From: Rhodospirillales bacterium
GTDB taxonomy: Bacteria > Pseudomonadota > Alphaproteobacteria > SMXQ01
NCBI GenBank assembly: GCA_018666775.1
Contig: JABIXC010000017.1
Span: 186,001-250,000, forward strand
Length of the DNA stretch: 64,000 nucleotides
Direction: 5' to 3'
The notes beneath the pieces were generated by a model. The model searched no databases and had not been told where the DNA came from. It saw only the letters and a program-made list of their open reading frames with translations. The position numbers were made by a program, and so were the translations under genes. Positions 1 to 64,000 of this stretch are shown piece by piece (positions within the stretch are counted from its first letter, which is position 1; each line of letters opens with the position of its first letter).

Positions 1-1
1 T

Positions 2-391
2 GATCGTCAATTGGGTCAGGCCTTGATCAATCTTTTTCAGAACGCTGCGGATTCCGTTACCACCCGTCTTTTGGATGCGCAGAAAACCGATGGTGATATT
101 TGGCTGAGCCTGAAAGAAGACGGTGATCGCATCATCATCACGGTTGCCGATAACGGTCTTGGGTTGCCGCGTGATATTGGCCGTGACCTGACCGATCCAT
201 ACGTGACAACACGGGCTGAAGGTACCGGCCTTGGTCTTGCCATTGTTCAAAAGATCATGGAGGATCATGGGGGGGCGCTGGTTCTTGAAGACCGCCCCGG
301 TGGTGGTGCCAAGGTTAGCCTGATCTTTGCGACGAAAGAGCCAAATGATGGTTCTGTAGAAAAAGAAGTTCCAGGGATAAGCAATGACTGA
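2..391 (+). CDS. ntrY: Nitrogen-regulation sensor histidine kinase NtrY, C-terminal part (5' truncated by window)
   Basis: Only the ATP-binding (HATPase_c) end of a sensor kinase lies in the window; the reading frame is open to the left edge. Visible are the N box (NLFQNAADS, about residues 8-16 of the fragment), the G1 box (DNGLGLP) and the G2 box (EGTGLGLAIVQ). Family knowledge: NtrY is a membrane-bound kinase that phosphorylates NtrX in response to nitrogen or redox status in alphaproteobacteria. The last 8 bases overlap the start of ntrX, so the two are translationally coupled. Identification as NtrY rather than another NtrB-like kinase rests on the adjacent ntrX, trkA, dat-like and hfq genes. 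The sensor and HAMP/PAS parts are outside the window. Confidence 0.9.
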   Translation, partial: DRQLGQALINLFQNAADSVTTRLLDAQKTDGDIWLSLKEDGDRIIITVADNGLGLPRDIGRDLTDPYVTTRAEGTGLGLAIVQKIMEDHGGALVLEDRPGGGAKVSLIFATKEPNDGSVEKEVPGISND

Positions 392-1790
392 TGTTACCCA
401 TGATATCCTGATCGTCGATGACGAAAATGACATCCGGCTTTTGACTGCAGGTGTGCTTGTGGATGAAGGCTATACAACCCGCGAGGCCCCCGGTGCAGAA
501 GAAGCCCTTCGTCTAATCGATCAATCCAGGCCTTCGTTAATCGTTCTTGATGTGTGGTTACAGGGCAGCAAAATCGACGGCATTGAACTGTTGGGCATCA
601 TCAAAGCCCAATATCCAGACATTCCCGTGGTGATTATGTCTGGTCATGGAAACATCGAATCCGCTGTCATGGCCATCAAGCAAGGGGCTTATGACTATAT
701 TGAAAAGCCATTCAAATCAGACCGCCTGATCCTCTTGGCGGCCCGCGCTATCGAAGCAGCACAGCTTCGCCGTGAAAATCTGGAATTGCGCATGCGTGCA
801 GATGATCCAGATATGATCGGAAGTTCTCCTGCCATGCGCATGGTGCGTTCTGCCATCAACAAGGTTGCCCCAACCGCCAGCCGGGTTCTGATCACAGGGC
901 CAGCCGGGGTTGGCAAAGAACTGGTTGCCCGTGCGATTCATGGCGAATCCCAGCGTGCAGGCGGCCCCTTTGTTGCCGTTAATTGTGCATCCATGCATCC
1001 AGATAGATTAGAGACAGAACTGTTTGGTGCCGAAGGCATTGATGGGACGGATCGTCATCTGGGGGTGTTCGAGAATGCCAACAAGGGCACCTTGTTTCTG
1101 GATGAAGTGGGGGACATGCCCCTAGAAACACAGGGAAAAATTGTTCGGGTGTTGCAGGAACAGACCTTTGAACGTGTTGGCGGGTCTGTCTTGATCGAAG
1201 TTGACGTGCGGGTTGTTGCCGCGACCAGCCGCGATCTTGAATCTGAAATTGCCAATGCCCGTTTTCGCGAAGATTTATATTATCGCCTGGCTGTGGTGCC
1301 CATTGCCGTGCCGCCGTTGAAAGATCGGCGCGAAGACATTCCTGAATTGATCAAATATTTTATGTCCCGTTCAGCCCAAACATCGGGGTTGGCGGCGCGC
1401 AGTCTAGGCAATGATGCGCTGGGCGCGCTGCAATCCCATGACTGGCCCGGCAATGTGCGCCAGCTGCGCAACGTTGTAGAGCGGTTGTTGATTATGGCCC
1501 CAAGCAATGAAGAAGGCCCGATTAAGGCCGATATGTTGCCCCCGGAAATTGTTGGTGTTGGCCCTGCAACGCCGGGCCGCGATGGCAGGGAACAGTTGAT
1601 GGGCCTTGATCTTCGGGCCGCGCGGGAAAAATTTGAACGGGAATATCTGGAGGCCCAGATTGACCGCTTTGGTGGAAATGTTTCCAAAACTGCTGAATTT
1701 ATTGGTATGGAGAGAACTGCCCTTCACCGCAAAATCAAAATGCTTGGTATTGTTGTGGAAAATTCGGGCCGGGAAAGGTCCGGGGCATGA
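384..1790 (+). CDS. ntrX: Nitrogen-regulation response regulator NtrX
   Basis: 468 residues, full length for the family. An N-terminal receiver domain (about 7-120) carries the acidic pocket DD at 12-13 and the phospho-acceptor Asp56. A sigma-54-type AAA+ domain follows (about 145-380), with Walker A GPAGVGKE at 172-179 and Walker B GTLFLDE at 235-241. A Fis-type helix-turn-helix lies at the C terminus (about 434-460). The loop after ELFG (about 213-228) has no GAFTGA motif, the sigma-54-contact loop. This is typical of NtrX and suggests it does not act as a classical sigma-54 activator. It overlaps ntrY by 8 bases, and trkA follows after about 37 bases, consistent with one operon. Confidence 0.95.
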   Translation: MTDVTHDILIVDDENDIRLLTAGVLVDEGYTTREAPGAEEALRLIDQSRPSLIVLDVWLQGSKIDGIELLGIIKAQYPDIPVVIMSGHGNIESAVMAIKQGAYDYIEKPFKSDRLILLAARAIEAAQLRRENLELRMRADDPDMIGSSPAMRMVRSAINKVAPTASRVLITGPAGVGKELVARAIHGESQRAGGPFVAVNCASMHPDRLETELFGAEGIDGTDRHLGVFENANKGTLFLDEVGDMPLETQGKIVRVLQEQTFERVGGSVLIEVDVRVVAATSRDLESEIANARFREDLYYRLAVVPIAVPPLKDRREDIPELIKYFMSRSAQTSGLAARSLGNDALGALQSHDWPGNVRQLRNVVERLLIMAPSNEEGPIKADMLPPEIVGVGPATPGRDGREQLMGLDLRAAREKFEREYLEAQIDRFGGNVSKTAEFIGMERTALHRKIKMLGIVVENSGRERSGA

Positions 1791-1827
1791 ATGATTTTAA
1801 AGGCATTTGCCGGGGGGTAATAAGCCC

Positions 1828-3204
1828 ATGAAAGTTATTGTTTGTGGCGCAGGACAGGTTGGCACTTCCATTGTGCGCCATCTTGTGGCTGAAGATAACG
1901 ACGTCACGGTGATCGATTCTTCACCAGAACTGGTTCGCAAAATCGGCGATTCCATGGATGTGAAGGCAATGGAGGGGTTCGCCTCCCATCCAGACGTGCT
2001 GGAAGCTGCAGGCATCGAAGATGCCGACATGATTGTTGCCGTCACCTATGCAGACGAAGTCAACATGGTTGCCTGTCAGGTGGCCCATTCCCTGTTTGAT
2101 GTGCCGACTAAAATCGCCCGGGTGCGCAACCAAAGCTATCTTCTGCCGATCTGGGCAGAATTGTTCAGTCGCGACCATATGCCCATCGATGTGATTATTT
2201 CCCCGGAAATTGAGGTTAGCCGCGCCATTTCCCGCAGGCTGCATGTCCCCGGTGCGTTCGATACCATTAATCTGGCCGATGGTCTGGTGCAGTTGATCGG
2301 GGTGCGTTGTGATGATGATTGCCCCATCATTCACACCCCCTTGCGCCAACTTCAGGAATTGTTTCCCGGTCTGAACACGATTGTTGTGGGCATTATCCGC
2401 GATGGCGTGGGGTTTGTGCCTGAATCATCGGATCATATGTTGCCGGGCGATGAGGTTTATTTTATCGCCGATACCAACCATATCGGGCGTGTGATGGCGG
2501 CGTTTGGCCATGAAGAAGCCGAAGCCCGGCGGATTATCATTCTGGGCGGGGGCAACATCGGAACCCATCTTGCCCGCGAAATAGAACAGCATCATCCGGG
2601 CGTCACCGCGAAAATCATTGAATACAAGGCCGCGCGCGCTGAAGTCGCCGCCAGTGAGGTCGACAAGACCGTCGTGATTAATGGCGATGCTCTTGATCCC
2701 GTAATCCTGAATGAAGCCAATGTTGCCAATGCAGAAGCGGTGATTGCCGTCACCAATGATGATGAAGTGAATATTTTGGCGTCCCTTTTGGCCAAACGGT
2801 ATGGCGCGGGCAAGGCCATGGCCTTGATCAACAACCCCAACTATCCATCCCTTGTGACCAGTCTGGGCATTGATGTGGTGGTGAGCCCTCGGGCCATCAC
2901 CGTTTCGACGATTTTGCAGCACATTCGCCGGGGCCGTATTCGTGCGGCCCACGCCGTCCATGAAGGGTTTGGCGAGGTGATGGAAGCCGAGGCCCTGGAA
3001 ACATCGGGTCTGGTGGGTTCTGCCATTCGCGATGTGAAGCTGCCCGCCGGCGTTATCTTTGGTGCTATCTTGCGCGATGGTGTGGTGATCCTGCCCCGGG
3101 GCGATACCGTCATCAAAGCCAATGACCGGGTCATTATTTTTGCCGTAACCGAAGCCGTGCGCAAAGTAGAACGCATGTTTGCGGTCGGCCTCGAATTTTT
3201 CTAG
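1828..3204 (+). CDS. trkA: Trk system potassium uptake regulatory protein TrkA
   Basis: 458 residues, the same length as E. coli TrkA. Two tandem RCK_N/RCK_C units are visible. The first Rossmann fold begins at residue 1 with CGAGQVG and the second near residue 235 with LGGGNIGTHLA; each would bind NAD(H) and gate the TrkH/TrkG potassium channel from the cytoplasmic side. The ATG at 1828 is chosen over an in-frame TTG at 1807 because the family starts at MKVIVCGAG and a G-rich ribosome-binding stretch sits at about 1811-1817. No trkH gene is in the window. Position between ntrX and the aminotransferase is a recurrent alphaproteobacterial arrangement. Confidence 0.95.
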   Translation: MKVIVCGAGQVGTSIVRHLVAEDNDVTVIDSSPELVRKIGDSMDVKAMEGFASHPDVLEAAGIEDADMIVAVTYADEVNMVACQVAHSLFDVPTKIARVRNQSYLLPIWAELFSRDHMPIDVIISPEIEVSRAISRRLHVPGAFDTINLADGLVQLIGVRCDDDCPIIHTPLRQLQELFPGLNTIVVGIIRDGVGFVPESSDHMLPGDEVYFIADTNHIGRVMAAFGHEEAEARRIIILGGGNIGTHLAREIEQHHPGVTAKIIEYKAARAEVAASEVDKTVVINGDALDPVILNEANVANAEAVIAVTNDDEVNILASLLAKRYGAGKAMALINNPNYPSLVTSLGIDVVVSPRAITVSTILQHIRRGRIRAAHAVHEGFGEVMEAEALETSGLVGSAIRDVKLPAGVIFGAILRDGVVILPRGDTVIKANDRVIIFAVTEAVRKVERMFAVGLEFF

Positions 3205-3224
3205 AAAGCAGCCCGGAGACCTAA

Positions 3225-4082
3225 ATGTCGCGTATTGCCTATGTTAATGGCCGTTATTTGCCCCATGGATATGCGAGCGTTCACATCGAAGACCGTGGCT
3301 ATCAATTTGCCGATGGGGTTTACGAAGTGATCGCCGTCCATCAAGGATCGCTGGTTGACGAAGACCTGCATCTGGCCCGTCTTGAACGGTCTTTGGGGGA
3401 ATTGTCCATTGATCCGCCTATGACGGATGGGGCATTGCGGGTGGTCATCGGACAGGTCTTGCGTCGCAATCATATCAAAAACGGCATGATCTATCTTCAG
3501 GTGACCCGGGGGTCAGCGCCCCGCGATCATGCTTTTCCGACCAATCCGGGCACCGCTTTGGTGGTGACTGCACGCACCAGACGGGGCGCACCGGCCGCGC
3601 TGATGCGCGATGGCTGCGCCGTGATTACCGTTCCTGATATTCGGTGGAAACGATGTGATATCAAGTCGATATCGCTTTTACCTAATGTATTGGCTAAACA
3701 AGAAGCGCGGTCCAAAGGGGCCCATGAAGCCATTCAGGTTGGCGACGATGGCCTGATCACGGAAGGCAGTGCATCCAACATCTGGATCGTCACCAAAGAT
3801 GGCGAATTGATCACCCGGGCAGCAGATGGTGCCATTTTGGATGGGGTGACCCGGCGCACGGTGATGGCGCTGGCCAAAAAAGCATCGCTTAAGTGTGTTG
3901 AGCGTTCTTTTACCGTGGCCGAAGCCCAAAGTGCGGCGGAAGTCTTCCTGACCGCGACCAGTTTCAACATTTTGCCGGTCAATGCCATTGATGACGTGGC
4001 AATCAAGGGGGTACCGGGGCCTTTTACCCTGAAATTGCTGGCAACCTATGACGAATATCTGGGTGCCGGAGAACCGGCGTGA
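3225..4082 (+). CDS. dat: Class IV PLP aminotransferase, D-amino acid aminotransferase-like
   Basis: 285 residues with the class IV aminotransferase fold. The PLP-binding lysine is Lys147 in RCDIKSISLLPN, matching the RCDIKSLNLL signature of Bacillus D-alanine aminotransferase. Glu180 in ITEGSASNIW is the conserved residue near the PLP ring nitrogen, and GVTRR near residue 206 is the usual second-lobe motif. The family moves amino groups between D-amino acids and 2-oxoacids; branched-chain aminotransferases and aminodeoxychorismate lyase share the fold, so substrate choice is not certain. The ATG follows a GGAG-containing ribosome site. The stop overlaps the GTG start of the next gene by 4 bases (GTGA). 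Confidence 0.85.
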   Translation: MSRIAYVNGRYLPHGYASVHIEDRGYQFADGVYEVIAVHQGSLVDEDLHLARLERSLGELSIDPPMTDGALRVVIGQVLRRNHIKNGMIYLQVTRGSAPRDHAFPTNPGTALVVTARTRRGAPAALMRDGCAVITVPDIRWKRCDIKSISLLPNVLAKQEARSKGAHEAIQVGDDGLITEGSASNIWIVTKDGELITRAADGAILDGVTRRTVMALAKKASLKCVERSFTVAEAQSAAEVFLTATSFNILPVNAIDDVAIKGVPGPFTLKLLATYDEYLGAGEPA

Positions 4083-4792
4083 GCACCAAAACCCCTGAAT
4101 ATCCGACAAATCCACGGGCCATTCTGTTCGATTGGGATAACACCTTGGTCGATAACTGGGCCGCCATTCATGATGCCCTGAATGCGGCGTTTTCGGCCTA
4201 TGGGCTGGAAACCTGGACATTGGATCAAAGCAAGGCCCGGCTGCGCAAGTCGCTGCGCGATAGTTTTCCGGACTATTTTGGCGATGACTGGAAAGATGCC
4301 CGCAAAATTTTCTACGATCACTTCAAAGCGGTTCATCTGCAACATTTAGAAGCGAAACCCTGCGCTGAACAGGCTTTGCGGGCCTTAAAGGAAACCGGGC
4401 TCTATATGGGCGTGGTCAGCAATAAATCCGGCGATTACCTCCGTGCCGAAGTGGCGGCACTTGGCTGGGGGGATTGTTTTTCCCACATTATCGGTGCCAC
4501 CGACGCGCCTGCCGATAAACCAGACCCGGCCCCGGTGCATATGGCCCTAAAAGGTGCTGGTTTCGGGCCGGGATCGGACGTTTGGTTTGTGGGGGACGGT
4601 GCCATTGATGTGGAATGTGCGGCCAATGCAGGCATGACGGCGTTGATTGTCATGGGCCCAGACACCGAAAAAGAGCTCATCGATCACAATATGGCCCAAT
4701 TTATCGGCCCTAATTGCAAAATAAATGACATGGGGCAGTTGAAAGAACTTGTGGATAAGGTAAAAGCCCCCATATCCAATGGCCAAGTTTAA
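4079..4792 (+). CDS. HAD-superfamily phosphatase, phosphoglycolate phosphatase-like
   Basis: 237 residues starting with GTG, overlapping the preceding aminotransferase gene by 4 bases, so translation is probably coupled. HAD motif I is FDWDNTLVDN, with nucleophile Asp18 and acid/base Asp20. Motif II is VVSNKSG, the motif III lysine lies in ADKPDPAP, and motif IV is FVGDGAIDVECAANAG. A helical cap lies between motifs I and II (about residues 25-95), as in subfamily I Gph-like enzymes. The closest functional class would be a small phosphomonoesterase such as phosphoglycolate phosphatase; the physiological substrate cannot be told. It ends about 90 bases before hfq. Confidence 0.85.
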   Translation: MSTKTPEYPTNPRAILFDWDNTLVDNWAAIHDALNAAFSAYGLETWTLDQSKARLRKSLRDSFPDYFGDDWKDARKIFYDHFKAVHLQHLEAKPCAEQALRALKETGLYMGVVSNKSGDYLRAEVAALGWGDCFSHIIGATDAPADKPDPAPVHMALKGAGFGPGSDVWFVGDGAIDVECAANAGMTALIVMGPDTEKELIDHNMAQFIGPNCKINDMGQLKELVDKVKAPISNGQV

Positions 4793-4883
4793 TGGTTAAG
4801 CTATGGACGTTAAGTACGGGGACACCGGAGAAGGTTCGGCCTGGTGCCCATCTCAAAAACAATCGAACCAAAGGAATTTAAAA

Positions 4884-5153
4884 ATGGCCGCAGATAAATC
4901 CCAGAATCTTCAGGATGTCTTTCTGAACAGCGTTCGCAAAGACAAAGCACCCGTCACTGTTTTCCTCGTCAATGGCGTGAAATTGCAGGGCATTATTACA
5001 TGGTTTGATAATTTTTCGGTCTTGCTGCGCCGCGATACTCATTCCCAACTTGTTTATAAGCATGCGATTTCCACCGTGATGCCTTCTGGCCCAATCCAGC
5101 TTTGGGACGAAGAAGAAGGTGGTGCAGGGGATTCCGCTTCCGAAGATGAATAA
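4884..5153 (+). CDS. hfq: RNA chaperone Hfq
   Basis: 89 residues. The Sm1 motif (about 8-50) and the Sm2 segment [13 protein letters not shown] (about 55-67, including the KH pair of the proximal RNA-binding face) are complete. It would form the hexameric ring that pairs small RNAs with mRNAs and guides their turnover. A longer upstream reading frame exists from 4803, but the ATG at 4884 is preceded by an AAGGAA ribosome site at 4871-4876 and gives the family's usual N terminus [15 protein letters not shown]. The C terminus is short and acidic ([14 protein letters not shown]). hflX follows after 44 bases, the classic hfq-hflX pairing. Confidence 0.97.
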
Positions 5154-5197
5154 ACAAAGCGGTTTGTTGCGTTTCGTCTTTAAATCCCGGGGGAAAT

Positions 5198-6586
5198 TTG
5201 TCTCCTAAGCCCCCGTATGATGCGCAGCGCACACCCAAAAAGGCGGCCTTTTCCGGCGGCCCTATTGGCGAGTCCGATCATGGTGCCGATGGCGTTGCCG
5301 GGCGCGCAGCCGTTATCGTGCCCGTGGTCAGCGGCCCCGGGTCTGGGCTGGCTGGGCGTGGTCGTTCCCAGGAATCGCGTTTAGAAGAAGCCATTGGCTT
5401 GGCCGAAGCCATCCATCTGGAAATTGTGTTTTCCGACTGTGTTCGCGTTAACCGCCCCCGGGCACCAACGTTTTTGGGTGCCGGTGCCATTGATTCCCTG
5501 AAACCGCTGTTCGAGACCGAAGAGGTCAAGGTTGTGGTGTTCGATGGCACCCTGACCCCGGTCCAGCAGCGCAATCTGGAAACCGAATGGAAATGCAAGG
5601 TCATTGACCGAACCGGTTTAATCCTCGAAATCTTTGGCGAACGTGCGCGCACCCGCGAAGGCCGCTTGCAGGTGGAACTGGCAGCGCTTACCTATCAACG
5701 CTCGCGTCTTGTGCGGTCATGGACCCATTTGGAACGCCAACGCGGCGGCGTGGGCTTTTTGGGCGGTCCCGGTGAAACCCAGATCGAGTCTGATCGTCGC
5801 CAGATCGACAGCCGCATTGCAAAGATCAAAGGGGACCTGAAAAAAGTCGCCCGCACCCGTGGCCTGCACCGGGCCGCGCGTAAACGGGTGCCGTTTCCGG
5901 TGGTGGCCTTGGTTGGCTATACCAATGCCGGGAAATCAACGCTGTTTAACCGGATTACCAAATCCGAAGTCTTCGCCGAAGACCTGTTATTTGCCACCCT
6001 GGACCCGACCATGCGGGGGGTGACGCTGGAATCTGGCAGAAAGATCATCTTGTCTGACACCGTTGGCTTTGTGTCTGACCTGCCCACAGATTTGGTGGCG
6101 GCCTTTCGGGCCACGCTCGAAGAAGTCTTGTCGGCCGATCTGGTGATCCATGTTCGCGATATTTCCCATGCTGATTCCGAAGCCCAAAAGCGCGACGTGT
6201 TCCATGTTTTGACCGAACTGGGCTTATCGCCCAAAACCGATGACAATGTGATTGAGGTTTTGAACAAAACCGATCTGTTGGGCGCAGACGACAAAGCCCG
6301 CATTGAAACCTCAGCAGAACACCATGATGACACCGTGGCCTTATCTGCCATCACGGGCGACGGCATGGATGGCTTTACAGCCGCCATCGATGGCTTCTTT
6401 GCCGCCAAACGCCGCATCTATGACTACACCTTGGCCGCATCTGAGGGTGCCAACCTCGCCTGGCTCTACGCCCACGGCGAAGTGCTAGAGCGCACCGACG
6501 ACGAAACCGGCACCACCAAAATCCGCGTCGCCCTAGACCCCGAAAACGCCGCCCGGTATGAGCACGCCCGCGCTAAGGATTGCTAA
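5198..6586 (+). CDS. hflX: Ribosome-splitting GTPase HflX
   Basis: 462 residues. The HflX-specific N-terminal domain (about 50-185, including the glycine-rich FLGGPGETQIESDRR loop) precedes a G domain. G1 is GYTNAGKST (about 241-249), G3 is DTVGFVSDLP and G4 is NKTDLL. The protein binds the 50S subunit and rescues stalled or heat-damaged ribosomes. The start is taken as TTG at 5198, preceded by GGGGGAAA; no in-frame ATG lies nearby, so the exact N terminus is the weak point. It has about 40 extra N-terminal residues compared with the minimal family. It is the last gene of the plus-strand block before an AT-rich region on the other strand. Confidence 0.95.
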   Translation: MSPKPPYDAQRTPKKAAFSGGPIGESDHGADGVAGRAAVIVPVVSGPGSGLAGRGRSQESRLEEAIGLAEAIHLEIVFSDCVRVNRPRAPTFLGAGAIDSLKPLFETEEVKVVVFDGTLTPVQQRNLETEWKCKVIDRTGLILEIFGERARTREGRLQVELAALTYQRSRLVRSWTHLERQRGGVGFLGGPGETQIESDRRQIDSRIAKIKGDLKKVARTRGLHRAARKRVPFPVVALVGYTNAGKSTLFNRITKSEVFAEDLLFATLDPTMRGVTLESGRKIILSDTVGFVSDLPTDLVAAFRATLEEVLSADLVIHVRDISHADSEAQKRDVFHVLTELGLSPKTDDNVIEVLNKTDLLGADDKARIETSAEHHDDTVALSAITGDGMDGFTAAIDGFFAAKRRIYDYTLAASEGANLAWLYAHGEVLERTDDETGTTKIRVALDPENAARYEHARAKDC

Positions 6587-6588
6587 AA

Positions 6589-7446
6589 CTAATTTGCACG
6601 GTTGATAGGAATTAGAATTTCAGAAATAGTGTTGGCTGTAAAATTTGCTTTTACGTTTTCTGCAGTTTCCCGAAGTTCTTTTTCTCGTTGAACATCTTCT
6701 GGCGTCCAATGGGAGACCCTAACTAATTTATCCCACTCATCATTATCTCGCTTAGTTCCATACTTGGCAAAAATCGAGAAAATTCCAGCGTCATTTGCCA
6801 TCATTATATCGTGGGCAATGCTGTCACCTACATATGCTGTTTCTTGTGGGCTGACGTTCATTGTTTCACAAATTTCTTTTAAAATATTTGGGTCTGGTTT
6901 CCTTCGTTCATGAGGAAGCTCCGTAATTTTTTCTATGGGGTAGCCCTTTAGCCGTTCCTTTTCTGACAAACCATCTGGGTGGTCACTATCGGCACGTTTT
7001 CGACAAAATATTAAGTCAAAATATTGTGTTAAATCTAAGCGTTGGAGCCTATCCACACATGCGTGGAGTTTTGCATCAGTATGTGCGACTAAACAAATAT
7101 CCATTTCCTTGAGGGCGTTTAGGGTTTCATGAACTTCGGGGTATGTTTTGAGTTCTTTCTTCCGCATAGAATTAAAGGCGTGGAAAGCAGAATCAAAATA
7201 TTCCTTAGATATTTTAGGGTCTTTGCCTTGAAACATTTGAAGGACAGATTCTGTTTCTAACAGTGCGAATGGGTGCTCGGAATCATGATGTTTCTGATGA
7301 ATCATTCGAAATTCATCTAATAGTTTTTCCCTGTCCCAATCCGTGGTTTTTATAACTGAATCAACCATTGCATAAAAAGACGGTACGAAATAAGAGAGCC
7401 AATCATAGAGCGTGTTATCAAGGTCACATATAACGAGCCTAAACAT
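6589..7446 (-). CDS. HAD-superfamily hydrolase (AT-rich accessory gene)
   Basis: 285 residues. HAD motif I is CDLDNTLYDW (Asp8, Asp10), motif II is the Thr of VAHTDAK, the motif III Lys lies in RRKPDPNILKEI, and motif IV is YVGDSIAHDIMMANDAG. A long helical cap lies at about residues 20-110. It is therefore a plausible phosphatase or nucleotidase of unknown substrate. The base composition is visibly more A+T-rich than hflX or groES on either side, and codon choice differs, suggesting acquisition by transfer. It lies 15 bases after the frameshifted membrane-protein gene on the same strand, so the two probably form one transcript. The AGAGGA ribosome site supports the ATG at 7446. Confidence 0.85.
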   Translation of the reverse strand: MFRLVICDLDNTLYDWLSYFVPSFYAMVDSVIKTTDWDREKLLDEFRMIHQKHHDSEHPFALLETESVLQMFQGKDPKISKEYFDSAFHAFNSMRKKELKTYPEVHETLNALKEMDICLVAHTDAKLHACVDRLQRLDLTQYFDLIFCRKRADSDHPDGLSEKERLKGYPIEKITELPHERRKPDPNILKEICETMNVSPQETAYVGDSIAHDIMMANDAGIFSIFAKYGTKRDNDEWDKLVRVSHWTPEDVQREKELRETAENVKANFTANTISEILIPINRAN

Positions 7447-7461
7447 CGATATTCCTCTCAG

Positions 7462-7955
7462 TTATTTTGTGGCTATATAGAAAAGGGAGGAGATGCCAAT
7501 AATTAGTGGGATTAGATAAAAGACTGACACTACAAAATGGGCCCATTTTGCACTGACTATTGTTCCAAGTTGTGTTGTCTGATCGAGGATGGAGCGGTTT
7601 GTTCTTTCAAAATCTATTCCGATTTTGACCATCCCTAATAGCAATCTGTAGTAATAAGTGACATCCATCAGGAAGATGCCTAGGAGCATCAGCAATGCAA
7701 AACAGATAATAAAAAACTGACATGAATACTTAGGCAAAATATTGATAAATATGGTGCGGGTTGTTGAACCAAAGTAAGAAAAGCATACCCGTAAACGGCC
7801 AGAACCATGCTGGAGCCAATTGCTCTTGTTCGCAAGATCATGTCGTTGAAATGCATTTGTGTCGCGATAATAGACTGCCATTGTAAAACGATTTGATCGC
7901 TTGCTTTCTTTGGCCCATCTGTTTCTTGGGCCTCTTGAGTATTATCTTCAGCCAT
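7462..7955 (-). CDS. Small multi-span membrane protein, reading frame split by a -1 shift at a T6 run
   Basis: Two overlapping frames together make one plausible protein of about 164 residues. The N-terminal frame (7955 down to about 7713) starts MAEDNTQEAQ after a GGGAGG ribosome site and includes a first membrane span. The C-terminal frame (7713 to 7462) continues with FFIICFALLMLLGIFLMD, a cytoplasmic YYYRLLLG segment, and a last span ending SSLFYIATK. A -1 shift, or one extra T, at 7711-7716 joins them as IHVS-FFIIC. Without a shift, translation stops about 8 codons later at 7689. Composition is AT-rich like the downstream HAD gene. The layout of membrane spans flanking a short helical loop vaguely recalls SLATT-type membrane effectors, but I cannot confirm this by eye. 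Confidence 0.6.
7710..7716 (-). other. Slippery heptamer T-TTT-TTA at the frameshift point
   Basis: Read on the minus strand, the zero-frame codons are AGT-TTT-TTA, so the heptamer T_TTT_TTA lies in the exact register required for tandem -1 slippage. It is the same heptamer used by retroviral gag-pol shifts. The -1 product rejoins the long downstream frame. A short inverted repeat (GATGC/GCATC, 7690-7675) starts about 19 bases beyond, further away than is usual for a stimulator. A simple one-base homopolymer error would look identical. Confidence 0.4.
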
Positions 7956-8087
7956 TTCCATCCCTCCCAATCGTAAGTTTACACCCTATGATGGTAATCA
8001 CCCCCAAACAAGCTACATTTTTCCTCGCCAGATTCCCCAAATAGACCGCATTTTAGGTTTAATTCGGGGTTTTTTGGGGGGGTGGAG

Positions 8088-8116
8088 TTGACATGGGGGA
8101 GGGGCATCCCTATATC
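8088..8116 (+). promoter_or_regulatory. Sigma-70-type promoter of the groES-groES-groEL operon
   Basis: A perfect -35 hexamer TTGACA (8088-8093) is followed after exactly 17 bases by TATATC (8111-8116, 4 of 6 consensus matches). A start point near 8123 would fall inside the CIRCE operator that begins at 8118. Confidence 0.75.
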
Positions 8117-8117
8117 T

Positions 8118-8144
8118 TTGGCACTCTACGGGGTGGAGTGCTAG
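8118..8144 (+). promoter_or_regulatory. CIRCE operator (HrcA binding site)
   Basis: The inverted repeat TTGGCACTC-N9-GAGTGCTAG matches the CIRCE consensus (TTAGCACTC-N9-GAGTGCTAA) at all but one position in each arm, with the exact 9-base spacer. It lies directly after the -10 element, so bound HrcA would block transcription of both groES genes and groEL. Release on heat or misfolding stress is known for this family; no hrcA gene is in the window. Confidence 0.93.
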
Positions 8145-8205
8145 ACAGCATCCGCGGAAGCCTCGTAACACATTGGTATTTAACACTTAATTCCAGGGGG
8201 ATGGC

Positions 8206-8583
8206 ATGAAATTCAGGCCCATGCATGATCGCGTTGTAGTTTCGCCGCTAGACGCAGAAGAAAAGACCGCAGGCGGCATCATTATTCCAGATACGGCACA
8301 GGAAAAGCCATCTGAAGGTAAAGTTATCTCTACTGGCCCCGGCCTGCTTAGCAAGAAAACGGGCAAGCCTGTTGGGCTTTCCGTCAAAAAGGGCGACCGC
8401 GTCCTTTATGCCAAATGGTCTGGCACCGAAGTTATGATCGAAGGCAAAGAGCTGATGATCATGAAAGAAAACGATATTCTGGGTGTTCTGGGGGCCACGG
8501 CCAAGATTCACGCCAAGGCCAAACCGGCCGCCAAGGCAGCCGTCAAGGATCACAATCATTTACCGGGTTCGGATTGCTGCTAA
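8206..8583 (+). CDS. groES: GroES-type co-chaperonin with a C-terminal His/Cys tail
   Basis: 125 residues. Residues 1-97 form a complete GroES fold with the mobile-loop region around [19 protein letters not shown] and the conserved [13 protein letters not shown]. Residues 98-125 are an extension absent from normal 95-residue GroES: an Ala/Lys-rich linker ([12 protein letters not shown]) ending in [11 protein letters not shown]. The tail offers two His and two Cys that could bind metal or be redox-active; this is inference. It is the first gene after the CIRCE-controlled promoter and lies 70 bases before a second, standard groES. A CCAGGGGG ribosome site precedes the ATG. The core domains of the two copies are clearly similar, with identical stretches such as [19 protein letters not shown]. 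Confidence 0.93.
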
Positions 8584-8653
8584 TTGCAATCAAGACCCCG
8601 TATTTAACATCAACCATTAGCAGTCTTATTTTTTAGACAGGAGGAATTTATAC

Positions 8654-8941
8654 ATGAACATCAGGCCATTGCATGATCGCGTTATTGTCCAGGCGCTGGA
8701 TGCGGAACAAAAAACCGCAGGCGGCATCATCATCCCTGACACCGCTCAGGAAAAGCCATCTGAGGGCAAAATTGTTGCCGTTGGTGCGGGCTACCGCGAC
8801 GAAGAAGGCAACGTTCACGCCCTTGACCTGAAGAAGGGCGATCGCGTCCTTTATGGCAAGTGGTCCGGCACCGAGATCAAGGTCGACGGTAAGGATCTTT
8901 TGATCATGAAAGAAAGCGACGTTATGGGCGTGCTCGAATAG
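8654..8941 (+). CDS. groES: Co-chaperonin GroES (standard length)
   Basis: 95 residues, the canonical size, with mobile loop [13 protein letters not shown] and roof region complete. It caps the GroEL cavity in the cytoplasm during ATP-driven folding. A strong AGGAGGAA ribosome site lies 8-15 bases before the ATG, better than that of the upstream paralogue. It sits 78 bases before groEL and presumably is the partner made in stoichiometric amount. There is no separate promoter or CIRCE between the two groES genes, so they are likely co-transcribed. Confidence 0.97.
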
Positions 8942-8986
8942 GCATCCCACGTTTCTTCACTATCTGAATTTAGTTCAATCACTTAA

Positions 8987-10678
<1,692 letters not shown>

Positions 10679-10700
10679 TCTGCTTATCCAACCAAGTTCT

Positions 10701-10769
10701 CAGTATCAGTATTCGGGCGACCAGTATCAGTACCAGTATCAGTAATAGTCCGAGTATTAGTACGAGTAG
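10701..10769 (+). repeat. Degenerate CAGTAT/AGTAnn hexamer repeat
   Basis: Between groEL and its terminator a 69-base tract repeats a six-base theme (CAGTAT, CAGTAC, AGTAAT, AGTATT, AGTACG) about ten times with drift. It has no coding sense in the groEL frame, since the stop is upstream. It would form part of the 3' untranslated region of the groEL mRNA. Confidence 0.75.
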
Positions 10770-10772
10770 GGG

Positions 10773-10803
10773 AAAGGGCCGCATTACGCGGCCCTTTCTT
10801 TTT
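10773..10803 (+). terminator. Intrinsic terminator of the groESL operon
   Basis: A perfect 10-base-pair stem (AAAGGGCCGC at 10773-10782, GCGGCCCTTT at 10788-10797) with a 5-base loop ATTAC is followed by CTTTTT. It ends groEL transcription before the next gene at 10844. Confidence 0.92.
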
Positions 10804-10843
10804 GTCTAGAATAAAACCTGAATAAAAACAGGGAAGGTTTGAG

Positions 10844-11725
10844 ATGGCGACCCAGAATTTTAAATTATCCTTTATTGGCCTTGGCGTTATGGGCGGGCCC
10901 ATGGCTGGCCATCTGGCAAAGGCGGGCTATGACGTGACGGTCTATAACCGCACCGCATCAAAGGCCAAAGCCTGGGTTGATGAATACGGCGGATCATCGG
11001 CCGAAACCCCCGAAGAAGCCGGGCAGGGGGCAGACATCGTGTTTGCCTGTGTCGGCAATGATGATGATCTGCGTGACGTCACCCTTGGCCCATCGGGCGC
11101 ATTTGGCGGCTTAAAACCGGGTGCAATCTTTGTTGACCATACCACAGCATCGGCCCACGTGGCCCGCGAACTGGAAAAGGCGGCATCGGTTGCGGGCTTT
11201 GGCTTTCTGGATGCGCCGGTTTCAGGCGGCGAAGCAGGGGCCATCAATGGCACCCTCACCATCATGACCGGCGGCGATGGGGCCGTGTTTGAAACCGCAA
11301 AACCCGTGATGGAAACCTATGCGCAGGCTGTGACTTTAATGGGCCCGGCAGGCAGCGGACAATTGACCAAAATGGTCAACCAGATATGCGTTGCCGGGGT
11401 GGTTCAGGGATTGGCCGAAGGCCTGAACTTTGGCGCGCGCGCGGGCCTTGATATGGACCGGGTGATCGATGTGATCTCCAAAGGGGCGGCATCGTCCTGG
11501 CAAATGGAAAACCGCGCCAAAACCATGGTGCAGGGCGAGTTTGATTTCGGCTTTGCCGTCGATTGGATGCGCAAGGATTTGGCCATCTGTCGTGAAGAAG
11601 CCAAAGGCAATGGCGCAGTGCTGACCACCACAGAAATGATTGATGGTTTCTACGCCGAAGTGCAAAAAATGGGTGGCGCGCGTTGGGATACGTCCAGTTT
11701 GATTGCGCGGTTAAATAAAGAATAA
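10844..11725 (+). CDS. 3-hydroxyisobutyrate dehydrogenase-family oxidoreductase
   Basis: 293 residues of the beta-hydroxyacid dehydrogenase family. An N-terminal Rossmann fold carries GLGVMG at 12-17. The substrate-binding motif DAPVSGGEAGA lies at 123-133, and the catalytic lysine is Lys176 in GSGQLTKMVNQ. The C-terminal all-helical domain is complete. Such enzymes oxidise small 3-hydroxy acids (3-hydroxyisobutyrate, tartronate semialdehyde, 4-hydroxybutyrate) with NAD(P); which one cannot be told. A GGAAGG ribosome site precedes the ATG. It stands alone between the groEL terminator and a convergent gene, so is probably monocistronic. Confidence 0.9.
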   Translation: MATQNFKLSFIGLGVMGGPMAGHLAKAGYDVTVYNRTASKAKAWVDEYGGSSAETPEEAGQGADIVFACVGNDDDLRDVTLGPSGAFGGLKPGAIFVDHTTASAHVARELEKAASVAGFGFLDAPVSGGEAGAINGTLTIMTGGDGAVFETAKPVMETYAQAVTLMGPAGSGQLTKMVNQICVAGVVQGLAEGLNFGARAGLDMDRVIDVISKGAASSWQMENRAKTMVQGEFDFGFAVDWMRKDLAICREEAKGNGAVLTTTEMIDGFYAEVQKMGGARWDTSSLIARLNKE

Positions 11726-11760
11726 GGCCCGCGCAACATTTAATTGGTGAAATCGGAAGC

Positions 11761-12642
11761 TCAACCGCCCTTACCAGAGCCCCCGTTTTTGGATTTAGCG
11801 CATTTTCTATCGTGTGCTATTTTTATTCTGCGCCTTGTTTCCATTTCTTTGTGGGTATATCTCGTGCCTCCGGGCCTTATTTCCACCGTCGATAGCGGGT
11901 AGCGTGGCCCCCTGGCACATTCTTCGCGGTATGCCTGCGTACGCGTGTTTGCATATCCATAAAATTCTTTTTTGAGTCTCTCATAAAGAGATGCTCTCCG
12001 CTTCATGCCGGGGCGATCGCCACAAATGCTCATGATCGCTGCTTCTAATTTCACATTTCCAGCTTTTATTTTTTGGGGACTAGGGTGACGCATATTGAAC
12101 GTGTACCTTGTTCTTGTCCCGTATATTTGGAATATTCCGGGGACTCTTTCCTTTACCCAGTAGCGACTAAAAGCCTTTGGAGAACCGGCAGGGCAGGTGC
12201 TGGCTTTAAACTCAAGACTACTGACATTGGTCTCTTTCTGATGGCCCTTGTTGCAGGCAATTTCGATGACTTTGCGGCCCTTTTTTATGCCCTTTCTTGT
12301 TCTCTTTTTGAGGGCTTCCATAGTCTTGTCGGTTTTGATGCCATATTTACTGCTACGGGATTGATTTTTGGCCGATCGGGCGATGATTGCATAGCAATGA
12401 CCTTGCCTGATCTTCTTAAACCCGCCAACTTTATTGCCTTTTCCCCCGTCCAATTGTTTCGTGAAGGCCTTGCCGATTGCGCGTTTCATATCGTTGCGTG
12501 CAACGAAATGGCCCACTTTGATGAGCGTGCCCGTTTTATCTTTTACAGGGTATAAATATAACTGAGGCCCATCATTTTTATCTCTGGCATTCGCCTGCGG
12601 TAAAAATGCGATGAGCAGCACCAAATATAAAAATATCTTCAT
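11761..12642 (-). CDS. Secreted, basic, six-cysteine protein of unknown function
   Basis: 293 residues. Residues 1-19 form a Sec signal peptide (MKIFLYLVLLIAFLPQANA, cleavage probably after ANA). The mature protein is strongly basic, with dense Lys/Arg around residues 95-135 and at the C terminus (ending SKNGGSGKGG). It contains six cysteines, in the contexts GHCYA, IACNK, STCPA, SICGD, EECAR and RKCAK, an even number consistent with three disulfides in the periplasm. I recognise no family. Its composition is more A+T-rich than its neighbours. It is flanked by a convergent dehydrogenase gene and, upstream, by a short tandem repeat. Confidence 0.75.
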   Translation of the reverse strand: MKIFLYLVLLIAFLPQANARDKNDGPQLYLYPVKDKTGTLIKVGHFVARNDMKRAIGKAFTKQLDGGKGNKVGGFKKIRQGHCYAIIARSAKNQSRSSKYGIKTDKTMEALKKRTRKGIKKGRKVIEIACNKGHQKETNVSSLEFKASTCPAGSPKAFSRYWVKERVPGIFQIYGTRTRYTFNMRHPSPQKIKAGNVKLEAAIMSICGDRPGMKRRASLYERLKKEFYGYANTRTQAYREECARGPRYPLSTVEIRPGGTRYTHKEMETRRRIKIAHDRKCAKSKNGGSGKGG

Positions 12643-12664
12643 CTAACCGGCCCCTTGATTGTTG

Positions 12665-12699
12665 CCTATACACCCGCCTATACACCCGCCTATACACCC
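12665..12699. repeat. 12-base tandem repeat, three copies
   Basis: The unit CCTATACACCCG is present twice exactly (12665-12676, 12677-12688) and a third time for 11 of 12 bases (12689-12699). It lies about 23-57 bases upstream of the secreted-protein gene, within its probable promoter or leader region. Confidence 0.9.
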
Positions 12700-12768
12700 A
12701 TTGTATCCAAAATTTAATCCAGATCAAAATGTCGTGCTGGTGTGGCTGTCTTTACGGTCTTGCCAACC

Positions 12769-13584
12769 TTAACGATTGCCTTCTTTCTCCTTTGCTTCGT
12801 TCCAGAGCGCGTCCATTTCGGCGAGATCGGATTGTTCGGGGGTTTTGCCGCGCTTTTTTAATTCGGCCTCTATGTGGGCAAAACGGCGGATGAATTTGTC
12901 ATTGGTGGTGCGGAGCGCCGCTTCGGGGTCAATGCCGGTTTTACGAGCCAGATTGGCCACGGCGAACAATAAATCACCGATTTCACCCTCTATCTTTGCC
13001 TTTGGGGCATCTGAATTGATCTCTGCTTCGGTCTCTGCCAGTTCTTCGTGAATTTTCTCAATCACTTGGGCTGTATTTTCCCAATCAAAGCCCACCCGGG
13101 CGGCCCGTTTGGCCAGTTTTTCGGCGCGAATTAGGGCGGGCAGGGCCTTTGCCACCCCTGACAGGGCGCTTTTATCGCCAGAATTTCCGCGTTCTGCTGC
13201 TTTTTGCGCTTCCCAAGCCAATGTCTGTGCATCGGCATCGGGCACATGGGCATCACCAAAGACGTGCGGATGGCGGCTGATCATTTTTTGTGACTCGGCA
13301 TTGGCGATATCGTCAAAATCATAACCACCATTTTCGCGCGACATTTGGGCGTAATAGATCACCTGGAACAACAAATCGCCCAGTTCAGTTTTCAGCGCCG
13401 CTTGATCGCCAGCCTGTATCGCATCGAACACCTCATAGGCTTCTTCGATGGTGTAAGGCGCGATCGTCTCAAACGTCTGTTCAATATCCCACGGGCAACC
13501 GTTTTCACGATCACGCAATTTTGCCATCACATCGATCAGTTTTTCGATAGGGGATAATTCATTCTGTGGATCGTTTTCAACCAT
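12769..13584 (-). CDS. mazG: Nucleoside triphosphate pyrophosphohydrolase MazG
   Basis: About 271 residues from the ATG at 13584 (an upstream in-frame ATG at 13599 is possible). Two MazG helical domains are visible. The N-terminal one has GCPWDIEQTFETIAPYTIEEAYE followed by ELGDLLFQVIYYAQ, the EExxE-ExxD metal-binding pattern. The C-terminal one has EIHEELAETEAE followed by EIGDLLFAVANLAR. The enzyme hydrolyses NTPs to NMP and pyrophosphate and helps clear aberrant nucleotides. In many relatives it lies next to hflX/hfq; here it is about 6 kb away, downstream of the MBL hydrolase on the same strand. Confidence 0.95.
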   Translation of the reverse strand: MVENDPQNELSPIEKLIDVMAKLRDRENGCPWDIEQTFETIAPYTIEEAYEVFDAIQAGDQAALKTELGDLLFQVIYYAQMSRENGGYDFDDIANAESQKMISRHPHVFGDAHVPDADAQTLAWEAQKAAERGNSGDKSALSGVAKALPALIRAEKLAKRAARVGFDWENTAQVIEKIHEELAETEAEINSDAPKAKIEGEIGDLLFAVANLARKTGIDPEAALRTTNDKFIRRFAHIEAELKKRGKTPEQSDLAEMDALWNEAKEKEGNR

Positions 13585-13760
13585 TTGTATAACCATCAAG
13601 TAATCGTATAATGTATATTATGGAAAATATAAGTGTTAAGGATAAGCGTTTGAGCCAATTGTATTTAATGCTGTTGTTTCAAGGGGTTCAAAATGGTTAC
13701 GTAAGAAGTACTGGAATGTGTATTGCGCCTGGGATGAAAAGATAAACATGCCAAACCCAA

Positions 13761-14552
13761 TCATGTATCGGCCCCTTCTATGGTTAAACCATCATGGGCG
13801 GGTTTGGCATTGGTGCCAGATAGCCGTTGGGTAAGATCACCGTAATCAAGGCGATGGGAAAGATGGGTCAAGATGGCTTGTTTGGGCCCCACTCTGTCGA
13901 TCCAGCCCATAATACGGTCGAAATGGGCATGGGTTGGGTGCGGCTTGTCCTGAAGACAGCACACAATCCAGGTTTTGATGCCTTTCAGGGCTTCAAAGCT
14001 TTCATCAGGCAGTTCAACGGCATCGGTGGTGTAGGCAATATCGCCAAAGCGAAAGCCGGTGGATTCCATGAAGCCATGATCCTGGGCATAGGGCAAAACG
14101 GTGATATCGCCAATGGTGAAGGGTTCGCCGTGGGTGAATTGTTTTGGCGTTAGGCTGGGTTTGTAAAAGTTTATGCCATCTTTGAAATTATCTTCAGAAT
14201 CAAATATATAATCATACTTACTAATTAGATGCTTTAAGTCTGTTTCTGTTGCCCAGGCGTCTATTCCTGAGCGTTGAATGCGGTTAAGGGCGCGCAATTC
14301 ATCAATCCCATGGGTGTGATCGGCATGGGTGTGGGTATAGAGCACGCTATCAAGGCGGCCAATCCCGGCATCGAGAAGCTGGAGCCGTAAATCAGGCCCG
14401 GTATCGACCAAAAGCGTGGTGTCGCCTTGTTCCACCAAGATTGATGACCGGCGGCGGATGTTTTTGGGGTTTTTGGGGTCACAATCGCCCCAAATATTGC
14501 CGATCATGGGCACGCCAGATGCGCCACCACAGCCAAGGATGGTTACGCGCAT
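13761..14552 (-). CDS. MBL-fold metallohydrolase, PhnP-like
   Basis: 263 residues. The metallo-beta-lactamase zinc motif HTHADH is at 74-79, with the strand motif LLVDTGPDLR at 48-57 just before it. Further ligand candidates are TTDAVELP, near residue 165, and the C-terminal HLSHR. The N-terminal GCGGASGVPMIG is typical of the PhnP/RNase Z-like subgroup that cleaves phosphodiesters or cyclic phosphates. In alphaproteobacteria this gene usually directly follows tatD in the metG-tatD-MBL series; here a plus-strand ThDP gene separates it from tatD. Exact substrate unknown. Confidence 0.87.
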   Translation of the reverse strand: MRVTILGCGGASGVPMIGNIWGDCDPKNPKNIRRRSSILVEQGDTTLLVDTGPDLRLQLLDAGIGRLDSVLYTHTHADHTHGIDELRALNRIQRSGIDAWATETDLKHLISKYDYIFDSEDNFKDGINFYKPSLTPKQFTHGEPFTIGDITVLPYAQDHGFMESTGFRFGDIAYTTDAVELPDESFEALKGIKTWIVCCLQDKPHPTHAHFDRIMGWIDRVGPKQAILTHLSHRLDYGDLTQRLSGTNAKPAHDGLTIEGADT

Positions 14553-14732
14553 GTAACACCCGTTGTAAAAGCCACCATGTCATTGTCCATAGGTTGAAAC
14601 TCGTTGTTGATGGGGCAGTTTAGCAACTGGGTGGGCCATTGCACCCCTTTCAATATGGCAGCGGACGGTTTAGATTGTCTGCCAACACCATCCCCGGCGG
14701 AAAAGCCGGGTTAATTCTATCGGGAGACCAGA

Positions 14733-16454
14733 ATGCCTACAAAAACACTCAAAGACGTCACCGTTGCCGATGCCTATCTGGCGATCCTTGCTGATCGCGG
14801 TGTTGATTACTTGTTTGGCAATGCCGGTACCGATTTCGCACCGCTGATCGAATCCCTGTCCAAGGCGCAGACCTTGGGGCTTCCCCATCCGGAACCCATC
14901 ACGGTTCCCCATGAAAACACCGCCCAGCATATGGCCATTGGCTATTATCTGGCCACCGGCAAGCCCCAGCTGACCATGATGCATGTCAATGTTGGCACTG
15001 CCAATGGTATGAACGGGTTGTTGAATGCATCGCGGGGCAATATCCCGATGCTGTTTACCGCCGGGCGCACGCCCACCAATGAAGACCAGCTTGATGGCCA
15101 TCGGGACAATGTCATCCATTGGACCCAGGAAATGTATGACCAAAACGGCATGACGCGCGAAGCCGCCAAATGGGATTACGAACTGCGCAATGGTGAACAG
15201 ATCGAAACCATCGTTGATCGTATGCTGACCATGTCCATGAGCGACCCCAAGGGCCCGGTTTACCTATCCCTGCCCCGCGAAGTGCTGGCCATTAAAATGA
15301 AAGAATACACCTATGAAACCCCGGGCCGGGTCCAGCCCACGGAATCATCGCTTCCCAATCCTAAATCCTTGGACGAAGCAGCATCGATCCTGTCGAAGGC
15401 GAAAAACCCGGTGATCATCACCAATTGGGGCGGCCGTAACCCCGGCGTGATGCCCGCATTGGTGGCTTTGGCCGATAAATACGCCATCCCCGTGGTCGAA
15501 TTTGGCAACCGCTTCATTGCCATGCCCAACCGCCATCCCATGTATGCCGGTGGCAACCCGATCCCTTACGTAGAAGCCGCCGATGCCATTTTGGTGATCG
15601 ATTGCGCCGTACCCTGGTTGCCGGCCAAAGTGCAGCCAAACGAAGACTGTAAGGTCATCCAGATGGCCAATGATCCGATGTATTCGATGTTCCCGGTGCG
15701 CCATATCAGAAGTGATATTTCTCTGGCTTGTGGCACAGACCTTGGCCTGTTGGCGCTGGCCAATGCCATGGGCGAGCCTTCGAAAGACGCAAAAGATGTG
15801 ATCGAGGCCCGACGCAAAGTGGTGACCGCCAAGCATCAGAAGCTGGAAGATAATTGGGCCCAAAAATTGGAAGACGTCAAGAATCAGACCCCGGTCCATC
15901 CGGCGTGGTTGTCCCATTGTATTGCCCAAGTGAGTGATTCTGACACCATCTTCTCCCAGGAATCAAAATTGCCACCGCAATATTTGCCCATTGAAAAACC
16001 CCTGCACCTTATGAATGCCGGTGCCTCTTCGGGGCTTGGTCATGGCATGGGCGTGGCGCTGGGTTACAAATTGGCCGACCGCGATAAATTGGTCATCGGC
16101 GTTCATGGCGATGGCGCGTATATGTTTAACGTGCCGGTTTCTGCCCATTATGTGGCCGCAGAACAGAAATTGCCGATCCTGTCGGTGGTGATGAACAATC
16201 AGAAATGGCAGGCCGTTCGCGGTGCCACCCTGCGTATGGTGCCTGATGGTTATGCCTCAAAGGCCAACCAGATGCCGCTGGCCCATTTCACCGTCGAACA
16301 GCATTACGAAAAATTGGTCGAGGTTTCCGGCGGTTATGGCGAACAAGTCACCGACCCGGCAAAGGTCATGGGTGCGGTTGAACGCGCCCACAAGGCCGTG
16401 ACCGTTGAAAAGCGCCAGGCATTGCTAAACGTGATGGTCACAGACCCGATTTAG
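14733..16454 (+). CDS. Thiamine diphosphate-dependent enzyme, acetolactate synthase/benzoylformate decarboxylase family
   Basis: 573 residues with the three-domain ThDP enzyme plan. The N-terminal PYR domain has the cofactor-activating Glu61 in PHENTAQHMAIGYY. A central nucleotide-binding-like domain spans about 195-340. The C-terminal PP domain carries the ThDP/Mg signature GDGAYMFN (459-466), ending about 25 residues later with NNQKW. It could decarboxylate a 2-oxoacid or condense one; missing pathway neighbours prevent a choice. A GGGAG ribosome site precedes the ATG. It lies opposite to its neighbours and overlaps the tail of tatD by 4 bases, interrupting an otherwise conserved gene order. 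Confidence 0.85.
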   Translation: MPTKTLKDVTVADAYLAILADRGVDYLFGNAGTDFAPLIESLSKAQTLGLPHPEPITVPHENTAQHMAIGYYLATGKPQLTMMHVNVGTANGMNGLLNASRGNIPMLFTAGRTPTNEDQLDGHRDNVIHWTQEMYDQNGMTREAAKWDYELRNGEQIETIVDRMLTMSMSDPKGPVYLSLPREVLAIKMKEYTYETPGRVQPTESSLPNPKSLDEAASILSKAKNPVIITNWGGRNPGVMPALVALADKYAIPVVEFGNRFIAMPNRHPMYAGGNPIPYVEAADAILVIDCAVPWLPAKVQPNEDCKVIQMANDPMYSMFPVRHIRSDISLACGTDLGLLALANAMGEPSKDAKDVIEARRKVVTAKHQKLEDNWAQKLEDVKNQTPVHPAWLSHCIAQVSDSDTIFSQESKLPPQYLPIEKPLHLMNAGASSGLGHGMGVALGYKLADRDKLVIGVHGDGAYMFNVPVSAHYVAAEQKLPILSVVMNNQKWQAVRGATLRMVPDGYASKANQMPLAHFTVEQHYEKLVEVSGGYGEQVTDPAKVMGAVERAHKAVTVEKRQALLNVMVTDPI

Positions 16455-17242
16455 ACAGCTATATCGGCCCGGTCGGCCTTTGGAAATAACCTAAAGAAAT
16501 TGTCGGTGGTAACATCGGCAATTTCTTTTTGACTAAGCCCTAGAAAATCTCCCAAAAAGGCTGCCGTGTGCGCGGTAAAGGCAGGTTCACACCGTTTCCC
16601 CCGAACCGGCACCGGGGAAAGATAAGGCGCATCAGTTTCCACCAACAATCGATCATGGGGAACGATTTTGGCCACGTCGCGAACATTTTCGGCATTCTTG
16701 AACGTCACAATGCCGGAAAATGAAATGTACATGCCATAGCGAAGCGCGGTTTCAGCCACGGCCCGGTTTGCACTAAAGCAATGGATCAAGCCCGGGAAAG
16801 CACCGCGTTCTTGTTCTTCCGAAATGATTTGAACGGTTTCATCATCGGCATCCCGGGTATGGATGATGATGGGCAGGCCCGTTTGGCGGGCAGCTTCAAT
16901 ATGGGCTCGAAAGACCTGTTCCTGTTCCGGGCGTGGGCTGTGTTCATAATAAAAATCAAGCCCGGCTTCCCCGATGGCAATGACCTTGGCGTGATCGGTC
17001 TCGGCCATGATGTTCTCAGCGGTCAGGCCCTTGGCCCCTTCTGCTTCGTGGGGATGGACGCCAACAGAACACCAGATGCCATCATGGGTGTTTGCGATAT
17101 CTAAAATTGCCGGGAAATCAGCGAATTTTGTGCAGATGCTGACCATGCCGCCAATGCCCGCCGCCCGCGCCCGCGCAATGATGGCGTCGCGGTCGTCGTT
17201 AAAGTCGGGAAAGTCCAAATGGCAGTGGCTGTCGATGATCAT
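16451..17242 (-). CDS. tatD: TatD-family metal-dependent deoxyribonuclease
   Basis: 263 residues. The N-terminal metal motif is DSHCHLDF, followed by the metal-bridging Glu of GEAGLDFYYE. Later come a His in IIHTRDAD, a His in LIHCFSA and the Asp of ETDAPYLSP, the standard TatD TIM-barrel ligand set. The family acts as a 3'-5' exonuclease on DNA or RNA with roles in repair and RNA quality control. It normally follows metG directly; here a Bug-type binding-protein gene lies between them. Its stop codon region overlaps the convergent ThDP gene by 4 bases. Confidence 0.95.
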   Translation of the reverse strand: MIIDSHCHLDFPDFNDDRDAIIARARAAGIGGMVSICTKFADFPAILDIANTHDGIWCSVGVHPHEAEGAKGLTAENIMAETDHAKVIAIGEAGLDFYYEHSPRPEQEQVFRAHIEAARQTGLPIIIHTRDADDETVQIISEEQERGAFPGLIHCFSANRAVAETALRYGMYISFSGIVTFKNAENVRDVAKIVPHDRLLVETDAPYLSPVPVRGKRCEPAFTAHTAAFLGDFLGLSQKEIADVTTDNFFRLFPKADRADIAV

Positions 17243-17268
17243 GGGGGAGTTTACCTAATTCATAAGAA

Positions 17269-17299
17269 AAGGGCCGCACTTATTGTTGTGCGACCCTTC
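17269..17299 (-). terminator. Probable intrinsic terminator downstream of the tctC-like gene
   Basis: On the minus strand, AAGGGTCGCAC and GTGCGGCCCTT pair over 11 positions with a single mismatch around an 8-base loop (17280-17287), followed by TTCTTAT. It lies between the end of the binding-protein gene (17323) and the start of tatD (17242), separating the two transcripts. Confidence 0.75.
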
Positions 17300-17322
17300 T
17301 CTGTTCTGATCCCAAATGAGAT

Positions 17323-18432
17323 TTAGGATTTTTTCTTCTTCTTTTTCTTTTTCTTGGATTTGCAAAGCTTCTTGTTTTTAACAATGGCTTTGCACTTGAA
17401 AAGCTTGCCCTTGCTCAGTGCGGCGCGGGTTAGTTTAACGATTTCCATCGGCGCCTGTAGGGTTTCTAAAATAAGCTTCTGGACTTCGATGCCAGACACC
17501 GGATTGACATCCAGCTTGGCGCGTTTGGCTTCGGCCAGAAATTGCTTGTCGTCCATTGTGGCATTGAATGCCGAACGCAAGGTTTGGACCCTGGAAACGG
17601 GCAAGCCCGGTGTGGAAACCAGCGGGCGGCCAACACGGACACCCGATGACAACAGGCGGAGGACTTGGCGTCCCGCTTCGTTTGGTGCAAGGGTGTGCAG
17701 CAATGGCACATCAAGGTCTTTTTCTTTGGTCAGACCCATTTGTACGACCACGGTGACAAGCTTTTCCTTCAGGTAGCGCGGTGTGCGGGCCTTCAGGGAT
17801 GTCCAGGCATTGGAGCCACGGCCTTCCACTTCGCCCCGTTCCATGGCGAGGTTGATGCGTGAACCACCCCGGAAACCGTGGATGATCTTGAATTTGGTGC
17901 CGAGAACATTGTTCATGGCGCGGGGGTATTGAACCGATGTGCCCCGGGTGCCAACGCCGCCGATGATGTATTCGCGTTTCTTGAGGTCTTTCCAGCTTTT
18001 GACCTTTGCTGTGTGCCACATCATGATGATGTTGTTGCCCTCATTGGCATTGCCAATCCAGGTCAGCTTGCCCGGATCAAGTTTAACGCGCTTGGGTTCA
18101 AGAATTTTGGAAATGGCGGCATTCTGGCTGATGGTGGCCATGACCGTGCCATCGCGCTTGGCCTTATGATAGAGATAGCCGGCTGCAACAAGGCTGCCCG
18201 CGCCCGGCATTTGCTGGGGGACGACCGTTGGGTTACCGGGGATATAGCGGGCCATATTGCGTGAGACAAGACGCGCATAGGCATCATAGCCGCCACCGGC
18301 TGAATAGCCGATCAGGACGCGGATTGTTTTGCCTTTATAAAAAGTCATGTCGCCCGCAGCGTGTACCGGGGCCGGGGCCAAGCAAGCAATGCCGAGTACG
18401 GTAAGGCCTGCGGCGAATATCTTTTTGATCAT
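17323..18432 (-). CDS. Bug/TctC-family periplasmic solute-binding protein with lysine tail
   Basis: 369 residues from the ATG at 18432, chosen over an upstream frame start at 18531 because a GGGAGG ribosome site and a signal peptide (MIKKIFAAGLTVLGIACLAP, cleavage near VHAAG) begin there. The mature protein has the TctC/Bug fold: GKTIRVLIGYSAGGGYDAYARLV, the NPTVVPQQMPGAGS segment and GVGTRGTSVQYP. These proteins bind organic acids for tripartite tricarboxylate transporters or signalling. No tctA/tctB partner is adjacent, as for most orphan Bug genes. The C terminus is unusual: about 25 extra residues rich in Lys and Cys ending in a run of nine lysines and Ser. It sits between metG and tatD. 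Confidence 0.85.
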   Translation of the reverse strand: MIKKIFAAGLTVLGIACLAPAPVHAAGDMTFYKGKTIRVLIGYSAGGGYDAYARLVSRNMARYIPGNPTVVPQQMPGAGSLVAAGYLYHKAKRDGTVMATISQNAAISKILEPKRVKLDPGKLTWIGNANEGNNIIMMWHTAKVKSWKDLKKREYIIGGVGTRGTSVQYPRAMNNVLGTKFKIIHGFRGGSRINLAMERGEVEGRGSNAWTSLKARTPRYLKEKLVTVVVQMGLTKEKDLDVPLLHTLAPNEAGRQVLRLLSSGVRVGRPLVSTPGLPVSRVQTLRSAFNATMDDKQFLAEAKRAKLDVNPVSGIEVQKLILETLQAPMEIVKLTRAALSKGKLFKCKAIVKNKKLCKSKKKKKKKKKS

Positions 18433-18557
18433 TTTTTCCTCCCTGTTGTATTTGACAGCCCCTTTCAGAGGAGCCACCACTGACGTGTTGTCAGGACCAA
18501 AAGGGTCCCATTCTGTGTCATAGGGAGTCAAGTGTCAGGAATGGGTGGATCGGGGCT

Positions 18558-20111
18558 TTAGGAATCTTCTTCTGGGGCGATAAAACGTGGGAAAACGCCT
18601 TCGGGCTTGGGCAATGTCGTGCCCGGGGCCAGGGCATGATCCCTACCCCAATGGTTAAAATCGCGGGCATCCTTGGCAATACATAGCTGATCCAGCAGTT
18701 TGTCAGAGCTCTCGGGCATGAAAGGCAGCGTTGCCAGGGCCAAATGGCGAATGGCTTCGGCCAAAACGTACAACACGGTGTTCATACGTGGGGGGTCTTC
18801 TTTGCGCAATTTCCAGGGTGCCTGGGTATCGACATAGGCATTGGCGGCGCGGATGCAAACCCAGATATTCTCCAGAATTTCGTTGAACGCCTGGCGTTCC
18901 ATGTCTTTGCGCATGCCATCGATCAATTTGATGACGCCATCATCGAGAAATTCCCGGTCGGCTTCGGTGAGCTCGCCTGGCTCTGGCACGACGCCTTCAC
19001 AGTTTTTATGGACCATGGACAGCACACGTTGGGCCAGATTGCCGTAATCATTGGCAAGTTCGCCGTTCATGCGATTGATCATGGCGGTGTGGGAAAAATC
19101 CCCGTCATTGCCAAAAGGCACTTCGCGCAACAGGAAATAACGCACCGCATCCAGCCCGTAGGTGTCGATCAAGCTGTGGGGGTCGATGACATTACCTGTG
19201 GATTTGGAAATTTTCTGACCTTCATTGGTCCACCAGCCATGGGCAAAGACCCGTCGGGGGGGTGTGACCTCTGCGGCCATTAAAAAGGCTGGCCAATAGA
19301 CCGCATGGAACCGTAAAATATCTTTACCCACCATGTGAAGAGATGATGCCCAAAACCTTGAATATAAATCAGAATTTGTATCTGGGTACCCAACGCCTGT
19401 CATGTAGTTGGTCAGCGCATCCAGCCACACATACATAACGTGATCGGGATCATCGGGTACGGGCACGCCCCATTTGAAACTGGTGCGTGATACCGATAAA
19501 TCATTAAGCCCACCGGATACAAAGCTGATCACTTCGTTTCGGCGGCTTTTGGGGCCGATGAAATCAGGGTTTTCGTCATAAAAGGCCAGCAACCGGTCCT
19601 GCCACGCGGAAAGCTTGAAGAAATAGCTGGGTTCTTCCATCCAGGTGACCGGGGCACCGGTTGGCGCGATTTTTTCACCATCGGGGCCTTTTTGCAGCTC
19701 TGTTTCGGTGTAATAGGCTTCATCACGAACTGAATACCACCCCGCATAGGAGCCCAGATAAATTTCGTCGCGTTCCCGCAGCCTTTGCCACAGGTGTTGA
19801 ACCGAATCGTAGTGGCGTTGTTCCGTGGTGCGGATAAAATCATCGTTGCTGATGTTCATCGCCTGTGCCAGTTCGCGGAAACGGGCGGAATTACCATCAA
19901 CAAAGTCTTTTGGGGCAATGCCTGCGGCGGCTGCGGCCTCTTCTACCTTTTGGCCATGTTCATCGGTGCCTGTCAGGAAATAAACATCGCGCCCATCAAG
20001 GCGCATGAACCGGGCCAGAACGTCGCATGCCAATGTCGTATAGGCATGGCCGATATGGGGCACGTCATTGACGTAATAGATGGGTGTCGTGACGTAAAAA
20101 GGCTCCCCCAT
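18558..20111 (-). CDS. metG: Methionyl-tRNA synthetase
   Basis: 517 residues, the short alphaproteobacterial form without the C-terminal tRNA-binding domain. Class I signatures are present: PHIGHAYTT (HIGH at 19-22) and KISKS near residue 300 (QKISKSTGNV). The connective peptide (about 110-220) lacks an obvious four-cysteine zinc knuckle, as in this subgroup. It charges initiator and elongator tRNA-Met. GGAGAAA lies 8-14 bases before the ATG. It is transcribed with holB (gap 41 bases) and, upstream, tmk. Confidence 0.97.
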   Translation of the reverse strand: MGEPFYVTTPIYYVNDVPHIGHAYTTLACDVLARFMRLDGRDVYFLTGTDEHGQKVEEAAAAAGIAPKDFVDGNSARFRELAQAMNISNDDFIRTTEQRHYDSVQHLWQRLRERDEIYLGSYAGWYSVRDEAYYTETELQKGPDGEKIAPTGAPVTWMEEPSYFFKLSAWQDRLLAFYDENPDFIGPKSRRNEVISFVSGGLNDLSVSRTSFKWGVPVPDDPDHVMYVWLDALTNYMTGVGYPDTNSDLYSRFWASSLHMVGKDILRFHAVYWPAFLMAAEVTPPRRVFAHGWWTNEGQKISKSTGNVIDPHSLIDTYGLDAVRYFLLREVPFGNDGDFSHTAMINRMNGELANDYGNLAQRVLSMVHKNCEGVVPEPGELTEADREFLDDGVIKLIDGMRKDMERQAFNEILENIWVCIRAANAYVDTQAPWKLRKEDPPRMNTVLYVLAEAIRHLALATLPFMPESSDKLLDQLCIAKDARDFNHWGRDHALAPGTTLPKPEGVFPRFIAPEEDS

Positions 20112-20152
20112 GGGGTTTTTCTCCAGGTTTCCGGTGTCAAATATGGGTCGTT

Positions 20153-21409
20153 TCAGGCGATTTTGCTTATGGCAAAGAATGCGTTGAGCAGCACCTGTTT
20201 GCGGTCAAGATTAACGGCACCCGCACGGGAAAACAGGTGGGTGATCTTTTCCCATACCTCGACCCATTGATCAAGGCTGCCTGTTGCCCCAAGACGCGCC
20301 ATAATCTCGGCTTCACCGGAAACAAGACCTTGAGGGGGGGAACCGACTGCGCGCATTCGAACCAATTGGGTGATCCACCACCCCAGAAGGTCTGTAAAGA
20401 CGTCAAAGGCTTCAAATCCGCCACTTTCCCCACGGGTTCTGGCGATAAGCTCAGTGGCGGTGTGCAAACGGGGGCCATCAAGGTCCGGCAGGCCTGATAA
20501 CAGGTTTACCAGTTCCCCATAAAGCGCCACGCCCCCGGCATCGGCCAATTGCAAAGCCCTGCCGATGGACCCTTCAGCGATGGTTCCCAATAATTGAGCA
20601 TCAGAATTGCTGATATCTGGCCGGTAACGGCCGATCAGCTCTACCACGTGGGCATCATCAAGGGGGTTCAGTGCCAGTTTGCGGCACCGGGAACGGATGG
20701 TTGGCAAAAGCCTGCCCGGGGCATGGCTGATCAGCAACAAAATGACTTTTTTGGGCGGTTCTTCGAGGGTTTTTAGCAAGGCGTTGGCGGCATTGCGATT
20801 CATGTCTTCGGCACCATCGACAATGACCACCCGCCACCCGCCTTCGGCGGCGGTCAGGGACAGAAAATCTGAAACCCGGCGGATATCATCGATGATAATG
20901 GCTGTGCGTCTTTTTTTGGTCTTTTCGTCATAGCCGCGTTCCACCGTCATAAAATCGGCATGGCCATTGGCAGCGATGCGCCGGAACAAGGTGGTGGCGG
21001 GATCAAGCCATAGATCACCGCCTGCTTTTTCAAACCCGGAATCTGGTTCTGCCTCAGCGACATTGGCGGCTTCTGTGGTTTCTGTCGGCAATTCACCAAA
21101 CAGACTCATGCCTTCGTTTGGATCCCCTGCCCCCGCAGCCCCTGAAGCGCCCTGTGCTCCCGCCATTTCCATGCCAGCGCCGGTTTGGGCCAGAAGATGG
21201 CGGGCGAACCGATAGGCAAGCGTTGCTTTGCCAATGCCCTTTGGGCCGCTGATCAGCCACGCATGGTGGATGCGCCCTGCTTCGACGGTGTCTGCGATCT
21301 GTCGTTCAATGGCTTCAAAGCCAATCAGGTCCGGGTTGTTTCTGGGGTCGGGGTATAGGGGCGTGTCATCAACATCGGGGACTTCTTTTTTGGGCCTTTT
21401 TGCCATCAC
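20153..21409 (-). CDS. holB: DNA polymerase III delta' subunit
   Basis: 418 residues, longer than the 330-350 typical of the family. A clamp-loader AAA+ domain has a Walker A-like GPKGIGKAT (55-63), LLKTLEEPPK and the sensor motif SRCRKL. The excess comes from a Gly/Ala/Glu-rich insertion at about residues 76-130, between helix 1 and the next strand, where other delta' proteins carry only a short loop. The subunit works in the clamp loader that places the beta ring on primed DNA. It overlaps the end of tmk by 4 bases (ATGA), giving translational coupling. Confidence 0.93.
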   Translation of the reverse strand: MMAKRPKKEVPDVDDTPLYPDPRNNPDLIGFEAIERQIADTVEAGRIHHAWLISGPKGIGKATLAYRFARHLLAQTGAGMEMAGAQGASGAAGAGDPNEGMSLFGELPTETTEAANVAEAEPDSGFEKAGGDLWLDPATTLFRRIAANGHADFMTVERGYDEKTKKRRTAIIIDDIRRVSDFLSLTAAEGGWRVVIVDGAEDMNRNAANALLKTLEEPPKKVILLLISHAPGRLLPTIRSRCRKLALNPLDDAHVVELIGRYRPDISNSDAQLLGTIAEGSIGRALQLADAGGVALYGELVNLLSGLPDLDGPRLHTATELIARTRGESGGFEAFDVFTDLLGWWITQLVRMRAVGSPPQGLVSGEAEIMARLGATGSLDQWVEVWEKITHLFSRAGAVNLDRKQVLLNAFFAISKIA

Positions 21410-22038
21410 AGACCCTTTGCCAAAATTGCCTGTTGGATGGCTTCAGACACGGCTTCGACGTCTTTGGTGGCATCGATGATAACGCACCGATCAGGATTGC
21501 TTTTGGCAATTTCCAGATAGCCGTCACGCAAGCGCCTGTGGAAGTCGATCTCCATGCGCTCATATCGGTCTTCTGTATCATTGTGCTGGCGACTTTTGGC
21601 TCGGGCCAGCCCGTCTTCGACCGCCAGATCAAGGATCAAGGTGATATCGGGGCGGATGGTGCCACATGAATATTCATTGAGGGCCTCAATGGTTTTAAAA
21701 TCAAGCCCGTGCCCAAAGCCTTGATAGGCCATGGTTGAATCGATGAACCGGTCACAGATAACCCAGTCTCCGCGCGCCAATGCGGGCGCGATCAGGCGTT
21801 CGACATGGTCAGCACGGGCTGCGGAATGGAGCATGGCTTCGCTTAATGGCGACCAGCGCCCGGGTTCGCCTTCAACCAGAAGGCTGCGGATTTGTTCGGC
21901 CCCATCTGATCCACCGGGTTCCCGGGTGAGCGTGACGGTGATGTCGCGGGATTCCAGAAAACGGGCAAGCAATCCCACCTGGGTCGATTTGCCGCTGCCT
22001 TCTCCGCCTTCCAGGGTGATGAATTTTCCGTTTCCCAC
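21406..22038 (-). CDS. tmk: Thymidylate kinase
   Basis: 210 residues. The P-loop is EGGEGSGKSTQ (10-20), the DRx motif is DRFIDSTMAYQG (about 98-109), and the LID region contains RAKSRQHNDTEDRYE. It phosphorylates dTMP to dTDP. The start is GTG at 22038, with AGGG about 8 bases upstream; the family begins just before FITLEGGEGSGKST, which fits. It lies 12 bases after dacA and overlaps holB by 4 bases, so dacA-tmk-holB form one operon. Confidence 0.96.
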   Translation of the reverse strand: MGNGKFITLEGGEGSGKSTQVGLLARFLESRDITVTLTREPGGSDGAEQIRSLLVEGEPGRWSPLSEAMLHSAARADHVERLIAPALARGDWVICDRFIDSTMAYQGFGHGLDFKTIEALNEYSCGTIRPDITLILDLAVEDGLARAKSRQHNDTEDRYERMEIDFHRRLRDGYLEIAKSNPDRCVIIDATKDVEAVSEAIQQAILAKGL

Positions 22039-22050
22039 AAACAGGCCCTC

Positions 22051-23232
22051 TTATTTCAGGTTGCCCCACAGAAGATGACGCAGGCTGGCGGAAATGCGCC
22101 CGGCAAAACCAAGACGTTCAACGGTACGCCCGGCTTTGAGCGGAAATTCTGTCACCGGAACATTGGGGGCACTGATCACCAGTTTGGCAATCACGGTGCC
22201 CTTTTTGATGGGTGCCGCAATGGGGCCAGTATAGACGACTTTTACCTTTGCGTTATAGCGCGCGCGCCGTGGCAGGGTGATGGTCAGCTTTTCATCCAGC
22301 ACCAAAGGCACCGTTTTGTCTTTGCCCAACCAAACTGCGGCCTGTTCAACCGCTTCGCCTTTGGCAAACAGGGTGAAATTGCGGAATTCACGAAACCCCC
22401 ATTCGATTAGACGGCGGGATTCTACGGTCCGCGATCTTTGACTGGGCAGACCGTTCACCACCAAAATCAGGCGTTGTCCCTTGCGGATGGCCGATCCTGC
22501 AAGCCCGTACCCTGCCGCTTCTGTGTGGCCGGTCTTCAACCCATCGCCGCCATCGGTACCAAACAAGATGGGGTTACGATTGGGTTGGCGGATGTTGTGG
22601 TAACGGAAGGATTTTTCTGAATAGATTTTATAAAGCTCTGGAAAATTGTTGATGGTCAAAAGGGAAAGTTTGGCAATATCGCGAACCGTCATCATGTGGC
22701 CTTCTTCTGGCCAGCCCGAAGCATTCTTGAAGGTGCTGTTGTTCAGGCCAATTTCGGCGGCCTTTGCATTGACCAATTCGGCAAAACTGGTTTCATCCCC
22801 CGCCAGTCCCTCGGCAACGGCGATGGAGGCATCGTTCCCTGATTGAACAATAATGCCCCGCAACAAATCACGGATGCGGATGCGTTTGCCCACTTCTACC
22901 CACATTTTTGAACCGCCTTTTTTCCAGGCTTTTTTGCTGATCAGAAAAGTGTCGTCCATGTTGAGCGACCCTTCTTTGAGTCTTTCAAACAGCATGTAAA
23001 CTGTCATCATCTTGCTCATGGAAGATGGCGGTACCCGTTGATCGGCATTTTTTTGTAACAAGACCGTCCCGGTTTCGGCATCAAGCAAGATGGCCTGTTT
23101 GGCCAGCGTTTTGATCGTTGCCGCACTTGCTTCTCTGGCTCCTGTGGCCCCATTGCCAATGGGGAGGATCAGCAAAGCAAGGGCAGCAATGAGACAGAGG
23201 GCCATGGGCCAATGTTTAGCGGGGGGCTTCAT
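22051..23232 (-). CDS. dacA: D-alanyl-D-alanine carboxypeptidase (PBP5/6 class)
   Basis: About 393 residues from the ATG at 23232. The frame extends upstream to 23487, but a signal peptide begins at 23232 (MALCLIAALALLILPIG, about residues 10-26). Active-site motifs are S71-M-S-K74 (SxxK), SGN at 131-133 and KTGHTEAAGYG. A PBP5-type beta-rich C-terminal domain spans about 295-380, but the final segment (RISASLRHLLWGNLK) is the amphipathic anchor typical of this class. The enzyme trims the terminal D-Ala from peptidoglycan pentapeptides in the periplasm. rlpA lies 100 bases upstream. Confidence 0.94.
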   Translation of the reverse strand: MKPPAKHWPMALCLIAALALLILPIGNGATGAREASAATIKTLAKQAILLDAETGTVLLQKNADQRVPPSSMSKMMTVYMLFERLKEGSLNMDDTFLISKKAWKKGGSKMWVEVGKRIRIRDLLRGIIVQSGNDASIAVAEGLAGDETSFAELVNAKAAEIGLNNSTFKNASGWPEEGHMMTVRDIAKLSLLTINNFPELYKIYSEKSFRYHNIRQPNRNPILFGTDGGDGLKTGHTEAAGYGLAGSAIRKGQRLILVVNGLPSQRSRTVESRRLIEWGFREFRNFTLFAKGEAVEQAAVWLGKDKTVPLVLDEKLTITLPRRARYNAKVKVVYTGPIAAPIKKGTVIAKLVISAPNVPVTEFPLKAGRTVERLGFAGRISASLRHLLWGNLK

Positions 23233-23332
23233 TCGGGGGCTTATCCTTCGGACAGTGTGCGAATCGGTGTCTTGTTTGTAGCAAATTTTGCAAGAAACAT
23301 GACCCTCAAAAGGGCCGAAATTATGACGCCTT

Positions 23333-24322
23333 TTAACGTTCAAGGGTGATTCTGGCTCCGGGAACCCCGGTATTGATAATTTTCTCCAAAAGGCCATCGG
23401 CCTTGGCAAGGTTATCGATGGGGCCAACCCTGACCCGATAAAGATTTTGATCCCCAAGCACGACCCCGGTAATGACCGTGTTGCCAAAGGAAGAAAGGCG
23501 ACGTTTCAGGCGGTTGGCATTGAAAAATTCTGTAAAGGCGCCCGCCTGAATATACATGGTCGTCTTTTCAACGGGCCCCTGAATGACCTTTGTCTCAGAG
23601 GGCAGCTTCTTTGGCCGCTGAATTTGCCACGATCCGGGCTTTGGCTTTCCAGCCCGGGCCAGTTTGACAGTGGTTGGTTTGGGGGCCCCTTCCAATGCCT
23701 CTTTGGTAACAACCCCTCTGGGGGCTGGGACAACGGGGGGGGTATCGGATGAATCGGGTTTTGGCATGGTCCGGATGTCCCCTGCCCGGGCAAGCTGTCT
23801 CGCGCCGGAAAGGGCTGCCATTTGGCGGCTTTCATCGGCGAGAACCCGAACCCGAACCCTGGTTGTTCCTTTGCGTGAAAAGCCCAGAAGCTGTGCGCCG
23901 CGCCGCGACATATCAATAATGCGGCTATGGGCAAAGGGCCCCCGATCATTAACCCGAACCCGGATGGAACGGCCATTTTCCAGATTGGTAACCTGAACCA
24001 TGCTTGGCAAAGGAAGGGTTCTGTGGGCAGCGGAAACCTTGTTCATATCGAATAATTCGCCGTTGGCCGTGGGGCGTTTGTTGAAGTTGGGGCCATACCA
24101 GGACGCAATCCCGGTTTCGACATAGCTGTAATTGACCGCTGGATAATACCAGACCCCTTTGATCTGGTAGGGATTGCCAATCTTGTATTTGACAGCAGCA
24201 TCCTTGCTTTTGTCGCGGCCCCAGGTTTTTGCCGCATGGACGACAAGTTGGGTCTCCGCACATGCTCCAAGCACGAATGCAGTAACAAACAAAAGGCTCA
24301 ATTGGTGGGCAAAACGCATCAT
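23333..24322 (-). CDS. rlpA: RlpA-family septal-ring lytic transglycosylase with SPOR domain
   Basis: About 329 residues from the ATG at 24322 (in-frame alternatives at 24319 and 24349; none has a clear ribosome site). The N terminus is a lipoprotein signal with lipobox LGAC. The double-psi beta-barrel domain (about 70-165) shows GIASWYGPNFNKRPTANGE, the AAHRTLP histidine and VNDRGPF with its catalytic Asp. A basic linker leads to a C-terminal SPOR domain (about 250-329) that binds denuded glycan strands at the septum. It is followed by dacA and preceded by another transglycosylase, forming a peptidoglycan-remodelling group. Confidence 0.92.
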   Translation of the reverse strand: MMRFAHQLSLLFVTAFVLGACAETQLVVHAAKTWGRDKSKDAAVKYKIGNPYQIKGVWYYPAVNYSYVETGIASWYGPNFNKRPTANGELFDMNKVSAAHRTLPLPSMVQVTNLENGRSIRVRVNDRGPFAHSRIIDMSRRGAQLLGFSRKGTTRVRVRVLADESRQMAALSGARQLARAGDIRTMPKPDSSDTPPVVPAPRGVVTKEALEGAPKPTTVKLARAGKPKPGSWQIQRPKKLPSETKVIQGPVEKTTMYIQAGAFTEFFNANRLKRRLSSFGNTVITGVVLGDQNLYRVRVGPIDNLAKADGLLEKIINTGVPGARITLER

Positions 24323-24361
24323 ATTGTGGTTGCTTTGGCCGAAGGTCATAAATATGGGAGT

Positions 24362-25390
24362 TTATCGACCTCTTATGCGATCGGCAAGGGTCCCGACAGC
24401 TGCGGCAAAGGCAATCGAGCAATTCCACCGCAAAGTGGCCCTGAAATTCCTGTAAACCAGAAATGCGGTGCTTTTTTCGCTGTATGGCGGCCCATCGGGC
24501 AACACCAGAGAGGCCTTCAGGTTCCGGGCGGGCAAATCACGGCCATCCATGCGACGAATTCCCATGGCCTGCCATTGGGGAAGGGTTTTGCGGGCCGATA
24601 GTTTTTTCAATGCCCGACAACCCCGTTTTCGTTTGATGTTCATCAAGGCTGGAATGTTTTTTTCAAATCCTGCCGGAAGACGCACTTCCCGCCCCCAGGT
24701 TTGGTCCGCGCGCCAGCCTGCCCGTTTCAGGTAATTGGCAGCGGATGCGAACACATCATCAATGGTTCCCCAGATGTCGCGCTTGCCATCTTTGTTGTAA
24801 TCCACCGCATAGGCCAGAAAACTGGACGGCATAAACTGGTTTTGGCCCATGGCCCCGGCCCAGGAGCCTTTCATTTTTTTAGCACTGATATGGCCCTCAT
24901 CAATGATGGTCAGCGCGTTAAACAGTTCTTTTCGAAAATATCTGGATCGCCTGCCATCATGGGCCAGCGTCGCCAGCGCGCGTACAACAGAAAAAGACCC
25001 CATGGCACGCCCAAAGCTGGTTTCAATGCCCCAAAGGGCAACCACGAAACGCGGCTGGACGCCATAGACTTTTCCGACCTCTTTCAAAAGGGTTGCATGT
25101 TTGCCATACCGTGCCCGGCCGGTGTTGACGCGCCATTTGCTAACCCGTGCATTCAGGTATTGGTGGAACGTTTGGGTGAATTCCGGTTGTTTCCGATCCA
25201 GCTGAATCACCCGCTTGATCGGGATAAGGCCAGTCAATGCGGCATCCAGGGTTGCTTTGGAAATGCCCCGTTGCACGGCCTCTGCATGAACGCCTTTCAG
25301 CCAGTCATCAAAAGGCACTTCTGCGCGCAGCGTATGGGGGACCAGTAAAAGGGCCAACAGGGCAAAAACAGCGGTAAGAATCTTGGGCAT
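24362..25390 (-). CDS. Lytic murein transglycosylase, MltB-like
   Basis: About 342 residues from the ATG at 25390, which follows AGGTGG and starts a signal peptide (MPKILTAVFALLALLLVPHT, cleavage near LRAE). The frame is open further upstream, without a signal. The SLT_2 domain contains the catalytic Glu in WGIETSFG, followed by the MltB features GSWAGAMGQNQFMPSSF and DGKRDIWGTIDDVFASAANYL. It cleaves glycan strands to 1,6-anhydro ends in the periplasm. No C-terminal peptidoglycan-binding repeat is present, so it is the short form. rlpA follows after about 39 bases on the same strand. Confidence 0.92.
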   Translation of the reverse strand: MPKILTAVFALLALLLVPHTLRAEVPFDDWLKGVHAEAVQRGISKATLDAALTGLIPIKRVIQLDRKQPEFTQTFHQYLNARVSKWRVNTGRARYGKHATLLKEVGKVYGVQPRFVVALWGIETSFGRAMGSFSVVRALATLAHDGRRSRYFRKELFNALTIIDEGHISAKKMKGSWAGAMGQNQFMPSSFLAYAVDYNKDGKRDIWGTIDDVFASAANYLKRAGWRADQTWGREVRLPAGFEKNIPALMNIKRKRGCRALKKLSARKTLPQWQAMGIRRMDGRDLPARNLKASLVLPDGPPYSEKSTAFLVYRNFRATLRWNCSIAFAAAVGTLADRIRGR

Positions 25391-25546
25391 GTATCCACCT
25401 TGGATCATTCGTGGGTGATCTGCCCTTATCCCACGCAAAAACGACAAGAGCAAGGCACGAGGGGCACCTGTGGGGGCGTCTTGTCACGCATTCGCGCGTG
25501 TCGTAAAATAATAGCCAATAAAAAATAAACTGAGGAGGCCCAAACC

Positions 25547-25873
25547 ATGGCAGAACGAAGAGTCGAACAATTTTATGTCTTTATGTCAAAAATTCTGGAT
25601 AACCCCGCTGCGACCAACCTCAATGCAGAGGCACTGGCCGAAGCCCATCATGCCTATCTTCAGGATTTGGCAGACAAGGGCCGGTTGATGGGGTCTGGGG
25701 CCACAAAGGATGAAACCGGCAAACGCTATGGCGGTGGCATCATCATCATTCGCGCAGATTCTGTTGCCGATGCCGAAGCGACGGCGGCATTGGAGCCCTA
25801 TTGCCGCGAAGGCCAACGCAGCCCAACGATCATTCCCTGGCAACGCAGTCGGTTTGAAGCCTGCGAGGCGTAA
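25547..25873 (+). CDS. YciI-like small protein
   Basis: 108 residues. The layout, an N-terminal beta strand with YVFM, a helix ending in HHAYLQDLADKGRLMGSGA, and a second half with GGGIIIIRADSVADAEATAAL, matches the dimeric alpha-beta barrel of YciI-related proteins. The HH pair at about 35-36 could correspond to the conserved His of that family. Their biochemical role is poorly known. A strong GAGGAGG ribosome site lies upstream of the ATG. It is convergent with the thioesterase gene, only 7 bases away. Confidence 0.75.
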   Translation: MAERRVEQFYVFMSKILDNPAATNLNAEALAEAHHAYLQDLADKGRLMGSGATKDETGKRYGGGIIIIRADSVADAEATAALEPYCREGQRSPTIIPWQRSRFEACEA

Positions 25874-25880
25874 ACCCCTT

Positions 25881-26351
25881 CTAGGTTACATCGACCAAAG
25901 TATTAGACATCTTTTCCCGGATGTCTTCGGGCATGGGGACGGCTTGGCGCGTGTTCAAATCAAAGAACACCTCCACCGCTTCTTGCTTTGCGCAAAGAAC
26001 ACCGGTTTCGGCATGTTCCAGATGCTGGATATAGGTGAAGCTTTTGTTGCCAACCTTGGTGAAGCCACTTTTGACCTTCAGCATGTCACCGGCGCGGGTT
26101 TCGTGGATGAAATCGGTGCAGGCCCGGGCCACCACGGACACAATGCCGCTTTCCTTCATGGCTTCATGGGTGAAACCCAACCGGGTCCAGAGATGAAACC
26201 CGGCATCATCAAAAATCGGCGCATACCAGCGCACGTTCATGTGTCCAAAATGATCGCAATGCCAGGGAAAGACGACGGCGCGGTTGGTTTCCATCCAGTT
26301 ATCTGTGCTCACGCTTGAATGCTCCTTAAAAGGGGTGTGACTTGGAGACAT
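25881..26351 (-). CDS. Acyl-CoA thioesterase, 4-hydroxybenzoyl-CoA thioesterase-like hotdog protein
   Basis: 156 residues with one hotdog domain. The active-site motif WHCDHFGHMNVRWY (30-43) holds the catalytic Asp33 and the G-H-M-N turn of 4HBT-type enzymes. The segment FIHETRAGDMLKVKSGFTKVGNKSFTYIQHL gives the following strands. It probably hydrolyses acyl-CoA thioesters in the cytoplasm; the chain is unknown. An in-frame ATG at residue 20 (26294) is an alternative start, since residues 1-19 are not part of the fold. It lies downstream of the rhodanese-cytochrome locus on the same strand. Confidence 0.85.
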   Translation of the reverse strand: MSPSHTPFKEHSSVSTDNWMETNRAVVFPWHCDHFGHMNVRWYAPIFDDAGFHLWTRLGFTHEAMKESGIVSVVARACTDFIHETRAGDMLKVKSGFTKVGNKSFTYIQHLEHAETGVLCAKQEAVEVFFDLNTRQAVPMPEDIREKMSNTLVDVT

Positions 26352-26400
26352 CTTACAATCTCCTGCCCGATTTAAAAAGCTATTGCCATTATTGCACCGG

Positions 26401-26772
26401 TTATTGACCTGTGGTGACAGACCGCAAATAGGCGATCAGGGCATCGCGATCTTCAGCACTGGAAATGCCGCGAAAATCCATGCGGGTGCCGGGCATCATC
26501 AAAAGAGGACCGGCAATAAATTTTTGCACATTTGCTTCTGTCCAGATCAGGTTTGATTTTTTCATGGCAGGGGAATACCGAAAATCTTCTGCCCTGCCCG
26601 CCTGCCTGCCGAACATGCCATAAAGATTAGGCCCGGCACTGTTGCCTTCATCTTTCTTCGTGATATGGCAGGCTTTGCATTTTGCAAAGACGCGCTTTCC
26701 ACGTTTGATATCCCCAGACATTTTTTTCACCATTTGGGGTTTTGTCTCGGCTCCATTCGGCCAGAGAACCAT
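26401..26772 (-). CDS. Class I cytochrome c domain, probably the frameshifted C-terminal half of the rhodanese gene
   Basis: The frame encodes a single c-type cytochrome domain: heme-binding CKACH (residues 32-36 of the frame) and an axial Met in MPGTRMDF, followed by the usual C-terminal helix (DRDALIAYLRSV). There is no signal peptide, although heme attachment needs export to the periplasm. The frame overlaps the end of the secreted rhodanese gene by 125 bases. Removing one A from the A7 run at 26721-26727 would fuse the two as ...PNGEK-MSGDIKRGKR.... I therefore read it as the second domain of one exported protein. A free-standing cytoplasmic cytochrome is unlikely. Confidence 0.75.
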   Translation of the reverse strand: MVLWPNGAETKPQMVKKMSGDIKRGKRVFAKCKACHITKKDEGNSAGPNLYGMFGRQAGRAEDFRYSPAMKKSNLIWTEANVQKFIAGPLLMMPGTRMDFRGISSAEDRDALIAYLRSVTTGQ

Positions 26773-27655
26773 CGTAAAGGCGCACTGATTTATTGCCTAA
26801 AATTTCAGAGGCGACGAACCAGCCGATGGATGCCCAGTGGCCTGTATTGCAAAAGACGATTTGCGCACCGTCTGTCTTCACACCGGCTTTTTGGTACAGC
26901 TTTTTTAATGCCGCCCGGTTTTGGAAATACCCACCATTTTTGATGGTTATTTTTGTCGCTGGCACATGGCGGGCCCCTTTTATGGTGCCGGGCTTTGTGA
27001 TTTGGGGATTTTTCCACATGCCCCTATATTCTTGTATAGGCCGATTATCGACAAGGGGAATGCCCTGTTTTCGCGCGGCAACAACATCTGCTTTCGTCGC
27101 CAATAGTTCAGGCCTGTAATGTGCCTTGAATATTTTATGGTCCGGGGTTTCGATATCCCAGTCCATGTCATAGCCTGCCTTGACATAGGCCTTCAGGCCA
27201 CCGTTCAGGATCGATACCTTGTCATGGCCCAAGAGCTTGAATATCCAATAGAGCCGCGTTGCCCCACCCATTTCCAGTGCATCGTCGCCAGCTGGGATCA
27301 AAACAACATGGGTATTGTTATCAATGCCCAATGTTCCGATCACGGTTTCCAGTGATTTGATATCGGGCAACATGCCGGGGACGCCAGCCGCATTTTTGAT
27401 GCGCCAGCGATTTTTCAGGTAATCGGTATAGACGGAACCGGGGATATGCCCATTTTCATAAGACTTCTGTGCGCCGATGCGAATATCGAGCATGCGGATG
27501 CCGGGTTTCTTCGTATTGGCCTTGATCCAGGCAGCATCGACCAATGGCCGGATTTTATGGCCATAAGTCCCATTCGCCTGAACCTGCATTGATGCGCCTA
27601 CCCATAGTAAGGCTGCAACCAATGTTGCCCTTATCAAGATTTGAATTTTTACCAA
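26648..27655 (-). CDS. Periplasmic two-domain rhodanese (sulfurtransferase), 3' end frameshifted
   Basis: Two rhodanese domains. The first (about 40-165 of the mature part) lacks an active cysteine. The second carries the active-site loop CNTGHWAS, with the catalytic Cys near residue 274. The start is taken as TTG at 27655, which follows AAAGGG and begins a signal peptide (KIQILIRATLVAALLWVGAS, cleavage after VQA); an ATG at 27703 is possible. The domain ends near DGSLAEWSRDKTPNGEK; the remaining 22 residues read through the cytochrome c coding region in the wrong frame and look like junk. Sulfur transfer to thiophilic acceptors coupled to a heme domain would suit periplasmic thiosulfate or sulfide chemistry; this is inference. 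Confidence 0.8.
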   Translation of the reverse strand: MVKIQILIRATLVAALLWVGASMQVQANGTYGHKIRPLVDAAWIKANTKKPGIRMLDIRIGAQKSYENGHIPGSVYTDYLKNRWRIKNAAGVPGMLPDIKSLETVIGTLGIDNNTHVVLIPAGDDALEMGGATRLYWIFKLLGHDKVSILNGGLKAYVKAGYDMDWDIETPDHKIFKAHYRPELLATKADVVAARKQGIPLVDNRPIQEYRGMWKNPQITKPGTIKGARHVPATKITIKNGGYFQNRAALKKLYQKAGVKTDGAQIVFCNTGHWASIGWFVASEILGNKSVRLYDGSLAEWSRDKTPNGEKNVWGYQTWKARLCKMQSLPYHEER

Positions 27656-27879
27656 GGTATACCCTTTAAATAAATAACATGCTGCATGACGCGATAAATA
27701 CACAAAAAAAAAGTTAAATATAATATTTCACATTATAAAATATGTAATTAAATAAGCAATGCCAAAGATCGATCTGCTCATATCTCAATAATGACGCTTT
27801 TTATACTCGTTTTGAGTTGGTTTAAGAGAGATTTTTACCCCTATGTCCCCCAACGGTGTGCTATATCGCCCATCAGGTT

Positions 27880-27969
27880 GGTCGGGTGGCAGAGTGGTTG
27901 AATGCACTGGTCTTGAAAACCAGCAAACGTGCAAGCGTTTCGAGGGTTCGAATCCCTCCCCGACCGCCA
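27880..27969 (+). tRNA. tRNA-Ser (anticodon UGA)
   Basis: The acceptor stem GGTCGGG (27880-27886) pairs with CCCGACC (27959-27965), followed by discriminator G and an encoded CCA. The anticodon stem CTGGT/ACCAG encloses the loop CTTGAAA, with anticodon TGA. A long variable arm (AAACGTGCAAGCGTTT) marks a class II tRNA, and the T loop is GGTTCGAATCC. It would read UCA and related serine codons. The AT-rich region at about 27700-27840 separates it from the divergent rhodanese gene. Confidence 0.96.
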
Positions 27970-27991
27970 TTTTTTCAGCCAGTGCCTGATT

Positions 27992-29974
27992 TTAGTCCTG
28001 ATCGAGGACTTGGCGAACCATTCGAGCAAGGTCTGACTTTCGGTATGGTTTTTCGATTAATTTGTTCTCACCAAGTTCGATTTGATCAAGGGCCGCAAGT
28101 TGGGAATAGCCTGAGGTGTAAAGCACCTTGACGGCGGGGTTCTGTTTCTTTGCTTCGGCAGCAATTTTCGGGCCGCTTGTCCCGCTTGGCAAAATCACAT
28201 CGGTAAATAACAGGTCAACCCTGGGCACTGTCTTTAGTATGGACAGGGCGGCATTTCCATCTGGCGCCATAAGTATTTTATAGTTCAGGCTTTCTAACAG
28301 GGTGGCGGCAATTGCCCGGATATCGTCATCGTCTTCGACGACCAAAATGGTTTCGCCATTGGCAACGGGAAGATCAATTTTATCTGGTGCGGTCACTGGT
28401 TGTTCCGGCGGATAACACCGTGGCAAATATAATTTTATGGTCGTTCCCTTGCCAATCTCGCTATCAATGTTCACATGGCCACCAGATTGATTGACGAAGC
28501 CATAGACCATAGACAGGCCAAGCCCACTGCCCTTGCCAATTTCTTTGGTGGTAAAAAATGGATCGAAGACATGATCAAGGACGTCCTTCGACATCCCGTG
28601 TCCGGTATCATTGACCGAGACCATCACGTATTCCCCTGCCTTTAATTCAGTTTCTGGTGCAGCCATATCATCATCAAGGGTAATATTTTGAAATTCGATG
28701 GTAAGCGTTCCGCCATCGGTCATGGCGTCGCGTGCATTAAGAGCAAGGTTCAGGATGGCACTTTCCAATTGATGGGGGTCCACTTTGCAGTGCCATAGAT
28801 CATCATTCCCCAAAACCTTAATCTCGACTGTTGCCCCCAATGCGCTGTGCAGCAGTCTGGTCATGCCACCCAGCAGTTGTCCGGCCATGATGATTTTTGG
28901 GAAGAGTGTTTGTTTGCGGGAAAATGCCAACAGTTGATTGGTCAATGCCGCGCCGCGTTCACTGGCACGCATAACCGTGGCAAGGTACGGGAGAACATCA
29001 TTTCCGTTCTGGGCGGCTTCCTCTGCCAATTCGATGTTGCCAATGCTGACCGCCAAAAGATTGTTGAAATCATGGGCGATGCCCCCCGTCAGTTGCCCGA
29101 CCGTTTCCATCTTCTGGGCTTGCTGCAGTTGCCGCTCTGCTGCGCGTTGATCGGTGGTGTCTGTTACTGTAGCAATATATCCACCACCGGTTCTGGGCAT
29201 CCGGTTAAAGGTAAAGGTGCGCCCATTGGGAAGGGTTCGTTCAACGCTGCTTTTCAGCACAGGGGCATTCAGCCTTTCTTCCACCAATTGTTCTTTAAAT
29301 TCATCTTCAAAGTGTCCCAGTTCCATCCGCTTTAGAAGAATTTCCCGACGGTCCATACCGATGCTGAGGAAGTCAGCAGGAAGCCCCAGTATTTCGCAAT
29401 ACTGAGGATTGAAGGCGATCAAATCATGGTTTTTATCAAAAACAGCGACACCCTGGATCATGCTTTCGAAGGTGACATTGATGAGTTGTGATTTTTCTTC
29501 TGATTCCTGTTCCGCCAATTTGCTGGCGGTAATGTCCTGGAACAGATTGACGGTTTCGATCAAAGTGCCTTCGCTGTCTCTTACGGCCATGGCATCCGTG
29601 ACCAGCCAAATGATTTTTCCGGATTTTTGGATGTAGCGTTTGATAACTTGTCGCGTATCCATCTTGCCGGCCAAAAGCAAATCGCGTTCATCATTATGTT
29701 TTTCCCGGTCTTCAGGAAGTGTAATGTCCCTCAGGTGAGTGGATTCCATTTCGGCTACGGAATAGCCCAACATATTCAAAGCCGCATCATTAATAGCAAG
29801 GGATCGATCCCGACGGGTTCTGATCATGATGCCAACGCCGGATTTTTCAAAAACCCTTCGGATGCGTTCTTCACTTTCCTGTAATGCCTGTTCCGCAATT
29901 TTGCGCTCAGTGATATCTTGAAACAAACTGATCAAGTGTTCCAATTGGCCATTGTCACTTCTTACGGCGGACAT
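27992..29974 (-). CDS. Hybrid histidine kinase, C-terminal part of a split multi-PAS sensor
   Basis: 660 residues from the first ATG after the internal stop. In order: the end of one PAS/PAC module (LEHLISLFQDITERK), two further PAS domains (about 30-150 and 155-275), HisKA with the phospho-His in GGIAHDFNNLLAV (about 298), HATPase_c (NALNARDAM-type N box, GKGSGLGLSMVYGF) and a C-terminal receiver (ILVVEDDDD, phospho-Asp in LLFTDVILP). It is in the same frame as the gene ending at 30026, and the 17 codons between are good PAC-domain sequence, so these are two pieces of one gene. Whether a kinase is made from an internal start is open. Its partner regulator is not in the window. Confidence 0.85.
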   Translation of the reverse strand: MSAVRSDNGQLEHLISLFQDITERKIAEQALQESEERIRRVFEKSGVGIMIRTRRDRSLAINDAALNMLGYSVAEMESTHLRDITLPEDREKHNDERDLLLAGKMDTRQVIKRYIQKSGKIIWLVTDAMAVRDSEGTLIETVNLFQDITASKLAEQESEEKSQLINVTFESMIQGVAVFDKNHDLIAFNPQYCEILGLPADFLSIGMDRREILLKRMELGHFEDEFKEQLVEERLNAPVLKSSVERTLPNGRTFTFNRMPRTGGGYIATVTDTTDQRAAERQLQQAQKMETVGQLTGGIAHDFNNLLAVSIGNIELAEEAAQNGNDVLPYLATVMRASERGAALTNQLLAFSRKQTLFPKIIMAGQLLGGMTRLLHSALGATVEIKVLGNDDLWHCKVDPHQLESAILNLALNARDAMTDGGTLTIEFQNITLDDDMAAPETELKAGEYVMVSVNDTGHGMSKDVLDHVFDPFFTTKEIGKGSGLGLSMVYGFVNQSGGHVNIDSEIGKGTTIKLYLPRCYPPEQPVTAPDKIDLPVANGETILVVEDDDDIRAIAATLLESLNYKILMAPDGNAALSILKTVPRVDLLFTDVILPSGTSGPKIAAEAKKQNPAVKVLYTSGYSQLAALDQIELGENKLIEKPYRKSDLARMVRQVLDQD

Positions 29975-30025
29975 TTCATTATTGACCCAGGCAATGGCCC
30001 CATCCTTGCGAATGATGCGTCTGGT

Positions 30026-31525
30026 TTATTGGATGCTGTCTAGCTCCCCGCTTATAAGTTTATTGCGGAGGCGTTCATTTATAGCCTGATCATCGGGGTG
30101 CAGGATTTTTCGAAGATTTAATGTTTCCATTTCATCGTGGGAATAGCCGGTGATTTTATACATGGCATCATTGGTGATAATGGTTCTGTCATCTGGGTTC
30201 CTGACCATCATCCCAACGGAAGAATTTTGGAATGCACTGCGGAATCGTTCTTCACTTTCCTGCAACGCTTGCTCTATTTTCTTTCGCTCTGTTATGTCTG
30301 TATAGGTTTGAACCCAGCCTCCCCCTGGCATTGGCTCACGATGGTGGACATAAACAACCCCATTGAGTTGTGTGTGCTCCCGGGTGCGCATGTTGGGGTT
30401 GGCAAATCTGGTCATGGCCTCTTTTGTTAAAGTATCCACATCCCCTTCACCATAATCGCCACGTTCTGCACGGAAGCGACCGATGTCTTCAAAGGTGATT
30501 CCTGAGACCAGCAAATCAGGGGGTAAATCGAATAATTTGGTGAATTGTTCATTGTGATTTATCAAATAACCATTGCCATCAAAGATGCAAAATGCCTGAG
30601 CCATATTGCCAATAGCCGCGCGTGACAACGCAGCGCTTTCTGCTGCTTTCTGTTCTGCCTGTTTGCGTTCGGTGATGTCGGTGAAGGTTGCAATGAAGCC
30701 CCCACCGGGCATGGGGGTTCTGGAATATATATAATGGGTGCCGTCGGGGAGGGAATTTTCAACGTTTTTGACCAAGTCCATTCGGACGCTTTTCAAGCGC
30801 TCTTGCACGGTGGCTTCTATCTGCTCCGGATCATCACCCAATAATCCATTTTCCCCGTGATGGCGCACCACTGTTTCAAGGTCCGTCCCGGTCTGAATAA
30901 AATCAGGGGGAAATTTATAAAGATCAATGTATTTTTGGTTAAAGGACTGAAGCTTCAGGTCTGCATCATAGATACAAAAACCGTGGCCCATGTTTTCAAG
31001 CGCGGTTTCCAGAAGGATGGCCTTATCTGAATAAACGCGTTCTTTTTCTTTGCGTCGCGTAATGTCACGAATGGTGCCAATAAACAGGTGCCTATCTTGC
31101 AATTGCATTTCACTGACAGCAAGATCGATGGGAAAAAGCGATCCATTTTTTCGCTTACCCATGACTTCACGGGAACCAACACCAAGGATTTTACCGATGC
31201 CCGTTTTCAGGTAATTATTCAAATAACCATCATGTTGGGATGCATGATCGTGTTCCATTAACATGGCCACGTTATTGCCAATCACGTCTTCGGATTGGTA
31301 GCCGAACATTTCTTCAGACGATGCATTAAACGATTGAACCATCCCCTGTTCATCAATGGTGATGACACCATCAACGACGTTATCCAGAATGCCATGTAAA
31401 AGATGATCGCTTATGCGTCTCCCGACCGGGGATGGCAGGGTGCCCCCTGATGTCCTTTTGGTATCATCTGTCTGGGTACGATTAAGGGGATGACAATCCG
31501 TTGGGGTCTTTTTACTGGGGGCCAT
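30026..31525 (-). CDS. Multi-PAS sensor, N-terminal part of the split hybrid histidine kinase
   Basis: About 499 residues from the ATG at 31525 (GGAAAAG upstream; the frame is open to 31606). Four PAS modules are present. The first (about 40-160) resembles the FixL heme-PAS: a His in SQHDGYLNNYLKTG where FixL has its proximal heme ligand, and an Arg in GVGSREVMGKRKNGS near the distal-arginine position. PAS2 and PAS3 are of the type ending PMPGGGFIATFTDITERK. The fourth is cut by a TAA (30028-30026) after SGELDSIQ. Aligned with the next PAS (AGKMDTRQV-IKR), the stop takes the place of one residue, after which TRRIIRKDG continues in frame. Alone it has no kinase domain. Confidence 0.82.
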   Translation of the reverse strand: MAPSKKTPTDCHPLNRTQTDDTKRTSGGTLPSPVGRRISDHLLHGILDNVVDGVITIDEQGMVQSFNASSEEMFGYQSEDVIGNNVAMLMEHDHASQHDGYLNNYLKTGIGKILGVGSREVMGKRKNGSLFPIDLAVSEMQLQDRHLFIGTIRDITRRKEKERVYSDKAILLETALENMGHGFCIYDADLKLQSFNQKYIDLYKFPPDFIQTGTDLETVVRHHGENGLLGDDPEQIEATVQERLKSVRMDLVKNVENSLPDGTHYIYSRTPMPGGGFIATFTDITERKQAEQKAAESAALSRAAIGNMAQAFCIFDGNGYLINHNEQFTKLFDLPPDLLVSGITFEDIGRFRAERGDYGEGDVDTLTKEAMTRFANPNMRTREHTQLNGVVYVHHREPMPGGGWVQTYTDITERKKIEQALQESEERFRSAFQNSSVGMMVRNPDDRTIITNDAMYKITGYSHDEMETLNLRKILHPDDQAINERLRNKLISGELDSIQ

Positions 31526-31610
31526 TAAGGTAACTTTTCCAAGAAAACAGATTTTATAAATGTATCTTATGGTCAGTTTTAGACCATGCATTGGCCTTGT
31601 GATCAAGGTT

Positions 31611-32228
31611 TCAAGGCTTCATAAACACATCATAACGGGTGGATTTTCCTAAAATTTGATGCGATGGGGGGGGGATTTCAGGCATTGGATCCGCGCTGCG
31701 GGGCCATTTCAGAACAACGCGATTTTTGGCGGCATTAAGGGCCGCCTTCATCAATTCAATGCTGTCTTCATCATTGCCAACGATTTGGCGCAACAAGACC
31801 ATTTCTTTCTTAACCAGTGCCGATTTTTTTCGGGGTGGATGCATGGGGTCCACAAGAATGACTTCGGGCGCCATATCTGCCAAAAGGTCTTTGGCATCCC
31901 CTTTGATCAGAGTCATCCGCGCAATCACGTCTGCAACAGGGCCACCAGCCAAGGCAGCCTCGGCCATCCCCGCAACGAGCAGTGCATGCATCTGGTCCGA
32001 GCGTTCAATCAAGGTGACCTTGGCACCAAGGGATGCCAGTAAAAAGCCATCATGGCCTAACCCGGCCGTAGCATCGACAATTTTGGGCGTTTTGCCATCT
32101 TTCAGCCCAACCGCGCGTGCCAAGGCCTGTCCACGCCCGCCACCGTATTTAAACCGGTGTGCAACGGGGCCTGTGATGAAATCACAGTTCAGGCCTGTTG
32201 GGTCGAGTTTTTTGTTATTGTCTGCCAT
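31611..32228 (-). CDS. rsmJ: 16S rRNA (guanine-1516-N2)-methyltransferase RsmJ
   Basis: 205 residues. The family signature is clear: the SAM-binding motif I DATAGLGHDGFLLASLGA (about 52-69), ERSDQMHALL as motif II, and the catalytic region DPMHPPRKKSALVKKEM, matching the DPMFPHRxKSALVKKEM of E. coli RsmJ. It methylates N2 of guanine 1516 in 16S rRNA. It is somewhat shorter than E. coli RsmJ, lacking part of the N-terminal region. It lies just upstream of the split sensor gene on the same strand and divergent from the DUF3616 gene. Confidence 0.92.
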   Translation of the reverse strand: MADNNKKLDPTGLNCDFITGPVAHRFKYGGGRGQALARAVGLKDGKTPKIVDATAGLGHDGFLLASLGAKVTLIERSDQMHALLVAGMAEAALAGGPVADVIARMTLIKGDAKDLLADMAPEVILVDPMHPPRKKSALVKKEMVLLRQIVGNDEDSIELMKAALNAAKNRVVLKWPRSADPMPEIPPPSHQILGKSTRYDVFMKP

Positions 32229-32279
32229 TGGCCCCTTTTTTTAACCCGAATTTATCAGAACCCTGATATTCAGATCATT

Positions 32280-33290
32280 ATGTTTTCTTATGTTAGCAAC
32301 TCAGCCCGGAAACTGGCCATGGTTTTGGCCATGTTTTTGGTTGTGGTCTTGTTATGCCCGGGGGCGCTTTTGGCGTCATCTGTCATGAAACAGGGTGAAT
32401 ACCATGAAATCTGTGACGCATCGGCGGCGATTGCGATGGGGATGGACCATTTCGTTGTGGCCAATGATGAAGAAAACACCCTGCGGGTTTACAAACGCGG
32501 GGTGGTGAAATCGGTCTTGGCTTACAATTTGGACGATTTTGCGAAAGCCAACCACAAACGCCCGGAAATGGACCTTGAGGGGGCAGCCAGAATTGGCAAT
32601 CGGGCATACTGGATCACATCCCATGGTGCCAACAAGAATGGCAAGGATCGCCCCGGACGGCATCGGTTTTTTGCAACAAATTTGGGATTTAAAGACGGCC
32701 ACCCAGTGATCACGCCCCAGGGACAGGTTTATGTTGATCTTCTCGATGATCTGGCAGCAGAACCGCGTTTGAAAAAATATGATCTGGCATATGCCGCACA
32801 GATTGCCCCAAAAGACCATGGGGGGCTCAACATTGAAGGCTTGGCCGCTTCAAAAGACGGCGGGTTGCTGATTGGGTTCAGAAACCCGTTGCCCGGTGGT
32901 AAGGCCTTGGTTGTTGCCTTAAAGAACCCTGACGGCATTATTTTTGGAAAAAAGCCCATCATTGGCGCGGTCCGGGAGCTGTCTTTGGGCGGTCTGGGCA
33001 TTCGCAGCATGGATCGGGTCGGTGATACCCTATGGATCATTGCTGGCCCCCGTGATGGGGGCGAAAAATCTCGGTTGTTCACCCTGAAAGACGGGTTTGA
33101 CCCCATAGATAGCGGTGTCGATTTTGGGGACCTTAACCCTGAAGCGCTTTATGTCACAAAGGCAGGTATTGGGGCCGGAATTCAGGTTTTAAGCGATGAC
33201 GGCACCAGAAGGATCGATGGTTCGAAATGCAAATCCATTGAGGACAAGCGATTCCGGGCCATAGCGGTAACCCCTTTAGCCCAAAATTAG
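32280..33290 (+). CDS. DUF3616-type secreted protein
   Basis: 336 residues from the ATG at 32280; the frame extends upstream to 32157 over the divergent rsmJ start, which is unlikely to be used. Residues 11-33 are a signal peptide (LAMVLAMFLVVVLLCPGALL, cleavage near LASS). The mature protein alternates strands with recurring motifs (FVVANDEENTLRVYKRG, MDLEGAARIGNRAYWITSHG, NIEGLAASKDGGLLIGFRNP, NPEALYV), suggesting a beta-propeller-like fold and agreeing with DUF3616. The function of that family is not known. It ends tail-to-tail with an MmgE/PrpD gene, overlapping by 4 bases. Confidence 0.78.
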   Translation: MFSYVSNSARKLAMVLAMFLVVVLLCPGALLASSVMKQGEYHEICDASAAIAMGMDHFVVANDEENTLRVYKRGVVKSVLAYNLDDFAKANHKRPEMDLEGAARIGNRAYWITSHGANKNGKDRPGRHRFFATNLGFKDGHPVITPQGQVYVDLLDDLAAEPRLKKYDLAYAAQIAPKDHGGLNIEGLAASKDGGLLIGFRNPLPGGKALVVALKNPDGIIFGKKPIIGAVRELSLGGLGIRSMDRVGDTLWIIAGPRDGGEKSRLFTLKDGFDPIDSGVDFGDLNPEALYVTKAGIGAGIQVLSDDGTRRIDGSKCKSIEDKRFRAIAVTPLAQN

Positions 33291-34651
33291 CCCCGAAACG
33301 CCCGTAGGGCTGAAAGATCAGATTGTAGGGCCAGGGTTTCAAAGGTTTCGATGAAGCCTGAAATTCGATCATTGGCCATGCCACCAAAGGAAAGGTTGGC
33401 ATGGCATTTATCGATGATCGCGTCTCTGCCCAGCGGTTCTTTGGTGCCCCCGCGCAAGTAGGGCTGGAATTCGGTCATGGTAGTACCGTCTTTCAGGGTT
33501 ATTTCCATGTGCCCGGTGTAATTTGCGGGGTATTCGTTATCAGGATCAACGTCGTACGCAATTTTTGAAGCCAGTTCCAAAACCTGTTTGCCGTGAATTT
33601 TTTCTTCCGAAAATTGTGCCAACCCGGCATCGCCATCGATCAATCCAATGGCCAGACAATAAGGCCCTGAAAACTTTGCCCCATACCCCGTGGGCGGGTT
33701 TTGCTTTAATTCAAGTGGTGCCCACAGGCGGTGAACGGTGCCCTCACCTACTTTGCATGAAATTGAGGCAATGGCATCGATATCGGTGATTTGATCGCGC
33801 ATGCGAATGGCACAATCGACATAGGGTTGGCACATCGTGCCGCAGGCATAGGGCTTGAAAGAAAGGTTTGCCGCCTCCCAGCGCTGGCCCAGATCAGACA
33901 CCAGCACGTCAAAATCGGGCTCGATAGAGGGTGCGAATGCCGTGTAAAAGCCGTGGGTGCCTTCAAAGACGGTTTTGGGGCCTATAAACCCGGCCTCAGC
34001 CATGGTGGCGGCGCGAATGCCCGACTGTGCCGCCCATCCAGCATGCATGCGTTTGGTCCAGGACCCATCTGCCAGATATTCAATGATTCCAGCGGCCATG
34101 GAACCGGCCAAGCCAAAGCCATTGGCAATTTGGTCGCGGTTTTGGCCAAGGGCGACGCCAACGGCCCCGGCTGCTGCCATGGTGCCAATGATGGCCGTTG
34201 GGTGAAACCCTGCCTTATGGGCACCGGTGCCTGTGATCTGGCCCATGCGGCACATTATTTCAATGCCTGCCACAATCCCTGTAAAGGCGCGCTCACCGGT
34301 TAAGCCCCGTGCTTCGGCGATGGCTAATACGGCGGGCACGATCACGGCCCCGGAATGCACAGGGCAGCCTTCGTATGAATTATCAAAATCTTCGCCATGG
34401 GCGGCGGTGCCGTTTATCATGGCGGCGGTGATGGCATCAAATCCCCCTGCGTGTCCCAGAACGGTTGCTTTGCCCTCACCTGATTCCCATCCTTTAACCA
34501 ATGCCTGCATGTAATCGGTATCGCGTGCGGCAAAAGACAGACCAGCGGTGTCGATCAAGGTATCGATGGCACCGTTGGTTGGGGCTTCGGGAATGGATGC
34601 TGCTTCAAGGCCTTCAAGCCATTCGCCAAATTTTTCTGAAACACTGGTCAT
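33287..34651 (-). CDS. MmgE/PrpD-family protein (copy 3 of the minus-strand trio)
   Basis: 454 residues covering the full helical domain (about 1-265) and the smaller C-terminal alpha/beta domain (about 270-450). Signature segments are AAHGEDFDNSYEG, GFHPTAIIGTMAAAGAVGVALG and WTKRMHAGWAAQSG. Family members include 2-methylcitrate dehydratase, cis-aconitate decarboxylase and iminodisuccinate epimerase, all acting on di- or tricarboxylic acids without a cofactor. The substrate here is unknown. The start lies 3 bases after the stop of the upstream PrpD gene, so the two are translationally coupled. It is not closely similar to its neighbour, arguing against recent tandem duplication. Confidence 0.9.
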   Translation of the reverse strand: MTSVSEKFGEWLEGLEAASIPEAPTNGAIDTLIDTAGLSFAARDTDYMQALVKGWESGEGKATVLGHAGGFDAITAAMINGTAAHGEDFDNSYEGCPVHSGAVIVPAVLAIAEARGLTGERAFTGIVAGIEIMCRMGQITGTGAHKAGFHPTAIIGTMAAAGAVGVALGQNRDQIANGFGLAGSMAAGIIEYLADGSWTKRMHAGWAAQSGIRAATMAEAGFIGPKTVFEGTHGFYTAFAPSIEPDFDVLVSDLGQRWEAANLSFKPYACGTMCQPYVDCAIRMRDQITDIDAIASISCKVGEGTVHRLWAPLELKQNPPTGYGAKFSGPYCLAIGLIDGDAGLAQFSEEKIHGKQVLELASKIAYDVDPDNEYPANYTGHMEITLKDGTTMTEFQPYLRGGTKEPLGRDAIIDKCHANLSFGGMANDRISGFIETFETLALQSDLSALRAFRG

Positions 34652-34654
34652 GGT

Positions 34655-36070
34655 TTATTGATCCAGCTTTATGACATCGGCAAGCATCGCTGCATCGGAT
34701 GCGTCTTTGATGCCCCAGGCTGCTTTGATCAGGGTGTCTTTTTGGTTGTCGTCAAAGATGCCGGCGACGCAGGCTGCGGTTTTTTCTTCTAATTCTGCGT
34801 CGGTCATCGGAAAATCTGGGCCGCCGCGATAGCGTTCATCGGCATGTTCCACAAAACAGTCCCCGGATTTGGTGGTGATCTCAATTCGGGAACGAATGAC
34901 ATCCATGCCTTTGGCTTCGATTTCGGGGTCCAGTTCGCAGGTGATGCGCCGTTGCATGTCTTGCATTTGCGTGCCGCCAACAAATTCGTCTGTAAATTCT
35001 GCCCGCCCGGCGCGTCGGGCAATGACAACCATGGCCAACAAACCGGCCATTGAAAATTTTGCTTGAAGATGATTGGCGGCAATCGGATAGCGAATGGGGT
35101 CTAGGATATTGGAACCTGCAAAAAAGCGGATGCTTTCAACCTGGTCTGGCTTCACGTCATTGGCCTTCACAAGACGGGCCATGGCATCCATGGATTGGTG
35201 GGTCACAATACCCGATGGGTATGGCTTGATGGAAACACCCGGATCAATGATGGACCATGTTTTGCCAAAACCCTGAGATAGTTTTTCTGGATAAAACCCC
35301 CCGGTGGTGACTTGTGCGAAACCCCATGGCCCATCCAGTGCTTCGGGATCTGCATCAAAGCCCCGTTCGGCCAAAAGGGCTGCGGTGATTCCATTTTCTG
35401 CGGCGCGGCCAACATGCAAGGGTTTGGTCATGGTGCCGAAATTACAGCGAAGCCCCGCTGCAAAACTGGCGGCCATGCCGATGGCATGGCGTAATTGATC
35501 GCCCTTTAAACCCAATAATTTTGCCGCCGCCGCCGCCGCGCCAAAGGTGCCAACGGTGGCCGATGAATGAAACCCTTTGCGGTAATGATCGGTCAGCAGC
35601 CATTCAGAAATTTTGCTTTCAACCTCAACCCCGGTCACAAAGGCGGTCAGAAAATCACGACCGCTGATATTGCCAATGCGTTGCGCCATGATCAGGGATG
35701 CGGTCAAGGGCGGAATGGTTGGGTGGGTCAGCAATCCATAAATATGGCGCGGGTCCCGCGACACCTGGCTGTCATCCCAGTCATGGGCATGACCGGCGGT
35801 GGCCAACACCCGGGCAGCCAGAGGTGCCGGTGCCCGTGCATCGCCCTTTCCCAGAACCAGCGCATCGGCGCGCCCGCCTTGATCAACGGCAACATCGGCC
35901 AAAATCTGAACCGAATGCTCTGCCGTTCCGGCGACAAACAGGCCCAGCCCATCCAGCACACAGCGCGTCGCGACATGGATGGCATCATCGGGAATATCTT
36001 CAAACCGTGCGCTTTCGATAAAGGCACAGGCATCGGCTGTGACGTGGGTGTTTTCGGTTTTTTTATTCAT
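34655..36070 (-). CDS. MmgE/PrpD-family protein (copy 2 of the trio)
   Basis: 471 residues. Characteristic segments are GHAHDWDDSQVSRDPRHIYGLLTHPT, KGFHSSATVGTFGAAAAAAKLLG and NFGTMTKPLHVGRAAENG. These match the fourth family member in the window (42584-43987) closely enough to place the two in one subgroup: both have YGLLTHPT, GFHS(S/T)AT and NFGTMTKP. This suggests related substrates. AGGGC lies about 10 bases before the ATG. It is 83 bases downstream of the first copy and 3 bases upstream of the third, in one probable operon. Confidence 0.9.
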   Translation of the reverse strand: MNKKTENTHVTADACAFIESARFEDIPDDAIHVATRCVLDGLGLFVAGTAEHSVQILADVAVDQGGRADALVLGKGDARAPAPLAARVLATAGHAHDWDDSQVSRDPRHIYGLLTHPTIPPLTASLIMAQRIGNISGRDFLTAFVTGVEVESKISEWLLTDHYRKGFHSSATVGTFGAAAAAAKLLGLKGDQLRHAIGMAASFAAGLRCNFGTMTKPLHVGRAAENGITAALLAERGFDADPEALDGPWGFAQVTTGGFYPEKLSQGFGKTWSIIDPGVSIKPYPSGIVTHQSMDAMARLVKANDVKPDQVESIRFFAGSNILDPIRYPIAANHLQAKFSMAGLLAMVVIARRAGRAEFTDEFVGGTQMQDMQRRITCELDPEIEAKGMDVIRSRIEITTKSGDCFVEHADERYRGGPDFPMTDAELEEKTAACVAGIFDDNQKDTLIKAAWGIKDASDAAMLADVIKLDQ

Positions 36071-36153
36071 GATGTGCCCTGTTTAAATGGGTGAAATTGT
36101 AGCAAGCAATGAAACAAATGGTTGCCTGTCCCGCAAGGGAAATAAAGCTGCTT

Positions 36154-37515
36154 TTATGTCTCTGTCATTAAAGGTCCCAGATCAGATATGTCGGGACAGG
36201 TTTCAAGGGTCATAATTTTATTGGCAAGTGCGCCTGCCTTGGTATCCCCCAGGATGGGATTGATGAGGTCGAGGGCCTTGTCCATGACTTCGCTTCGGTC
36301 CATTGGATTGATCGTTGTGCCGCGAACATGGGGCACATGGTGTTCCATGCGTTGTCCATCCTTGGTTAGAACGACAGTGCGGCCTTCGCGCCTTGGCAGG
36401 TCTTGGGCTGGGATAATCTGAATGCGGCCTCTCAATGCCATCACATCTGGGGCATCCATGCGTGCGTAATCATGGGAATTTTCAAACCCAACGCGGCCAT
36501 CAATGACCATCACGGCAAACAGGTATTGCAGGCAGATATCGGGCATGGCGCGGTTGTCTGTGATGTCGGCCTCCATGGCCGGGACATGGGCCTCAATCGT
36601 TGCGATGTCATCTGGACCAAAATGATGTTTCCCCATCAAGTGTTCCAGTGCTGCCAGCGGCGCCTGGACGGGTGATCCGATGGACCATTTTTTAATATGG
36701 GTATCCATAATTTCAAAACGCGTTCCCAAATCCAATGACATTTCTTCGGCGTTTCCGCCTAAGGCTTCGAAAAAGTTGCGGGGTCCTGAAAACACATCTT
36801 CAACGCCGGTAAACCCGGCAGCGACCATGGTGGCCCCTGCAACCCCGTTGCGCGCCCCCATGCCACCAAAATCAAAGGCCTTTTCAATATGTTCTTCGTC
36901 TCTGGGCCAGGTTGCGATGCCAGATGCCTGTTGCGTTGTATAAGAAATCAGCCAACGGCATTGATCCGCATTCAGTTTGGCTAAAACTCCAGCGGCACCT
37001 GCTGCGCCAAACAAGGCACCGAATGAATGGGTTGAACGATGGTGTTCACCGTAAAACCGCAAGGGGTCCAGTGCCAAACCAATGCGTGCAGCCATATCAT
37101 AGCCAAAGGTGACGGCGCGCAGCATTTCAGTGCCGCTTGAATTTTTACGCATGGCCATGGCAAGGGCTGCGGGAACCACGGCACAGCCGGGATGACAGAA
37201 ACTGCGGGGATGGGAATCATCGGTTTCATCGGCATGGGCGCAAATGCCACCAGCAAGGGCAGCATTGACAGCGCTGGTTTTCACATCGGTGCCGGGAATC
37301 AAGGCCTGAGGCGTCCCCCCTTCTTCGCGTACATAATCGATGGCAAGGCGGCCGGGTTTTAACCGTGACCCGGAAATCATGGCGGCCATGGTGTCCAAGA
37401 TGTGATGTTTGGTTTTTTCTACAACATCTTCTGCCAGCGCCGTTGAGGACACGGTTGCCATATAACTGGACAGGCGCTTCATGATGTCGCCAACGGGGTT
37501 GGTCGGATTCTCCAT
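36154..37515 (-). CDS. MmgE/PrpD-family protein (copy 1 of the trio)
   Basis: 453 residues. It has the family helical core (CAHADETDDSHPRSFCHPGCAVVPAALA, HHRSTHSFGALFGAAGAAG, AFDFGGMGARNGVAGATMV) and C-terminal domain. It differs from the other three in the window, for example in FCHPGCAVVP and in WPRDEEHIEKAFDFGG in place of NFGTMTKP or GSWTKRMHAG, so represents a third subgroup. AAGGGC lies about 10 bases upstream of the ATG. It is the first gene of the minus-strand trio, divergent from the tctC-tctB-tctA transporter operon with a 229-base gap that probably holds both promoters. Confidence 0.9.
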   Translation of the reverse strand: MENPTNPVGDIMKRLSSYMATVSSTALAEDVVEKTKHHILDTMAAMISGSRLKPGRLAIDYVREEGGTPQALIPGTDVKTSAVNAALAGGICAHADETDDSHPRSFCHPGCAVVPAALAMAMRKNSSGTEMLRAVTFGYDMAARIGLALDPLRFYGEHHRSTHSFGALFGAAGAAGVLAKLNADQCRWLISYTTQQASGIATWPRDEEHIEKAFDFGGMGARNGVAGATMVAAGFTGVEDVFSGPRNFFEALGGNAEEMSLDLGTRFEIMDTHIKKWSIGSPVQAPLAALEHLMGKHHFGPDDIATIEAHVPAMEADITDNRAMPDICLQYLFAVMVIDGRVGFENSHDYARMDAPDVMALRGRIQIIPAQDLPRREGRTVVLTKDGQRMEHHVPHVRGTTINPMDRSEVMDKALDLINPILGDTKAGALANKIMTLETCPDISDLGPLMTET

Positions 37516-37744
37516 GGCTACTGCCCTTTTTATTATTTACGAGCCTGATTGCATCGATTTTCCCCGATATACGCCAGTTTTAATAGTGCTAATTTATATT
37601 CGCTCGCAGTTGCAGTTCTGTTGAACTTCAGCCTATGATGCCGACTGTACAGGAAGTTCATATCTTGTTTCAGGGAATGAATTTCCCAGCCCATAATTTA
37701 AAAAAGTGATCCATTGATGATCACTATAAAAACGGGAGAGGCTT

Positions 37745-38722
37745 ATGAATATTTTAAATCGCACATTTTTATCTTTGGCGGGTGTTGCCCTTGTGGGTGG
37801 CATCGGTGCTGCAGTTGCTGCCGATAAACTGCCTTGCAAGTCCATTCAGCTGGTTATTCATTCATCTTATGGCGGTGGTACGGATGTTACCGCGCGCATG
37901 GTGTCCATTCGTGCACGGCGTTATTTGAAAAAGGACATCCAGATCGTTTCCAAACGCGGCGGTTCTGGTGCCAAGGCGCATCAATATGCCTTGTCGCGTC
38001 CCAAAGATGGCTGCACCATTCTGGCGCTGACCCAAAGCCATCTCTATACAATCGCCCGTGGCAAATCACCTTTGAAGATTGGCGATGTCGAAGGCATTGC
38101 CCGCGCAATGGATGATCCGACCTTTATTGTTGTTTCAGGCAAAGGCAAAATCAAAAACCTTTCTGATCTGATTAAGGCTTCAAAGAAGAAAGCCCTTAAC
38201 TGGGGCGTTGCCCAAATCGGTGGTACCGAACATATAGCACTTGCCACCTTCGCCAAGGCAGCCGGCATCAAATACAAAGTCGTGCCTTTCGGGTCTGGTG
38301 GCAAAATGGTTCAGGCGCTTGTTTCAGGCGGCATCGATGCAACCCTTCCAAATGTCAGCGAAGTTGGCGACCGGGTTAACGATGGCACCTTCAAGGCGCT
38401 TGCTGTGATGTCAGAAAAACGTCTCGGCGGATACCCAAAGGTCCCCACCACTTTTGAAAATGGTTTCAAGGTAAAAGGCTCGACCACACGCGGGTATTGG
38501 GTTTTGAAAGGCACACCAAAATCTGCCATCAAGATTCTTTCAAAGGGAATGATCAAAGCCATGAAGCATAAAGTCTTTGCTGCTTATCTGAACAATTCAG
38601 GTCTGTCGGTTAAAGCGAGTGTTGCAGGGCCAAAGATCTGGAATGCGCATATCAAGAGCGAATATAATAATGCGTATTCTGCTTTGAAAGAACTTGGCTT
38701 GCTCAAGAAAAAGAAAAAATAA
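37745..38722 (+). CDS. tctC: Tripartite tricarboxylate transporter substrate-binding protein TctC
   Basis: 325 residues. A signal peptide (about 1-25, cleavage near GAAVAA) is followed by a TctC/Bug domain: SIQLVIHSSYGGGTDVTARMV, the loop SKRGGSGAKAHQYA and WGVAQIGGTEHIALATF. It captures an organic acid in the periplasm and hands it to the TctB/TctA membrane pair encoded directly downstream (gaps of 22 and 8 bases). GGGAGAGG precedes the ATG. The protein ends in five lysines after a GLL motif, echoing the longer lysine run of the Bug protein at 17.3 kb. It is divergent from three MmgE/PrpD genes, whose substrates may be the transported compounds. Confidence 0.92.
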   Translation: MNILNRTFLSLAGVALVGGIGAAVAADKLPCKSIQLVIHSSYGGGTDVTARMVSIRARRYLKKDIQIVSKRGGSGAKAHQYALSRPKDGCTILALTQSHLYTIARGKSPLKIGDVEGIARAMDDPTFIVVSGKGKIKNLSDLIKASKKKALNWGVAQIGGTEHIALATFAKAAGIKYKVVPFGSGGKMVQALVSGGIDATLPNVSEVGDRVNDGTFKALAVMSEKRLGGYPKVPTTFENGFKVKGSTTRGYWVLKGTPKSAIKILSKGMIKAMKHKVFAAYLNNSGLSVKASVAGPKIWNAHIKSEYNNAYSALKELGLLKKKKK

Positions 38723-38744
38723 TTTGGCGACGTAGAACAAAGTT

Positions 38745-39293
38745 GTGACTCGCCAAGACGAGAATAGTTCAAGCGTTGAATCGGGAACGGGAGAGACTCC
38801 CCGTTCCCCTTCGGCGCTTGTGCATATGTTGGATTTAAAGCTCACCGTTGTGATCTTGATCATCTGTGGCATTTTTTATTATCTGACCACGCAATTCGAA
38901 GAAGTCTCACCGCTTCTAACCCAGAACATTCCCCCTGAATGGTTCCCCCGCCTTTTGCTGTGGTCCATTGTTGTGCTCAGCGTGTCTTTGCCTTTTGAAC
39001 ACCGGTTCATCAAAGGTGGCAAAGAACGGCTGGATTCAGACCGGTTGCACCGCATTCCATCCATGGTGCTCATTACCATCGGGTTGTTGTCTGTTGTGGT
39101 GGCCTCGGTCTATGTGGTGGGAACATTCTTTGCCATGATTTTCGTTTGTGCTGCCCTGCCCCTTTTGTGGGGGGAACGGCGCTGGAAAATTCTGGTTCCT
39201 TACGCAATCATTTTTCCCCTGATCATCGCCTTTATTTTCACGCAAGTGCTCAGGGTTTATTTCCAGCCCGGCCTGTACGGCATTAGTTTTTAG
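38745..39293 (+). CDS. tctB: Tripartite tricarboxylate transporter small membrane subunit TctB
   Basis: 182 residues from GTG at 38745. It has four hydrophobic spans, at about residues 31-48 (TVVILIICGIFYYLT), 68-84 (LLLWSIVVLSVSL), 107-130 and 145-170, typical of TctB. An N-terminal cytoplasmic tail of about 25 residues is rich in Ser and acidic residues. It forms the transporter with TctA (starting 8 bases downstream) and TctC. No strong ribosome site precedes the GTG; an ATG in frame at residue 28 (MLDLKLTVV) is an alternative start that would keep all four spans. Confidence 0.85.
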   Translation: MTRQDENSSSVESGTGETPRSPSALVHMLDLKLTVVILIICGIFYYLTTQFEEVSPLLTQNIPPEWFPRLLLWSIVVLSVSLPFEHRFIKGGKERLDSDRLHRIPSMVLITIGLLSVVVASVYVVGTFFAMIFVCAALPLLWGERRWKILVPYAIIFPLIIAFIFTQVLRVYFQPGLYGISF

Positions 39294-39301
39294 GAAACCC
39301 A

Positions 39302-40816
39302 ATGGAACCGCTGTTGAATGGCCTTAGCCTGATTTTTCTTGATCCGTTTAACATTATGCTAATTTTTATTGGCGTTTTGGTTGGTGTCGTTATTGGGGCG
39401 TTGCCGGGGTTAAGTTCCCCCATGGCGGTGGCATTGTTATTGCCATTTACCATTGGCCTTGAACCCATTCCGGCCATTGCCATGTTGGCATCGCTTTATT
39501 GTGCGGGCACCTTTGGGGGCTCCATTACAGCGATTTTGATCAACGCGCCGGGCGCACCACCGGCAGTTGCCACGGCCTTTGATGGCTATCCAATGGCAAA
39601 ACGCGGCGAAGCCGGCCGAGCACTTGGCATGGCGGCCGTCAGTTCCGTTTGTGGCGGGGTTTTCAGCCTGGTTATTTTCTTGCTGGCAACACCGCTTTTG
39701 GCAAAGATTGCCAATCAATTTCAGCCGGCTGATTATTTTGCGCTGGCTGTTTTTGCCCTTTCCATGCTGGCATCAATCAGCGGTAAATCTTCAACGCGCA
39801 ATTTGATCTCTGGCCTTGCGGGCGTTTTAATCGGGACCATCGGGATTCATCTCACCACCGGGGTGGAACGCTTTACCTTTGGCGTTGCTGACCTGACCGA
39901 TGGGGTGCATTTCGTACCGGTCTTGATTGGTTTGTTTGCCATGGGAGAATTATTGACCCAATCGACGGCGGCCAATGTCGTCCTTGAACGCATTACCTCT
40001 GTCGTGGTTCGCCTGCCCAGCCGTGCAGATTTGAAAAAGGTCCGTATGACCATCCTGCGCAGCTGTGGCATTGGCACGTTCATCGGCATCCTGCCCGCCG
40101 AAGGCTCAACCATTGCTGCCATCATGGGCTATAACGAAGCCAAACGGTTTTCCAAAAACAAGGAAGAATTTGGCAAAGGTGCCATTGAAGGCATTGCCGG
40201 GCCTGAGGCTGCCAACAATGCCGCAGCCGGTGGGGCCATGGTGCCGACACTGGCGCTGGGCATTCCCGGTAGTGGGACCACGGCCATCATTTTGGCCGCA
40301 TTGATCATGCATGGGCTTCGCCCAGGGCCCCATTTGATGAATGAAACCCCGCATTTTATCTACGCCATTTTCGGTGCCATGATGCTTGCGAATATCATGT
40401 TCTTGGGCATTGGTCTGGCGGGTGCAAAATTCTTTGCCCGGATCACCATGATTCCCAGAACCATCCTGTGGCCATCGGTGTTCGTTTTCTCGCTGATCGG
40501 TGCCTATGCAGGGTCATCATCGCTGTTTGATGTTTGGGTGATGTTAATTGCGGGCCTTATTGGCTTTGTCATGCTGCGCCATGGCTTTGGCCCTGCCCCC
40601 TTTGTGATGGGGTTGATTCTTGGGAAATTGATCGAAGAATCCCTGTCTCAATCGATGATCATTTTTGACAACAATTGGCTGATGTTCTTTGAACGCCCCT
40701 TTGCGGTTGGCTTTTTTGCGCTGACTATTTTGGGATTATTTTGGGGACAATTTATGCGCGGTCTTGGCTATCTTCGAAGTAAGATTGGCAAAACCCCGCT
40801 GGACCGTGGCGACTGA
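39302..40816 (+). CDS. tctA: Tripartite tricarboxylate transporter large membrane subunit TctA
   Basis: 504 residues with about 11-12 hydrophobic spans. Both TctA signature halves are visible: GALPGLSSPMAVALLLPFT with GGSITAILINAPGAP near the N terminus, and GILPAEGSTIAAIMGYNEAKR with GPEAANNAAAGGAMVPTLALGIPGSG in the middle. It is the pore subunit for proton- or sodium-driven uptake of organic acids delivered by TctC. AGGAAA lies about 8 bases before the ATG. It is followed after 31 bases by an SDR gene on the same strand, probably part of the same transcript. Confidence 0.95.
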   Translation: MEPLLNGLSLIFLDPFNIMLIFIGVLVGVVIGALPGLSSPMAVALLLPFTIGLEPIPAIAMLASLYCAGTFGGSITAILINAPGAPPAVATAFDGYPMAKRGEAGRALGMAAVSSVCGGVFSLVIFLLATPLLAKIANQFQPADYFALAVFALSMLASISGKSSTRNLISGLAGVLIGTIGIHLTTGVERFTFGVADLTDGVHFVPVLIGLFAMGELLTQSTAANVVLERITSVVVRLPSRADLKKVRMTILRSCGIGTFIGILPAEGSTIAAIMGYNEAKRFSKNKEEFGKGAIEGIAGPEAANNAAAGGAMVPTLALGIPGSGTTAIILAALIMHGLRPGPHLMNETPHFIYAIFGAMMLANIMFLGIGLAGAKFFARITMIPRTILWPSVFVFSLIGAYAGSSSLFDVWVMLIAGLIGFVMLRHGFGPAPFVMGLILGKLIEESLSQSMIIFDNNWLMFFERPFAVGFFALTILGLFWGQFMRGLGYLRSKIGKTPLDRGD

Positions 40817-40847
40817 TAACACCAGTAATTTTTAAAGGATATTTATC

Positions 40848-41612
40848 GTGACAAGTGATCAAGCACGTCCTCTCGATGGACAGGTGGCAATTGTAACAGG
40901 CGCTGCCCGCAATATTGGCCGGGCCATCGCTCTGGCACTCGCCAGTGAAGGTGCCGCCGTGGTCGTCAATGGCCAGACAGACATTGATGGGGTTGGTGAA
41001 ACAGTTGGCATGATTGAGACTGCCGGGGGCAAGGCCTTGGCCTGCATGGCCGATGTTACCAATGAAGACGATGTTGCGCGTCTTGTGCAGACGGCGGTGG
41101 ATCAATTCGGGGGTCTTAACATCGTTGTTAATAACGCAGCCCTTCGTGCACACACGCCCTTTCTTGATATTACGCTTGAGCAATGGCGCAAGGTGACAAG
41201 CGTGATTCTTGATGCGGCTTTTTTGACGTCCCGCACAGCAGCCCCCCACATGATAGAAGCAGGCAATGGGCGGATTGTTAATCTGGGTGGGTTAAGTGCG
41301 CATCTAGGTGCCAAGGAACGCCCCCATGTGATTGCGGCCAAAATGGGGGTCGTTGGCTTGACCCGTGCCATGGCCGCAGAATTGGGCGGCCACGGCATTA
41401 CGGCTAATTGCGTCGTTCCAGGCGTGATCGATACCGTTCGGGGAGCCAGTGCGGGCACGGCCAGTAATCTAGATGTGCGTTCCGGCGCGCTTGTTCCGCG
41501 CATGGGGCTGCCCGAAGAAATCGCTGATATGGTGCGCCACCTGTGCATGCCAGCATCGGCCTATATTACCGGCCAAGTCATTCACGTTAATGGTGGGCGT
41601 TTCCTGACCTGA
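40848..41612 (+). CDS. SDR-family protein with altered catalytic residues
   Basis: 254 residues from GTG at 40848, after an AAGGAT ribosome site. The Rossmann fold is intact: TGAARNIGRA (17-26), DV at 69-70 and NNAA at 95-98. The catalytic region is unusual. Where classical enzymes have Ser and Tyr-xxx-Lys, this protein reads VNLGGLSAHLG and ERPHVIAAKMG. The Tyr position before Lys165 is Val161, with His160 beside it, and the usual Ser position is Gly148, with Ser150 two residues on. It may use His, or have a non-redox role. The C-terminal YITGQVIHVNGGR is standard. It follows tctA by 31 bases and runs into the convergent dioxygenase gene, overlapping its last 26 bases. Confidence 0.85.
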   Translation: MTSDQARPLDGQVAIVTGAARNIGRAIALALASEGAAVVVNGQTDIDGVGETVGMIETAGGKALACMADVTNEDDVARLVQTAVDQFGGLNIVVNNAALRAHTPFLDITLEQWRKVTSVILDAAFLTSRTAAPHMIEAGNGRIVNLGGLSAHLGAKERPHVIAAKMGVVGLTRAMAAELGGHGITANCVVPGVIDTVRGASAGTASNLDVRSGALVPRMGLPEEIADMVRHLCMPASAYITGQVIHVNGGRFLT

Positions 41613-42459
41613 TCTGTTCATCACCCTTGATCTGGGTGCGATGTATGATGCGCCGGGCCCCGGCATCAAAGCTGTCGCGCCGGTGTAAAATCCCAAGGTT
41701 CAGCCACATCAGCAAATCCCCTGCCCGCCATTGATGGCCCATGGCGAATTCCGGCCGGCTGACATGTTCCCAAAGGGCATCAAGCAATGTTTCGCTATCT
41801 GGCACCGACAGGCCGTTGATATAGGCATGGGGACGGCGGCCCAAAAACAGACAGCGCCGCCCTGTTTCCGGGTCCAGTCGCACCAGCGGGTGATGGGCAC
41901 CGGGGGTGTCGCGTATATCATCTGGGGTGGTGTACCCGGTGCGCATCATTCCGGCACTGTTATGGGCGGCGTCATGAATGGCAGTCAGCCCCTCTATTTG
42001 ATCCTGCAATTTTGGGCTCAGTGCGTCGTAGGCCGCAAACATATTGGCAAAATAGGTGTCGCCCCCAACATTTGGAATTTCCAGTGCATGAAGGATGGCC
42101 GCTTTTGGCGGCGAAGCGATGTAGGTCATGTCGGCATGCCACACGGCTTCGCCATCGCCTAAATTGCCGATGGGCCGGTCGTTTTCGATGACATTGGAAA
42201 TGACGTTGATTTCAGGGAAATCGGGTAAAAAAACCTCGCCATATGGATTGGGGCCGGGCGGATCAAGAAGACCAAAATTTTTGCTGAAAGCCAAAAGTGC
42301 CGGGTCATCCAGTTTCTGATCACGCAGGATTAAAACAAGGTACTTATCCCAAGCGGCCTTGATTGTTTTTATTGCATCCCCATCAAGTGGCTTTGCACAA
42401 TCAATGCCGGACACTTCCGCACCCAGGGCGGCATCATGGGGATGAATGGAAATGGCCAT
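41587..42459 (-). CDS. TauD/TfdA-family Fe(II)/2-oxoglutarate dioxygenase
   Basis: 290 residues. The iron-binding triad is visible: His and Asp in VWHADMTY (about 126-133) and the distal His in GARRIIHRTQI (about 272), preceded by the Arg that would hold 2-oxoglutarate. LGAEVSGIDCAKPL at the N terminus is the usual TauD opening. Family members hydroxylate or desaturate taurine, carnitine precursors, herbicides and similar compounds; the substrate here is unknown. AAGGG lies about 10 bases before the ATG. The 3' end overlaps the convergent SDR gene by 26 bases. Its place inside the PrpD/Tct region suggests a step in the same degradation route. Confidence 0.9.
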   Translation of the reverse strand: MAISIHPHDAALGAEVSGIDCAKPLDGDAIKTIKAAWDKYLVLILRDQKLDDPALLAFSKNFGLLDPPGPNPYGEVFLPDFPEINVISNVIENDRPIGNLGDGEAVWHADMTYIASPPKAAILHALEIPNVGGDTYFANMFAAYDALSPKLQDQIEGLTAIHDAAHNSAGMMRTGYTTPDDIRDTPGAHHPLVRLDPETGRRCLFLGRRPHAYINGLSVPDSETLLDALWEHVSRPEFAMGHQWRAGDLLMWLNLGILHRRDSFDAGARRIIHRTQIKGDEQIRSGNAHH

Positions 42460-42583
42460 ACGCGGGTCACCCTTTTGACAGATTATCTATACGCTCCAGC
42501 CTACCATAAATTGGGGCAATAGGTTATTCTGTGGTTTATCTTGAGCGTCAACGAAATGCATCTAAAAGACCAAAGGGTAGCAA

Positions 42584-43987
42584 ATGACTGACAAAAATGT
42601 TCTTCCGCCCATCACCGAAGCGGTTGCCGGTTTTATCACAGGAACTGAATACAAAGACCTGCCGGGTGATGTGGTTGAGCTGGGCAAAAAACACATCCTT
42701 GATGGCTTGGGGTTGGCAATTGCTGGGTCTAGCGTTGAGAGTGGAAAAATTGTCCAAGCGCATCTAGGTGGTCTTGGGTGTTCCGGTTCATCTTTGGTGA
42801 TTGGCACTGCCATGCGAACCGCGCCCCGGTTTGCCGCCTTTGCCAATGGCGTTGCCATCCATGCCGAAGATTATGACGACACCCAATTGGCCGTTGCCAA
42901 AGACCGTGTTTATGGATTGCTGACCCACCCCACCGCACCGGCGTTGCCTGCGGCATTGGCCGTGGCGGAACAGATGGATGCGGACGGCCCAGCTTTGATG
43001 CTGGCGTATCATTTGGGGGTTGAGGTTGAATGCAAAATAGCGGAAGCGATTAACCCCCGCCATTATCAGGAAGGATTTCATTCCACAGCAACGTGTGGCA
43101 CTTTTGCGGCCGCTGCGGGGGTTGCCAAATTAATGGGGCAATCAAAAGAACAGGTCCGGCAGTCTCTTTCAATTGCGGGCAGTCAATCTGCGGGGCTTCG
43201 GGAAAATTTTGGCACCATGACCAAGCCGTTCCATGCGGGGCGTTCATCGGAAAGTGGCGTTGTTGCCGCAGAATTTGCAGCCAATGGCTGGACCGCAACG
43301 GATATTATTTTAGAAGCCCCCCGTGGCTTTTTCAGGGCCGCCGGCGGTGGGTTTGATGAAACCGCCATTCAGAACAAACTGGGCCATCCCTGGACGTTTT
43401 CTGAACCGGGCATTTCCATCAAGCCCCATCCTTCGGGGTCTTTGACCCATCCGGGGATGACAAAAATGATGGAACTGATTCTGGAACACGATATTCGCCC
43501 AGAACAGGTGGCATCGGTAAAGGTGGGCACCAACCAGAACATGCCCAATGCGTTAATTCATCACCGCCCAAATGATGAACTTCAGGCGAAATTCTCCATG
43601 GAATTTTGTATGGCCATTCTTTTGCTGGAACGTCGCGGGGGCTTAAATGAATTCACCGTCGATGCGGTTCACCGTGCGGATGTGAAAGCAATGATCGAAA
43701 AGGTGGATTTCGGGGTTCACCCCGAAGCAGAAGCCGCAGGCTATGACAAGATGACCACCATCATCGATATCACCCTGGTTGATGGCCGCGAAATCACCGG
43801 GCGATCTGATTTTGGCAGGGGCAGTCCGGCATTTCCCATGGATTACATGGCCGTGGCAGACAAGTTCCGCGAATGTGCGGAATTTGCTCGCTTTCCAACA
43901 AAACAAGCTGAGGCAATCGTTAAACAGGTTACCAATTTGGATGGTCTTGGCCATGTTCGGGAATTGACGGATTTGCTGGTGCGTTAA
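42584..43987 (+). CDS. MmgE/PrpD-family protein (fourth copy in the region)
   Basis: 467 residues, full length. Shared motifs with the protein encoded at 34655-36070 include DRVYGLLTHPTAPALP, EGFHSTATCGTFAAAAGVAKLMG and NFGTMTKPFHAGRSSESG, indicating one subgroup and an old duplication split by the transporter operon. AAGGG lies about 9 bases before the ATG. Likely a cofactor-free dehydratase, isomerase, epimerase or decarboxylase of a carboxylic acid, by family. It is divergent from the dioxygenase gene and is followed after about 70 bases by the LVIVD-protein gene on the same strand. Confidence 0.9.
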   Translation: MTDKNVLPPITEAVAGFITGTEYKDLPGDVVELGKKHILDGLGLAIAGSSVESGKIVQAHLGGLGCSGSSLVIGTAMRTAPRFAAFANGVAIHAEDYDDTQLAVAKDRVYGLLTHPTAPALPAALAVAEQMDADGPALMLAYHLGVEVECKIAEAINPRHYQEGFHSTATCGTFAAAAGVAKLMGQSKEQVRQSLSIAGSQSAGLRENFGTMTKPFHAGRSSESGVVAAEFAANGWTATDIILEAPRGFFRAAGGGFDETAIQNKLGHPWTFSEPGISIKPHPSGSLTHPGMTKMMELILEHDIRPEQVASVKVGTNQNMPNALIHHRPNDELQAKFSMEFCMAILLLERRGGLNEFTVDAVHRADVKAMIEKVDFGVHPEAEAAGYDKMTTIIDITLVDGREITGRSDFGRGSPAFPMDYMAVADKFRECAEFARFPTKQAEAIVKQVTNLDGLGHVRELTDLLVR

Positions 43988-44058
43988 ACGCTTTTCCCTG
44001 TTTTCAAGGGCTGATAGGATAAATACAGATAACACATAAAATAATAGGGGGACCAACA

Positions 44059-45237
44059 ATGTCTGAAGCAATCGACATGGACAAAACGGCTACCGGCAGC
44101 GGGGCCTATGCATCATCGAATATCACCCATCTTTCAAAGATTGATGTGACGGGTGCGGGCCAGGTCAGCATTCAGGGGCAATACGCCTATCTTGGCTATA
44201 TGTATGGGCCAGAAGGCACGTCTATCGTTGATATTTCAGACCCTCGTGATCCCAAAATTATTTCGACCGTAATGTTGGAAAACGATCAATCCCATTCCCA
44301 CAAGGTGCGCGTCATTGATGACATCATGGTGGTCAACAGTGAATGGAAAGGCACCATCCGCGAAGGCTATGAAGATGGCGGTGTGCGCATCTATGACATT
44401 TCCGATAAAGCCAACCCAAAGCTGATCACCTTTTTGAAAACCTTTGGCAAGGGTGTGCATCGTTTTGATATGGATGAAAACTATCTGTATCTGTCGACCG
44501 AGGTTGAAGGCTTCACCGGCAATATTCTGGCCATTTATGATTTTAAAAATCCCGCCTCTCCGGATTTGGTGTCCCATTGGTGGATGCCGGGCCAAAACAC
44601 GGCCGGTGGTGAAACCCCACACCCCAAGGGTAAGGAACATCGCCTGCATCACGCCCTACGTTTCGAAGACGAACTTTATGCAGGCTTTTGGGGATCAGGT
44701 TTCGGCACCATTGATATCAGCGACATCACAAAGCCCAAAACAATGGCGACCTATGATGTGCATCCCCCGGCATTGGAACCCAGCCACACGTTGTTGCGTG
44801 TCCCCTTCCCCGTTGGCGGACGGAACATTGCATTGGCCACCGATGAAGAACGGACCAATCGCGGCGATGATGATGGCAAACCCCATGCACCGTTCTATGT
44901 TTTTGATGTAACCGATCGCTCTGAAATGAAACTGCTGAGCACCTATCATGTTGCTGAGGAAGCATCGCCCTACCATGGGGATGGGATTCGGTTTGGAGCG
45001 CATCAGTTGCGCGAAACCATTGATGATACGCTGGCTTATGTCACCTGGTTTGCGGCAGGGTTGCGCATCCTTGATTTTTCCGATCCGGAAAATATCACCG
45101 AAGCCGGGTTCTTCATCCCGCCGCCGGGTAAAAATCAGGCATCACCTTTGACCAATGATGTGCAAATGGATGATCGCGGCCTGATTTACACCACCGATAA
45201 AGCCCGTGGTTTTGACGTCATTGAAATGAAGCGATAG
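44059..45237 (+). CDS. LVIVD-repeat beta-propeller protein
   Basis: 392 residues without a signal peptide. The recurring pattern V-D-I-S-D-P-(R/x)-x-P-K is the LVIVD-type blade: TSIVDISDPRDPKII, VRIYDISDKANPKLI, ILAIYDFKNPASPDLV, FGTIDISDITKPKTM, FYVFDVTDRSEMKLL and LRILDFSDPENITEAG. That gives about six or seven blades. Conserved His residues (SHSHKVR, HRLHHALRF, RFGAHQLRET) could form a metal centre at the propeller axis, as in related selenium-binding-type or carotenoid-oxygenase-like propellers; this is inference. AGGGGG precedes the ATG. Its enzymatic role is unknown; context suggests a link to the carboxylate degradation cluster. Confidence 0.82.
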   Translation: MSEAIDMDKTATGSGAYASSNITHLSKIDVTGAGQVSIQGQYAYLGYMYGPEGTSIVDISDPRDPKIISTVMLENDQSHSHKVRVIDDIMVVNSEWKGTIREGYEDGGVRIYDISDKANPKLITFLKTFGKGVHRFDMDENYLYLSTEVEGFTGNILAIYDFKNPASPDLVSHWWMPGQNTAGGETPHPKGKEHRLHHALRFEDELYAGFWGSGFGTIDISDITKPKTMATYDVHPPALEPSHTLLRVPFPVGGRNIALATDEERTNRGDDDGKPHAPFYVFDVTDRSEMKLLSTYHVAEEASPYHGDGIRFGAHQLRETIDDTLAYVTWFAAGLRILDFSDPENITEAGFFIPPPGKNQASPLTNDVQMDDRGLIYTTDKARGFDVIEMKR

Positions 45238-45243
45238 ACGCAA

Positions 45244-46089
45244 TCAGCCGGGATTGACCGCGCTGATGACCCAGGAACTGGAATCCAGAACAATCCCTTC
45301 AGAGGTTTGATATTTGACCAGCTCTGCCTTGAATGCTGCATCAATTTCATCGTGGCGTTCAATGGCTTCATCACCGGCTTCGCGGTAAACCTCGCCTGCG
45401 GGGCCGACGGCCAACTGGAATGCAATGGCATCATCCAGTGAATTGCCAACCATCAAGGGCGCATCGACGCGCTTGAATTCGATATCGGTATAACCCGAGA
45501 CCTCAAGCTGTTTGGTGACCATTTCCTGATCGGCCATGGAAAATGGCCCCGGCCCGCAAGACCGCCCGTCATCACCGGGTGCGGGCAGGATTTTCAAGAT
45601 TATATCTTTGGGCAAACCAAGCCACGGGTTATCCGCAGCCGTGCGCCACACGATCATGGTCATAATGCCGCCCGGTTTCAGGCTGGCGCGCATGTTGCGC
45701 AGGCCAGCAACCGGGTTTTCAAAAAACTGCGTTCCAAACCGTGAAAAACAAAAATCATAATCAGAATCGAATTGATGACTTTGGGCATCGGCCACCTGAA
45801 ATTTAACATTGTCAGCCCCGGCTGCTTTGGCATCATCACTGGCAATATTGGTGAAGCCATCACAACAATCAATGCCCAGAACAGTCCCTTTTGGTCCGAC
45901 AATTGTGCCAAATTGTATGGCGGTGTCGCCAAAGCCGCAGCCAACATCCAAAACCTTGTCGCCGTCTTTGACACGAAGGGTGGGAAATATCTTTTCACTG
46001 TGATGGCTCAAACCACCAACGAGGATATGGCGGTATTTGACGAATTTTGGAACCAGAACTTCGTTCCAGAATGCGACAAATTCGGTCAT
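45244..46089 (-). CDS. Class I SAM-dependent methyltransferase
   Basis: About 281 residues from the ATG at 46089; the frame is open to 46314 but the upstream part reads as non-coding. Motif I is VLDVGCGFGDTAIQFG (about 46-61), followed by GIDCCDGF (motif II), VADAQSHQF and FCFSRFGTQFF as motif IV. The C-terminal part (DNPWLGLPKDIILKIL, GPGPFSMADQEMV) resembles UbiE/Coq5-like small-molecule methyltransferases. AGGA directly abuts the ATG, so a slightly earlier, non-ATG start is possible. It is convergent with the LVIVD gene (6-base gap) and divergent from the MFS gene. Substrate unknown. Confidence 0.85.
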   Translation of the reverse strand: MTEFVAFWNEVLVPKFVKYRHILVGGLSHHSEKIFPTLRVKDGDKVLDVGCGFGDTAIQFGTIVGPKGTVLGIDCCDGFTNIASDDAKAAGADNVKFQVADAQSHQFDSDYDFCFSRFGTQFFENPVAGLRNMRASLKPGGIMTMIVWRTAADNPWLGLPKDIILKILPAPGDDGRSCGPGPFSMADQEMVTKQLEVSGYTDIEFKRVDAPLMVGNSLDDAIAFQLAVGPAGEVYREAGDEAIERHDEIDAAFKAELVKYQTSEGIVLDSSSWVISAVNPG

Positions 46090-46256
46090 TTCCTGTGTTT
46101 CTTCAGATGCGCTTATGATGTGATTCCCCCGGTTTTTCTGGTTCTTGTGAGGCAATTTTAGCAGATTGATAAAAAGCTTCAAAGTCAGACTTTTGGTGCA
46201 TTTTTTTGCCCACATTTGGCCGATAAACGCATATTGTATCCATCCCCGCCCAAACA

Positions 46257-47540
46257 ATGGGCAATATTTATCCCTTAAGGGCTTCCAACTTGCGTTCCAC
46301 CGAAGAAAAGCCAATTCCAGGCCGCATTCAAGCCATGGTTTATGCCGTAGCTTTCTTTGCGGGCAGCCAGTTTCCGATGATTTCAGTGATTATGCCGCTT
46401 TGGGCACTGGAACTGAATGCATCCCCCATTCTGATTGGGTTGATTATTTCCAGCCGCCAAATCCTGGTGGTGGCTTTTTCCATACACTCTGGCGCCTTGT
46501 TGGACCGATTTGGGCCACGCGGCGTGATTGTGGTTATGGGTGCCATCAGTGCGGTGCTGCTTTCATTCTATCCTGCCTTTCCCATGATCTGGGCCGCCAT
46601 CTTGTTGCAGATGATTTCAGGGTATGCCGAAACAACCAACTGGATCGGTGCCCAGATGCTGGTTGGGCATCTTTTGGGTGGCAAACCCGTTTATGCTGGG
46701 CGCATGACCGCATCAACCCGTCTGGGTGGATTCTGTGCGCCGGTTTTGGTTGGGTTCTCGTGGGAACTCTTTGGGCCAGTCGCCGGGTTCGGGTTTGCCG
46801 GTCTTTGGGTGGCCGCAGGTGTTGTTTTAGCGTGGTTCTTGCCCAACAAGCCGTTTCATGCGTCTGATAAGGCGGATGCAACCCCGGACCTAGAAGCCAT
46901 TGAAGAAGCCAAACACAAAGCCAGCATCCTTCCAAAAATGTCTGATTACGTCACCACCTTGCGGCTTTTGCTGCTGCCTGCGGTGGCACTGGTGATATGT
47001 GCCACGTTTATGCGCCAAGCCGGTTCCGGGGTTCAATCTTCATTTTATGGGGTATGGCTGAAAGAGATCGGATTTACCGCAGGCACCATTGGGCTTTTGA
47101 TTGGCATGAGCAATGGTGTCTCTGCGGTGGCGGCCCTTACGATTGGGCCATTGACGCGGGTTTTTGCCCCCCACAAATTGTTGATCGCCATGACGATGTT
47201 GGCCGTAGTCGCTATCGCCGTTACCCCGTTGCTGGCAACATTTTGGATGCTGTCGATCGCCATTTGCTTCCGTGGCATTGGCCAGGGTTTGAATTTCCCA
47301 TTGATGCTCAGCATTGCCCTTCAGGCGGTTTCCCCCAATGTTCAGGGGCGTGTTGTTGCCATGCGCACCCTATTCAACAAATTTGGCGGTGCTTTGGTTC
47401 CCCTCTTCATGGGGGCAATGGCCGAATTTATCGGGATTGAAAATTCGTTTTACGTGATGGGCGTGATTGGTGTTGTCGCGCTTTCAGGCCTTGGAATTTG
47501 GACTGGGCGCTCCCCTGCTTTTGCCAAAGGTGCGACATAA
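46257..47540 (+). CDS. MFS transporter
   Basis: 427 residues with 12 predicted membrane spans in two six-helix halves separated by a charged loop (about residues 198-225, with DKADATPDLEAIEEAKHKA). The motif between spans 2 and 3 is LLDRFGPRGVIVVMG, a variant of the MFS A-motif GxLxDRxGRR. The second half opens with LRLLLLPAVALVICATFM. The transported substrate is unknown; it may import or export an intermediate of the neighbouring degradation genes. No clear ribosome site precedes the ATG at 46257; a TTG near 46290, after AAGGGC, is an alternative start. Confidence 0.88.
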   Translation: MGNIYPLRASNLRSTEEKPIPGRIQAMVYAVAFFAGSQFPMISVIMPLWALELNASPILIGLIISSRQILVVAFSIHSGALLDRFGPRGVIVVMGAISAVLLSFYPAFPMIWAAILLQMISGYAETTNWIGAQMLVGHLLGGKPVYAGRMTASTRLGGFCAPVLVGFSWELFGPVAGFGFAGLWVAAGVVLAWFLPNKPFHASDKADATPDLEAIEEAKHKASILPKMSDYVTTLRLLLLPAVALVICATFMRQAGSGVQSSFYGVWLKEIGFTAGTIGLLIGMSNGVSAVAALTIGPLTRVFAPHKLLIAMTMLAVVAIAVTPLLATFWMLSIAICFRGIGQGLNFPLMLSIALQAVSPNVQGRVVAMRTLFNKFGGALVPLFMGAMAEFIGIENSFYVMGVIGVVALSGLGIWTGRSPAFAKGAT

Positions 47541-47546
47541 CATCCT

Positions 47547-48674
47547 TTACGGTTTGATGAAGGGGTCCATTTTTGGGGTGATGCCGCTTTTTGCCAGCGC
47601 TTCGGTATAAATTTTGTGAATGCGCGGGTTTTGATCTTCGTATTCGATCTGGTTGCCGCCTTGTTTCACATCCTTATCGATGCCTTGGTAAATTTTCCAC
47701 ATATTCTGGGTAAAGGGATAGCGCACGCTTCCATGCCCGATAGCAAGATAGCGAACAGGGTCAGTCCCTGTGTTGAAATGTTGGTGGAACATCATGTCAG
47801 GGGGAGCAAAGACCCAGCCATGGCTCCAGTCAACGCGCGTAAAATCATCTTCGCCTTCATACCAAAGTAGTGAATAGCCATCCCCTGCCACACAATAGAC
47901 ATGGACATCGGGGCCATGACGGTGGGCTTTTTTATAGGTCCCTACTGGCATTTCAGAAATATGGGCATGCAAAATACCATCGGCCAAAATCAATTGGATG
48001 TGTGATCCACCCGCACCACGGGCGGCCCATTTTTCGAGTTGCAGGTCGGTGCTATCTGGAATGAAATTGGTTTCCCACATGTGTTTTCCAGCGCGCACGG
48101 GCACAAAATCGCCGTCACCCGTGAAATGGCTTGATGCGCCCTCTCTCTCTGGAAAAGGAACGGGATTATCAAACACAAAACTTTCGCTGTGAAACAGGTT
48201 CAAAACGGCAGGCAGATTGGACGACACGGCAATCCTTGCCGGTTCACGGCCTGAGCCATTGAAATGTTGATAGGTCGCGTTCAGAGGTGGCGCAAAGACG
48301 CTGTTGGGGCCCCATTCAAAATTGTGCTGTTTGCCGGCACTATCGGTGACCGTTGTGGAACCGTGACCTGAAAGCACATAAACCGCTTCTTCGTAAAGAT
48401 GCTTGATGGGGGTTGAAGACCCGCCCGCAGGGATTTCAAGGACAAAGACGGTCATGAAATCGCCGCGTCCTTTTACATGGGCGATGCAGCCATTAAGCCC
48501 GAACCTTGGCCATGGACGGGTTTCCAGGGCCTGGAGGTCAAAACCAAAATCCTCATAAATGGGAACCCCTTCCTGTTTGCTCCAGTCAAGATAGGGATCG
48601 ACCATAAATTTACCCTCAGGGGGGGCTGTTTCCTCTGTCCCTACTCTGGGAGGCGTCGGTGGTGAATTCGTCAT
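47547..48674 (-). CDS. Double-cupin protein
   Basis: 375 residues from the ATG at 48674, which follows GAGGAAGA and starts 4 bases after the stop of the upstream gene. Two cupin barrels are visible. The first contains GGSSTPIKHLYEEAVYVLSGHGST, with a downstream His in TYQHFNGSG. The second contains GTYKKAHRHGPDVHVYCVAGDGYS with FHQHFN as its second motif. The His and Glu sets suit one metal ion per barrel, as in gentisate or hydroxynaphthoate dioxygenase-like bicupins, but the reaction cannot be assigned. It is tail-to-tail with the MFS gene (6-base gap). Confidence 0.85.
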   Translation of the reverse strand: MTNSPPTPPRVGTEETAPPEGKFMVDPYLDWSKQEGVPIYEDFGFDLQALETRPWPRFGLNGCIAHVKGRGDFMTVFVLEIPAGGSSTPIKHLYEEAVYVLSGHGSTTVTDSAGKQHNFEWGPNSVFAPPLNATYQHFNGSGREPARIAVSSNLPAVLNLFHSESFVFDNPVPFPEREGASSHFTGDGDFVPVRAGKHMWETNFIPDSTDLQLEKWAARGAGGSHIQLILADGILHAHISEMPVGTYKKAHRHGPDVHVYCVAGDGYSLLWYEGEDDFTRVDWSHGWVFAPPDMMFHQHFNTGTDPVRYLAIGHGSVRYPFTQNMWKIYQGIDKDVKQGGNQIEYEDQNPRIHKIYTEALAKSGITPKMDPFIKP

Positions 48675-48678
48675 TGGG

Positions 48679-51036
48679 CTATTCTTCCTCGCTGGTTTTC
48701 TTTTTCTTCTTCTTTTCATCATCATCATCGAGGATTGAAAATATGCTGCCAAGGGTCGTTGGTGGTGGTTCGTCCGATGTTGATGGTTCTGTGTTTGTAA
48801 AGTCAGTTCCGGTTTCAATGTCTTTAAATTCGGGTTCGTCTTCCGTTTGAATGGGTTCCTCTGCCTCAACCTTTTTGGGCTTGGGTGCTTTTTTTACAAC
48901 CGTGTTCGCTTTGATGGAAACCTTTATTTTTTTCGGCTCTTCTGTTTTGGGTTCTTCTTTTGGCGGCGTTTTCAACCCAGAGATGGCGCGCTTCAGGAAA
49001 TCCGGTTTTTTTGGTGGCCGTGGCGGGGCTTTTCGTTTTGCTGGCGGACCCAGGGCTTTCCATGGTGCCAGTGCGCCGGTTTTGCTGACTTTGAATAAAA
49101 GGAAATCACGCCCCCCATTGCCCGTGGAATCCGTGGCGCCGGTGATGATAAAGCCACCATCACTGGTTTCCAGCCCGGCAGTGGCAAGATCAAAACCATC
49201 ATGGCCGTAAACGCGTTGCCATTTTTGTTTGCCAGAGAAATCGATTGCCAGAAGAAGGATATCGGTATTTTTGCGATTTCCCCATCCCTGAAAGCCAAGA
49301 ACAAGATGCCCGCCCTTACGGGCGATGATGGCGGCAACGGATGCAAAGGGCTTTTTGGTTTTACATGCGAAATTTTGGACCGCAGAAATTTTTTCTGCAT
49401 TTGGAGGGGTGGCGCTTTTGGAAAAGCTTTCCCGCAAGACGCGTTTAGCATGGGCCGAACAAAATTCTTTGGCCTTAACGGGTGCCGGGTTTTTCGCAAC
49501 CCGTGATCGCCGCCATTGAAGGTTGCCCTGTTTGTCCAGTTTTAAAATCAGCAGTCTGTTTCCCTCGTGCCCTGCGGCAACGATGCCGCCGTCTGGCGCT
49601 GCGGATACCGTCGAAATCCGCAGGCTTCCGGCACCTGTGGCTTTTATGCGTTTGGACCATTTTTCTTTACCCTTCGCATCAATGCGAAGGATATAGCCAT
49701 CCGTTCGGGTGGCGCGGGCACTGCTGCGTGCGATGCCAACTAAAATGACATCATCATTGCCAAGAACGGTTGCGTCGGTAATTTCATGCCAACGCGGCGC
49801 TCGGTCATGGCCGTAAACATCCTTGCGAATGGTTTTGCCATCAGGCGTGATGCGCAGAACAAAGGGAAGCCTTGGGCCTGGTGCCCTTTTCTTCGCGGCT
49901 TCTTTTTTCTTCGGCGATTGCTTGGTGCCACCGATGATCTCTGTGCCAATGGTCAGGATGTTGCCAGCATTCGTCCGGCGCACGATGCCTCCCGCGCCAT
50001 CATCGGATTTTGCAAAGGCAGTGATCCACGGTTTTCCTTCATGATTGTTAACCGGCCTTCCCTTGGCATCTGTGCGCAGCGCAATCTGGAACCCTTTGTG
50101 GATGCCACCCAGAAGAAAGCCATCAGCACTGGTTTTGTCCTTGGAAATTATCTCTGCAGATCGGAGTGAGCCATCTTTGGATGGCCCGCCAAGGGGGCTG
50201 AACCATGCCATACGCCCTTTTGGGTCCACCCCGGTAAGCCAGGGGATATGCCCGCCGATTTTGGGTTTCTTCTTATTTTTATCATTTTTATCTGTTTTTG
50301 CGGCCTCTTTTTCAGGGCTGCTTCCGCGCTGATATGCCCCGGCAATAACAAACCCGCCTTTGGCATCTCGTGCCAGTGCCCAGGCAATGTCATCTTTGGC
50401 TCCGCCAAGTGTTTTGACGGCCCCTAGCCAAAGGTTGCGGGAATCGATGTTCTTTTCATAGGCCCCTAGGGCTTTGCCCCATAGAACCTGCATTTTTTTC
50501 AACGTGCCTTTTTGGGCGGCTGTTTGCGTGCGTTTGCTTTCCAGTGCGACAAACAAGGCAATGGCCGCTTTGTAATGGGCACCCTTGCGCCCGGCCGTGT
50601 TGAGGTAATCAACCAAAGGAACGCGTGCTTTTTTCCATTGTTTGGTCTGGAAATAGGCATGCCCTTCCTGGAACTTGAGTGTGTCTCCCAAAGGCAGTCC
50701 GGTTTCCCGCAATTTTGATATGAATGCGATGACGTTATGGTGATTGTTGTCAGCAATGGCCTTGTCCAACTGATGCTTAAGGACATCAAATTGTACTTCA
50801 GGTCTAAGCCCGCCCGGATTAACGGCGGGTTTTTCATTCTGTTCAATGTCTTGCGCAACATCTGTAATGTCTGGCTTGGGGACTTGCCCGATGGCAGAAT
50901 TAGGCCATGCCATCTGCAAGGCCAAAGCGATAACAATGATTGAGCTGAGCTGAGCCCCTGCTCCACTGACCTTGATTTCAGAATTTGGCACGCGGGAAAT
51001 CCCTATAATACTGAGCTGAGGCCCAGATTGAATCAT
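48679..51036 (-). CDS. Large secreted or anchored repeat protein with beta-propeller-like blades and a charged C-terminal tail
   Basis: 785 residues from the ATG at 51036 (start uncertain). A hydrophobic stretch at about 30-46 (SSIIVIALALQMAW) may be a signal or anchor. Residues 80-200 are helical and TPR-like (EGHAYFQTKQWKKARVPL). From about 215 to 620 the motif (D/K)GG(F/I/H)(V/I)(I/L/A)(A/T)G recurs (AKGGFVIAGAY, PDGGIVAAGHEG, KGGHLVLGFQG, DGGFIITGATD), as in periplasmic propellers of the delta-60 or PQQ-like type. The last 140 residues are low-complexity Pro/Lys/Glu, ending in a DDDD run and six lysines with TSEEE. Function unknown. The double-cupin gene starts 4 bases downstream. Confidence 0.75.
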   Translation of the reverse strand: MIQSGPQLSIIGISRVPNSEIKVSGAGAQLSSIIVIALALQMAWPNSAIGQVPKPDITDVAQDIEQNEKPAVNPGGLRPEVQFDVLKHQLDKAIADNNHHNVIAFISKLRETGLPLGDTLKFQEGHAYFQTKQWKKARVPLVDYLNTAGRKGAHYKAAIALFVALESKRTQTAAQKGTLKKMQVLWGKALGAYEKNIDSRNLWLGAVKTLGGAKDDIAWALARDAKGGFVIAGAYQRGSSPEKEAAKTDKNDKNKKKPKIGGHIPWLTGVDPKGRMAWFSPLGGPSKDGSLRSAEIISKDKTSADGFLLGGIHKGFQIALRTDAKGRPVNNHEGKPWITAFAKSDDGAGGIVRRTNAGNILTIGTEIIGGTKQSPKKKEAAKKRAPGPRLPFVLRITPDGKTIRKDVYGHDRAPRWHEITDATVLGNDDVILVGIARSSARATRTDGYILRIDAKGKEKWSKRIKATGAGSLRISTVSAAPDGGIVAAGHEGNRLLILKLDKQGNLQWRRSRVAKNPAPVKAKEFCSAHAKRVLRESFSKSATPPNAEKISAVQNFACKTKKPFASVAAIIARKGGHLVLGFQGWGNRKNTDILLLAIDFSGKQKWQRVYGHDGFDLATAGLETSDGGFIITGATDSTGNGGRDFLLFKVSKTGALAPWKALGPPAKRKAPPRPPKKPDFLKRAISGLKTPPKEEPKTEEPKKIKVSIKANTVVKKAPKPKKVEAEEPIQTEDEPEFKDIETGTDFTNTEPSTSDEPPPTTLGSIFSILDDDDEKKKKKKTSEEE

Positions 51037-51090
51037 GATACGGGCTGCCTGGGAAGCCCCCTTAAGCTTTTAAGGTGTAGGATATATCTC

Positions 51091-51546
51091 ATGATTTCAA
51101 GAGATGATCTACCCATTGGCCCCGGTGCCTATGCATTGGCAATAAAGATAGAGACCCCTGTGTCTCTGCTTTTGCCCAGCATGCCATCCATTAAGATTCC
51201 GCCTGGATGCCATATTTATTGTGGCAGTGCCCGAGGGCCGGGCGGCATTCGGGCAAGGGTTGGGCGACATTTGATGCATGAAAAAAAAGTGCGCTGGCAC
51301 GTTGACCAGCTAACAATCCCCGGTGAAATCATTGCTGTGCTGGTGGCAGCTCACAGCTCGCATAGCAATGACCAAACGGAATGTGACCTTTTGGAACGGG
51401 TTTTGGCATGTGTCGGGAGCAAAATTCCCGTTTCAGGTTTTGGCAGCAGCGATTGTAAAATATGTCCAGCCCACCTTGTTACTTTGGCGCCGGATACTTC
51501 GCTTGCGGGCATCATGATGGCAAATGAAGTGTTGCTTGGAGGATAA
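51091..51546 (+). CDS. DUF123 / GIY-YIG-like protein
   Basis: 151 residues from the ATG at 51091, chosen over a frame start at 51028 because the fold begins at GPGAYALAIKI and AAGGTGTAGGA lies upstream. Typical segments are IPPGCHIYCGSARGPGGIRARVGRHL, the GIY-YIG-like core with the second Y in HIYCGSA, then KVRWHVDQL and a Cys-rich region (TECDLLERVLAC, SSDCKICPAHL). DUF123 proteins are related to Uri-type endonucleases. The gene stands alone, convergent with the pentapeptide-repeat gene (7-base gap) and divergent from the large repeat protein. Confidence 0.8.
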   Translation: MISRDDLPIGPGAYALAIKIETPVSLLLPSMPSIKIPPGCHIYCGSARGPGGIRARVGRHLMHEKKVRWHVDQLTIPGEIIAVLVAAHSSHSNDQTECDLLERVLACVGSKIPVSGFGSSDCKICPAHLVTLAPDTSLAGIMMANEVLLGG

Positions 51547-51553
51547 GCAGGTG

Positions 51554-52789
51554 TCAGTCGGTGATGGCCTGATCGATGTTGCTGCTTTCGGTGTCGGCGG
51601 CCTCCATATCTGCTTCAGACAAGTCCGCTCCAACAAGATCAGCGCCATTAAGATTGGCTTCTTTTAAATTGGCGTAGCTGAGGTCCGCATAACGGAGATT
51701 TGCCTCTTCCAAATTAACGGCCCACATGCGCGACGTTTCACCATCACCGGGTTGCCAGATGGTGGCTGGGCCAAGATTGGCACGGCGCAGGCTGGCCCGT
51801 TGCAGGTTGGCACCCTTTAAATTGGCCCCCATAAGATCGGCCATAAATAGATCGGCATTGGAAATATCTGCACCTGAAAGATCGGTGAGCAGAAAATGGC
51901 AGTATGAAAGTATGGCACCGCTGAGGTTTGCCCTGGAAAGATTGGCGCCATTAAAATTCAGGCGTTTGAAATCGGCATTATGCAGGTCCAGCCCATGCAG
52001 GTCTGCGCGATGGCCTTGTTGGCCGTTGCTGTTGATCCATTCTTCGTGGTCTTTCAGAATTGCTTGAATATCGGCAGGCAAGTCTTCAAGTTTTCTACGC
52101 TGAACAGTGTCATCTAAATTAATGCCGGAGAAATGAGCGGCCATCTGGTCTGGATCATCAACCTGTGCACCGCTTAAATCAGCACCTTCAAAAATAGCAT
52201 TGGCAAGATTGGCCCCACTTAGATTCGCCCCGGCTAGATTTGCGCCAGAAAAATCAGCATCGGACAGATCCGCATCTGCAAGATTGGCCTCTTGTAGATC
52301 GGCTTCGATCATTTCTACGTTGGAAAAATTCGCACCCTTTGCAGACATTGAACCCATTTTCGCTTCAGACAGATTCGCATTGTTCAATTTTGCCCCATCA
52401 AGACGGGCGAACGTCAGGTCGGTTCTGGGGTCTGTGCTTTCATTTTCAAGAAATTTCCCTGCACGAAGGTCCGCATCCATCAGGTTTGCATCCGTTAGCT
52501 TGGCCCCATGAAGGTTTGCCCCTTTCAGGTCTGATCGTTCCAGATTGGCCCGTGACAGATTGCAAAATTGAAAATCTGCCCTGAATAGATCAGCATTGGA
52601 TATATCCGCATTGCTCAGGATAGATCGATTGAAATTGGCTGCAGCGCCGATAATTTTCTGAAGATTTACACTATTAAGATCAAGACCGGATATATCCGCA
52701 CCTGATAAATCAGCACGAATGCCTTCAGGCTTTCCCAAAAGAAAGTCTGCGTGACTGCTTAGTGTTTGGGCTAATCCCCCCAAGGCCAT
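51554..52789 (-). CDS. Pentapeptide-repeat protein
   Basis: 411 residues made almost entirely of A(D/N)LxX repeats. A run spans about residues 26-205 and a second about 265-400, separated by a non-repeat helix-rich segment (about 210-260, DDTVQRRKLEDLPADIQAILKD). Each run would form a right-handed quadrilateral beta-helix. Known members mimic DNA and shield gyrase from quinolones, but most have no assigned function, and I see no reason to choose. There is no signal peptide. GGAG lies about 10 bases before the ATG. The AT-rich 230-base gap upstream, shared with the divergent DsbA-like gene, contains a 14-base direct repeat. Confidence 0.9.
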   Translation of the reverse strand: MALGGLAQTLSSHADFLLGKPEGIRADLSGADISGLDLNSVNLQKIIGAAANFNRSILSNADISNADLFRADFQFCNLSRANLERSDLKGANLHGAKLTDANLMDADLRAGKFLENESTDPRTDLTFARLDGAKLNNANLSEAKMGSMSAKGANFSNVEMIEADLQEANLADADLSDADFSGANLAGANLSGANLANAIFEGADLSGAQVDDPDQMAAHFSGINLDDTVQRRKLEDLPADIQAILKDHEEWINSNGQQGHRADLHGLDLHNADFKRLNFNGANLSRANLSGAILSYCHFLLTDLSGADISNADLFMADLMGANLKGANLQRASLRRANLGPATIWQPGDGETSRMWAVNLEEANLRYADLSYANLKEANLNGADLVGADLSEADMEAADTESSNIDQAITD

Positions 52790-52943
52790 TTTTTTCGAAC
52801 TCCTTACAAAATGCTATCTACTGAATACGGTTTCGGATATTAAAACTGCCCCTAAATGAGGCTTGATTCCTTAATGCAGCCTTTATATTCGATACAGTTT
52901 TATATAATTCATTATAAATATATAATTAAGGAAGATATTTTTT

Positions 52944-52971
52944 ATAGATGATTTTCTATAGATGATTTTCT
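52944..52971. repeat. 14-base tandem direct repeat in a divergent promoter region
   Basis: ATAGATGATTTTCT occurs twice back to back (52944-52957 and 52958-52971), between the divergent pentapeptide and DsbA-like genes, about 50 bases before the latter's start. The surrounding stretch (about 52880-52950) is strongly A+T-rich. Confidence 0.85.
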
Positions 52972-53021
52972 AGTGTGATCAGGTATCAAGAAAGCGCGCC
53001 TTTTTTAACCTGAGATCAGCC

Positions 53022-53684
53022 ATGTTTATTGACGTCTATTCTGACCCCGTTTGTCCGTGGTGTTTTATTGGCCACCAAAGGCTGGCAACAGCGTTGGGCA
53101 TGGCCGGTCTTTGTGATGGCAAAGATGGGCTGGCAGTGCGATGGCAGGTGTTTCAGTTAAATCCTACAATGGCCGCAGGCGGCATGGACCGGAAGGCGTA
53201 TCTCAGCGCTAAATTTGGCTCACCTGTCCGGGCCCAATCGGTTTATGGCACCATCCATTCAGAGGGAATTCGCGAAGGCATCGCCTTTGCGTTTGATCGT
53301 ATCAAGCGCACCCCAAACACCCTTGATGCCCACCGGTTAATGCGCCTTGCATCGCGATCTGGCCGTGGGTCAAGCGTTGCAGAAGGATTGTTTTCTGCTT
53401 ATTTCCTCGAAGGCCGTGATATTGGAGATCATGGGGTCTTGTCAGATATCGGGCAGACCTGCGGGATCGAATTAATAGATACGGCGCCAGAGATTTTATC
53501 GGTGGCAGATTATTTGGCCAGTTCAGAAGATGCAGATGATGTTCGCCGTGAGGATGCTGCAGCCCGGGCACGGGGGATTAGCGGTGTCCCCTTTTACGTT
53601 TTTGATGAACGTCTTTCCATTTCCGGTGCGCAATCGCCGGAAGTTCTTGCCCGTGCCATTGAATTGGCCAACCAATATTCTTGA
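53022..53684 (+). CDS. DsbA-family oxidoreductase, FrnE/2-hydroxychromene-2-carboxylate isomerase-like
   Basis: 220 residues. The thioredoxin fold has the active-site motif DPVCPWCFIG (CPWC at 11-14) and a cis-Pro in ISGVPFYVFDERLSISGAQ (about 188), with a helical insertion between (about 60-160). There is no signal peptide, so it acts in the cytoplasm, like FrnE, rather than in periplasmic disulfide formation. Relatives include polyketide-associated FrnE and isomerases of the HCCA type; the two active cysteines favour a redox role. It is convergent with mfd, 6 bases away. Confidence 0.88.
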   Translation: MFIDVYSDPVCPWCFIGHQRLATALGMAGLCDGKDGLAVRWQVFQLNPTMAAGGMDRKAYLSAKFGSPVRAQSVYGTIHSEGIREGIAFAFDRIKRTPNTLDAHRLMRLASRSGRGSSVAEGLFSAYFLEGRDIGDHGVLSDIGQTCGIELIDTAPEILSVADYLASSEDADDVRREDAAARARGISGVPFYVFDERLSISGAQSPEVLARAIELANQYS

Positions 53685-53690
53685 AAATTT

Positions 53691-56600
53691 TTAACTGGGT
53701 TGGTCTGCTCGTGGCTTTCCGGCTGCAGCCAAATTAGCCAAGGTGTTGATTTCTTTTGTCAGGCCTTCAATGCGATCTTCCGGGCTGGGCCATTCGCGGC
53801 GAATGACCAAGGTATGATCAGTGCGAAGTTTCATGGATTTCGCCTGATGGGTCATCATTTCGACCAGACCCGCTGGATTATCAAAGCGGTCATTGTGGAA
53901 GGAAACCAGACAGCCCCGGCTGCCCGCATCCAGTTTCGCAACCCCGGCAGCCCGGCATGCCTGTTTCAGGCCGACCACGGTCATCAGGTTTTCCACCTCA
54001 GTCGGCAGAGGGCCAAACCGATCGATCATCTCTGCTGCAAAGGCATCCATTTCTTCTCTGGATGATAATCTGCCCATGCGCCTGTACAGGCCAAGCCTTA
54101 ATCCAAGATCGGTGACATAGGACTCGGGGATCAAAACCGGGATGTCGATGTTGATTTCAGGGGACCATTCATGCTCGTTTAAATCATCGCCCTTCAGTTC
54201 GGCAACGGTTTCTTCCAGCATTTGCTGATACAGCTCGACTCCAACTTCGCGGATATGGCCTGATTGTTCTTCGCCCAAAAGATTGCCTGCCCCCCGGATG
54301 TCCAGATCGTGGCTGGCCAGACTAAAGCCAGCCCCCAGACTGTCGAGGGTTTGCATCACTTGTAATCGTTTGATGGCGCCCGGGCTTAACACCCGTCGCT
54401 GAGGCAGGGTCAGATAGGCATAGGCACGGGTTCTGGACCGCCCGACCCGTCCCCGCAATTGATACAGCTGGCCCAGGCCAAACATATCGGAACGGTGAAT
54501 GATAATGGTGTTGACGTTGGGCAGATCAATCCCGGATTCGATGATGTTGGTTGAAATAAGAATGTCGAATTTTTTGTCATAAAAATCCCCCATGGTTTGT
54601 TCCATGTCCGACGCAGGCATCTGGCCATGGACGGTGGTAATCCGTGCTTTGGGCGCAATTTCATTCAGTTGGGCAACAATGGCGCCAATATCGCCGATGC
54701 GCGGGCAAACGTAAAAACACTGCCCGCCACGGTGCAATTCACGGCGAATGGCCTCGCCAATGACCAAAGGGTCAAAGGGTGAAATGAAGGTTCTGACAGC
54801 CAGGCGGTCCACAGGTGGCGTGGCGATGATGCTCATTTCCTTCACCCCCGTCATGGCCAGCTGCAGGGTGCGGGGAATGGGGGTTGCTGTCAGGGTCAGG
54901 ACATGAACATCGGCGCGAAGTTTCTTCAGCCGTTCTTTATGGGCGACGCCAAAATGCTGTTCTTCATCGATGACCAAAAGCCCAAGATCGGCAAAACGCA
55001 TATTTTCAGACAGCAAGGTATGGGTGCCGATAACGATATCAATGGTGCCCGCTTCGAGCCGTTTTTTGATGGTTTCGGTGTCTTTGGGGGAAACCAGCCG
55101 CGAAAGCTGGGCAATCTCTATGGGAAAACCCTCAAAACGAGCCTTGAAGCTTTCAAAATGTTGGCGCGCCAACAGGGTTGTCGGCACCACAATTGAAACC
55201 TGGGCACCACTCAGCGCTGCGACGAAAGCAGCGCGCAAGGCCACTTCGGTTTTGCCGAACCCGACATCGCCGCAAATAAGACGGTCCATGGGTTTTTCAC
55301 CGGCCATATCGGCCAGTGTATCGGTGATGGCATTCATCTGGTCTTCGGTTTCGGTATAAGGGAAGCGTGCAGAAAATTCTTCAAACGCCCCCTCCGGCGC
55401 TGTCATGGGGCGGGCTGAGATCAGCGCGCGTGCTGCAGCAACCTTGAGCAATTCACCAGCCATTTCCCGGATGCGGGTTTTAAGGCGTGATTTCTTGGCC
55501 TGCCAGGCGGCACCCCCCAGTCGATCAAGGGACACCCTGCCCTGGTCTTCGCCATATCGGGTCAGGGTTTCAATGTTTTCAACCGGCACATACAGTTTGT
55601 CGCCGCCCCCATAGAACAGGCGCAGGCAGTCATGGGCGACCGGACGACGCCCATCGGCATTTGGAATCTCGATGGTTTCCAGACCATCATAGCGCCCAAT
55701 TCCGTGTTCCAGATGGACGACCAAATCGCCTTCGGTCAGGGTGGAAAGTTCGGCGATGAAGGTCTCAGCCGCACGATTGCGGGGTTGCGTTCGGGCACGG
55801 GCTAGTTTTTGGCCCAGCATATCGGGTTCGGTGATGACCAATAAATCCGGCGATGAAAATCCCTGTTCCAGATCAAGACAGATCAAAGCTGCCGTGCCGG
55901 GCGATAAAGCCTCTACATCGGACCAATCCACACACACTGTGATGCCTTGAAGCCCGTGTTCGGTTAGCAAGCGCCTGATTCTGGTGACGGAGCCAATACT
56001 GGCACAGGCAAAGACGACCTGTTGGCCCTTGTTCAGCCCATCGCGGGCATAGGAAACCACCAGATCAAAAGCGTTGCCGGCACTTGACCGCGCTTCGGCG
56101 GAAAAATTCCTCATCAACCGTGCGCCGGCATCAATATCGCCAGATTTTTGAGCCCCGGTTACAAAAGAATCGAACGCAATCGTATCGCGCGATTGAAGGG
56201 TTGTGTCCCATTGGTCCCGGTCCAGATACAGGCAATCAGGCGGAAGCGGATTGTAGGCCGCATCCTCCATGGCCATTCCGGGGTTACCCGTACTCGATGC
56301 CCCTGCAATGTCATTGCGGGCAGCAAAATAATCGGCAATCTGTTCCAGACGAAGGTCCAGCGCATCTTGTGCGCCCGCACCCAGACTAAGGGTGGCATTG
56401 GGCAAATAATCGAACAAGGTGCTTAAACGGTCTTGAAACAGGGGCAGCCAGTGTTCCATGCCAGCGATGCGTCTGCCCTCAGAGATGGACTCGTACAAGC
56501 TGTCATTGCCTTTCGGGGAGCCAAACCGTTCACGATAATGGGTTCTGAAGCGCGTAATGGCCTCGTTGGTTAACAACACCTCGCTGACCGGTTTTAAGAT

Positions 56601-57233
56601 GATCGATTCGACGTTGCCTTCGGAAATTTGGCTTAAGGGATCAAATTTGCGAATTTTTTCAACTTCATCGCCAAAAAGATCCAACCGCACAGGGCCATTC
56701 TGGCCCGGGGGATAGATATCAATAATGCCGCCCCGAATGGCAAATTCGCCTGGTTCCATAACGACTTCGGCGCGTCCATAGCCTTGATCGCTGGTGAAAG
56801 CGATCAAGGCATCGACATCCAGACTTTCGCCCACGCAAATTTCTAAAATGCCGGTTTGGTAGGTATCCGGTGGACTGACTTTTTGGGAAATGGCGTTGAT
56901 GGTTGTGATGATCACCCGTGATCCCGGATGATTTTCGTCGGTGCTTGTGGCCAAACGCCACAAGGTATCAATGCGTCGCGCCGTAATGGCTCCATTTGGG
57001 CCAACGCGGTCATAGGGCAGGCAATCCCATGCAGGAAAGGTCAGGATTTCAATACCCGGCACCAAAAGATCAAGCGCCTGTGCCATATGCGCCATGGCCT
57101 GATCATCGGTTGCGATGTGCAACAATGTGCCCGTTGCCCCGCTTCGGAATCGTTTAGCCAACCAAAAAGCATCGACGGCCCCGGGTGCTGCAGAAACGGT
57201 GATGGTCTGGTTTATATTATCTTTATTATTCAA
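53691..57233 (-). CDS. mfd: Transcription-repair coupling factor Mfd
   Basis: 1180 residues, full length. The N-terminal UvrB-homology region (about 30-300) is followed by the RNA-polymerase-interaction domain (about 495-590, EGDLVVHLEHGIGRYDGLE). The RecG-like translocase has Walker A GDVGFGKTE near residue 656 and the DEEQ box VIDEEQHFGV near 753, and LRGRVGRS is the motif VI region. The C-terminal TRCF domain spans about 1030-1150. It removes stalled RNA polymerase from lesions and recruits UvrA. The start overlaps the end of sdhE by 4 bases, so it is translationally coupled. Confidence 0.98.
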   Translation of the reverse strand: MNNKDNINQTITVSAAPGAVDAFWLAKRFRSGATGTLLHIATDDQAMAHMAQALDLLVPGIEILTFPAWDCLPYDRVGPNGAITARRIDTLWRLATSTDENHPGSRVIITTINAISQKVSPPDTYQTGILEICVGESLDVDALIAFTSDQGYGRAEVVMEPGEFAIRGGIIDIYPPGQNGPVRLDLFGDEVEKIRKFDPLSQISEGNVESIILKPVSEVLLTNEAITRFRTHYRERFGSPKGNDSLYESISEGRRIAGMEHWLPLFQDRLSTLFDYLPNATLSLGAGAQDALDLRLEQIADYFAARNDIAGASSTGNPGMAMEDAAYNPLPPDCLYLDRDQWDTTLQSRDTIAFDSFVTGAQKSGDIDAGARLMRNFSAEARSSAGNAFDLVVSYARDGLNKGQQVVFACASIGSVTRIRRLLTEHGLQGITVCVDWSDVEALSPGTAALICLDLEQGFSSPDLLVITEPDMLGQKLARARTQPRNRAAETFIAELSTLTEGDLVVHLEHGIGRYDGLETIEIPNADGRRPVAHDCLRLFYGGGDKLYVPVENIETLTRYGEDQGRVSLDRLGGAAWQAKKSRLKTRIREMAGELLKVAAARALISARPMTAPEGAFEEFSARFPYTETEDQMNAITDTLADMAGEKPMDRLICGDVGFGKTEVALRAAFVAALSGAQVSIVVPTTLLARQHFESFKARFEGFPIEIAQLSRLVSPKDTETIKKRLEAGTIDIVIGTHTLLSENMRFADLGLLVIDEEQHFGVAHKERLKKLRADVHVLTLTATPIPRTLQLAMTGVKEMSIIATPPVDRLAVRTFISPFDPLVIGEAIRRELHRGGQCFYVCPRIGDIGAIVAQLNEIAPKARITTVHGQMPASDMEQTMGDFYDKKFDILISTNIIESGIDLPNVNTIIIHRSDMFGLGQLYQLRGRVGRSRTRAYAYLTLPQRRVLSPGAIKRLQVMQTLDSLGAGFSLASHDLDIRGAGNLLGEEQSGHIREVGVELYQQMLEETVAELKGDDLNEHEWSPEINIDIPVLIPESYVTDLGLRLGLYRRMGRLSSREEMDAFAAEMIDRFGPLPTEVENLMTVVGLKQACRAAGVAKLDAGSRGCLVSFHNDRFDNPAGLVEMMTHQAKSMKLRTDHTLVIRREWPSPEDRIEGLTKEINTLANLAAAGKPRADQPS

Positions 57234-57502
57234 TTGCTTGATATAGCTATTTTAAAGTTAATTATCATGTCAATGACAGGCCCTTTATGGGCTTTGGGGA
57301 TGTCTGCTCTGGCACTGATCCAGTCCATGATTTCAGCATCGGGTTCATTGACCAGTGCTTCAAAAGCATCCAAATCTGGCGCATCCAATTGATTGATGTA
57401 GCGTTCCGCAAAGCCACCCATAATCAGGTCCCCTTCCTGGGTGCCACGATGTTGGGCCTGATAGAGCAGGCGTTTGCGTTTGATCTCAATCTTTTCAGGC
57501 AT
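57230..57502 (-). CDS. sdhE: Succinate dehydrogenase FAD-assembly factor SdhE
   Basis: About 90 residues from the ATG at 57502; the frame extends to 57535, but the family starts near EKIEIKRKRLLYQAQHRG. The signature HRGTQEGDLIMGGFAERY contains the RGxxE motif that helps covalent flavinylation of SdhA and FrdA. The rest is the small five-helix bundle (LDAFEALVNEPDAEIMDWI). It lies divergent from recG with a 163-base gap and overlaps the mfd start by 4 bases, the usual recG/sdhE/mfd arrangement in alphaproteobacteria. Confidence 0.94.
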   Translation of the reverse strand: MPEKIEIKRKRLLYQAQHRGTQEGDLIMGGFAERYINQLDAPDLDAFEALVNEPDAEIMDWISARADIPKAHKGPVIDMIINFKIAISSN

Positions 57503-57665
57503 ATGTTCAACCCTGCTTCCAGCAAAAGCTTTCAAATCTTGTATACAGACAGCACAAAACCCGGCTCGTCCTGTAACGGTGACAGAGGGCGACCGGCTGC
57601 GTAGGATATAGCCAATTGCGAGGGTATTGTCAGCCCGAAACTCTGAATTGGAACCAGATCACCCT

Positions 57666-59783
57666 ATGCGGCCTAAAATTCTATATTCCCTTTTTAAACC
57701 AGCCATTTCCCTGCCGGGCATTGGGCCGCGTAATGCCAAACTGGTGGAACACCTTACCGGTGGGGCCAATGTTGTGGATTTGCTTTGGCATCTGCCCAGC
57801 GCCTTGATTGATCGCAGTTTTCAGCCAAAGGTAAAAGATGCGCCCGAAGGCCGGGTTGTTACCCTTCGGGTTCAGGTTAATCGCCACCAGCCGTCCTCAA
57901 ACCGCAGGCAGCCTTATCGGGTGATCTGTTCCGATGACACGGAAACATTGGAACTGGTGTTCTTTCATGCGCGCCCCGATTGGTTGACCAAAACGCTCCC
58001 TATAGGCGAAGAACGGTTGATTTCGGGCAAGGTTGAGCGGTTTCGGGGCGGCGTCCAGATGACCCATCCCGATCATATTGTTGATCCCGATGCCCCCGAT
58101 GATCTGATGGCCATCGAAGCGGTTTACCCCATGACCCAGGGGTTATCGCCGAAAATTCTGACCCGGGCGATGAAGGCGGCCCTGGAAGACCTACCAGAAT
58201 TGCCAGAATGGCTGGACCCGGCACTGTGTGAGCGTGAAGATTGGCCGGAATGGGCAGAAGCCCTGAAAGGTGCCCATGGGCCTGAACAGGCCGCTGATTT
58301 GGAAGCTGACGCGCATCCGCGCACGCGCCTTGCCTATGATGAATTGCTGGCGAGCCAGCTGGCCATGGCGCTGGTGCGGCTGCATATGCGAAGCCTTGGC
58401 GGAAAATCCACCGCCAGTAAAAATGGTGAAGCGCGCTTGCGCGGCGAAGCGATGAAAGTCCTGCCCTTTGATTTAACGGCGTGTCAGGAAACGGCGTTGG
58501 CAGAAATTCTGGGCGATATGGCATCCAAAAACCGCATGCTGCGCCTGTTGCAAGGCGATGTGGGCAGTGGCAAGACCGTGGTCGCCGCTTTGGCCATGCT
58601 GGAATCTGTTGATGCGGGGTGTCAGGCGGCCCTGATGGCGCCAACAGAAATTCTTGCCCGCCAGCATTACGCAACGCTTAAACCCCTGTTTGAGGCGGCC
58701 GGGCGGCGGGTGGAAATTCTGACCGGTCGCAATAAAGGGGCCGCGCGGGACGGTTTGCTGGAAGATTTGGGTGCTGGACGTATTGATGCCTTGATCGGCA
58801 CCCATGCTTTGATCCAGCCCGATGTTGTCTTTGCCCGTCTTGTTTTGGCTGTGGTGGATGAACAACACCGCTTTGGTGTGGCTCAACGCCTTGATCTGGC
58901 GGCCAAGGGCCAAGGCTGTGATGTTCTGGTCATGACGGCGACCCCTATCCCACGGACCCTGACCCTCATGGCCTATGGTGATTTGGATATATCCAGATTG
59001 TTGGAAAAGCCTGCAGGCAGAAAGCCAGTGGATACAAGAATATTGCCCTTGGGCCGTCTTGATAATGTCGTTGCTGCGGTGGGCAGGGCGATTGGGGCTG
59101 CAAAAGACGAAGCAGATGAAGGGGGCCAGCAGGTTTTCTGGGTTTGCCCTTTGGTGGAAGAATCAGAAGTTCTGGATATGGCCGCTGCGGAAGAGCGGTT
59201 TGGCAATCTGGAGCGGATTTTTCCCGATCAGGTTGGCTTGATCCACGGGCGCATGAAGGGGCCTGAAAAGGATGCCGCCATGGCCCGCTTTGCCAGTGGT
59301 GAGACAAAAATTCTGGTGGCAACCACGGTGATTGAGGTTGGGGTGGATATTCCAGCGGCAACCGTGATGGTGATAGAGCATGCGGAACGGTTTGGTCTGG
59401 CACAGCTGCACCAACTTCGGGGTCGTATTGGGCGGGGCACGGATCGTTCCACCTGCCTTTTGCTCTATGGGACACAATTGTCAAAAACGGCGCGCGAACG
59501 GCTGGAAATTCTAAGGGAAACAGAAGACGGTTTTCGGATTGCCGAAGAAGATTTGCGGTTGCGCGGTGCAGGGGAAATTCTGGGGACGCGTCAATCGGGC
59601 ATGCCCGGTTTCCGCATTGCCGATCTGGTGACCCATGGTGCCTTGATGGAAATGGCGTATGGGGATGCCCAGCTTATTCTTGAAAAAGACCCTGCCCTGA
59701 AAACACCCCGCGGCGAGGCCTTGCGTGTTTTGCTGTATCTGTTTGAACGCGATGCGGCGGTCACCTATGCGCGTTCCGGGTAA
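57666..59783 (+). CDS. recG: ATP-dependent DNA helicase RecG
   Basis: 705 residues from the ATG at 57666 (an earlier in-frame TTG at 57627 would add 13). The N-terminal wedge domain begins with LPGIGPRNAKLVEHL. The helicase core has Walker A GDVGSGKTVV (about 298-307), the DEQH box VVDEQHRFGV near 397 and the motif VI region LHQLRGRIGRG, followed by the RecG C-terminal segment ILGTRQSGMPGFRIADL. It remodels stalled replication forks and Holliday junctions. No strong ribosome site is seen upstream of 57666. Confidence 0.97.
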   Translation: MRPKILYSLFKPAISLPGIGPRNAKLVEHLTGGANVVDLLWHLPSALIDRSFQPKVKDAPEGRVVTLRVQVNRHQPSSNRRQPYRVICSDDTETLELVFFHARPDWLTKTLPIGEERLISGKVERFRGGVQMTHPDHIVDPDAPDDLMAIEAVYPMTQGLSPKILTRAMKAALEDLPELPEWLDPALCEREDWPEWAEALKGAHGPEQAADLEADAHPRTRLAYDELLASQLAMALVRLHMRSLGGKSTASKNGEARLRGEAMKVLPFDLTACQETALAEILGDMASKNRMLRLLQGDVGSGKTVVAALAMLESVDAGCQAALMAPTEILARQHYATLKPLFEAAGRRVEILTGRNKGAARDGLLEDLGAGRIDALIGTHALIQPDVVFARLVLAVVDEQHRFGVAQRLDLAAKGQGCDVLVMTATPIPRTLTLMAYGDLDISRLLEKPAGRKPVDTRILPLGRLDNVVAAVGRAIGAAKDEADEGGQQVFWVCPLVEESEVLDMAAAEERFGNLERIFPDQVGLIHGRMKGPEKDAAMARFASGETKILVATTVIEVGVDIPAATVMVIEHAERFGLAQLHQLRGRIGRGTDRSTCLLLYGTQLSKTARERLEILRETEDGFRIAEEDLRLRGAGEILGTRQSGMPGFRIADLVTHGALMEMAYGDAQLILEKDPALKTPRGEALRVLLYLFERDAAVTYARSG

Positions 59784-59799
59784 TTAACGAGGGTTTTTC

Positions 59800-60522
59800 T
59801 TAAACCTTGGGTTTTTTTCTGTCACTTTCTGACCGGCGATCCATGGGCGTGACGATGCCGCCAGACATCACCATCTTGATGCCCTCTTCCACGCCCATAG
59901 AAAGTTCAATGACATCTTCTTCGGGAATAAATAGCAAAAAGCCAGAGGTCGGGTTGGGGGTCGTTGGTATGAAAATATTTAAAACACGGTCCTTGGTTAT
60001 ATTTTGCACTTCACCCAATGTCTCACCGGTAAGGAAGCCAATGGTCCAGATACCGCGCCGGGGGTATTCGACCAGAACCACCTGGCGAAAGGCATCTGAT
60101 TGGTGGCTCAAAATGGTTTCAAACACCTGTTTCAGTGTTCCATAGAGGCCCCGTACGATGGGCATGCGGTGCATGATCCGTTCAGACAGGCGCAAAAATG
60201 TCCGCCCCAGCAAGCTGGCCGTCAGCGCGCCAATCAGGATCAATCCGATCAGCACGATAAACAGGCCAAGCCCTGGAATAGAGAACGGAAGATAGGTTTC
60301 TGAATGATACAGCGCCGGAATCATCGGCATCACTTTATTATCGATCCAGGAAATGAAAAGCCAGGCCATATAAACGGTCAGGCCAATGGGGGCTGTTACC
60401 AATAAGCCGGCAATCATGTAGTTGCGCAGACGGTGGAGAACGCGTGATTTTAAAGTCACCTTTGGTGGCTCTGTCACGGGGGGTTCTTGTGAACCAGTGG
60501 AATTGGGCGTTTGTTCAGTCAT
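59800..60522 (-). CDS. DUF502 membrane protein
   Basis: 240 residues. Two hydrophobic spans, at about 34-58 (MIAGLLVTAPIGLTVYMAWLF) and 83-106 (GLGLFIVLIGLILIGALTAS), are followed by a soluble domain. That domain has the DUF502 signature IPTTPNPTSGFLLFIPEEDVIELSM and an earlier RGLYGTLKQVFETIL. A role in the membrane is likely, but the biochemical function is unknown. Residues 1-25 are Pro/Thr-rich and cytoplasmic. It is convergent with recG (16-base gap), a pairing seen in other alphaproteobacteria. Confidence 0.88.
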   Translation of the reverse strand: MTEQTPNSTGSQEPPVTEPPKVTLKSRVLHRLRNYMIAGLLVTAPIGLTVYMAWLFISWIDNKVMPMIPALYHSETYLPFSIPGLGLFIVLIGLILIGALTASLLGRTFLRLSERIMHRMPIVRGLYGTLKQVFETILSHQSDAFRQVVLVEYPRRGIWTIGFLTGETLGEVQNITKDRVLNIFIPTTPNPTSGFLLFIPEEDVIELSMGVEEGIKMVMSGGIVTPMDRRSESDRKKPKV

Positions 60523-60616
60523 GGTTGCTCATGGGTCAATATGGGAGACGGGAGACGGGAATCATCAAATACCCATCGTCAAAATACTGGGTTATTTAAA
60601 AGGCAAGATTATGGCT

Positions 60617-60958
60617 TTAATTCAGGCTTTCGCGCCGGGAATAGGTTCCATTGGTGAAATCCCTGAATATGTCGTCAATATCCGGATGGTCAATGGGTTC
60701 TCCGGTTAAATCGGCTTGAAGATTGCGTTCGGCAACGTAGCCCCAGTGCTCAGCCCCATCAACCAGGACGTGGTACCACGGTGCGTCTTTAGGTGGATTG
60801 GATCGCGCCATTTGGTCATACCATTCGGCCGTGCCCTGATAACTGGGATCCACATCAACAACAACGCCCCTATAATTAAAAAGCTTGTGCTGGATGGGTT
60901 GGCCCAGACGGAAACGGGCGTGGGATTTTCTGGGACGTCTTGTCCTGTTTTGGATCAT
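60617..60958 (-). CDS. hspQ: Heat-shock protein HspQ / YccV-like
   Basis: 113 residues. The YccV fold is visible: ARFRLGQPIQHKLFNYRGVVVDVDP, then DAPWYHVLVDGAEHWGYVAERNL. E. coli HspQ binds hemimethylated DNA and modulates Lon and DnaA turnover. The N-terminal 14 residues are basic (IQNRTRRPRKS), and the C-terminal region DDIFRDFTNGTYSRRESLN is not conserved in what I recall of the family. No clear ribosome site precedes the ATG. It stands alone on the minus strand, 94 bases downstream of the DUF502 gene's start. Confidence 0.88.
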   Translation of the reverse strand: MIQNRTRRPRKSHARFRLGQPIQHKLFNYRGVVVDVDPSYQGTAEWYDQMARSNPPKDAPWYHVLVDGAEHWGYVAERNLQADLTGEPIDHPDIDDIFRDFTNGTYSRRESLN

Positions 60959-61147
60959 TAAAGGCTAACTCCAGGGGGCAGCTATTTTTGGGCAGAATCT
61001 GTGGGTCTATAAAGCATGTTTTTGAATAAAAATATGCAGAAATCAGCCTTTTTTAATCACCATGTTTGGTGGTCGTTTTGGGGCTACAACAGTCATTTTA
61101 ACATAAATTTTACTAAATAACCCGATATTTGAGCCATGAGAGGCCCA

Positions 61148-61447
61148 ATGCAATATTTTAAACCATTAACCAATGGACTGGTTTTCACGACTTTGGCGCT
61201 GATGTTAGCTGCTTGTGCTAGCACGCCAACGGTTATGAAAACGACCGAGGTTGATAACAAGGGCCGAAAAGTGTCGGTTCTTCATATTTGCAAGAGCGCC
61301 ATCAATATAGAAGATCCACTCGGGCCCAAGAAAGTCACCTGTCACGAGGAACGAACGGTCCATAACTTCTGCTATCGCACCATTGGGGATGTTGCTTGCT
61401 ATGAAGAAGCCCAACCGGGCCGTCTCAATCCCCTTCAATTGGATTAG
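61148..61447 (+). CDS. Small lipoprotein of unknown function
   Basis: 99 residues from the ATG at 61148, preceded by GAGAGG (an in-frame ATG at 61136 is possible). The signal ends in the lipobox LAACAS, giving a lipid-anchored protein; the +2 residue is Ala, which favours the outer membrane under the usual rule. The mature part has four cysteines (ICKSA, TCHEE, FCYRT, ACYEE), probably two disulfides. I recognise no family. It precedes the Ala/Lys-repeat gene by 6 bases, so they may be co-transcribed. Confidence 0.78.
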   Translation: MQYFKPLTNGLVFTTLALMLAACASTPTVMKTTEVDNKGRKVSVLHICKSAINIEDPLGPKKVTCHEERTVHNFCYRTIGDVACYEEAQPGRLNPLQLD

Positions 61448-61453
61448 ACAACG

Positions 61454-61963
61454 ATGGCAACCGTTTCCCCATTAGAAAAAAAGTCAGCGCCACAGCCCGC
61501 GATGATGAAACCCGCGATGCGCAAGAAGGCCGCCTCTAAAAAAACGGCGCCTGCCAAAAAGAAGGCTCCTGCCAAAAAAGCGTCTTCCGCTAAAAAGAAG
61601 GCTCCTGCCAATAAAGCGTCTTCCGCTAAAAAGAAGGTTTCTGCCAAAAAGGCTGTTCCCGCCAAAAAGAAGGCTAGAAAAAAGCCTGCTGCTAAAAAAG
61701 CAACCGCCAGACAACCACAAACTTCCCCCGCTGCAAGCCCTGACAACACCAGCTGGATTGCCTGTTATGTCTATCAAGCAGGGGATGGCAAGGCCGGGGT
61801 CTTGACCAAGACCATCAGCGCCGCCAGTATGGACGCTGCGCGCCAACTTGCTTTGAAATTGGCCCCGGGTGAAGAATTCATGTTGTCGATGCATGCCGAA
61901 TCAGATGAACAATTCCTGGGTCAGGTGCGTCTTACGGCCATGTCGAGCATGTCGATTAATTGA
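61454..61963 (+). CDS. Ala/Lys/Pro-repeat (histone H1-like) protein with a small C-terminal domain
   Basis: 169 residues. Residues 1-88 are an AAKK/PAKK/SAKK repeat tract of the histone-H1-like type that binds DNA or other polyanions. It was probably built by DNA-level duplication: a unit of about 36 bases (AAAAAGAAGGCTCCTGCC, then AAAAAAGCGTCTTCCGCT) recurs at 61555-61640. Residues 98-169 form a compact alpha/beta module (WIACYVYQAGDGKAGVLTKTISAASMDAARQLAL, then EEFMLSMHAESDEQFLGQVRLTAM) that is unlike known H1-type proteins and that I cannot assign. No clear ribosome site precedes the ATG. Confidence 0.8.
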   Translation: MATVSPLEKKSAPQPAMMKPAMRKKAASKKTAPAKKKAPAKKASSAKKKAPANKASSAKKKVSAKKAVPAKKKARKKPAAKKATARQPQTSPAASPDNTSWIACYVYQAGDGKAGVLTKTISAASMDAARQLALKLAPGEEFMLSMHAESDEQFLGQVRLTAMSSMSIN

Positions 61964-62008
61964 ACGCCGGTTAACAGCTCTTTCACCGCTTTAGCCTAAG
62001 GTTTTTTC

Positions 62009-62476
62009 ATGGAAAATGTCATCAGCAGCCACGTCAAGGAAACAGCAGCCCGAGAGATATCCGAGGCATCGGGATCCTACGTCTGTGGCCCTGTACGTTA
62101 TGCCTTGTTGGCATTTGGGTGGCTCAATGTTGGTCTTGGGATTATTGGCGTGTTTTTACCGGTGATGCCAACAACGGTTTTTTTGCTGATGGCCCTTTGG
62201 GCATTTTCAAAGAGTTCAACCCGCTTTCATAGCTGGCTTTACAGCCACCGCTATCTTGGGCGTCCGTTGCGCGATTGGCATGCCCATCGTGTCATCCCGC
62301 CTCAGGCCAAGGCCACGGCAGTGACAATGATGAGTGCCAGTTGGATATTTGTTGCTTTTTTTGTGGCCAATGACTGGGCCCTGCCCGCCTTGTTGGCCGG
62401 GATCATGGTGCCGGCCGCGAGCTATATCCTGTCCCGCCCATCGCGCCCGTCTGGGGCAGCAGAGGAATTACTGTAG
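62009..62476 (+). CDS. DUF454 / YbaN-like inner-membrane protein
   Basis: 155 residues. The family signature is plain: LLAFGWLNVGLGIIGVFLPVMPTTVFLLMALWAFSKSS, followed by FHSWLYSHRYLGRPLRDWH and VIPPQAKATAV, with three hydrophobic spans in all (about 31-70 as two closely spaced spans, and 112-145). The function of YbaN-type proteins is not established. AAGG lies about 8 bases before the ATG. It has an N-terminal cytoplasmic extension of about 25 residues. It is the last plus-strand gene before tRNA-Lys. Confidence 0.9.
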   Translation: MENVISSHVKETAAREISEASGSYVCGPVRYALLAFGWLNVGLGIIGVFLPVMPTTVFLLMALWAFSKSSTRFHSWLYSHRYLGRPLRDWHAHRVIPPQAKATAVTMMSASWIFVAFFVANDWALPALLAGIMVPAASYILSRPSRPSGAAEELL

Positions 62477-62597
62477 GCATCGACACAAGCCTGCCCCTCA
62501 AACACAGCCTGAAACTTTCAAAGCGTGATAAATCGGGTGGCCCAAAAAGCCACAGGCGCACCCAATTTGGGCACGCCTGTATTTGGCTTTCGGAAAG

Positions 62598-62672
62598 TGG
62601 TGGGCCGGGTGGGGATCGAACCCACGGCCATCCGCTTAAAAGGCGGATGCTCTACCCCTGAGCTACCGGCCC
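62598..62672 (-). tRNA. tRNA-Lys (anticodon UUU)
   Basis: On the minus strand GGGCCGG (62672-62666) pairs with CCGGCCC (62608-62602), then discriminator A and an encoded CCA. The D arm is GCTCAGGGGTAGAGC, the anticodon stem TCCGC/GCGGA encloses loop CTTTTAA with anticodon TTT, and the T arm is GTGGGTTCGATCCCCAC. All four stems are intact. Confidence 0.96.
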
Positions 62673-62760
62673 ACAATCTCCGGGCTGCGGTTTAGCATGA
62701 CAGAGGCGGTCTGAAAAGCGTGGGTTGGCCATTATTCCGAAATAATTGGCATAAATCGCC

Positions 62761-63564
62761 TTAAACGCCATTTTCCCACTTTCCAAGGTCAACTTCCCAG
62801 CCTTTTGCCATGGAAAGGTCCACCCCATTGGCTTCCAGATCACGGATCCGGTGTTCCGCATATGGCCTTGAATCTGGCCTTGGGGCCACGGGAATTTCCT
62901 TTTTAAAGTTAGCCAGTTTTTCATCCATATCGGAAACCAGAAAACCGATGTGGTTCATGCCAAAGCGTTCTTCATGGCCTTCCAGGGTTATGTTGTAATA
63001 GGGATGGATTGCAAAATTGGTAAATCCATCAGCTGCAAACCGGTTTTTGCGCCCCTGCTGGCGTCGTTCGCGGGACGTGTCCAGTTCGCGGAAATTGAAC
63101 ATATCAACGTAGAAATCAAGAATGTTGGTTGGGTCCAGGGCATTTAAGGCAATATGGGCCATCCGTGGAATGCGTGTTTCTTCGCGGCCAATCCCAAAAT
63201 TTGATTCAGAAAGGCTGATGGCATGGCATTCAGGATCAAAAATGCGGACCTCGCCAAAATGTAGCCCGCCTTGTTCCTCAATCACTTCGCCGCGCGGTGT
63301 GCGGTCGAGATATTTGGTGATGACTTTGTCCATATCGTCCACTTCCAGGCCGATATGGTGAAGACCAATGGTTTTATCCATTTCATCCAGATCGTCACGC
63401 GCCTTTAAAAAGGTGATGTTAAAGGACCCATCGGTCAGCGATATATCCCCGCTATTGGATCGACCCAATTCTTCCAGCGCCAGATGACGGGTGTAAAAAT
63501 CCGCCATGCGGTCTGGGTCTTCAGACAGATAGGCAAGATAGCGCAAGCGTCCGGTGGTCATCAT
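62761..63564 (-). CDS. VOC-superfamily (glyoxalase/extradiol dioxygenase-like) protein
   Basis: About 267 residues with two VOC modules (about 5-125 and 140-265). Candidate metal ligands are His in GLHHIGLEVDD, His in RMAHIALNALDP and His in GMNHIGFLVSD; a Glu late in the second module would complete a type I extradiol set. This suggests ring cleavage or a lyase/isomerase, but the substrate is unknown. GGGAGG lies just upstream; ATG at 63564 or 63561 are both plausible (the latter has the better spacing). It stands 90 bases downstream of coaD on the same strand. Confidence 0.82.
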   Translation of the reverse strand: MMTTGRLRYLAYLSEDPDRMADFYTRHLALEELGRSNSGDISLTDGSFNITFLKARDDLDEMDKTIGLHHIGLEVDDMDKVITKYLDRTPRGEVIEEQGGLHFGEVRIFDPECHAISLSESNFGIGREETRIPRMAHIALNALDPTNILDFYVDMFNFRELDTSRERRQQGRKNRFAADGFTNFAIHPYYNITLEGHEERFGMNHIGFLVSDMDEKLANFKKEIPVAPRPDSRPYAEHRIRDLEANGVDLSMAKGWEVDLGKWENGV

Positions 63565-63658
63565 CAATCCTCCCTGAATTTAGCCATTATGGCTTTTTAG
63601 AAAGTGTAATGGAATTTGGAAGCCGGGAATACTGTCTTGGTGAACCTGTGCGCCGCAT

Positions 63659-64000
63659 TCAGGAATTTTCGTAATGCGCTTTCAAGGTTTGGGAGACATT
63701 TTCGGATACAAACTGGGAAATATCCCCGCCCAAGCGACAGATTTCTTTGACGAACCGTGACGATATAAATTGGTGGCGGTCTGATGCCATCAAAAAGACG
63801 GTTTCTACATCGGGGTTGAGACGAGAATTCATACCAACCATCTGGAATTCGTATTCGAAATCTGAAACGGCTCGAAGTCCCCGGATGATCAGTGATGCGC
63901 CATTTTCTTCGGCCAGTGAAACCAGCAAGCCGTCAAAGGCGATGACTTCGATGGTGGCAGTGGTATCAAGTGTTGCAATGTCTGCTTCGACCAGAGCAAC
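63659..64000 (-). CDS. coaD: Phosphopantetheine adenylyltransferase CoaD, C-terminal part (start outside window)
   Basis: The last 113 residues of CoaD; the frame is open to the right edge and the 5' end, with the HxGH motif, lies outside. Visible are LIIRGLRAVSDFEYEFQMVGMN, the conserved RGLR and the EFQMxxMN substrate-binding segment, and SDRHQFISSRFVKEICRLGGD, matching the family's ISSTFVKEI. It makes dephospho-CoA from 4'-phosphopantetheine and ATP. Ends HYENS. Confidence 0.95.
   Translation of the reverse strand, partial: VALVEADIATLDTTATIEVIAFDGLLVSLAEENGASLIIRGLRAVSDFEYEFQMVGMNSRLNPDVETVFLMASDRHQFISSRFVKEICRLGGDISQFVSENVSQTLKAHYENS

Follow-up and report, generated by a model that had tools for sequence, protein, structure and literature searches.

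Rhodaneses carry sulfur, not electrons. Among the described proteins of sulfur metabolism, Rho-PDO and SQR-rhodanese combine a rhodanese with a redox partner, either a dioxygenase or a flavoprotein (PMC13047784). The locus that we describe here appears to be like them in that a rhodanese is joined to a redox protein, but its partner is a cytochrome c. In the literature searched, we found no account of a cytochrome accompanying the clade of secreted rhodaneses to which this one belongs.

The locus lies on the minus strand of the window, by which we mean the whole stretch of DNA that was analysed (64,000 nucleotides from a Rhodospirillales bacterium). The initial annotation had read it as one secreted protein, a rhodanese followed by a cytochrome c, whose frame is broken by a run of seven A nucleotides (A7). 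The locus has the following features:

27575..27655, minus strand: TTG start of the rhodanese (27655) and predicted Sec signal peptide, MVKIQILIRATLVAALLWVGASMQVQA, read from the sequence with the cleavage site placed by eye
26723..27574, minus strand: two-domain (TST/SseA-type) rhodanese, matched by Pfam PF00581 in two stretches
26721..26727, minus strand: A7 run where the coding frame switches (T7 on the plus strand), read directly from the sequence
26648..26722, minus strand: tail that the rhodanese ORF reads out of frame, with 24 residues behind GEK and then TGA, from frames and coding score
26401..26721, minus strand: class I cytochrome c domain, from MSGDIKRG onward to the stop codon (PF00034, E-value 5.7e-12)

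Our reading, to which we give a probability of roughly 0.7, is that these features make up one lineage-specific gene, coding for a two-domain rhodanese that is secreted and carries a C-terminal class I cytochrome c, with its frame broken by one extra A in the A7 run. A single secreted protein is the best explanation that we can offer of a broken frame in one sequence, and the fusion frame is interrupted in its sole known copy.

The rhodanese half

The rhodanese ORF spans positions 26648-27703 on the minus strand and reads ...EWSRDKTPNGEK and then NVWGYQTWKARLCKMQSLPYHEER up to its stop codon. By direct reading of the sequence, an AGGG is located six bases 5′ of the TTG at 27655. The two stretches matching PF00581 have an E-value of 5.9e-24 (84.9 bits, against a cut-off of 22.2), and the protein is like the TST/SseA enzymes (PF00581 twice) in both domains and in the cysteine loop of the second domain. 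The catalytic cysteine codon (26849-26851) sits in this second-domain loop, FCNTGHWAS, which is intact; its Cys, Asn and Gly are invariant in comparison with homologues, the Cys being invariant in 16 sequences. Identity to the nearest stand-alone homologues is about 41-54%, and the SseA / 3-mercaptopyruvate sulfurtransferase equivalog NF008557 gives 107.1 bits, under its cut-off of 250. A Sec signal is predicted, as in its periplasmic homologues. Unlike TST/SseA, however, the window rhodanese has a cytochrome c domain C-terminal to it, in another frame.

The cytochrome half

The cytochrome ORF, at 26401-26772 on the minus strand, differs in frame from the rhodanese and contains MSGDIKRGKRVFAKCKACH.... 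It matches PF00034 (Cytochrom_C) with 47.2 bits (cut-off 21.3), carries the heme motif CKACH at 26665-26679 and a predicted Met ligand (MPGTRM) at 26479-26481, and can be aligned from end to end with mitochondrial cytochrome c from the PDB. Its NCBIfam c-550 match has an E-value of 6.1e-24, yet lies under the equivalog cut-off. The initial annotation had called this overlapping frame a complete class I cytochrome c without an export signal, and the Pfam match, the heme motif and the Met ligand bear out the cytochrome. The ORF was examined for an export signal of its own and none was found; a signal peptide at this place is the outcome that the annotation had set against its own reading. The signal of the rhodanese could export the cytochrome only if the two frames were joined.

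In the homologous secreted cytochromes, the mature chain starts AGD-x-x-KGKKVF, immediately after the signal peptide, and L174, a cytochrome paralogue in the same genome, also begins its mature chain directly behind the signal peptide. The remaining cytochrome homologues in the compared set appear to be membrane-anchored or to be segments of longer proteins. In L023, L030, L231, L232 and L236, secreted WD40-repeat-like proteins carry this class I cytochrome c domain at their C-terminus, a further natural fusion of the heme domain.

These comparisons bear on the idea that the locus holds two overlapping genes, the cytochrome being translated from its own ATG at 26721 and staying in the cytoplasm. 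The ATG and a weak ribosome site, GGTGA, five bases upstream of it are correctly placed for such a gene. However, heme attachment in c-type cytochromes takes place in the periplasm, so that a protein staying in the cytoplasm would be unable to acquire its heme, and the secreted c-550-type relatives do have a signal peptide. The overlap of 74 bases and the nonsense tail are also unlike the gene junctions that we inspected. We regard two separate genes as highly unlikely, and one broken protein is favoured because the cytochrome does not have the signal peptide of its secreted c-550-type relatives.

The junction between the frames

Shortening the A7 run by one A joins the two halves as NGEK-MSGDIKRG, exactly as the initial annotation had claimed for the removal of one A at 26721-26727. 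As sequenced, the two domains do not share a single reading frame and are one base off at A7. We scored the frames by codon log-odds, with 364 kb of the same contig as the training set. Per codon, this gives +0.24 for the cytochrome frame but -0.35 and -0.41 for its other two frames, and the score of the rhodanese frame drops below zero past the junction. Third-position G+C is alike in the two halves (0.51 and 0.55). By codon usage the cytochrome frame is coding, and the tail of the rhodanese ORF after PNGEK is truly out of frame. The annotation had the rhodanese end at PNGEK and run on into 22 residues of nonsense; the end and the nonsense stand, but we count 24 stray residues.

A tail like this one is absent from the 145 rhodanese homologues, which end near the position of PNGEK (at a median of 5 residues beyond the query). 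Because the rhodanese homologues stop there, and the mature chains of the secreted cytochromes start there, the A7 run coincides exactly with the border of both domains as judged by alignment to homologues, a match that goes beyond chance. One broken protein is thus the best reading, since the domain borders meet exactly and the cytochrome frame is intact. Old decay is argued against by the same cytochrome, which shows no damage and has kept both its heme motif and its Met.

Origin of the presumed extra base

The extra A may have come in with the assembly, may be a genuine recent mutation, or may mark a place where slippage of RNA polymerase or of the ribosome restores the frame in part. In 364 kb, 30 of the 31 coding-flanked A7 runs stay in frame, with the A7 of the window as the sole exception, and homopolymer errors are therefore not common in the source genome. 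A generally poor assembly was rejected on this count and on the ordinary look of the other flagged sites: where inspected, these homopolymer shifts resemble normal boundaries between genes or faint signals from non-coding DNA. The genome was sampled with 300 kb of stretches. Two codon-based scans of limited sensitivity, under whose thresholds the window case itself is unlisted, gave few further candidate frame breaks. At G000:C17, near 125252 on the minus strand, there is a possible frame break, with a 62-codon tail of strongly negative coding score and ORFs of 100 and 157 residues on either side. At the window A7, a real one-base mutation and a single homopolymer error in the assembly are about as likely as each other.

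Programmed or regular slippage at A7 would produce mainly the rhodanese with its 24-residue tail, and a minority of heme-bearing fusion. The position of A7 exactly at the domain border would suit this, and a +1 shift (AAA to A-ATG) would yield the fusion and is mechanically feasible. Indels cluster in homopolymers, and work on a laboratory gene has documented their bypass in runs of 3-8 bases (PMC3812077). On the other hand, functional slippage in bacteria mostly uses runs of about nine A (PMC1088944), the -1 shift permitted by A AAA AAT goes to the third frame and misses the cytochrome, and the 30 other in-gene A7 runs are ordinary. The arrangement is also found in no homologue, and the homologues end without a second frame. 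Because the site is not conserved, we consider programmed slippage very improbable; an accidental partial rescue by slippage at this run is possible.

Search for fused homologues

We searched for fusions of a rhodanese and a cytochrome c in 868 genomes around the source genome, in 369 genomes from a different class of proteobacteria, in GTDB contigs and in plasmids. The searches took in 61 relatives, 385 genomes from the class and 398 from the phylum. No such fusion was found in the relatives, the class, the phylum, the other proteobacterial class, the GTDB contigs or the plasmids searched. The initial annotation had looked to relatives for single proteins with two rhodanese domains followed by CxxCH; this was not borne out, with CxxCH in 0 of 145 rhodanese homologues, all of which stand alone. 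Homologues that are always separately encoded are the other outcome that the annotation had set against its reading, and in these searches this outcome was the one observed. Its larger claim of one secreted protein broken by A7 is strengthened by the exact borders, the coding frame and the missing signal peptide of the cytochrome, but finds no fused homologue. The source order was represented by 11 genomes, with no second species of the genus among them, and a fusion confined to the source lineage is compatible with the absence from the searched genomes.

Several candidates for a second fusion were rejected. One plasmid record reached 80% coverage with the full query, and no plasmid reached it with the junction query. 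The rhodaneses of G002 and G006, considered as vertical orthologues in the same family, belong to a different clade and are stand-alone proteins. Long cytochrome ORFs elsewhere were considered as rhodanese fusions, and the true fusions seen among them are WD40-cytochrome proteins.

The separateness of every homologue found, of either half, agrees with another history, in which a deletion took the stop codon of a rhodanese gene and the signal peptide of a cytochrome gene, joining neighbouring genes out of frame. The cytochrome would then be dead, and the rhodanese would work with 24 stray residues. By simple reasoning, two thirds of random deletions are expected to be out of frame. However, the cytochrome is without stop codons or damage and has native codon usage, and a border that lies at both domain ends and within A7 points to a one-base indel rather than to a random deletion. 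We consider such a deletion remnant unlikely, though less so than slippage or two separate genes.

A recurrent rhodanese-cytochrome gene pair

Of the 80 closest GTDB loci, 30 have, directly after the rhodanese, a gene for a secreted cytochrome that is about 210 residues long and contains a single CxxCH. Loci with the pair include L058, L061-L064, L068, L072, L076, L081, L086, L095, L127 and L131. These cytochromes form an unnamed family with a C-terminal CxxCH, and the three that were scanned had no Pfam match above the cut-off. The possibility that the window cytochrome is of this neighbour type was rejected, as the family profile gives no match. The pair is often part of a sulfur-trafficking cluster in sulfur-oxidizing proteobacteria; in several loci that were read fully, its neighbours are YeeE-like, TusA-like, DsrE-like and rhodanese genes (assignments by eye). 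The pair is present in marine sulfur-oxidizer lineages, at L127 and L131 (SUP05/Thioglobus) and L103 (SAR324), and at L127 it adjoins small DsrE-like genes.

The window rhodanese groups, with support, in a large clade whose members are mostly secreted; within it, it lies outside the subclade containing all paired rhodaneses. Because the neighbour cytochrome is unrelated, and the window rhodanese is outside the paired subclade, a cytochrome partner seems to have arisen at least twice for this rhodanese, in one case encoded by the adjacent gene and in the present case joined to it as a domain. The fusion is plausible because the same rhodanese clade recurrently pairs with a cytochrome gene. The occurrence of the same cytochrome class C-terminally on WD40-repeat proteins also speaks for it.

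A possible function

An intact fusion protein would enter the periplasm via the rhodanese signal peptide, where the Ccm system would load heme onto it and the rhodanese cysteine would pick up sulfane sulfur. The attached heme could then accept electrons upon oxidation or release of the rhodanese-cysteine persulfide or sulfane-sulfur intermediate, and would hand them on to the respiratory chain. The genome encodes a Ccm maturation system (CcmE) and a YeeE-type transporter. SoxB was sought in the genome and is absent, and the classical Sox route was rejected as context on this ground. The coupling of sulfur transfer to electron transfer that the initial annotation had suggested gains indirect support from the rhodanese-cytochrome gene pairs that recur in other proteobacteria. 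We propose only tentatively, at somewhat less than even odds, that this lineage has a functional single-chain periplasmic sulfurtransferase with covalent heme, independent of the gene pairs of the sulfur oxidizers, that feeds sulfane-sulfur electrons into a cytochrome.

Comparison with known systems

The combination of domains is new, while the component families are known, and the locus is no new kind of system. If true, the rhodanese-cytochrome c fusion and the recurrent pairing would point to a periplasmic coupling of sulfane-sulfur transfer to electron transfer, which the gene pair makes open to testing in organisms that are in culture, Sedimenticola among them. With the cytochromes c-550/c2 of the mitochondrial type (CycA, PF00034), the window cytochrome has the heme motif, the Met ligand and the full-length alignment in common, but unlike them it has no signal peptide, sits behind a rhodanese and misses the c-550 equivalog cut-off. 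The window gene is also like the loci of Sedimenticola, SUP05/Thioglobus, Sulfuritalea and others, in which a secreted cytochrome with a single heme comes directly after a homologous rhodanese. In the Sedimenticola-type pair, however, the two proteins are encoded by two genes, the cytochrome is of a different family and the surroundings are a YeeE/TusA/DsrE-like cluster, whereas the window gene is in no such cluster.
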